Below are positions 1-35,626 of a stretch of DNA of 35,626 bases, piece after piece. The notes under the pieces were generated by a model that did no database searches, was not told the origin of the DNA, and worked only from the letters and a program-made list of their open reading frames with translations. The DNA is from Phycisphaerales bacterium (GTDB lineage Bacteria; Planctomycetota; Phycisphaerae; UBA1845; PWPN01). A program made the translations under genes and the position numbers. How positions within the stretch are numbered: the first letter of the stretch is position 1; the number at the start of each line of letters is the position of its first letter. The stretch spans positions 1 through 35,626 of the forward strand of contig JAAYCU010000128.1 of assembly GCA_012729595.1 (NCBI GenBank). The letters run 5' to 3'.

Positions 1-923
1 CACTGCACGGCAAACTGGTCGAAGTATGGGCTGCCGTTAAAGTCAAAAGATGTGCTTTCGTTTTGGTGAATGGCGATGGGGTGTTGGCGATCGTCCTGCG
101 CACGAATCCGCTGGGCAACCTTTACGGTCCGCGCCCCGGACAAGCCCTCAATATATTCCTCAGCGATGCACCAGATAAGGTGCTTGTGATGCTTGAACCG
201 ACTTACCATGGTGTCGATGAATACTGTTTCCGCCGCCCTGAGTTCGCCGTTTGCCGGAAGCTCCCGCCCGAATGGTTTGGCATCATCGTCATAGAAAACA
301 AAGAAGATCGTGATACCATTAGCATCCATCATAGTGAACCAGGTCTCCCACTGATTCAGGATGGGGTCGCTGAGCCCAGAATTCAGGTTACTATCGATGT
401 ATGGATTTTCCGTCCAATCGCCGTCGCCGCCGTGACTCCGGATAGCCATAAGATAAATGCAGTTGGCCCCGGTGCCTAACATCTTATTAATTAAAGAAAC
501 CTGGTCCCCATTTCTCGTGCCGTCCGCATTGCGGATTCCGCGATATAGAAAACCCTCCGGATCGCCTGGTCCGCACATATAGAACGGGCCGCCGCCATGG
601 TAACGAAACCAAGCCGGATAATTCGGATCCACGACGATTTGGCCGGGCACTGGCTGGGCCATCACCACAGGCGGCGCGGCCAACAGCAAGATTGGCATCA
701 ATGCAATCAGGAGGCAAAACAAGGGCCGAAGAAGGGCTGATCCAGAAGCGCAAATTCCCTGGCCGAGTGCAGCCGGCACGGAAAACCGACGAGAGGATCC
801 ATGAAACTTCGGAGAAAAGCAAGTTGACGCGAACTGAGTCAATCGTTTCTTGACATGGGCAACCGGCTTACTAAATCCCGCTGTTCCACACACGCATTCC
901 CCGCGCTCAGCACGTTGTAGCAT
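1..923 (-). CDS. Secreted glycoside hydrolase-like protein (TIM-barrel/DUF4038-like), C-terminus truncated by window edge
   Basis: Manual minus-strand translation; absent from the ORF track because it has no stop in the window. Open from ATG at 923 (upstream aaaggaga) to position 1. Contains hydrophobic segment LFCLLIALMPILLLAAPPVVMAQP, then QIVVDPNYPAWFRYHGGGPFYMCGPGDPEGFLYRG...GTGANCIYLMAIRSHGGDGDW...NQWETWFTMMDANGITIFFVFYDDD...HLIWCIAEEY. Confidence 0.75.
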   Translation of the reverse strand, partial: MLQRAERGECVCGTAGFSKPVAHVKKRLTQFASTCFSPKFHGSSRRFSVPAALGQGICASGSALLRPLFCLLIALMPILLLAAPPVVMAQPVPGQIVVDPNYPAWFRYHGGGPFYMCGPGDPEGFLYRGIRNADGTRNGDQVSLINKMLGTGANCIYLMAIRSHGGDGDWTENPYIDSNLNSGLSDPILNQWETWFTMMDANGITIFFVFYDDDAKPFGRELPANGELRAAETVFIDTMVSRFKHHKHLIWCIAEEYIEGLSGARTVKVAQRIRAQDDRQHPIAIHQNESTSFDFNGSPYFDQFAVQ

Positions 924-1810
924 CAGACTCTCTCCTTTTCAGTAATTCGCTCCCTTGAACGCTGAAACGCGGCAGATGCTCTACGGAACTCTCCACGTTA
1001 CCTGCATCCAGCTTTAGGACACCTCGGAGGCATAATCCCCAAACAAACTATTCCCGATGTTCCGTCAAGATCATCCATAGCTGTCGACCATATTCACGGA
1101 GCAATCAAGACATTTCCGAGACACGAACAGGTGGTTATGCATCGAACCCAGCTCAATCAAGCGTGCCATGCAACTTTGGGAAATAGCATACAACAATGCA
1201 CTACTGGTTCTGACGCATTCTGGTCGATCGTTTTCGATAGAAGTTATCCCTCTATTGGGGGGAGGGGTAATCATCAAAATAAGATATCCCCACCAACCGA
1301 ATTCCCGGAAACCTCTCCGCGAATAACCCTGTTAACACGTAGGCTCCTAACCGACTCTAGCTACTTGTAGTATATCAGATCATACCCATTTATCCAAGTT
1401 CATTTCGCAATCCATGGCCCTTTTACGCAGTTTTCGCAATATCTCGGAACACAAAAGCAGATTATTACGTTCGCACTGAAAGACCAGCGACCTCGCCGTA
1501 GTTTTCGGACTGGAAATGGCGGAACATCCCCCGATATATGTTGATTCGCACCTGCGGTTTGGGTTGCGGTCCCTGGATACAAGCGACACAGATGGGCTAA
1601 TCGAGCACGCAAGCCCGCGTCTGCTCACGGGACTCTGTCTCGAAAGCACACGTCGTGTCGATTCGTCGTAAGATATTTGATGCCCGAAAAACGGACTCAT
1701 ATCCAATCCGGAAATGCCTGGCGGTATGCGGCAAGCAGGCCGACGACAAGTCAGCTCCAAGACAAAACGTATCTCAGCATCAGCAGGGCCCTCATTGCAG
1801 CAGCACCTGC

Positions 1811-2521
1811 TCAGAATGCCCCCCGGTAAGAGAGGACGGCCGGAATAGTCTTGACCATGATTTCCAGATCGAGCAGCATACTACGATGCTCGATGTAATC
1901 CAGGTCAAGCTGCATCCATTCCTGGTTGGGGATTTCACAGCGACCGCTGATCTGCCACAAACCAGTCAGACCCGGAACAACGGACAAACGCCGACGTTCG
2001 GCATCAGTACGTGTGGAACCCTCGGACAGCGGCCACGGGCGCGGGCCGGCCAGACTCATATCCCCGCGTAGCACGTTAAACAGTTGGGGCCAGTCTTCGA
2101 TACCGGTTCGCCGAAGGAAGGCGCCGACAGGCGTGAGCCGCGGATCGCGGTGGATTTTCAAGCACGGGCCGTCGCTCAGTTCGTTCATCGCCCGGAGCGG
2201 TTCCTGACCGGCCTCGGCCCCGGCGTATATCGAGCGGAATTGGTACATCGCGAACGGGCGGCCGCCCTGCCCGGCCCGCAACTGGCGCAAGAAGATCGGG
2301 CCGCGGCTGGTCAGCTTGATCGCCATCGCGGCCGCCAGCGCGATCGGCCACATGAGCAGCATCAGCAGACTACTCAGGCCGATATCCAGCGCCCGCTTGA
2401 CGAACATATAGCCACGCGGTCGCAAACCGGCGTGAACCGTCTCCTCCGGCAGGGTTACGGCGCTATCCAGAGCCGGCCGGGCCAACGCCCATTCATACAT
2501 CCCCGTGCGTGCGCAAGCCAT
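1811..2521 (-). CDS. Bacterial sugar transferase (undecaprenyl-phosphate hexose phosphotransferase type, WcaJ/PglC-like)
   Basis: Motifs FVKRALDIGLSSLLMLLMWPIALAAAMAIKLTSRGPIFLRQLRAGQGGRPFAMYQFRS, GIEDWPQLFNVLRGDMSLAGPRPW and PGLTGLWQISGR. Confidence 0.93.
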   Translation of the reverse strand: MACARTGMYEWALARPALDSAVTLPEETVHAGLRPRGYMFVKRALDIGLSSLLMLLMWPIALAAAMAIKLTSRGPIFLRQLRAGQGGRPFAMYQFRSIYAGAEAGQEPLRAMNELSDGPCLKIHRDPRLTPVGAFLRRTGIEDWPQLFNVLRGDMSLAGPRPWPLSEGSTRTDAERRRLSVVPGLTGLWQISGRCEIPNQEWMQLDLDYIEHRSMLLDLEIMVKTIPAVLSYRGAF

Positions 2522-2960
2522 TATCCATCCATCCCCAGGAAAATACTTGATGTCTTTACCCCCTCATTCATACTCCCCAATCCTTCCCCTTCGGCCCATG
2601 CACGGATGACGGTGCCCGGTACGACCTTCGTGCAGAACGGTCCCAGCCGATGAGCGGAATATCGGGCCGTGCGATAACCGCCTCCCATTCCGTCTCCCGG
2701 AAAAAGCCTTTGTGTGTGCCGGCCATCTTCAAATCGGACGACCGTTTTTTCAGGACGATCGCGGCCGCACAACGCTTGGCAAAGGTCTCAAAATAATCCG
2801 CGGCGCTAAGCCGTTGCGGCAAAGGTTGGCCAAGCCAGCGGCTTGCCCATACCACACTCACACCATCGGCATACAACGGCTCGCCCGTCGCCAAAATCTT
2901 GGCGAATTCCCGGCCATCGCAAGCCGGTCGCCATCGCCAAGGCTCATCGTCAATATACAC
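2521..2960 (-). pseudogene. Degenerate WecG/TagA/CpsF-family glycosyltransferase remnant
   Basis: ORF 2568..2960 has ADGVSVVWASRWLGQPLPQRLSAADYFETFAKRCA and AGTHKGFF, resembling the WecG/TagA motifs (DG..vVWA.RLLG.PLPeRv.G.D / GTH.GYF). The segment normally between them is missing, the conserved N-terminus is not recognisable and the C-terminal part is short. Confidence 0.5.
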
Positions 2961-3159
2961 ACAGTCTCCCTGACCGGCGCGTCCAGAGTGTTATGGGACA
3001 ACCGATCGGATGATAACACCAACTGGGGATTGTTCGCGGGATGGTTCGCGTGGACTCTGTCGGGGCCTTGCTCGACCGTGTGGTAGATGCGGCGTCTCGG
3101 GCTATAATGCCGGTGGTCTTCACCGAGCGAAGACGGATATGAAAAAGGACGTTACGGTC

Positions 3160-3711
3160 ATGAAGCTTTATACGACTACTGGAGATGACGGTCACACCTC
3201 GCTGGTCGATGGCAGCCGCGTATCCAAGGACGACTCGCGAGTTGCAGCGGCCGGCAATGTGGACGCCCTGAACAGCCTGTTGGGCTGGTGCCGGGCGGCA
3301 CCCGGCGCCGACGGGCTAGCCCCTATGATCGAGCTTATCCAAAACGAACTTTTTCACCTCGGAGCCGAATTGGCCACGCCCACCGAGTCCCGGGAAATCC
3401 TGCGTATCGCCCTGCTCGGCGCCGAGCAAATCCATCGCCTTGAAAACTGGATCGACGAGGCCACCGCAGCGGTCCCCCCGCTGATCCATTTCGTGCTCCC
3501 CGGGGGTGTGGAATTGGCTTGCCGACTGCATATCGCACGCACCAGTTGCCGCGTCCTTGAACGTGCGGTAGTCACGATGGCCAATACCTTCCAGACACGA
3601 TCCGAGGTGTTGGTGTATATTAATCGGTTGGGAGACTTGCTATTCGCCTGGGCTCGGCAGGCCAATCACGAGGCCAATCTGCCCGACCCGATATGGGACC
3701 AGAAAAAGTGA
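3160..3711 (+). CDS. pduO: ATP:cob(I)alamin adenosyltransferase, PduO type
   Basis: MKLYTTTGDDGHTSLVDGSRVSKDDSRVAAAGNVDALNSLLG...QNELFHLGAELATP...FVLPGG...CRLHIARTSCRVLERAV...YINRLGDLLFAWARQAN. ORF track start at 3010 is over-extended; ATG at 3160 (or 3139) fits better. Confidence 0.92.
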   Translation: MKLYTTTGDDGHTSLVDGSRVSKDDSRVAAAGNVDALNSLLGWCRAAPGADGLAPMIELIQNELFHLGAELATPTESREILRIALLGAEQIHRLENWIDEATAAVPPLIHFVLPGGVELACRLHIARTSCRVLERAVVTMANTFQTRSEVLVYINRLGDLLFAWARQANHEANLPDPIWDQKK

Positions 3712-6700
3712 GCGAAGAACCAAAATCAGACATAACGCCACAGGATATTACCAGGCTGATAGAGCAGTCCCCTCTTGAGGACACGCTCTCCAAGGCCGGC
3801 ACCCTGGAACGGTTTATCGTGGCTATTCTGGCCGTCACCCTGGCCGCAACCTGCTTCCTGATCAGTGCCGGCCACGGCGTCAAGCAGGGCTATCAGGCCT
3901 GGCGGTCCGATTCCGTGCTGCGAATCCTGGTCGAGCTACTGAACTTCAATTATCAGTACCCGACCCTCCGTGGAGTGGAAATCAAATGGCTGGCTCAGGG
4001 ACTCGGGGCGGCCGCCATCATTCTGGCCGTGACCCTAGCCTGGTTCTCCCGCTCACGTCGCGATGAAGGGGAGCAGGATATTGCATCCGAGGACGCAATC
4101 CCCCCCGCCACGCATGTAGAGAAAAGATCCTGGATGCTTACTCCCCCGGCTGCGGCAGCCCTGGCTCTTGCCGGGTTCGCGGGTTGGTCTATCTTAAGCT
4201 ACTATTGGTCAGTCTGGCCCGAAGCTTCCTTTCTCAACGGCCTGCAATTATCCTTTGCCGTTCTCTGGGCAATTGTCCTGAGTCGAACACTGACCCGTAC
4301 CAGCGTGCATTGGGCAAGTCTCGCAATTGTGCTGATCCTGGCCGCGACCGCCACCCTGGGCCTATGGTATCGACAGGAACGCAGTCCGGAAATGCGCTTG
4401 GAATTCCCCATAGGTAATCCGCTCTTTTTCGCCGCCTGCCTGCTTCCAGGAATCGCGTTATTGCCTGCGGTGATCCTGCGAAGATGGTCCACTCGCGACC
4501 TCGCGAGCCAGCGATGGTACGGCCCCAAGTCGCGCCAGCCATCTTCGTCAATTACAAAATGGCGGTGGATCATCCTTCTGGCCGCGACACTTATTCCACT
4601 GCTATGGGCTTTCAGACTGGCCGAGCCACGCGGACCGGCATTAGGCTTGATCGCCGGAATCAACGTAGCCATCCTGCTGGCCGTACGTCGCCGATGGCGC
4701 TGGGCGGTGGTATTGGCTATCGTGTTACAAATATTCGCTGCCTACGGGCTGTACCAAGCCCATATGGCACGTCCCGGGGGCGATCGGAACGCGACGATTC
4801 GCCTGCGATTATGTACTTGGCGTTATGCCGGCACGCTGGCCCTGCATCAACCGCTGGTCGGGCATGGCCGGGACACATATCCGATACTTGCCCAGCGTAT
4901 GTCCGTGCCCGACGTGGAGCGTGATCCGTTGGCGTTCCCCTCCTTGTACCTTGGACATGCTCACAACGAATGGCTGCAAGTACTGGCCGAATTGGGTGCA
5001 GTGGGCTTTGCCCTGATCGCAACGGCTTTGGGGATTACTTTCTGGTGCGTCCTGCTGACCCTGCACAGGCCAATGACGCGGGCGGATAAATGGTGCCTGC
5101 TTGGTTTAACCGCGACTCTGACAGCCATTATCGTCGAAGAGTGTTTTAACGTCGCCATGCGCAAGCCGGGGCTGCCCATCTTCTTCTATACCGTAATCGG
5201 ATTGCTTCTGGCTTTTTGCCGGGACAGCCTGGTACCGTCTTTGGTCGTGCCCCGGAAGCATGGGCAACCGCTGCGCTGGGTCGTCCTACTCGCCGGCCTC
5301 TTCGTCGTCTGGGCTATTGCGAGTGCCTCCTGGCAAGACTGGCAGGGAGCCTTGGCCCATACCCAGGCCGTCGACAAGGCCGAACAGGAAAATTGGAATC
5401 AGGCGTTCCGGCATTTCGAGACAGCCTCATCCGATAGGTTCTGTATCGAGGATCGCCTGGCGGCCTTTCAAGGAAAGGTGTTTACCGCTTACAGGGCGGC
5501 CGAATGGCAGGTGCAACGTACCGGACAGATGCTCGCCCGACAGAAAGCAATGCAAGGCATCAATCCGCAGGCCCGTATGTTGGCGGCCGAACAATCCGCA
5601 GCATTCGAAACATATTTCCGGCTTTGCCAGAAAGCAGGCATCGAGGTACTGCAGCGGGCTCCCGGCTGGCCGGATATCGCCCGCAGGCTCGGGGAATCCT
5701 GGATACTTAAAGCGCAAATGGAGCGGATCGAGCAACAGTTTGGCCTGCGCGAGGAGGTGGCGAACTATATCGCCGAAGCCCGCCCGTGGCTGCTGGCCGA
5801 ATATGAAGACAATCGCCTGAACTGGGCGGCGGCTTATCGTTTACTGATGGTCATACCTGACCAGCCCATGCTGGATCGTTTGAATATCGCCAGAACCCCT
5901 CTTCGATACGGACCAATGCCGGCGGAAATGGAAGGATTGCTGGCGACCTATGCGAATGAACCCCACTACAATCAGATCATGGATCAGGCCCTGGCTGAAG
6001 CGCATCACTTGCTCAAGAGCTCGAACAGCCAAGCCTGGTCCAACGCCTACATACCGGAACTGTTTCGCCTGGCGGCCCTGGCCCGCAAACTCGAGGGCCG
6101 GTTCGCCGATGCCGCCCGGCTTGCGGAAGAGGCCGCGACTCTGTTGGACACTATCCGTGCTCGGTTTCCTCTGACCGCATTGTATGCCCGCCATGACCAA
6201 TGCCGATACTTGTTTTTCGACAATCCCACCGAACCGCTAAAGGCCATCGAATTATGCCGCAAGCTCATCGAGGATTGGCCCGCATCGCCCCAGCGAGAAA
6301 CCCAACTGCAACCTATACGTCATGACCTCGGCCTATTCCTGCTTGCCACCGGACAGGAGGATGAGGTACGGAACCTACTTGCGCGATCGAATGCAACCAC
6401 CATGCCGATAACCGAGGGCCATGACCCGTGGTTGGCTGATTTATATGTCCAATTATGCCAGACCTTCTCAAGTTGGCCTATCGCATACCGTCCAGCCGAA
6501 TTCGGTTTCTGGCTGGCGCGGGCCTTCGAACTCGATCCGCGATCGGCCCATGCTCACCTGCTGGCCATCGCGTTCGCCCTCGAACGCGGCGAAAACGTCT
6601 CGGCCATCCAGTACCTTAACGCCTTGCAGGACATACTTGTCGATCCGGTACGGATGGAAATGGCCTTGCGGGCCCTGCTGGCCCGTTTGCCTGACGATCC

Positions 6701-6785
6701 AACCCTGCGTAATTATGTACTCCAATGGCAACAAGACATGACACGACCGTCCGTACCGGGTGAATTGAACGACCCCGAAAAATGA
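3693..6785 (+). CDS. O-antigen ligase/polymerase-like membrane protein with large C-terminal helical/TPR-like domain
   Basis: Multiple hydrophobic helices, periplasmic-loop motif PLVGHGRDTYPILAQRMSVPDVERDPLAFPSLYLGHAHNEWLQVLAELGAVGFALI, followed by a long helical-repeat C-terminus. Start overlaps the preceding gene; GTG at 3708 is an alternative start. Confidence 0.85.
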   Translation: MGPEKVSEEPKSDITPQDITRLIEQSPLEDTLSKAGTLERFIVAILAVTLAATCFLISAGHGVKQGYQAWRSDSVLRILVELLNFNYQYPTLRGVEIKWLAQGLGAAAIILAVTLAWFSRSRRDEGEQDIASEDAIPPATHVEKRSWMLTPPAAAALALAGFAGWSILSYYWSVWPEASFLNGLQLSFAVLWAIVLSRTLTRTSVHWASLAIVLILAATATLGLWYRQERSPEMRLEFPIGNPLFFAACLLPGIALLPAVILRRWSTRDLASQRWYGPKSRQPSSSITKWRWIILLAATLIPLLWAFRLAEPRGPALGLIAGINVAILLAVRRRWRWAVVLAIVLQIFAAYGLYQAHMARPGGDRNATIRLRLCTWRYAGTLALHQPLVGHGRDTYPILAQRMSVPDVERDPLAFPSLYLGHAHNEWLQVLAELGAVGFALIATALGITFWCVLLTLHRPMTRADKWCLLGLTATLTAIIVEECFNVAMRKPGLPIFFYTVIGLLLAFCRDSLVPSLVVPRKHGQPLRWVVLLAGLFVVWAIASASWQDWQGALAHTQAVDKAEQENWNQAFRHFETASSDRFCIEDRLAAFQGKVFTAYRAAEWQVQRTGQMLARQKAMQGINPQARMLAAEQSAAFETYFRLCQKAGIEVLQRAPGWPDIARRLGESWILKAQMERIEQQFGLREEVANYIAEARPWLLAEYEDNRLNWAAAYRLLMVIPDQPMLDRLNIARTPLRYGPMPAEMEGLLATYANEPHYNQIMDQALAEAHHLLKSSNSQAWSNAYIPELFRLAALARKLEGRFADAARLAEEAATLLDTIRARFPLTALYARHDQCRYLFFDNPTEPLKAIELCRKLIEDWPASPQRETQLQPIRHDLGLFLLATGQEDEVRNLLARSNATTMPITEGHDPWLADLYVQLCQTFSSWPIAYRPAEFGFWLARAFELDPRSAHAHLLAIAFALERGENVSAIQYLNALQDILVDPVRMEMALRALLARLPDDPTLRNYVLQWQQDMTRPSVPGELNDPEK

Positions 6786-6843
6786 GGAGCGCACCCCGCA
6801 AGTCAGCTATCGGCCGGGCCGGCGTTTTCCCGATGATCTATAA

Positions 6844-8403
6844 ATGTCTTTTTCCGTCATCAAATCCGCCCGGCTGATCAGCATCATTACCCTGGGTTCG
6901 CGCATACTCGGCCTGTTGCGGGACATGGCCGTCACTAACGCTTTCGGGGTCGGCTCGGTGGCGTCGGCCTTCTGGACCGCCTTCCAGGTTCCCAATCTGT
7001 TCCGCAGGCTCTTCGGCGAGGGGGCGATCTCCGCCGCCAGCATACCCGTCCTGACCGAAACCCTTACCCGCGAGGGCAAGGATAAAACCGACGCCCTGGC
7101 GGGGCGAATTATCGGTTTGCTGTTGGTCATTCTGGCGGCCGTCTGCGTGCTGGGCGAGCTGGTCATCGCCGCTTTGTATTGGCGGTATCAGGACCGTACC
7201 GATTCGGCCCTGCTGCTGGCTTTAACCGCCCTGATGTTTCCTTATCTGATTTTTATCTGTACGGCGGCCTTGCTCGGCGGGGTACAGAACGTCTTCGGGA
7301 AATTCGCCTCGGCCGCCGCCGCCCCGCTGATCCTCAACCTTTTCATGATCGTGGCCGCGACCGGCGGACATTGGCTCAATCTGGAAATGCGGACGGCCAT
7401 CTTTCTGTTGTCCGTCACCGTGGTGATCTCCGGCATATTCCAGTTGGCCTGGCAGTGGGTGGCGGCCAAGCGCTGCGATCTGCGCTTGCCTTTGCGTCTC
7501 GATGCCCGTAACCCGGCCATTCGCCGCATCGGCCTGACCATGCTGCCCATGATCGGCGGGCTGGCCACCGTCCAGTTCAACACCCTGGCCGACGCCCTTA
7601 TCGCCTGGTGGTTCGTGCCCGAGGTGATCGTCAATGGGCAGGAGGCCGAGCGGGTCGGGCCGGCCGTCCTCTCCCTCGCCCAGCGGTTGTATCAGTTCCC
7701 GCTCGGCGTGTTCGCGATCGCCCTGGCGACGGCCATCTTTCCGGCCCTCAGCCGCCACGCGGCCGAACGCGACGATACCGGCCTGGCCCATACGCTATCG
7801 CGCGGGCTGCGCATCACCGCGTTCGAGGGGCTGCCCTGCCTGCTCGGTTTAATACTGATTCGCGAGCCGTTGATCCGCGTGCTCTTCGGCCGCGGCGAAT
7901 TTTTGACCGTGCCGGGGGCCGTCGATCGCGTGGGCCTGGCCCTGTTCATGTACGCCTTGGGTATCTGGGCCTTCGGCGTCAACCAGCTCATGGTCCGGGC
8001 ATTCTACGCGCTGGGCGACGCGAAAACTCCCCTGCGCATCTCGGTGATCAACGTGGCCATCAATCTCGCCCTCAATCTTCTGCTGGTCCATACCCGCCTG
8101 CGCGAATCGGGCCTGGCCCTGGCCACTACCATCTGCGCAACCCTTCAGGTCGTCGCCCTGCTGGTTCATTTTCAACGGCGTAACGGTCATCTCGCCTGGG
8201 TTGAAATCAGGGGCAGCCTGCTCCGGGCGCTCCTGGCCACGACGGTCATGGGCCTCGCGGTCTGGCTGGTCGACGGCTTATACCCCGACCAGTACGGCAT
8301 GACCCTGCGCCTGCTGGTCATGGTGGTCACCGGCGCGGTAAGCTTCGGCGCCGCGGCCGTTCTCTTCCGCTGCCCGGAGATGCGCGAAATCCTGCGGCGG
8401 TAA
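6844..8403 (+). CDS. murJ: Lipid II flippase MurJ (MviN family)
   Basis: ITLGSRILGLLRDMAVTNAFGVGSVASAFWTAFQVPNLFRRLFGEGAISAASIPVLTE..., LFGRGEF, MVRAFYALGDAKTPLRISVINVAINLALNLLLV. Confidence 0.95.
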   Translation: MSFSVIKSARLISIITLGSRILGLLRDMAVTNAFGVGSVASAFWTAFQVPNLFRRLFGEGAISAASIPVLTETLTREGKDKTDALAGRIIGLLLVILAAVCVLGELVIAALYWRYQDRTDSALLLALTALMFPYLIFICTAALLGGVQNVFGKFASAAAAPLILNLFMIVAATGGHWLNLEMRTAIFLLSVTVVISGIFQLAWQWVAAKRCDLRLPLRLDARNPAIRRIGLTMLPMIGGLATVQFNTLADALIAWWFVPEVIVNGQEAERVGPAVLSLAQRLYQFPLGVFAIALATAIFPALSRHAAERDDTGLAHTLSRGLRITAFEGLPCLLGLILIREPLIRVLFGRGEFLTVPGAVDRVGLALFMYALGIWAFGVNQLMVRAFYALGDAKTPLRISVINVAINLALNLLLVHTRLRESGLALATTICATLQVVALLVHFQRRNGHLAWVEIRGSLLRALLATTVMGLAVWLVDGLYPDQYGMTLRLLVMVVTGAVSFGAAAVLFRCPEMREILRR

Positions 8404-8407
8404 GGAG

Positions 8408-8611
8408 TTATTCCGCTTTGTCATCAAGTGTGGAAAGTTTTACAACGCGAACAGTTCTTTGAAGTCGCGATGAATATCCATCGTGTTGTTTCCGGAGCAT
8501 TTCCAGGGCGGCCAGGCGCTCCTCGGGCGGACGGCTGAGCCAATATTCCAAGTCCCGTTTTTTCGCCGCGGGATCGCCAAGGACATACTTGTGAACGACT
8601 TTCTCGATCAT
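8408..8611 (-). CDS. Small antitoxin-like protein (YWLSRPPEERLAALEMLRKQ...RLQRT type)
   Basis: 67 aa: MIEKVVHKYVLGDPAAKKRDLEYWLSRPPEERLAALEMLRKQHDGYSSRLQRTVRVVKL. Resembles a small family usually encoded beside nucleotidyltransferase-like toxins; family call is from recall. Confidence 0.6.
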   Translation of the reverse strand: MIEKVVHKYVLGDPAAKKRDLEYWLSRPPEERLAALEMLRKQHDGYSSRLQRTVRVVKLSTLDDKAE

Positions 8612-8639
8612 GCGACCATTTTAACCTTACACGCCGGGT

Positions 8640-10265
8640 TTATCCACGCTTAGCCTTGACGGCCTTGGCGGATCGCCGCTTTTTTCCTTCCTCGTCGTTG
8701 ATCAGCTTGTACTCGATGCCGTCGGCCAGGGCGATCCAGGACGCCTCGATGATATTTTCGCTGACCCCGACGGTGTTGAAGATTTCGTGGGTCTGCTCGT
8801 CGCGGAACTCGATGGTCACCCGGACCCGGGCGGCGGTGGCGGCCCGAGGGTTGATCACCCGTACCTTGTAGTCGATCAGCCGGATTTTCTCCACGTCGGG
8901 ATAGTGCGGCCTCAACGCCTTGATCATCGAATGAGCCATCGCGTCCACCGGGCCGTGCCCGCCGGAGACATGATGCTCCGTCGTTCCGTTCACCCGCAGC
9001 CGGACGATGACCTCCGTATCCGGCGCGGTGCTCCGGGAGCTGCGTAACGCGACCGCCCGCCAATGGTCAAGTTCCCAGAACGGGTGATACAGGCCCAGTT
9101 CCTTGCGGCAGAGCAACTCGAAGCTGGCCTCGGCCGACTCGTACACGTAGCCCTGGTCCTCGAATTCCTGCAAGCGTTTCAGCAGGCGGCGCTGGACGGC
9201 CTTGTCGTCGATCTTGAGCTTACGGCCGATCTTCTCGGCCACCCCGCTGGCCCCGCTCAGTTCGCTGATCAGGATCCGTCGGGAATTACCCACGCTTTCC
9301 GGGTCAGTATGCTCGTAACTGCAAGCGGTCCGTTGGACGGCATGCACGTGCATCCCCCCCTTGTGGGCGAAGGCGCTCGGGCCCACATAGGGCTGACCGT
9401 TGGGCGGAACCAGGTTGGCGATTTCGTAAACGTAACGACTCACCTCGGTCAGCCGACGCAGGCCATCCGGCGTCAATACCTTGTACCCCAATTTAATGGC
9501 AAGGTTGGCCGCTACCGTCGTCAGGTCCGCGTTCCCGCACCGCTCGCCGATGCCGTTGACCGTGCCCTGCACATGAATCGCCCCGCGTCGAACCGCCTCC
9601 AGGGCGTTGGCCACGGCCAGTCCGGCGTCGTTATGCGGGTGAATCCCCAACGGCGCGGCCAATTCCGCCTGGATCGCTTCCATGCCCGCAGCGATATGCG
9701 TCGGCAGCGACCCACCGTTGGTGTCGCAGAGGACAAGGCACTCGGCCCCGGACTCATGCGCAGCTCGCAGCGTCTGCAAGGCGTAGTCGGGGTTGGCCGC
9801 ATATCCGTCGAAAAAATGCTCGGCGTCGTAGAACACCCGGCGGCCGTGCTTGACGCAGTAGGCCACCGAGTCGGCAATCATCTTGAGATTTTCCTTCTCG
9901 CTGATTCGGAGCACATCGCGTACGTGCAGATCCCAGCTCTTGCCGACAATGGTGACCACCTCGGTTTTGGCCTCCAGCAGGGCCTTCATGCCCTCGTCGT
10001 CGCCGGGCTTAACGTTTCGCCGCCGGGTCATGCCGAAGGCGACCACCTTGGCGTGTTTGAGCCCGCTCTTGCGCACCTCCCGGAAGAAGGCCGCGTCCTT
10101 GTCGTTGCTCAGCGGATAACCACCCTCGATGTAATCCACGCCCAGCTCGTCCAGCCGGACGGCGATCAGCAATTTGTCGTGCAGGCTCAGACTGATGTTC
10201 TGCCCCTGGGTGCCGTCCCGCAAGGTGGTATCGTATAATTCGATGCGCTGCTGTCCGGTTTTCAT
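8640..10265 (-). CDS. cimA: (R)-citramalate synthase
   Basis: MKTGQQRIELYDTTLRDGTQGQNISLSLHDKLLIAVRLDELGVDYIEGGYPLSNDKDAAFF...HPHNDAGLAVANALEAVRRGAIHVQGTVNGIGERCGNADL...HKGGMHVHAVQR; regulatory C-terminal domain present. ATG at 10265 preferred over the TTG at 10283 in the track (ggaagg upstream). Confidence 0.93.
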   Translation of the reverse strand: MKTGQQRIELYDTTLRDGTQGQNISLSLHDKLLIAVRLDELGVDYIEGGYPLSNDKDAAFFREVRKSGLKHAKVVAFGMTRRRNVKPGDDEGMKALLEAKTEVVTIVGKSWDLHVRDVLRISEKENLKMIADSVAYCVKHGRRVFYDAEHFFDGYAANPDYALQTLRAAHESGAECLVLCDTNGGSLPTHIAAGMEAIQAELAAPLGIHPHNDAGLAVANALEAVRRGAIHVQGTVNGIGERCGNADLTTVAANLAIKLGYKVLTPDGLRRLTEVSRYVYEIANLVPPNGQPYVGPSAFAHKGGMHVHAVQRTACSYEHTDPESVGNSRRILISELSGASGVAEKIGRKLKIDDKAVQRRLLKRLQEFEDQGYVYESAEASFELLCRKELGLYHPFWELDHWRAVALRSSRSTAPDTEVIVRLRVNGTTEHHVSGGHGPVDAMAHSMIKALRPHYPDVEKIRLIDYKVRVINPRAATAARVRVTIEFRDEQTHEIFNTVGVSENIIEASWIALADGIEYKLINDEEGKKRRSAKAVKAKRG

Positions 10266-10293
10266 GGCTGCCTTCCAATCCAAAAATACACCT

Positions 10294-10322
10294 AATAAAA
10301 AACCCTGCCGCGTCGGGCAGGG
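10294..10322 (-). terminator. Intrinsic terminator/attenuator in the cimA leader
   Basis: Minus strand CCCTGCC-CGACGC-GGCAGGG followed by TTTTTTATT, 28 nt before the cimA ATG and not at the end of any recognised gene. Confidence 0.8.
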
Positions 10323-10358
10323 CTATCGCTTGTATCACATCCGGCCGACCGCCCCGCC

Positions 10359-10454
10359 TTACAGGTAGTGAATAATCCCAATAATAATAACGAAGGACCG
10401 GCCGAAAGCCCGCCGCCCATAGATTTGCCCGAGGTGGTCGAATATACCGTGCAT
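10359..10454 (-). CDS. Candidate isoleucine-rich leader peptide of cimA
   Basis: Manual minus-strand translation: MHGIFDHLGQIYGRRAFGRSFVIIIGIIHYL*; ATT ATT ATT GGG ATT ATT preceded by GTT, ending 36 nt before the terminator hairpin. No clear Shine-Dalgarno; start inferred. Confidence 0.65.
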   Translation of the reverse strand: MHGIFDHLGQIYGRRAFGRSFVIIIGIIHYL

Positions 10455-10463
10455 AATCGCTCT

Positions 10464-10492
10464 ACTTTAACCAACCCCACCGGCTGCGTCAA
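10464..10492 (-). promoter_or_regulatory. Putative sigma70-type promoter of the cimA leader
   Basis: Minus strand TTGACG (10487-10492), 17-nt spacer, TAAAGT (10464-10469). Confidence 0.45.
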
Positions 10493-10577
10493 GAGCGGTT
10501 GTATACTGCTCAGCCTGGAGATAAAATGCGTATTTGGCCGGTTTTCGGGATGCGGTAGAAAGAACAACGAGGCGGAC

Positions 10578-11081
10578 ATGGTTAACGGCAAACCCATTCG
10601 TGCGGTCTATCCCGGCACCTTCGACCCTATCACCAATGGCCATATCGACATCATCAAGCGGGCCAAGGTCTTCATCGACGATCTAATCATCGCCGTTGGG
10701 CACAACCCGGAAAAACAGGCCCTCTTCTCCTCCGAGGATCGGGTGACCATGATGCGCGAGATGATACAAGATATGGATGGTGTCGATGTAATTTCATACG
10801 AGGGTCTAACCGCCGAATTCGTCCTTTCCGTCGGGGCCAAGATCATCGTCCGAGGCATCCGCGACAATATCGATCTGCATTTCGAGCTCCAGCAGGCGAA
10901 CATCAACCTGGCCATCGGCGGGGTTGATACCATATTCCTGATGACCAGCGATCTGTACGCCCTGACCAGCAGTACCTACATCAAGCAGATCGTGGAACTC
11001 GGCTGCAAGGATCTCGACCGTCTGAGCCGGCTTGTACCCCCACCTGTCGCCCTGAGGCTTATCGAAAAATTCGGCAAATAA
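10578..11081 (+). CDS. coaD: Phosphopantetheine adenylyltransferase
   Basis: IRAVYPGTFDPITNGHIDIIKRAKVFIDDLIIAVGHNPEKQALFSSEDRVTMMREM...VRGIRDNIDLHFELQQANINL...SSTYIKQIVELG. ORF track start (10368) is over-extended. Confidence 0.95.
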   Translation: MVNGKPIRAVYPGTFDPITNGHIDIIKRAKVFIDDLIIAVGHNPEKQALFSSEDRVTMMREMIQDMDGVDVISYEGLTAEFVLSVGAKIIVRGIRDNIDLHFELQQANINLAIGGVDTIFLMTSDLYALTSSTYIKQIVELGCKDLDRLSRLVPPPVALRLIEKFGK

Positions 11082-11169
11082 CGACCGAAAGGGCCCGAAA
11101 GCCGGCGTGATTATTCGGTGTTTCTTATACGAGTAACGGGTTTTGTTTTTTGGGAGCCGACCACGTAGA

Positions 11170-12312
11170 ATGACGCCCATGACACAATCGCAATATTCCG
11201 ACATGCCGGACACGACAGCGGCTCGTCAGCCTTCCCGCCCGGTGCCTGCGCGTATACTAATTGTTTTACCCAAATGGGTGGGCGATGTTGTAATGGCCAC
11301 CCCGGCACTGCGAGCCTTGCGGGAACAGCTTCCGAAAGCGCATATCACCTGGCTGGTCCGCTCTCCGCTGGCGGAGATCGTAGACGGCTGCGACTGGATG
11401 GACGAGGTGATCCGCTGGCCAACGAAGGATAAAAGCCGTGTCAAACGAAGGCAGGGGTTTCTCGGACTGGCCGCGACCTTGCGCGAAGGCCAATACGATT
11501 GTGCAATTCTACTGGCCAATTCGTTTCGCTCCGCCCTGCTGACCAGGCTGGCGGGGATTAAGCGGCGGGTCGGCTACGATCGTGACGGGCGAGGCATGCT
11601 GCTGACGGACAAGCTACTGCCGGCCAAATGCGACGGTCGCTACCTGCCCGTACCGATGATCCGTTATTACAACGCCGTCGCCCGGTACATGGGTTGCCGC
11701 GAATGTCCGGAATTGCCCGAGCTGGTCACTACTCCGGCGGAGGAGTCGGCGGCGGCGACCGTCCTGGAACAGGCTGGCGCGCGTGACGGGCAACCTGTCG
11801 TATTGCTCAACCCCGACGCATCTTTCGGACCGGCCAAACGCTGGCTGCCCGAACGCTTCGCCGAGGTTGCGGATCGGCTGATCGAACGCTACGACGCGGT
11901 GGTCCTGATCTCCTGCGGTCCAAAGGAAACCCATATCGCCCGCAAGGTGGCCGAGCATATGCGTAAACCGGCTTTCGTAATGGACCAGCCGGTAATACGA
12001 TTGGGACCGAGCAAGGCCCTGGTTCGCAGAGCCTCGCTGCTGATTACTAACGATACCGGCCCGCGACATTTCGCGATCGCCTTGGGTACGCCGGTGGTGA
12101 CTATTTTTGGCCCGACGCATCAGGAATGGACGGCCAATGCATATCCACAAGAACGGCGGATAGCCCTCGCAGTCGATTGCGGCCCATGTATGAAACGTAC
12201 CTGCCCGCTGAACCATCACCGCTGCATGACCGGAATCAGCAGCGATCAGGTGCTGGCCGAGGCTGAGGCCCTGTTGTCCGAACGCTTATCTTCATCGTCA
12301 CTCCCGGCATAA
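11170..12312 (+). CDS. waaF: ADP-heptose:LPS heptosyltransferase (glycosyltransferase family 9)
   Basis: RILIVLPKWVGDVVMATPALRALREQLPKAHITWLVRSPLAEI..., LLNPDASFGPAKRWLPERFAEVADRLIE, LLITNDTGPRHFAIALGTPVVTIFGPTHQEWTANAYPQ. Confidence 0.9.
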   Translation: MTPMTQSQYSDMPDTTAARQPSRPVPARILIVLPKWVGDVVMATPALRALREQLPKAHITWLVRSPLAEIVDGCDWMDEVIRWPTKDKSRVKRRQGFLGLAATLREGQYDCAILLANSFRSALLTRLAGIKRRVGYDRDGRGMLLTDKLLPAKCDGRYLPVPMIRYYNAVARYMGCRECPELPELVTTPAEESAAATVLEQAGARDGQPVVLLNPDASFGPAKRWLPERFAEVADRLIERYDAVVLISCGPKETHIARKVAEHMRKPAFVMDQPVIRLGPSKALVRRASLLITNDTGPRHFAIALGTPVVTIFGPTHQEWTANAYPQERRIALAVDCGPCMKRTCPLNHHRCMTGISSDQVLAEAEALLSERLSSSSLPA

Positions 12313-12324
12313 TCGAGAGCCAGC

Positions 12325-12834
12325 ATGAGCGAATTTTTAAGCCGAATCATCTTCGATCGTCATGAATTACAGCGAGAATCGGCCCAGTTGCGAGCCGAAG
12401 GCAAGCAAATCGTCTTCGCCAACGGAGCATTCGACTTGTTGCACGTGGGGCACATCCGCTTCCTTCGCGGAGCGGCGGCCGAGGGCGACGTACTGATTGT
12501 CGGGGTAAACACGGATGAATCGATCCGGCGTTACAAGGGCCCGGATCGTCCGGTGCAGCCGCTGGAGGAACGCATTGAACTGGTCGGCAGCCTAAAGCCG
12601 GTAACGATCATCACAGCCTTCGACGAACCGACGGCCGACGCCATCCTGGAAATCGTCCGCCCCCATGTACACGCTAAAGGCCCGGACTATACATTGGACA
12701 ATCTTCCTGAAGGCCCGACCCTCAAACGCCTGGGGATCCGCCTGGCCACCGTGGGCGACCCCAAAAACCATTCCACCAGCGACCTCATCGCCCGTATCGT
12801 AAAATCCAAGGTTCCGAAATATGAAACACCGTAA
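12325..12834 (+). CDS. rfaE2: D-glycero-beta-D-manno-heptose 1-phosphate adenylyltransferase (RfaE2 / HldE C-terminal domain)
   Basis: KQIVFANGAFDLLHVGHIRFLRGAAAEGDVLIVGVNTDESIRRYKGPDRPVQPLEERIELVGSLKPV; nucleotidyltransferase HVGH motif. Confidence 0.92.
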   Translation: MSEFLSRIIFDRHELQRESAQLRAEGKQIVFANGAFDLLHVGHIRFLRGAAAEGDVLIVGVNTDESIRRYKGPDRPVQPLEERIELVGSLKPVTIITAFDEPTADAILEIVRPHVHAKGPDYTLDNLPEGPTLKRLGIRLATVGDPKNHSTSDLIARIVKSKVPKYETP

Positions 12835-12851
12835 GAACCGGATTCTTACGG
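12829..12851. terminator. 9-bp-arm inverted repeat spanning two convergent stop codons
   Basis: CCGTAAGAA-CCGGA-TTCTTACGG; the TAA of rfaE2 (12832-12834) and the TAA of the minus ORF (12846-12848) sit symmetrically in the arms. No strong U-tract on either side. Confidence 0.45.
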
Positions 12852-13265
12852 CATCAGCTCAGGCATGCCCTTTTTACGGGCGTCCTCGACATATTCGACG
12901 GCCCGCTCCCAATAGGCTTCGTTGAATCGGTCGAGGTTGAAGCGGGGTTTCCCGTCGTTGGCCCGGCCGGGACCGGTCCTTTCCCAGGGGCACAGGCCGG
13001 TATGGCAAAAAGCGGTGAGCGCGGTACGGTTGGCGTTGGCGCCCCATCGGCGAGCGTGATCGTTGTGCTCGACGACACCTAGTTCAGGGTTTGCGATAAG
13101 GATCCACAGGCCGTTGCCCGAAAGGGCCACGTATTCATCGCCGTATTTGAACCAGCGCGGATACGCCGGGTCGATATCGAGAGTCTGCCCGGATGCGGAC
13201 AGGATCGTGCCGAGCAGAACCACCAGCACCATAGTCAACCGGTAACCGTTTTTCATAGCCATCAT
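12846..13265 (-). pseudogene. Truncated secreted GH-like protein (139 aa, N-terminal part only)
   Basis: Signal peptide, then LDIDPAYPRWFKYGDEYVALSGNGLWILI...HARRWGANANRTALTAF...RFNLDRFNEAYWERAVEYVEDARKKGMPELMP*. GH-like N-terminal fold start ends before any complete domain; strong GAGGAGG upstream. Confidence 0.6.
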
Positions 13266-13498
13266 TCACCTCCTCGGGTTAGCGGACTCGCCGAACCGTC
13301 TGGCCCCGGGGCGACCCCACCAGAACGCGTGCCGGCTGGTTACAGCATTATCCGATGGACGCCCGATCCGCAAGGGGAGCGTTTTTCGAAACGAGCGAGA
13401 GACTGAGAGACGGAGAGCAGGAGAGCAAAAAACGGCGTATCATGCGGTGTGTCGATAACGCAAGGTAGCATTGATTCCTTGCCCTGGGTCGCAGGATC

Positions 13499-13527
13499 AA
13501 AAAAAAGGGCGGGCAAATAGCCCGCCC
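13499..13527 (-). terminator. Rho-independent terminator downstream of gnd
   Basis: Minus strand GGGCGGGC-TATTT-GCCCGCCC followed by TTTTTTTT, 45 nt after the gnd stop. Confidence 0.85.
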
Positions 13528-13571
13528 TACATCTGAGGTTCGTCATATCGGCATATCCTTGCCGACAATCC

Positions 13572-14978
13572 CTACACCCATTCGCTGTGGAAGACGCCCG
13601 GCTTGTCGGTGCGCTCGTAGGTGTGGGCTCCGAAGTAGTCGCGCTGGGCCTGCAGGAGGTTGGCCGGCAGGCGGGCGCTGCGATAGCTGTCGTAGTAGGC
13701 CAGGGCCGAGGAGAAGGCCGGGACCGGAATCCCCAACTGGGCCGCGGTGGCCACCACTGTCCGCCAGTTGCTCTGGTTCTTGTCGATGATTTCCTTGAAA
13801 AACGGATCGAGCAGCAGGTTGGCCAGGTCCGGCTTGCGGTCGTAGGCCTGCTTGATGCGGTTGAGGAAGTGGGCCCGGATGATGCATCCGCCGCGCCAGA
13901 TCATGGCGATTTCGCCGTATTTGAGATCCCACTTGTGCTCGTCGCTGGCCGCCCGCATGAGCTGGAAGCCCTGGGCATACGAGCAGATTTTCGAGGCGTA
14001 CAGGGCTCCGTAGATGGCATCGACGAATTTGTCCTTGTCGCCGGTGTACTTGGGGCTGGGCCCGGTCAGCAGCTTGCTGGCCGCCACCCGCTCATCCTTG
14101 ATCGCGGAAATACAGCGGGCGAACACCGCCTCGGCGATGGTCTGGGCGGGGATGCCGAGGTCCAGGGCGGAAACACTCGTCCATTTGCCCGTGCCCTTCT
14201 GCCCGGCCTTGTCCAGGACCAGTTCGACCAGCGGATTGCCCGTTTCCTCGTCGACCCGCTTGAAAATATTCTGGGTGATATCAATCAGATAACTGTTCAG
14301 GTCGCCGGCGTTCCATTTCTTGAACACTTCGTGCAGGGCCTTGGCGTCCAGCCCGAGGGCCTCGTGCATGATATGATAGGCCTCGCAGATAAGCTGCATG
14401 TCGCCGTACTCGATGCCGTTGTGCACCATCTTGACGTAGTGGCCCGCGCCGTCCGGGCCGATATAGGTGCAGCAGGGCTCGTTCTCGACCTTGGCCGAGA
14501 TCGCCTCGAAAATCGGAGCGACTAGTTCGTACGCCTCGCGCTGCCCGCCGGGCATGATGCTCGGGCCTTTCAGGGCGCCCTCCTCGCCGCCGGACACGCC
14601 GGTGCCAATATACAGGAAACCCTTATCCGCCAGAGACTTGTTACGTCGGATCGTATCGGGGAAGTGGCTGTTGCCGCCGTCGATCAACAGATCGCCCTTT
14701 TCCAGGTGGGGTAGCAGGGTATCAATGAAATCATCCACCGGCTTGCCGGCCTTGACCATCAGAATGATTCTTCTCGGCCGCTCCAGGGAGGCCACGAATT
14801 CCTCCAGAGTCTTGGCTCCGACGAAATTCTTCCCCTTGGCCCGGCCGGCCATGAATTGCTCCGTTTTTTCGGCCGTCCGGTTGAACACCGCGACCGAATA
14901 CCCCCGACTCTCGATATTCAGAGCCAGGTTTTCGCCCATTACCGCCAGTCCAATCAATCCAATCTGCTGTTTGGCCAT
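13572..14978 (-). CDS. gnd: 6-phosphogluconate dehydrogenase, decarboxylating
   Basis: [38 protein letters not shown]...[48 protein letters not shown]...[19 protein letters not shown]. Confidence 0.97.
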
Positions 14979-15258
14979 CGATTCCTTGCTCCAATCTTAC
15001 TGCCCACAATAAAGTCTGCGCACACCCCTCGCGTAAGGGGAACAATACCGTTATGCCGTGTGATTCTAAGCCCTGCGTCCGCCGATGCAAGAGCGCGAAG
15101 GGTGCAGGTTTTTCCACTTCCGAAACCGCCCCCCATAGTCTGGCCCGAGCGAGTGGCTTGTTTGTCCACTTGGGCAACGGTATGCTTAAGCGGATAGGTG
15201 GCTTACGTCGGCCGATGGGCACGCACCCGGCCGCAAGGTTTACGGGAGAATCAAGGAT

Positions 15259-15438
15259 ATGTATTTGCGCAAAATGCGGAGATGGTTTTTCATACTGGCC
15301 ACGGGTATGTGCCTGGCCTCCAACTGCGTTACTCTCAAGGATATTCGTGACGAAGTCAGCAGCGGGCTGCAAGGAACACTGACGGATGTGCTCGGCCTAT
15401 ATGTCACAGCCGCCGTGGACTCGTTTTTCCAAAGGTAG
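15259..15438 (+). CDS. Small exported protein (59 aa), function unknown
   Basis: Manual translation (below the ORF track cutoff): MYLRKMRRWFFILATGMCLASNCVTLKDIRDEVSSGLQGTLTDVLGLYVTAAVDSFFQR*. Basic N-terminus plus hydrophobic core; aagg near the start. Confidence 0.55.
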   Translation: MYLRKMRRWFFILATGMCLASNCVTLKDIRDEVSSGLQGTLTDVLGLYVTAAVDSFFQR

Positions 15439-15624
15439 TCCAAGTTGCCCTCTATGTCCCCGGACGCAACATAGTCTATAACCTTACAGGGTTGCGCATG
15501 CCCCTGCGCCCCGCCGACAACCGCCTCAACGGGATAACCATGCTACGCTTTCCGGCAACTATATGTTTCGGAAATTTTCGGCCGACTGGTGCCCAAAGAC
15601 ACCTCCAGCGGTTAAAATGCCGCC

Positions 15625-17394
15625 ATGCCGACCCGTGGACTTTTTTACATCTCGCTGGCCCGCAAGTGCCAACTGATGTTCGGGCTGGCCGTCGCGTTGA
15701 TCATTACGGCGGCCCTGCTCGTACCCGCCTACTATATCGAAACCCTGGTGCATCAGAAAAACTATCAGCGAGCCTATCAGCTGGCCACCTTGGCTCAGCC
15801 ATGGGCGGATTCATCGATCACGGACTGGAAAACCCAGCAAGCCGCGCTTAACCGCTGGTGGGAGGACAACGCGAAAAACCTCAAATTGCCCGAGGCCAAG
15901 CCCCGGCTGATCCGCTTACAGAAAACCGAAGCGAGCAAGCCTCCAACCAGCTTGTGGCAAAATATATCCGCCGAATTTCTAAGCCATATGGAATGGCCTT
16001 TTAAGGTGAATCTGTTAGGCAGCTTATGGCAACTGATCCCCAGCGCCGCCCGGACCAATCTGATAGCGCAGGGCCGGAGACTGGGACACGAATTTATACG
16101 CACCCTGGGCCCGCGACCGCTGCGTCTGGACGACTTCCAAAAAGAATGTGTCGAACGGATGCGCCGCGACGAGTCGATTAATGAAATCCCGCATACCGAC
16201 AAGAAAGCCGGGCACTACCGTTACATCATGGCCGTCCGGAGGCTGGACCCAGTGTCCGGGCGGCGACCACTGGTAGGAATGGTGGATATCCAATTGACAC
16301 CGGAGACGGACAAGGAGTTGCTTAGCGATGACGCTCTTATCGGCGCTCGGATCGTCATCGTGCTGGCCGGCGTATTAGCCGGCTTTCTAGCCATCGTGGT
16401 TTTCTATCTGATCCTGCACAAATTCATCCTCGCCCCGGTGCGTGACCTCAAGGATCTGGTGGAGCAGATCGCCGGCGGACAGTTTTCCGCACGGGCAGAC
16501 CTGACCACGGGAGACGAATTCGAGGAGCTTTCCGATGCTTTTAACGACATGCTCGGTCAACTGGAGCGTGCCCGCGTCGAACTGGAGACGATCAATCGCT
16601 CACTGGATACCCGGTTAGGCGAACTGGCCGAAACCAATGTCGCCCTGTACGAATCCAACCGGCTGAAAAGTGAATTCCTGGCAAATGTAAGTCACGAATT
16701 ACGCACGCCCCTGACCTCGATCATCGGTTTCGCGGATCTGCTGCGGGATATTGCACAAAGCGGACCGATCACGGACCAATCACGAATCATACGTTTCACG
16801 GGAAATATCCTGACCAGTGGGCGTATGCTGCTGGATATCATCAACGACCTTCTGGACCTGGCTAAAATCGAGGCCGGGAAAGTCGAGCTGCATCGCACCA
16901 CCTTTTCGCTACGCGATGTCTGCGAGGCCCTGCATGATTTCATGCGCCCGCTTATGGAAAAAAAACAGTTGGCCATGAACATGGACATAGATGAGGAACT
17001 GCCGCTCATGCATTCCGACGCGGGCAAGATCCGACAGGTTCTTTTTAACCTGCTAAGCAATGCGGTCAAGTACACGCCCGAGAGCGGGACTGTTCATCTG
17101 CAAGCCCGAGCTAGCAACGCACGACAGGTACAGCTAATAGTCGAGGATACCGGGCCGGGCATCGCCCCGGAAAATCAGCAAATCATCTTCGAGAAGTTCC
17201 ACCAGCTCGACGCCTCCATGACCCGTGAGCATAGCGGTACCGGGCTGGGTCTGCCCATCAGCCGTGAATTATGCACCATGCTGGGTGGTACGATCCGGCT
17301 GGAAAGCGAACTGGGGCGCGGGACGCGTTTCCTGGTGGACCTGCCGGTTGAATGCCCGGAGACCGTGCAGCGTACTTTGCCCTCGCTGACCTGA
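15625..17394 (+). CDS. Membrane sensor histidine kinase (HAMP-HisKA-HATPase)
   Basis: N-terminal TM, second TM IVIVLAGVLAGFLAIVVFYLIL, HAMP-like region, H-box SEFLANVSHELRTPLTSIIGFADLL, N-box LFNLLSNAVKYTPESG, G-boxes VEDTGPGIAPENQQIIFEKF and GTGLGLPISREL. Confidence 0.95.
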   Translation: MPTRGLFYISLARKCQLMFGLAVALIITAALLVPAYYIETLVHQKNYQRAYQLATLAQPWADSSITDWKTQQAALNRWWEDNAKNLKLPEAKPRLIRLQKTEASKPPTSLWQNISAEFLSHMEWPFKVNLLGSLWQLIPSAARTNLIAQGRRLGHEFIRTLGPRPLRLDDFQKECVERMRRDESINEIPHTDKKAGHYRYIMAVRRLDPVSGRRPLVGMVDIQLTPETDKELLSDDALIGARIVIVLAGVLAGFLAIVVFYLILHKFILAPVRDLKDLVEQIAGGQFSARADLTTGDEFEELSDAFNDMLGQLERARVELETINRSLDTRLGELAETNVALYESNRLKSEFLANVSHELRTPLTSIIGFADLLRDIAQSGPITDQSRIIRFTGNILTSGRMLLDIINDLLDLAKIEAGKVELHRTTFSLRDVCEALHDFMRPLMEKKQLAMNMDIDEELPLMHSDAGKIRQVLFNLLSNAVKYTPESGTVHLQARASNARQVQLIVEDTGPGIAPENQQIIFEKFHQLDASMTREHSGTGLGLPISRELCTMLGGTIRLESELGRGTRFLVDLPVECPETVQRTLPSLT

Positions 17395-17438
17395 CCAGCG
17401 GGATCGCAACCAGAATACACCATTAACGGAAAGGCACC

Positions 17439-18203
17439 ATGCTGAAAGAATTCTCCCTTGACGGTCGTTTCGCCCTGGTGACCGGGGGCAGTAAAGGGCT
17501 TGGATACGTCATGGCCGAGGCATTGGCCCGAGCAGGCGCGGAGGTAGCGGTCACCAGCCGGCAGGAGTCGTCCATAAAAACGGCGGCTGATCGGCTGACC
17601 CGCGCCACCGGGCGACGCATTGTGCCCTTGGCCGCCGATGTCACCCGGCGATCCGACGTGGAGGTGATGACCGAGAAAACCCTTGAAGCATTCGGGCGTC
17701 TGGATATTTTGGTCAATAACGCGGGAATCAATATACGCAAGCCAACCGTTGAGCAGTCCGAGGAGGAGTTTCGCGAAATCTTGGATACGAATCTGCTGGG
17801 GGCATTCCGGGTCGCTCGGGCCGTTGGCCGCCATCTCGTTCGCCAGAAAAGCGGGGTTGTTATCAACGTCGCCAGCATGATCGGACTGGTCGGATTGGCC
17901 GGACGACCCGGCTATACCTCCAGCAAAGGGGGATTGATCCAGTTAACTCGCACGATGGCTCTCGAATGGGCTCCGCTGGGTATCCGGGTCAACGCCCTAT
18001 GCCCCGGCCCCTTTGCCACCGAGATCAATACGCCGGTGTTGAACGATCCCGAAGCCAGCCAATCATTTGTACAACGTATTCCCCTCGGCCGCTGGGGCAA
18101 ACCGGCCGAACTCGGACCCGCGGCAGTGTTCCTGGCTTCGGACGCCTCCAGCTTCATGACCGGAGCAACCCTGGTCATCGACGGCGGCTGGACGGCCCAG
18201 TAA
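17439..18203 (+). CDS. SDR family oxidoreductase (gluconate 5-dehydrogenase / FabG-like)
   Basis: FALVTGGSKGLGYVMAEALARAGAEVAVTSR, NNAGIN, YTSSKGGLIQLTRTMALEWAPLGIRVNALCPGPFATEIN, SFMTGATLVIDGGWTAQ. Confidence 0.95.
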   Translation: MLKEFSLDGRFALVTGGSKGLGYVMAEALARAGAEVAVTSRQESSIKTAADRLTRATGRRIVPLAADVTRRSDVEVMTEKTLEAFGRLDILVNNAGINIRKPTVEQSEEEFREILDTNLLGAFRVARAVGRHLVRQKSGVVINVASMIGLVGLAGRPGYTSSKGGLIQLTRTMALEWAPLGIRVNALCPGPFATEINTPVLNDPEASQSFVQRIPLGRWGKPAELGPAAVFLASDASSFMTGATLVIDGGWTAQ

Positions 18204-18269
18204 GCTGCCAAGGCTGCCCATCCCAATGGCAGTCGCCCCTAACCCGTGGCATAGACTTCATTAAGACCG

Positions 18270-19412
18270 TTACAACGCAATGGTAGTTGCGGATTGGTGG
18301 GACTCCAAGGCGGCAGTAAAGAGACGATGACTGAGAGCAACCTCTTCGGGGGTCACACAGCCGGCGAATTTGCTGATCGGTTGGCCATGGATCAACTCAT
18401 GGAGATAGGCTGCCCACATCTGCTGGACCGCGTCGGAAAACCCGAACTCAAAGATCCCACCGGTAATGGTCGGGATGGCGGTTTCCATACCCATGTCGAT
18501 GCTGGACCAGTTCTGTTCACGCCCGTCGTATTGCAGTATAGCAAGGCATTTGGGATTCTTGGTCGAGAATCTCAGCGACGTACGTGTACCGAGAATATTT
18601 ACGTACCATGTATTCTTTTCGCCGGGTGCGATACGATGGCTCTTAAAGGTCCAGGGAAATATCTGGCCGGTGTGCGGGTCGGCCATTTCGCATAAGAGGG
18701 TCGCGTTGTCCCAGGTTTTACATGGCGCGACGCCGCCCTTCCCGTCAGGGCGTTCGGATACTATGTTGCTGAGGATGGCCCGCACGTTACGCGGCCGCCA
18801 ACCCGCCCGGAAGGGCACATGACAGGCATGCATTCCCAAATCACCCATCACCCCGTAAGCACCGTTGATTTCGATCATGCGTTTCCAATTGAGCGGTTTC
18901 TTGGGGTCGAGATCGCTTGAATGCAGGAATCCGGTTTCGATCTCGATTATGGTGCCGAGAGACTCGGCCTCGACCAAGGCTCCGATCTTCTGGACGGCCG
19001 GAAAAAACGGAAACTGCGAACAGCAGCGAACCAAAAGACCTGGATGCTGCCGGATGGCGGCCATGATCGCATCATTGGCCGGTCGATCCATGCCGAAAGG
19101 TTTTTCACCCATTAGGTGTTTACCAGCAGCGAGGACGGCGCCGTAAACTTCCTGATGCAGATTGTGCGGAACGGCAACATATACGGCGTCGACTTGCCTA
19201 TCGGAGAGCAACTTACAATAATCGTCAGTAAGCAGACGAATAGTCGGAAAATTATCCTTGTACCATGGTAACAGGTCGGCATTCTTGTCGCAGACAGCCA
19301 GCAGCTCGGGACGAACCCCGATTTGTGGCAAATGGCACCAGCGAGCTACGGCGCTGGCAAACTCACGCCCCATCAAGCCAGCACCGATGATCCCAAAACG
19401 AATAGTTTTCAT
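18270..19412 (-). CDS. Gfo/Idh/MocA family oxidoreductase
   Basis: IRFGIIGAGLMGREFASAVARW...VDAVYVAVPHNLHQEVYGAVLAAGKHLMGEKPFGMD. Confidence 0.93.
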   Translation of the reverse strand: MKTIRFGIIGAGLMGREFASAVARWCHLPQIGVRPELLAVCDKNADLLPWYKDNFPTIRLLTDDYCKLLSDRQVDAVYVAVPHNLHQEVYGAVLAAGKHLMGEKPFGMDRPANDAIMAAIRQHPGLLVRCCSQFPFFPAVQKIGALVEAESLGTIIEIETGFLHSSDLDPKKPLNWKRMIEINGAYGVMGDLGMHACHVPFRAGWRPRNVRAILSNIVSERPDGKGGVAPCKTWDNATLLCEMADPHTGQIFPWTFKSHRIAPGEKNTWYVNILGTRTSLRFSTKNPKCLAILQYDGREQNWSSIDMGMETAIPTITGGIFEFGFSDAVQQMWAAYLHELIHGQPISKFAGCVTPEEVALSHRLFTAALESHQSATTIAL

Positions 19413-19727
19413 GAAATACCTCCATCTTCCGACAAATTCGCCATCCTTGTCCTTTGCACCAAGCGAATACCCAAAGGGTTATCCGTTTCAATGGACATAT
19501 GGCCGTACCGAACGGGCCATGGCCCGCCAACATCTCATACCAGGAGCTGATTTGCCTACCTGACCGTCGAAACCAGACTGGTCAACCCAACGTAGCCTCT
19601 GACAACCGCGAAGACATCGCCAATCAAAAAGGTTTTCTATATAAACCAACTATCCATTCACGACCATACGGCACGCAGGTTACACCAGACAATCCCACAT
19701 TGCTTCAACACTTTTAATTCCACGTCG

Positions 19728-21467
19728 CTACAGCCAGATCCCAGAGAACAACAGCATCAGCCCGGCAGTCAAGAGAACAAAAAGAGCCCACCACAATACA
19801 ACATGGTTATACCAGCGGGTTCCCAGCTCATCGAAGATGTTGAGCCGACGCCAATTGAAAGTGAGCTGATCGCTAACCTGTTCCGGCCGCGGCGGATCGC
19901 TAAGTAAGCTGACGACCACGCAGAGAGCCACACTGACGAGCCAGGTAATCGTAGCTTGGCTCATGAAGGGCTGTATCCAGGCCGGGCAACCGGGCACTTT
20001 CCAGACCAGCAACTTAAGCAGAATGGCCGTGACGAAACCGCCCAGTACCGCCACTGTTGCCCCCTTCCCGTTGATCCGGCGAAAGAGAACACCGAGCAGG
20101 AATATCGCCCCGAACGGCGGAGCGAAAAAGGCATAGAGCTCCTGGGCGTATTGAAATAGCCCGACCGGCAGATAAACGATCAGCCTGGCCAGAGCCACGG
20201 ACAAAATCATGAACATGATTGCGGAAATCCGACCAACTAAAACCAGGTGTTTACCGGAAGCGGAAGGGCACAGCAACCGTTGGTAAACATCCATGGTAAA
20301 GACGGTAGAAGTCGAGTTGAGTACGGCCTGAACCGTGGACTGAATAGCCCCGAACAAAGCGGCTAGAAACAGTCCGCGTAGACCGACTGGGATCATAGTC
20401 TGAAGCATGTGAACGTAACCTTTGTCGGCTTCAGTCTGAATAGCGTCCCACGGCAAACGCAGGATTTCCGGATTGTGGGCAAAGAGAATCAGGCCAGGGA
20501 TAACCGTTATACAAGGGAGAAACACTTTCATATAGCCAGCCAGGACAATACCCATCCGGGCATGGTACATGTTCTTCGCCCCGAGGACGCGCTGGATCAT
20601 GAACTGATTGATCACGTTGTACCAGATGCTGACCGAGAATACTACGAAAACCAGGTTGGGCCATGGCAACAGTTGATGGGAAACCGGCTGGATGACGGAA
20701 AGTCGGTTGTAATGGTCCTGTCTGGCCATGTTTTGCGCATTATGAGCCACGACCTCGGCGTGAATACCGCACGTAGCCTTGTTACAGGCCAGCATGTTCT
20801 TGAATCCATCGATGACGCCTCCGTCCGGATCGAGGCTGGCTAAACCGTACATGGTTACAAGCAGGCCGCCAACAATCATGACCATCACGGTAAACACGTC
20901 CATCCAGGCCACGGATTTCAGCCCACCGTAAATCGCCCATAACCCGGCAGCGCACGCCACCACGATAATCGCGGACCAGAGATCCCATCCGAAAAGCTTA
21001 TGAATAGCGAGCCCACCTCCGTACAAAACAGCAGCCAGAAAGGCGACTACGTTCGTAATTACGGTAACAATGGCGAAAAACTGGCGCACGACCGCGTTGA
21101 ATCGACGCTCCATAAACTCGGGCGTGGTGAATACTTTGGAAGCCAGCAGAAAGGGAATAAAGAACCAGATCAGAATCGTAAAGGTCGCGACGTTGCCCCA
21201 TTCCCATACGGCCGCGCAGATGCCGTAAACAAACGCGGCCCCAATCATACCGATAAACTGCTCAGCGCTGATGTTAGAGGCGATGAACGAACAGCCAACT
21301 ACATACCAGGGTAGAGAGCGACCGGCCAGAAAGTAGTCGTCAGACTGTTTCTTCTCACGGCCAGCCCAGAAGCCGATGATCGAAATCACCACAAAATATC
21401 CGAGAAAAGCCACATAATCCCAGCGGGCCAGCTCAAACGTTTCCAGACCCTTCATCTCTTCCGGCAT
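19728..21467 (-). CDS. Sodium:solute symporter (SSS family)
   Basis: YFLAGRSLPWYVVGCSFIASNISAEQFIGMIGAAFVYG..., multiple TM helices, AIQSTVQAVLNSTSTVFTMDVYQRLL. Confidence 0.93.
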   Translation of the reverse strand: MPEEMKGLETFELARWDYVAFLGYFVVISIIGFWAGREKKQSDDYFLAGRSLPWYVVGCSFIASNISAEQFIGMIGAAFVYGICAAVWEWGNVATFTILIWFFIPFLLASKVFTTPEFMERRFNAVVRQFFAIVTVITNVVAFLAAVLYGGGLAIHKLFGWDLWSAIIVVACAAGLWAIYGGLKSVAWMDVFTVMVMIVGGLLVTMYGLASLDPDGGVIDGFKNMLACNKATCGIHAEVVAHNAQNMARQDHYNRLSVIQPVSHQLLPWPNLVFVVFSVSIWYNVINQFMIQRVLGAKNMYHARMGIVLAGYMKVFLPCITVIPGLILFAHNPEILRLPWDAIQTEADKGYVHMLQTMIPVGLRGLFLAALFGAIQSTVQAVLNSTSTVFTMDVYQRLLCPSASGKHLVLVGRISAIMFMILSVALARLIVYLPVGLFQYAQELYAFFAPPFGAIFLLGVLFRRINGKGATVAVLGGFVTAILLKLLVWKVPGCPAWIQPFMSQATITWLVSVALCVVVSLLSDPPRPEQVSDQLTFNWRRLNIFDELGTRWYNHVVLWWALFVLLTAGLMLLFSGIWL

Positions 21468-21476
21468 GGATACTCC

Positions 21477-22949
21477 TCAAGATATTTCGGTTCGGCCCTG
21501 TTCCGTCAGGACGGTTTGCACGGACGCCAAGTATTGTTGCAGAAGCGGCGCGTAGAACCTGGCGTTCGCTACCGGTTTAATCTCACGTACGGGACCGATC
21601 ATCTCCCCGTATAACTTGTCCAGCGGTACATCCGGCTCAAGCATAGCCCGGGATAGAATCGCGGCCCCAAAGGCGCTGACCTCGGTTTCTCGTGGACACA
21701 CCACCGTAAGCCCGGTAATGTCGGCAACGATCTGTGGAGTGACGTGCCCTCGCGAGCCTCCACCGCACATAATCAGTTGCCGCACCGGACAGCCACCGGC
21801 TTCCAGCCAACCTAGTTGCCGGGCGAGCTCGAAACACAAGCCCTCCACCGTAGCCCGCAACAGATGATCGGGCCCGTGGGCCAGACGCATATGGTTCAGA
21901 CGGCCGCCGACCGGCCGATTCCGCCCGCCGACCGCATCGAGAAACGGCAGCAATTGCATCCCGTCGCAACCGGGAACAACGGACTCCAGCCAATCGTCGA
22001 TCTGTTCGCGGGTCGCGTCGGCCCGTCCGGTCACCTGCAAGACCCATTGCACCATCGAGCCACCGACGGCCAGCGAGAGAAGCTGGCCCCACCGTTCCGG
22101 TACCACATGATCGCACACCCACGCCGAGGGCACGACCGGCGTCATCAGGTAGTCGGCGATAGCCACCAATACCCAAGCCGTGCCCGCTCCGAACATGACC
22201 TGCCCCGGCTCGAGCGCTCCGCATCCGAGAGTGGCAGCATATTGATCATGGACCGCCGGGCCGACGGGAATGCCGGTGGGCAAACCGGTAAGCCCGGCCG
22301 TTTCGGCGGTCAGAGTTCCAGCCACCGCCCGGGCGGGTAGCAGCTCGGCAAGCTGGTCCGCCTCAAGATGCAGTTCGGCCATAAGCTCGGGGGCAAGGCC
22401 CTTCAATGTCGGGCTGTAAAGACACGAAATACTCAGAGAGGAACAATCCTGCGCACCGCGGCCGCAAAGCCGTTGGACAATGGTATCCCCGACGAAGCCA
22501 ACGATGTTCGATGGCTTAAATAAATCGGGGCAAGTCTGTTGCAACCGAAGTATTTGCCCCAGGGCAACACCGCTTTGCTCGTGCCCCAGGCATTGACGTA
22601 GCCAGCCCGCCCCCTTACGCTGATAAAGATCTTCATCGTAAATGCGGCCGCGGGCGTCGAGCCAACTGATCACCGGGCCGGTACAACGCCCATTCGCGTC
22701 GCGGATCTGTATGGCCCCGCCCTGGCTGGAAACTCCGACGGCCTGTACTTGGGCAAGGGCGGCATGCTCGCCGGCTACGCGGATAGCGGCCACGGTTGCC
22801 CGCCAGATTTCCTCGATATCCTGCTCGATCCCCCCATCCGTCGTATGCCGCAGGGAAACCGGCACCGACCCGCGCGCAACGATCCGCCCGTCCGGCTCAA
22901 CCAGCAGAGCCTTGACATTCGTCGTTCCCAGATCCAGGCCCAAGAACAT
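21477..22949 (-). CDS. FGGY-family carbohydrate kinase (xylulokinase-like)
   Basis: MFLGLDLGTTNVKALLVEPDGRIVARGSVPVSLRHTTDGGIEQDIEEIWRAT...GVSSQGGAIQIRDANG...CGGGSRGHVTPQIVADITGLTV. Confidence 0.92.
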   Translation of the reverse strand: MFLGLDLGTTNVKALLVEPDGRIVARGSVPVSLRHTTDGGIEQDIEEIWRATVAAIRVAGEHAALAQVQAVGVSSQGGAIQIRDANGRCTGPVISWLDARGRIYDEDLYQRKGAGWLRQCLGHEQSGVALGQILRLQQTCPDLFKPSNIVGFVGDTIVQRLCGRGAQDCSSLSISCLYSPTLKGLAPELMAELHLEADQLAELLPARAVAGTLTAETAGLTGLPTGIPVGPAVHDQYAATLGCGALEPGQVMFGAGTAWVLVAIADYLMTPVVPSAWVCDHVVPERWGQLLSLAVGGSMVQWVLQVTGRADATREQIDDWLESVVPGCDGMQLLPFLDAVGGRNRPVGGRLNHMRLAHGPDHLLRATVEGLCFELARQLGWLEAGGCPVRQLIMCGGGSRGHVTPQIVADITGLTVVCPRETEVSAFGAAILSRAMLEPDVPLDKLYGEMIGPVREIKPVANARFYAPLLQQYLASVQTVLTEQGRTEIS

Positions 22950-24347
22950 CTAAATCTCCACGTAATCCGCGTCAAGGAACTTCGCCAGATAGGCTAACCG
23001 TTTTCGGGCGTCGCCGAAGCCGAGGGCCAGGTGGTGTGGGCCGCTTGCCTGGAAGTAGGCGTTTAGGAAGTCGCGCACGTCGAGCGAGGGGTGAATTTTG
23101 CTATGGGGAACGGCCAGGTGTTCCAGGGGGCCGAAATCCTCGACGCGCACGGCCGCCGCGATGATTCGCCAGCGCTGCCCGGCGGTCAGGGTCAGCGTGC
23201 TTAGGGTGGCCTCACCTCGTTGATAGCTGAAGACCATTGCCAGTTGATTCCCGCGGATCGGCACGATCGGGGTGGGTCGGCGAACCAGGCGGATTTTGCG
23301 GCCTTGGGCGGCCATCGCGGCGTTGGCCTCGCCCATGTGGCTGAGCAATAACCCGTTGCCGGCAAAATCGATCGTGAAAACCTCGCTGAACCCGGCCGGT
23401 GGCAATAACATGTTGGCCACGGCCGAATGCGCCGCGGAAATCACGTCGCCCTCGCCGCCGAAACCGATCCCCTCGGCCAGCAAACGACTGGCGGCCACGA
23501 AGGGCAACGTTTCCGTACGATCGTCCTGCCCGAACGCCAGAAACTGATAGGTGAAGGCGTCCAGTCGATAATCCACAATCAGGCCGCGCAGGGCGACTTC
23601 GGCCCGGGCAGCGGCCTGCATGTCCTCTTGCGTTACGCCGTTGGTCACTTCGTAAACGCCGCGATATTCATCAACCAGCGCCTTGATCTGCGTGGGCTCG
23701 GCGTCAGCGGCCCGATGAACGAATTCGCTGATGGAAAGCGGCTGGCAAGTGCAGCCCAGACTGTTGGCCAGATGAGAGGTATCCACCCCGAAATCGCCCA
23801 TGCCCGGGAAGCCGTAGCCCAACTGCCCAATCCGCATTCTGCGTAAACGGTTTACCGCTCGGGCCGCTTGAAAAAGATCGGGCAACTCGCCCAGCGGCGC
23901 AGAATCCTCCAGATGGCTGCTCACGCAATAAAAGGGCACCCGCTCCCGGGTCAGCACGTTGCAGAGATCCTGCACACCATGCACGCCGTGATTGGCCAGT
24001 AACGCGTCGTCGTCGTAGGATTCATCGACGGCGTACAATTCCTGGGTGTTCCAGATGATAACCGGGAGGCGGGTCTGCTTGAGGGCCCGGACGGCGATCA
24101 GACTCGGCGCATAGGTGAGCAATACGACCAGAATGGCGTCCAGCCCGTCTTTCTCGAAGCCGGCTACCATTCGCTCGACATCCTCGCGGCGGCACACCGC
24201 TCGCTCGAAACGCGCTTCGGCCGCCGGAGCCAAGGCCGGGATGAGTTTCTCGCGGACGAACCGTTCACGCTCCGAACAAAGCTGGGGGGCCAGTTGCTCG
24301 TAGAAATCCAGGGTCAAACCCAGCAGCCCGATCGTCGGTTTATCCAT
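22950..24347 (-). CDS. L-fucose/L-arabinose isomerase-like protein
   Basis: GLLGLTLDFYEQLAPQL...DGLDAILVVLLTYAPSLIAVRALKQTRLPVIIWNTQELYAVDESYDDDALLANHGVHGVQDLCNVLTRERVPF...FGGEGDVISA; C-terminal HLALGFGDARKRLAYLAKFL. Adjacent to the kinase start. Confidence 0.82.
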   Translation of the reverse strand: MDKPTIGLLGLTLDFYEQLAPQLCSERERFVREKLIPALAPAAEARFERAVCRREDVERMVAGFEKDGLDAILVVLLTYAPSLIAVRALKQTRLPVIIWNTQELYAVDESYDDDALLANHGVHGVQDLCNVLTRERVPFYCVSSHLEDSAPLGELPDLFQAARAVNRLRRMRIGQLGYGFPGMGDFGVDTSHLANSLGCTCQPLSISEFVHRAADAEPTQIKALVDEYRGVYEVTNGVTQEDMQAAARAEVALRGLIVDYRLDAFTYQFLAFGQDDRTETLPFVAASRLLAEGIGFGGEGDVISAAHSAVANMLLPPAGFSEVFTIDFAGNGLLLSHMGEANAAMAAQGRKIRLVRRPTPIVPIRGNQLAMVFSYQRGEATLSTLTLTAGQRWRIIAAAVRVEDFGPLEHLAVPHSKIHPSLDVRDFLNAYFQASGPHHLALGFGDARKRLAYLAKFLDADYVEI

Positions 24348-24389
24348 GACTCGGTTCTCCCATGAGAGGTATTTGATATCGCGTCCATC

Positions 24390-24590
24390 CGCCAGCCCGA
24401 AGCGCTAGCGAGGGTCCATCAGCCCGACGCAGTTTACCTCGCTTTAGCGGGCCAGCGAGGGAAAAACGCCCCGGGAAACGTCGCCTACGACAAAACGTGT
24501 AAGCAAGTACGTAAGTTCGCTCGTTATCGTCCCTCGCTAGCGCTTCGGGCTGGCGATTGCGTATTCCCTCGCTCGCTCTGCGGGCTGGCG
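24390..24590. repeat. REP-like palindromic repeat cluster (25-nt unit)
   Basis: CGCCAGCCCGAAGCGCTAGCGAGGG (24390-24414), its exact reverse complement at 24531-24555, a copy with 3 mismatches at 24566-24590, and a more diverged CCTCGCTTTAGCGGGCCAGCGAGGG in between. Confidence 0.85.
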
Positions 24591-24594
24591 CGCG

Positions 24595-26004
24595 TTATGC
24601 GTAGCCCAGTTCGCGGGCCGTTTCGCCGATGGCCTCGTCGATGATATCCAGGCCTTTGAGCAATTCCGCCTCGTTCATGATGATCGGCGGGCTCATGCGC
24701 AGAATATGGCCTGCGGGAATCCAGGCCAGCCCTTTCGCGAACGCCTTGACGTAAACATGCTTGCCGGCCTCGTCGAACGGCGTCTTGGCCGCGCGGTCCT
24801 TGACCAGCTCGATACCCATCAGGCAGCCCTTGGCCCGCACGTCACCGATGATCTTGTGCTCGGCTTTCATCTTGTTCAGCCGCTTCATGGCCACCTCGCC
24901 GAGATGGCGGGCGTTGGCCAGGAGGTTTTCCTCCTCGATCACCTCGATGCTGGCCAGGGCGGCCGCGCAGGCCATTGGATTGCCGCCGTAGCTGCTGGAA
25001 GCGCTGATCTTGTCGAAGTTGCCCTTGATCCCCTCGCGAGCCACGCAGGCGGTGACGGGAAAACCGTTGCCAAAACCCTTGCCCAGCGTCACCACGTCGG
25101 GCACAACGCCCCAATGATCGAGGCAGAGCCATTGCCCGGTCCGTCCCATGCAGGTCAGAACCTCGTCGGCCATCAGCAGGATGCCCCGCTCGTCGCAGAA
25201 CTTCCGGAGTTTGGGGAAGAAGTCGTCCGGCGGCATGACCGTGCCTGCCCAACCCTGAATCGGTTCGAGTACGAACGCGGCGATCTGGCCGGTACTGCCC
25301 TCGGCGATGAACTCGGCGTAATTGTTCAGGTAGGCTTCGGTATCCAGAGTGCCGTCGGGACGGGTCCACAGCGGGCGATAGGTGTCCGGCCGGGGAACCA
25401 TGTAAAACCCAGGCATACGCGTCGAGGCGTTCATCGGGTTCATCCGCGCACAGGACACCGAGCCGAGGCTCTTGCCGTGGAAGTCACGGTAACAGGAAAT
25501 AAACTCCGGTCGCCCGGTAGCCGCCCGGCAGATCCGCAGACCGGCCTCGACCGCCACCGTGCCGCTGTCGTAAAGCTGCACACCGTTCAGATCGCCAGGC
25601 AGGATGTCCGCCATGCGGGCCATCAGAACCTCCTTGACCGGCGTGCTGAAATCGTGACAGTTCATCAGCCGGCGAGCCCAATAGGCGACGGCCTCGCTGA
25701 TTTTCGGATGGCAATGACCCAATGTGGTCACGTAAATCCCGCTCGAGAAATCGAGGTAGCGGTTGCCGTCCACGTCCTCCAGGATGACACCCTGCCCCTT
25801 GCTCCAGCAGACGGGGAACAACGTGACCTGGCCGGACAGCCCTTTATAGATATCCGCTGTGGCCTGGTGCATCCGCCGGCTGACCGGGCCGGGAACCTCG
25901 GTGATCAGATTGGGGATTTGCGTCAGGTCCGCCCGGCACCAATCACGATCATATTCGACCGACGGAATCACGGGTTCTTGGGTCATGGTTTTCGGCGACA
26001 TCAT
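24595..26004 (-). CDS. Class-III pyridoxal-phosphate aminotransferase (aspartate aminotransferase family)
   Basis: YLDFSSGIYVTTLGHCHPKISEAV..., FISCYRDFHGKSLGSVSC, LMADEVLTCMGRTGQWLCLDHWGVVPDVVTLGKGFGNGFPVTACVAR. Confidence 0.93.
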   Translation of the reverse strand: MMSPKTMTQEPVIPSVEYDRDWCRADLTQIPNLITEVPGPVSRRMHQATADIYKGLSGQVTLFPVCWSKGQGVILEDVDGNRYLDFSSGIYVTTLGHCHPKISEAVAYWARRLMNCHDFSTPVKEVLMARMADILPGDLNGVQLYDSGTVAVEAGLRICRAATGRPEFISCYRDFHGKSLGSVSCARMNPMNASTRMPGFYMVPRPDTYRPLWTRPDGTLDTEAYLNNYAEFIAEGSTGQIAAFVLEPIQGWAGTVMPPDDFFPKLRKFCDERGILLMADEVLTCMGRTGQWLCLDHWGVVPDVVTLGKGFGNGFPVTACVAREGIKGNFDKISASSSYGGNPMACAAALASIEVIEEENLLANARHLGEVAMKRLNKMKAEHKIIGDVRAKGCLMGIELVKDRAAKTPFDEAGKHVYVKAFAKGLAWIPAGHILRMSPPIIMNEAELLKGLDIIDEAIGETARELGYA

Positions 26005-27014
26005 TTCTCCTTGAGGAAACGGTTTAACAAGCCCATGCCATTTTCATAAAACAGCTTTTCCACGAATTCCCGCCCGAGGCCCAGCCGCTGAACGGCTTTC
26101 CGGGTCGCCCGCAACTGCTCATAGAGAAACGAGGTGAACAGCAGCTTGCGATGGTCGTCGCTGATGGACAGGCTCCAGGGCCGGGGGGTCACATAGGTGT
26201 ATTGATCGTTGATCTCGACGGACTTGCCCGCCGCCAGAGCGATGGGGATATCCGTGCCGTGCAGGATTTTATCCGCGGCAACGTGTTGCATAAGGTACTC
26301 GATCACTTCCCAGTGATTGAGCATGGTCAGATCGTAATACAGGTTGGGCAGACCCTTGAATCGGTCGAGCTGGCCGACGATATTCTTCAGGTAATAGGCC
26401 CGTCCAACATGAGCCAGGATGATTTTAGCTCGCGGCCAGGCGGTGCATAATTCCACGATCTGCCGCTGATTGAGCGGGTCGGCCAGGCGCAACTTGCGTG
26501 GAATATGCAGCATAATCAAAAGGCCCAGCTCGTCCGCGACCCGCATGATCTCCGGTGGCAGCATTTCGTGAATCTCGACCAGGTTGACATCCTGCTTGCC
26601 GACCAGATCGGGATAGGGTTTGAGGCCGACGAAGCCCCCCTCCATGATATCCTTCCGCAAGGCTTCCGGATCCTCGGCCGGATCGACCACCCGCAGGGCG
26701 AAAAACCTGCGGCGATCGCAACCGGTGGCTACATACTGGTTGTTCGCCTGCCAATGATAATGCGGAAAGGGCATCCCGAAGCAGACCGCCGACACTTCGC
26801 GGCCGGGATACACTTCGGCCAGATCGCGCTTCAGATCGTCGAAATCGTATTGATCGATCAGGTTTCCCGCGCAATCGAACGGTTCGCCTTGCGGCAGCGT
26901 TTCGGGGTGGAAGACATGCACGTGAAAATCAAGAATCCGGGCCGGGACGAAGTCGTCGAGTTCCTCCCGCCAGATTTTCAGGTTTCGTTCGTGCCTGGTC
27001 GTTTCCTGCCACAT
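26001..27014 (-). CDS. Amidohydrolase (metal-dependent hydrolase) family protein
   Basis: RILDFHVHVFHPETLPQG..., GFVGLKPYPDLVGKQDVNL, AKIILAHVGRAYYLKNIVGQLDRFKGLPNLYYDLTML, LHGTDIPIAL. 4-nt ATGA overlap with the downstream aminotransferase. ATG at 27014 preferred over 27110. Confidence 0.82.
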   Translation of the reverse strand: MWQETTRHERNLKIWREELDDFVPARILDFHVHVFHPETLPQGEPFDCAGNLIDQYDFDDLKRDLAEVYPGREVSAVCFGMPFPHYHWQANNQYVATGCDRRRFFALRVVDPAEDPEALRKDIMEGGFVGLKPYPDLVGKQDVNLVEIHEMLPPEIMRVADELGLLIMLHIPRKLRLADPLNQRQIVELCTAWPRAKIILAHVGRAYYLKNIVGQLDRFKGLPNLYYDLTMLNHWEVIEYLMQHVAADKILHGTDIPIALAAGKSVEINDQYTYVTPRPWSLSISDDHRKLLFTSFLYEQLRATRKAVQRLGLGREFVEKLFYENGMGLLNRFLKEK

Positions 27015-27130
27015 GTCTTCGTTCACACTTCTTGCCGTCGTCTTCAGGGATGGGCCGCTGGCGTTCCTGGCATAACGGACGGCTGGATAATATCTCCAAG
27101 AACCACGCATAAGCGCAGATCAGGACGCCA

Positions 27131-27940
27131 TCAGGAAAGCTTATATTTCCTGGCCATTTCTTGCGGATCCGCGTTGTCCCGTACAATGGCGCAGAGGGCC
27201 GCCTGGAAAGAGAACGGATCGGATACCTGGATGGCGTTACGGCCGAAGACCACCCCACCCGCGCCGGCCTGCACCTCGGTAGCGGCCAGTTTCAAAGCGT
27301 CCAGGGGTGTGGGTAGTTTTTCTGCCCCCAGCCCCAGGACCGGAACCGGACAGGTTTCGGTGACTTCCTGGAATCGGCAGGTATGGAAGGTCTTGATGGC
27401 GTCGGCCCCCAGTTCGGCGGCGATCCGTGAACCGATACGGATGTTCTCGTGTAACTGCTCGCTGCTCATCTCCAGATGTCCGGTCGGAAAGTATTCGCCG
27501 ATCACCGGGATGCCCAGGGAATGGCAACGGTTCACTAACCGGGCATATATTTCAACGTTGGCCGTGTCCCGCTGCTCGCTACCGGTCTGGAGGGTCAGCG
27601 AAACCAGGGCTATATCCATGCCCTCGCGCAGGGCGTCCTCCACGTCGTAACCGTTGACGCTTTGGGCCTCGCGATAATTCCAATGGAAGCAGTACACGCT
27701 GTTCCAGTTCAGGCGGACGACCGCCAGCGGGCGTCGGCGTCCGGCGAATACCTTGGCGCAATGCCGCAGCATCCCCGGGGCCAGCAACACCGCGTCAACC
27801 GTCGGATGAATACGCTCGGCCGTGGCCGGGAGGTTTTCCATGCCCGCGATCGGCCCGTCGAACAGGCCGTGATCGATGGCGATAATGACCGCCCGGTCAT
27901 CGCCGAACAAACGTTTACGCCGGATTTCCCGACCGTCCAT
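27131..27940 (-). CDS. DhnA-type (class I fructose-bisphosphate/LsrF-like) aldolase
   Basis: RAVIIAIDHGLFDGPIAGMENLPAT..., DAVLLAPGM, IPVIGEYFPTGHL, ELGADAIKTFHT, VPVLGLGAEKLPTPLDALKLAATEVQAGAGGVVFGRNAIQ. Confidence 0.88.
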   Translation of the reverse strand: MDGREIRRKRLFGDDRAVIIAIDHGLFDGPIAGMENLPATAERIHPTVDAVLLAPGMLRHCAKVFAGRRRPLAVVRLNWNSVYCFHWNYREAQSVNGYDVEDALREGMDIALVSLTLQTGSEQRDTANVEIYARLVNRCHSLGIPVIGEYFPTGHLEMSSEQLHENIRIGSRIAAELGADAIKTFHTCRFQEVTETCPVPVLGLGAEKLPTPLDALKLAATEVQAGAGGVVFGRNAIQVSDPFSFQAALCAIVRDNADPQEMARKYKLS

Positions 27941-27961
27941 GTAACACCTCGTTCCTTCAAC

Positions 27962-28759
27962 TTAACTCGACTGATCGTCGACAATAATAACCTGCCCCCC
28001 CGCCTGGGCAAGCTTGCGGGCAAACTCCGGAGCAATTCCAGAATTGGTGATTAAGCCGCTCCATTCACGCAGGTTGCGCATCCGTATCAGGGAAGTACGC
28101 CCCATCTTGGTATGATCGGCCACGACGTAAATACGGCCCACCGGCTGGTCGATACGACTCAATATACTGGCCAGATCGGGCGAGGCCTGATAAAGGTTGC
28201 CTTGTTCGTCGATGGCATCGGCCCCGGTGAAGGCTACGTCCGGCCGGATCATTTCCAGGTTCGTTTCCGTGACCACGCCGGTCAAATCCGGCTCATCGTG
28301 TCGCAGGTAACCACCCATCAACAACAGTGAGATCCCTTCGCATCCGTACAATGTTGAAGCAATGGGCAGAGAGGCGGTCACCACCGTCAGGTTTCTCCGA
28401 TATCGTAATTGCTCGGCGATAGCCAGGGTTGTCGTTCCCGAATCCAGTAATACGGATTCGCCATCGGCGATCAGTTCGACCGCCTTGGAGGCGATGGCCG
28501 TCTTTGCCGCACGCTGCACCTGGGCGCGTTGCAGGTAACGAAACTCGAAACTGATCCGGGAGGTGGGCGTCGCTCCTCCATGCGTACGCATGATCCGGCC
28601 GCCATCCTTGAGAATTTGCAGATCCCGCCGAATAGTCATCGAACTGACCGCGAACCTGGCGGCCAGAGCCTCGACCGAGCATTCCCCCTGCTCCTGCAGC
28701 AGTTGGAGAATATGGTTGCGACGGGCATCAGGGCCATGACTAGATAATGATTGTTTCAT
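27962..28759 (-). CDS. DeoR/GlpR-family transcriptional regulator
   Basis: RRNHILQLLQEQGECSVEALAARFAVSSMTIRRDLQILKDGGRIMRTHGGA; sensor domain ESVLLDSGTTTLAIAEQL, DVAFTGADAIDEQGNLY, YVVADHTKMGRTSLIRM. Confidence 0.95.
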   Translation of the reverse strand: MKQSLSSHGPDARRNHILQLLQEQGECSVEALAARFAVSSMTIRRDLQILKDGGRIMRTHGGATPTSRISFEFRYLQRAQVQRAAKTAIASKAVELIADGESVLLDSGTTTLAIAEQLRYRRNLTVVTASLPIASTLYGCEGISLLLMGGYLRHDEPDLTGVVTETNLEMIRPDVAFTGADAIDEQGNLYQASPDLASILSRIDQPVGRIYVVADHTKMGRTSLIRMRNLREWSGLITNSGIAPEFARKLAQAGGQVIIVDDQSS

Positions 28760-28799
28760 GTTCGATATTGTTTATATCGAACATTACAGGTCTTGTCAA
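28758..28799 (-). promoter_or_regulatory. Putative promoter and operator of the DeoR gene/cluster
   Basis: Minus strand TTGACA (28794-28799), 17-nt spacer, TATAAA (28771-28776). Palindrome ATGTTCGATAT-TGTTT-ATATCGAACAT (28758-28784) covers the -10 and the start codon. Confidence 0.75.
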
Positions 28800-29233
28800 G
28801 CTTGATATCCGTAAGCAAACGCAATAGGCTGTGCATCTACAATCATTCGATAGGATTAAGAGATATGCATGATCGAAAGCCTCGCCAAGCCGATATCACG
28901 ACTAATAGGGGCTTAAAAGGGAATATCTACATGACAACGCCGGAATCGGTAACTAAGCCGGCCTGACACTAATCACTGTTCATTCGAACACTTATTGCCC
29001 TCTTTCGCACACATATTCACCATCAATGTTCTCCTTGGTATCCGAAAGGGATATGTGATGATACCCGCTATCCTTATCGCATCATCATAACCACTGCCCA
29101 AAAACCCTTGCTCGACCGGTGGCTTGATACTGAAGAAAACTCGCTAAGCGCAGAGAAATACCGGCATAAGGCCTAAATATGCCAACTGGCCTCATTAATC
29201 GCGATGGCAATACCAATAAACCAAGAATCAATG

Positions 29234-30448
29234 CTAAGAGTCGAGCGTGTACTGCGGAATCTTAAGCGTTTCACCGTCGCGCATAGCGGATTGATGAGCG
29301 AGGATGCCCGCAACCGTGTTGTTCAGGGCGGCCGCCACATGGCAGACCGGAAGACGGTTTAGCAGTATCGCGGTAATGAAGTCCTCGGTCAGATACCCGT
29401 GCGAGCCACCATGCCCGCCCGCAGGCATACCGGGAGGTAACGGAAGTTTCTCTTGGCGGACCTTCTGAACATCCGCTTGGCCGGTATATTTGCTCTCGTA
29501 AGTGCCCTTCTGGCCGTATATACGCCCTTTCTCGCCGTGCGCCCCAGGCATATCCCAGCTCACTGCCATCCGAGCCATACCACCCTCGCTGGTTCTAAAT
29601 AGAGCGATTTCCGTTGCATACGGGTTGTTGTATCGGTTTCGGCTGGGCTGAAAATCGGCCAGCAGGCTTGGCATCGCCAGGCAAGTAACTTCAGTAAATG
29701 CGCCGTTCGTCACGTCAATATAGAAGGAGTTCGAGTGCGTCGGATAGTATTGCGGCGGAAGACCCACGCGCCAATCATTATAAGATGCGATGGGTTTGGG
29801 CATGTAGTGGTAGTATTCGCCTTCGGAATAGATAAGTTTGCCAAAGCCGCCGGCTTGATAGATTGCCCGCATGGCGTAAATCTGCTGACGAAACGCGGAG
29901 GTCTCGTACATCGCATAGACCAAGCCGGTCTGCTTGACCGTGGCCAGCAGGACATCCGCCAACTCCAACTGCTCCTGGCCGAACACTGCGGGTACGGCCG
30001 AGGCCACGTGCAGGCCCCGTTTGAGACCCTTGATGCAAAGCTCGGCGTGGCTTGGCGCATCCGTGGCGATAAATACCGCTTCAATCTCCCGGTCCTTCTC
30101 GTACATCTCCTCGCACGAGGAATAGGTCTGCCGTGCCCCGACAGCCTTAGCGAGCGCCTGACAGCGTTCTGGAAATAAATCCGCGGCGGCCACCACCTCC
30201 ACATTCGGATGCTTCTGAAACCCGAAGGACGCGCCGAACTTGCATACGCCGTAGCCGACGATACCTACTTTTATCTTGCGATCGGACACAGATCGCCATT
30301 CCCCATCCTGAATCTTACCCGCATCGGTTTCATCAAAACCCGCAATATCCGGCATAGACGCCGTAGTCGATCCCCCCACGGCGGACGCCCCTGCACCAAG
30401 CACAACCGCCCCTTTGAAGAAATCCCGCCGTGATAATACTTGTGCCAT
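29234..30448 (-). CDS. Gfo/Idh/MocA family oxidoreductase with Tat signal
   Basis: N-terminus LSRRDFFKGAVVLGAGASAVGG (twin-arginine), then IKVGIVGYGVCKFGASFGFQKHPNVEVVAAADLFPERCQALAKAVG...AVFIATDAPSHAELCIKGLKRGLHVASAVPAVF. Confidence 0.92.
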   Translation of the reverse strand: MAQVLSRRDFFKGAVVLGAGASAVGGSTTASMPDIAGFDETDAGKIQDGEWRSVSDRKIKVGIVGYGVCKFGASFGFQKHPNVEVVAAADLFPERCQALAKAVGARQTYSSCEEMYEKDREIEAVFIATDAPSHAELCIKGLKRGLHVASAVPAVFGQEQLELADVLLATVKQTGLVYAMYETSAFRQQIYAMRAIYQAGGFGKLIYSEGEYYHYMPKPIASYNDWRVGLPPQYYPTHSNSFYIDVTNGAFTEVTCLAMPSLLADFQPSRNRYNNPYATEIALFRTSEGGMARMAVSWDMPGAHGEKGRIYGQKGTYESKYTGQADVQKVRQEKLPLPPGMPAGGHGGSHGYLTEDFITAILLNRLPVCHVAAALNNTVAGILAHQSAMRDGETLKIPQYTLDS

Positions 30449-30573
30449 TATTTTTTCTCCTGACTATGCACCCCAAAGGGTATTTCGATCGCCATGCGGA
30501 CGCGGCCTAATATACTTAATGCAAATAACATGATCAACACGCGATTATACGACAAGACCCAGCGTCAATCTCC

Positions 30574-30635
30574 GCCATTATGGCAATAATTTGACGCATT
30601 GGCTCCGCAACGTACACTATGCGCATTGCCATTAT
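30574..30635 (+). promoter_or_regulatory. Putative promoter flanked by repeated ATTGCCAT/ATGGCAAT sites
   Basis: TTGACG (30591-30596), 16-nt spacer, TACACT (30613-30618). Flanked by GCCATTATGGCAAT (30574-30587) and ATTGCCATTAT (30625-30635). Confidence 0.4.
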
Positions 30636-30688
30636 TCCTCGGAAGGACGTTCTGACTATTCACGACTCTATTCTGGAAAGGAATATCC

Positions 30689-33355
30689 ATGCGAAATACG
30701 TTAACAACGTCTTATCTGATCTCCGCAGCGATTCTGCTCAATAGTGCGTCAGCGGCAACCACTCTCAATCACTATTACGCTCACGACGCCGTCGAGGACG
30801 AACACGGGGTCATCGCCCCGTGGTACACTGGACAAAACGGCCAATGTGACGCCCGCATCCGAGTGGCCGCCGAGACCCTGAAGCGATATCCCTGGACCGA
30901 CCCCCATAAAACGCCAAGATCCCTGCCCGAGTATATTTACAGCGGACATTGGCGAATATCCGAGGACGGAACCATTAGCATCCCCCGGATTTCGGACTTG
31001 CACAACGGAGATTATGGCCAACGCGCGGCCTACACCATTGGCGCCTTGATCGAGTATTATCGTTACACTGGCGATGCTGCTGCCTTGGCACATGTCACGC
31101 TGTATGCCAATGCTCTTCTGGATTTTGCCCTGACGCCTGAGGATCACCCGTGGCCGCGATTCCCCATCAGTGTTCCCGTACGCGGCATACCTTACGGCCA
31201 GGCCGATCCACGTGGTTTCATGCAACTGGACATTGTCGGCGAGATCGGGGTCTGGATGGTTCGGGCCGCCCAGATCATCGGAAACGAGCAGTGGATGAAT
31301 GCCGCCACGCATTGGGCCGACCTGCTGGCCGAACGACGCCTGTCCGAACCGGGGCTATGCCCTTGGCCGCGATACGCGAACCCCTGGCACGTACCCTGGG
31401 AAGACCGCGCTACCGGGGGAGTCGTCTACCTCCTGGAATTTTTCGACGAGCTGATCCGCTCGGGTTATACCGGGAGGGACGATGCCCTGCTTCAGGCCCG
31501 CGAGGCCGGTATGGCCTATTTGCGAGATGTCCTGCTGCCGGACTGGACCGGGTACGACACTTGGGGAAGAAATTACTGGGATTGGGGTAGCTCTACCCAG
31601 GTTCAAAATGTGACGACGTTTACGGCTCGCTACCTGATGAACTATCCCGAGGAATTCCCCAACTGGCCGTGCGATGCGCGAAACATCCTGACCCTTTTCC
31701 TGAATCGCGCCGGGGTTAATTCGGCTTCAAACGCAGACACTTTCAGCGGGGCCTGGGCGTACCCGGAATCGCGGACATGCTGCGACCGATCACTGGTCTA
31801 TGCCCCGCAGGAGGTAGCCACGGCCTTTGCCCAATACGGCGCACAGGCCGACAGCGAATGGGCCCGTGAGATGGCCCGCCGCAAGATTATCCTGAACACC
31901 TATGATTTTCATGAAAACGGGGTAGTTGAGGATTTGATCGACGGGGGCGCTTATATCCACAAAACATGGTTCAAGATAGCTCATCCCTGGGTACTCAAGA
32001 ACATCTTGCACGCCATGGCCTGGATGCCGGAGCTTTTCGGCGCTGCCCGAGAAAACCACATCATGCGTAACACGTCGGTGGTCACCAATGTTGTCTATGA
32101 CGAGGGCCTGATCCGGTTTGACACGCATGACGCCCCGGCCGGCACGGTTACGGTCCTGCGTCTGGCTTATACTCCGCAGGAGATCCTGGCGGGCAACAAA
32201 CCACTCAAAGTAAATAATGAAGGCAATGGCTACCAGGTTCTGGACCTGCCTAGCGGCGATAAGATAGTCACCGTAAGACATGAGGGCCATACGTCCATTA
32301 CGATCCGGGGGGATGACCCACAGGAATCCATCACGGAACCGGCTTTAAGTTTCTGTAAAGAATGGATCGTGGAAACGGTACAGGGCGTCTCCTGCCGGGT
32401 AGCCGCCGCACCAGACGCGACTCTTACCGTGCCGTTTACCGGCAATCAGATCCGTCTGCTGGGCGGTTTTGCTCCCGATGGCGGCCTTGCGGATATTTAT
32501 CTCGACGGCCAGAAACAACTGGTCGGAATAGACTGCTGGAATCCGACCCCCCGATTCGATCAGGTGCTGTATTACCGCAACGGATTAAGTAACGGCCCGC
32601 ATGAATTGAAGATCGTTACCCGAGGGGCGGGGAATCCCTACTCGCAAGGGTCGCGGATATTCGTGCAGAAGGCCCTCTCCTCGGCTGCCACCGGTACGCA
32701 GGATTTTGGATCCGGCGGTGGTCCGACCGATGCCCAACGCATGATTTTCGGGTACACGAAGCGTACCGATTATGTCGATACGCAAGGCCATGCTTGGCGG
32801 CCGGGCACGGAATTCATAATTCGATTAAATTCAAGGGGCGATTCAGTGGCCGCCTCCTGGCGTACCCAGCCACGCCAGATGCTAATTGCCGGCACGGAAG
32901 ATCCGGAACTCTATCGGTATGGCGTACGCGGAAAGGATTTCTGGGTTGATGTTACCGTCGGGCCCGGCACTTATCATGCCCGCCTCAAATTCATGGAATC
33001 CAGGGTTATCGATCCCAAGTTACGCTGTGTCAGCGTCTCGGTGAACGGCCGGGAAATGATCACAAATATGGATGTTGCGGCCACCGCTGCCCAAGAGATG
33101 GATTCCGCCCTGCTTGGGGATGATCAGCCCAGTTGGCAACAGAAATGGCCTCTTATCCATGGAATGCGTCGCGCAGTAGATGTCGTGCTGAACGACCTGG
33201 AACCGGTGAATGGCATAATTTCCATCCGCTTCCAGAACACCTTGGGTGGCCAGGCGGAGATTCAGGCTATCGAGGTCGGCCCGGGAGATGGCGGCCGGGG
33301 CGTGGTTCCGGTTTCTGTGCCGGCCGAGTCCCAACCGGAATCCGGTAGTAAGTAA
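30689..33355 (+). CDS. Secreted 888-aa (alpha/alpha)-toroid-like protein, putative glycoside hydrolase/lyase, with C-terminal carbohydrate-binding/malectin-like regions
   Basis: Signal peptide MRNTLTTSYLISAAILLNSASAA; aromatic-rich helical core (YTIGALIEYYRYTGDAAALAHVTLYANALLDFA..., GGVVYLLEFFDELIRSGYTGRDDALLQAREAGMAYLRDVLLPDW); C-terminal FWVDVTVGPGTYHARLKFMESRV...CVSVSVNGREMITNMDVAATA resembles malectin-like domains. Good SD (ggaaagga). Confidence 0.72.
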   Translation: MRNTLTTSYLISAAILLNSASAATTLNHYYAHDAVEDEHGVIAPWYTGQNGQCDARIRVAAETLKRYPWTDPHKTPRSLPEYIYSGHWRISEDGTISIPRISDLHNGDYGQRAAYTIGALIEYYRYTGDAAALAHVTLYANALLDFALTPEDHPWPRFPISVPVRGIPYGQADPRGFMQLDIVGEIGVWMVRAAQIIGNEQWMNAATHWADLLAERRLSEPGLCPWPRYANPWHVPWEDRATGGVVYLLEFFDELIRSGYTGRDDALLQAREAGMAYLRDVLLPDWTGYDTWGRNYWDWGSSTQVQNVTTFTARYLMNYPEEFPNWPCDARNILTLFLNRAGVNSASNADTFSGAWAYPESRTCCDRSLVYAPQEVATAFAQYGAQADSEWAREMARRKIILNTYDFHENGVVEDLIDGGAYIHKTWFKIAHPWVLKNILHAMAWMPELFGAARENHIMRNTSVVTNVVYDEGLIRFDTHDAPAGTVTVLRLAYTPQEILAGNKPLKVNNEGNGYQVLDLPSGDKIVTVRHEGHTSITIRGDDPQESITEPALSFCKEWIVETVQGVSCRVAAAPDATLTVPFTGNQIRLLGGFAPDGGLADIYLDGQKQLVGIDCWNPTPRFDQVLYYRNGLSNGPHELKIVTRGAGNPYSQGSRIFVQKALSSAATGTQDFGSGGGPTDAQRMIFGYTKRTDYVDTQGHAWRPGTEFIIRLNSRGDSVAASWRTQPRQMLIAGTEDPELYRYGVRGKDFWVDVTVGPGTYHARLKFMESRVIDPKLRCVSVSVNGREMITNMDVAATAAQEMDSALLGDDQPSWQQKWPLIHGMRRAVDVVLNDLEPVNGIISIRFQNTLGGQAEIQAIEVGPGDGGRGVVPVSVPAESQPESGSK

Positions 33356-33377
33356 GGAACCAGATGAGGAATATCGC

Positions 33378-34550
33378 GTGACGACCAAAGGTTATCAGCT
33401 TTTCGAGAACACTTGGGAACCAAGGGCTCGCCTGGCGTGGGATACGCTGCATATGCGGCCGACAAAAGGCATCCCTTCCTGGTTGATTCATGTGATGAAT
33501 ATTCCCTTCATGGAACAGATTACCGGACACCGGCCGGGCGATTATCAGCGCATGCCTGACCAGGTTTATCTGGCTTTTGAAAGATGGGCTGGGGCCTGTT
33601 ACATCGACCAATACCTGGCGGATAATGCCCTGACCATGGGGCAGGAAGGCTACACTGCCGACACCGAACACGGTGCGACTACGGGAGCCGCGGAAATAGT
33701 CCTTGACGGGATGGTCATTGACTCTCCCGAAGCCGTCGCGGAACACCTGGAGCGTTTCGTGCTCCCCCGTCGCCAGCAAGAGATCGACACCTTCGATCCC
33801 GATAACCCCAGGCACGTGGGGCATTTGATTTCCCAAGAATATCAATGGCAAGTGCTGTTTGGCCCTGATCTCCTTAAGGGGCCATATACGGACGGTTTCC
33901 AGAGTTTTCCCACTCTGCATTACGAGAGTTATGGATATACCAATTACTTCATGGCCTACGCCCTATTTCCCGATATCATGGCCCGGGATTTTAACCAACA
34001 GGCGGATTTGGCCGTCCTAAAAAACCGGGTAGCGGCCCGGGCCATTATTGAGGGGCATCTGCCGCGTCTTATTCGCTTGGACCACGACATGGCCGACTCC
34101 CGCTCGACCCTCGTCAACATCAAATCCCTGGACGAAATCTGGTTTCCGCAGTTCGCCCGCTCCATCCAACCGTTCCTTGATGCCGGAATTCGTTTGATCT
34201 GGCATTGCGATGGCAATCTGATGGACATGGTCCCACGACTTCTCGAAGCGGGTCTTGGCGGCTTCCAGGGATTCCAATACGAGGACGGAATGGACTACCA
34301 ACGTATCTGCCGTATGACCGATCGCAACGGAAATCCTTTATTCATTATCGCCGGGGTATCGGTCACCAAGACCCTGCCCTTCGGGACAAAACAGGACGTG
34401 GTCGACCAGATGAAATGGTTGGTTCAAAATGGACCGCCCATTGGCCTGATGCTCGGAGCCAGTAGCAGTATCGTGCCGGGGACATCACTCGAAAACATCC
34501 AGGCTCTTCGGGAAGGATTATTATTCTTTCAAGAGCACGGCCGAACCTGA
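33378..34550 (+). CDS. Uroporphyrinogen decarboxylase (URO-D)-like family protein
   Basis: IRLIWHCDGNLMDMVPRLLEAGLGGFQGFQYEDGMDYQRICRMT and GLMLGASSSIVPGTSLENIQALREGLLFF resemble URO-D/MtaA-type proteins. GTG at 33378 (gagga upstream) preferred over 33246. Confidence 0.75.
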   Translation: MTTKGYQLFENTWEPRARLAWDTLHMRPTKGIPSWLIHVMNIPFMEQITGHRPGDYQRMPDQVYLAFERWAGACYIDQYLADNALTMGQEGYTADTEHGATTGAAEIVLDGMVIDSPEAVAEHLERFVLPRRQQEIDTFDPDNPRHVGHLISQEYQWQVLFGPDLLKGPYTDGFQSFPTLHYESYGYTNYFMAYALFPDIMARDFNQQADLAVLKNRVAARAIIEGHLPRLIRLDHDMADSRSTLVNIKSLDEIWFPQFARSIQPFLDAGIRLIWHCDGNLMDMVPRLLEAGLGGFQGFQYEDGMDYQRICRMTDRNGNPLFIIAGVSVTKTLPFGTKQDVVDQMKWLVQNGPPIGLMLGASSSIVPGTSLENIQALREGLLFFQEHGRT

Positions 34551-34713
34551 GTCCCGTCTATGACGAGTCGACCCTTGTGGCGTCGGGTATGGCCCGACAT
34601 GTATCTTAATCTATCGTTGCTCCTTGGCAGAGGCATTCTGGCCGAGTAGCATCATGCAAATGTGCCCCGCTCAATCGGTCAAGACCATCCACATTGCCAA
34701 GACTCTCTTGGGC

Positions 34714-35487
34714 ATGACGAGGAGGGTTATTGTCGGTACGACACTCTCGCTCACCCTGATATGCGCAGGGTTCGGCTGCGGTGAGCACAACCTATTGATA
34801 CCCGATCCGGCCATTCGCTACCTCGTATTCGGCGATTCCAGTATTTCCGGACATCCAAGTCGCAACATACCGGATATCCTGCCTGAGTTATTAGGCCAGC
34901 CCAAAGAAACGTTTGCCAACCAGGGCCAAGGTGGAGAAACAGCAAGTGCAGGCCTTGAACGGCTGCGTCGGATCCTCTCCTTGGGCGTGTACCCGAACGC
35001 CCACACCTTACTGTACTGGGAGGGCGGAGCGGACATCATTAACCTGATTCGCGAAGTTGATATACTGCTGTTGTTCTCGCCGGATGCGGCGGACTACCCC
35101 GATTTCAGCCGGCTGAACGAAGTACTCGCACACGTTCAAGATACCGTCGAAACTGTTATCGCCGAGGGGCGGACCGCCGGCCTGAACGTCTATGTCGCGA
35201 CATACTTCTCCTTAAGGGAAGCGGTTACTCCGTGTGATCCATTGTTTCTGGACATCATCCTGCCGGCTCAAGCTCGAAACGCGAACGTCTACGTATTACT
35301 CCTGAACGGGCGTATCCGTCTGGCGGCCATAAACCAAGGGGCGGTCGTCGTCGAAGTAGCGTCAGCGGATGACCTTCTGCACAACGACGAAGCCAACTTC
35401 CTTAACTGCAATCACCTCAGTACCCAAGGGAACGAAATCGTTGCCCGTATTTTCGCGGACACCCTCCGCCAAGGCGAAGGCGATTAA
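34714..35487 (+). CDS. SGNH/GDSL-type hydrolase, exported
   Basis: Signal segment MTRRVIVGTTLSLTLICAGFGCGE, then IRYLVFGDSSISGHPSRNIPDILPELL (block I GDS), NQGQGGETASAGLERL, LLYWEGGADIINL, and C-terminal NCNHLSTQGNEIVARIFADTL (D/N-x-x-H block). Confidence 0.8.
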   Translation: MTRRVIVGTTLSLTLICAGFGCGEHNLLIPDPAIRYLVFGDSSISGHPSRNIPDILPELLGQPKETFANQGQGGETASAGLERLRRILSLGVYPNAHTLLYWEGGADIINLIREVDILLLFSPDAADYPDFSRLNEVLAHVQDTVETVIAEGRTAGLNVYVATYFSLREAVTPCDPLFLDIILPAQARNANVYVLLLNGRIRLAAINQGAVVVEVASADDLLHNDEANFLNCNHLSTQGNEIVARIFADTLRQGEGD

Positions 35488-35626
35488 GACAACCGTCTGC
35501 TCCTCCCACCTTGCCCCCGTCGCCAGGAATCGCCCGTCTCGCCCAGAATAATCTTGTCTACGCTCGATCCGAACCTCGGGCCAGCCCCTTGCGGGCATTC
35601 GCAATCGTGCCGAAAATATATGGACG

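Follow-up and report, generated by a model that had tools for sequence, protein, structure and literature searches.

What controls the transcription of cimA, the gene for citramalate synthase, in a Phycisphaerales bacterium in which a short open reading frame (ORF) with a run of isoleucine codons and an intrinsic terminator lie just ahead of it? We analysed a 35,626-nucleotide contig of this organism (the window, by which we mean this whole stretch) together with the regions upstream of cimA in related genomes, and it is very probable that the leader is a ribosome-mediated transcription attenuator, in which the supply of charged tRNA-Ile sets cimA transcription. Its logic follows classical ribosome-mediated attenuation, a textbook class of mechanism; leader-peptide attenuation has been described for Proteobacteria, Actinobacteria and some Firmicutes. 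As read from the sequences, cimA is preceded by this arrangement in much of the phylum Planctomycetota. In the window alone, the isoleucine-rich ORF and the antiterminator are suggestive, and it is the relatives that settle the interpretation. The original prediction had already viewed the region as an attenuator, and this view is supported by the recurrence in relatives, the match between codons and gene and the predicted folds, from which a response to Ile-tRNA charging would be expected.

The cimA locus and its leader

The host genome is an assembly of 4.1 Mb in 406 contigs with a completeness of 97%. The citramalate synthase call rests on the curated equivalog model TIGR00977 (658 bits versus a cut-off of 450), and the nearest matches of the protein, at 73% identity, are from Planctomycetota and Phycisphaerae MAGs. 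The neighbours of cimA are presumably a coaD-like and a murJ-like gene, named by eye from their translations; the former is divergent from cimA and begins at about 10578, the latter converges on its 3' end, so that cimA apparently stands alone and its control region would be the approximately 310 bp between cimA and coaD. On the plus strand, an open frame at 10368-10578 (MNNPNNNNEGPAE...) lengthens coaD upstream over the leader region on the opposite strand, and it is probably non-coding because coaD proper begins at about 10578.

The original prediction had named a promoter, a 31-codon ORF, three pairing segments (2, 3 and 4), a U-tract and the cimA start codon, every one of which we found in place on re-reading the sequence. 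In the order of transcription, the features of the region are:

10464-10492, minus strand: sigma-70-like promoter TTGACG-N17-TAAAGT (sequence and pattern scan)
10359-10454, minus strand: leader peptide ORF MHGIFDHLGQIYGRRAFGRSFVIIIGIIHYL, 31 codons (sequence; an isoleucine-rich ORF lies at the equivalent place in relatives)
10392-10406, minus strand: protector 5' arm TTCGGCCGGTCCTTC, inside the ORF (fold of the ribosome-free leader)
10371-10388, minus strand: putative regulatory isoleucine codons ATT ATT ATT GGG ATT ATT (sequence; shuffle test)
10351-10358, minus strand: antiterminator segment GGCGGGGC (segment 2), adjoining the stop codon (8 bp with 10323-10316; equivalent conserved in relatives)
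10340-10354, minus strand: protector partner GGGCGGTCGGCCGGA, overlapping the 3' half of the antiterminator segment (fold)
10316-10324, minus strand: shared arm AGCCCTGCC (segment 3), both terminator 5' arm and antiterminator partner (scan and complementarity)
10297-10309, minus strand: terminator 3' arm GGCAGGG (segment 4) and U-tract TTTTTT (terminator scan)
10265, minus strand: cimA start codon ATG (sequence)
8640-10265, minus strand: cimA, citramalate synthase, 541 aa, the proposed regulated gene (TIGR00977)

The promoter-like pair (TTGACG at 10492-10487, a 17-nt spacer and TAAAGT at 10469-10464) scores 9 out of 12. Its -10 hexamer ends 9 nt ahead of the leader ATG at 10454, and transcription is therefore predicted to start about 3 nt before this codon, which would make the leader mRNA nearly leaderless; no obvious Shine-Dalgarno site is present at the leader ORF, so translation must begin without one. 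The ORF ends in SFVIIIGIIHYL and a TAA stop codon (10361-10359). Directly before the isoleucine run stands a valine codon, GTT at 10391-10389, giving GTT ATT ATT ATT GGG ATT ATT over 10391-10371, with 5 Ile within 6 codons ahead of cimA. At least 5 Ile in 12 codons, in an ORF ending before a terminator, were reached in 22 of 4000 dinucleotide shuffles (window alone).

Between the leader ORF and cimA lies an intrinsic terminator with a 9-bp stem by scan and a predicted energy of -15.9 kcal/mol, made of the shared arm, also read as (A)GCCCTGCC (10324-10316), GGCAGGG (10309-10303) and TTTTTT (10302-10297). In the control region, the scans returned 2 promoter-like and 2 terminator-like sites, against expectations from shuffles of 0.6 and 0.5, so that such pattern scans by themselves prove little. 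The overall stability of the 176-nt leader is unremarkable (z = -0.41), which is what a switch in a GC-rich genome should show.

Predicted folds and the proposed mechanism

The antiterminator helix (10358-10351 with 10323-10316) has 8 bp including one G-U pair and excludes the terminator, exactly as the original prediction had it; a match of this kind arose by chance in 52 of 2000 shuffles of the window alone. Folding of the leader in three states gave the protector, antiterminator and terminator logic that had been proposed. Without a ribosome, the RNA forms a long protector hairpin and the terminator. With the RNA free from 10375, as when a ribosome sits on the isoleucine codons, it forms the antiterminator (-21.3 kcal/mol before the terminator 3' arm is made) and retains it when that arm is present (-27.0 kcal/mol). 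With the RNA free from 10348, as when a ribosome is at the stop codon, it forms the terminator (-18.1 kcal/mol). In the Phycisphaerae-type relatives that we folded, the stalled nascent state is likewise the antiterminator, and with the 3' arm present many favour the terminator at equilibrium, so the outcome must depend on the order in which the segments are made, as it does in known attenuators. The protector helix proposed at first (10404-10396 with 10350-10342) is strong in the fold of the window, but its conservation is not significant (mean shuffle p of 0.25 over 16 leaders), and hence it may be peculiar to this genome or replaceable.

We infer a transcription start, translation of the peptide, ribosome stalling and a response to isoleucine that would work together as follows. 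RNA polymerase would start about 3 nt ahead of the leader ATG, and a ribosome following it would translate the 31-codon peptide from the nearly leaderless RNA. With ample Ile-tRNA, the ribosome would reach the stop codon and cover 10358-10351, the shared arm at 10324-10316 would pair with 10309-10303, and transcription would terminate at the U-tract. With scarce Ile-tRNA, the ribosome would stall on the ATT codons at 10388-10371 and cover the protector at 10406-10392; the freed antiterminator segment would pair with the shared arm first, and the polymerase would read through into cimA. If there were no translation, the protector hairpin would sequester the antiterminator segment and the terminator would form.

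Recurrence of the leader in relatives

The attenuator had been predicted to stand or fall with the isoleucine run and the competing helices in related genomes, and both are found again in other members of the GTDB family and of the phylum: a comparison of relatives shows short isoleucine-rich ORFs, terminators and compensatory changes in the antiterminator. We read ten further cimA upstream regions from the same GTDB family (L085-L095, with L090 and L093 counted as one), 6 of which carry a clearly isoleucine-rich ORF, for example MTNYPSETLARYLAGPITGMGIIIIIGGFGG (L085), MNFGTRSIPTFRPHDGLVAASGIIIAIIIGITG (L088) and MTRLPDGRWNIEVPVGAARAVEIIGIIIRIAGHPGG (L095), each followed by a stop codon. A -10-like hexamer ends 5-10 nt ahead of the leader ATG in L085, L088, L089, L091, L092, L095 and L112, and the 6 isoleucine-rich ORFs of the family start 7-10 nt downstream of such a hexamer. 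In three others (L086, L087 and L094) antiterminator and terminator are retained but the isoleucine codons number only about 2, and L090 and L093, from related genomes, have a terminator but no isoleucine-rich ORF. The terminator of these last two is strong and lies 45 nt ahead of cimA, possibly reflecting another form of control.

The wider survey covered 180 distinct cimA upstream regions, nearly all from Planctomycetota; the 80 named loci include a few from other phyla. A strong terminator is present within 420 nt in 96 of the 180; in about half of the sampled regions no terminator was detected, and the few of these that were inspected (for example L113-L115 and L117) lie directly behind another gene. 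For each amino acid, its density in any short ORF that stops ahead of the terminator was compared with shuffles of the same sequence. An ORF rich in isoleucine at p ≤ 0.05 was found in 73% of the 96 terminator-bearing regions (Val 15%, Ala 10%, all others less). With 60 shuffles per locus and coarse ORF rules that admit GTG and TTG starts, single-locus calls outside the family of the window are less certain than the aggregate.

Joint criteria of p and position were passed by 67 loci, named carriers including Gemmata sp. IIL30 (L057), an uncultured Gimesia (L027) and a member of the Tepidisphaeraceae (L012). The criteria accepted positions from -60 to -15, and in all 67 the distance from the stop codon to the terminator arm is 20-45 nt (median 33). 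The last isoleucine codon precedes the stop by a median of 5 codons, a spacing at which a stalled ribosome would not mask the antiterminator. The isoleucine codons of all leaders are ATT 250 to ATC 138, the reverse of the genes in the window (ATT 106, ATC 288). A promoter-like site at the leader start was seen in 32 of the 67 leaders, versus 24% expected at random positions, so that near-leaderless transcripts are a secure prediction only in the family of the window and its closer relatives.

Pairing of the stop codon within the antiterminator

The complementarity between antiterminator and terminator arm has a mean score of 20.1 for native pairs, compared with 13.7 when the segments are shuffled and 15.4 when the partners are swapped. 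The native partner was the best in only 5 of the 67 loci, which is unsurprising when an identical arm occurs at many of them. In most upstream regions of the family the stop codon is part of a conserved block, GGGTAGGGC, whose pairing with the terminator arm GCCCTGCCC runs through the stop itself; L112, from another family of the order, has this block too. The window differs in that its stop is TAA and the antiterminator starts right after it. The stop codon appears to be paired within the antiterminator in most relatives, an unusual design.

In register-anchored counts of the 20 leaders ending in TAG, each of the eight positions from -3 to +4 relative to the stop is paired in 16-20 sequences, with two-sided changes of G-C to C-G or the reverse at -3, before the stop, and between C-G and T-A at +5, after it. 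For the leaders ending in TGA, pairing of the stop codon is possible in 26 of 26, the flanking positions are less regular, and several sequences use another register, such as TGACTTGAGG. The two stop codons go with different arms: CCCTGC-type arms accompany TAG in 20 cases and TGA in 0, and CCTCAG-type arms accompany TAG in 1 and TGA in 26 (Fisher 2e-12, a value inflated by shared ancestry because the TAG and TGA types follow major lineages; neither the shuffle nor the Fisher tests take account of such ancestry). Both forms keep the pairing.

Other amino acid genes

The match between codon and pathway that was first noted for isoleucine and cimA extends to leuA. In the same family leuA has the same layout with leucine codons (Leu in 9 of 10 at p ≤ 0.05, Ile in 2 of 10), and the genome of the window itself has a leucine leader before leuA, MLNVWIYAETLRNRLPEGLLLSLGLRGERAGYSDG (L083, G000:C361). 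The leuA leaders inspected (L083, L098-L105 and L108) have a nearly leaderless leucine-rich ORF, an antiterminator like GCGCGTAGGG and a terminator AGCCCTACGC...GCGTAGGGCTTTTTT. Upstream of trpE and hisG in the same family, no comparable leader ORF with a terminator was found. A general attenuation of amino acid genes is accordingly rejected, trpE and hisG lacking a leader and ilvB having a different conserved element.

This ilvB element is an observation in its own right. In the genome of the window (L124:3225-3440) and in L120, L122, L123, L125-L127 and L129-L131, a 26-nt block, AACCTATTGGAAAGGAGAAAACCATG, lies ahead of ilvB and covers the apparent Shine-Dalgarno site and the start codon; it is identical in 11 of 13 family genomes, occurs once per genome and is missing from the other genomes of the order that were sampled. 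Upstream of it is a predicted RNA structure with compensatory changes in 18 of 34 predicted pairs and no Rfam match, a candidate new RNA element. Second ilvB copies (L132 and L133) have a short ORF rich in leucine and valine ahead of them, MDNTRPGILQSVDKASEGWKSLVPSLVLVVR in L132, possibly another attenuator.

Alternative explanations

A terminator plus an alternative helix would by itself also fit a riboswitch-like control by a trans-acting protein or a small molecule, the isoleucine-rich ORF being incidental, and some leader-like ORFs before ilvB and leuA in Actinobacteria have dispensable codons (PMC1262725). We regard this as improbable: what is conserved is the isoleucine codons, the stop codon and the antiterminator, while the loop between the antiterminator and the arm varies in length and sequence, and isoleucine at cimA with leucine at leuA requires translation. 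Rfam gave no match in the window at the gathering threshold, and at E ≤ 1 in six related loci the sole match was unrelated and sub-threshold, with no T-box or other cis-regulatory family.

Slightly less probable again is an unregulated terminator that shields cimA or ends a small RNA or peptide gene near the cimA start, with a second promoter downstream driving cimA. The terminator is real, L090 and L093 keep one without the leader, and in some relatives the terminator lies about 100-190 nt ahead of cimA, which leaves room for another promoter. In the window, however, the gap from the end of the U-tract (10297) to the cimA ATG (10265) is just 31 nt, a scan found no sigma-70-like site there, and this explanation accounts for neither the isoleucine bias nor the covariation between stop codon and arm. 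It is hardly credible that the regulatory codons are leucine codons in another frame (MGGGLSAGPSLLLLGLF...) of a leucine-sensing leader, because, although the (TTA)n run reads as leucine there, this frame stops only past the terminator, relatives keep isoleucine at the equivalent place in the described frame and leucine leaders belong to leuA; we therefore reject it and take the isoleucine frame as right.

Comparison with known systems and implications

As an attenuator, the cimA leader resembles those of the enterobacterial trp, his, leu and ilv operons, which have runs of the pathway amino acid, protector, antiterminator and terminator logic and a leader with a Shine-Dalgarno site. It shares the first two properties and differs from them in having no obvious Shine-Dalgarno site and in that, in most relatives, the stop codon would be base-paired inside the antiterminator. 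To our knowledge, the genes under classical enterobacterial attenuators do not include cimA. The original prediction likewise knew of no cimA case, and our search of the freely accessible literature found no report of leader peptides for cimA in any organism or for Planctomycetota.

The closest described case that we found is the ilvBNC attenuator of Corynebacterium glutamicum, with the leader MTIIRLVVVTARRLP and a transcription start one nucleotide from the leader start codon (PMC11857589). Both precede branched-chain amino acid genes, are nearly leaderless (the cimA leader by prediction) and have antiterminator and terminator hairpins, whereas the C. glutamicum leader belongs to ilvB, another phylum and another peptide, with mixed Ile, Val and Leu codons and no isoleucine tract. 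In Sinorhizobium meliloti, trpL encodes a leaderless leader peptide with ribosome-dependent transcription attenuation (PMC7298713), similar in these two respects but concerned with tryptophan and trpE(G) in an alphaproteobacterium. Actinobacteria have short ORFs with Ile, Val and Leu runs before ilvB and a LEU element before leuA, the latter described as a pseudoknot whose base stem involves the leuA Shine-Dalgarno site (PMC1262725). The short ORFs are a shared feature, but the layout seen at cimA is a terminator and antiterminator pair.

We see about even chances for the broader proposition that attenuation of this kind is ancient and spread across the phylum Planctomycetota, that the stop codon lies in the antiterminator helix so that TAG and TGA have co-evolved with the terminator, that isoleucine would control cimA and leucine leuA, and that the leaders would be nearly leaderless at least in Phycisphaerae. 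If true, it would provide a testable circuit for the control of isoleucine and leucine synthesis in a phylum with few studied regulators and place the citramalate route under attenuation. It would also offer a clean case of a stop codon and an RNA helix evolving together, and it predicts that nearly leaderless leader mRNAs would be translated in this group.
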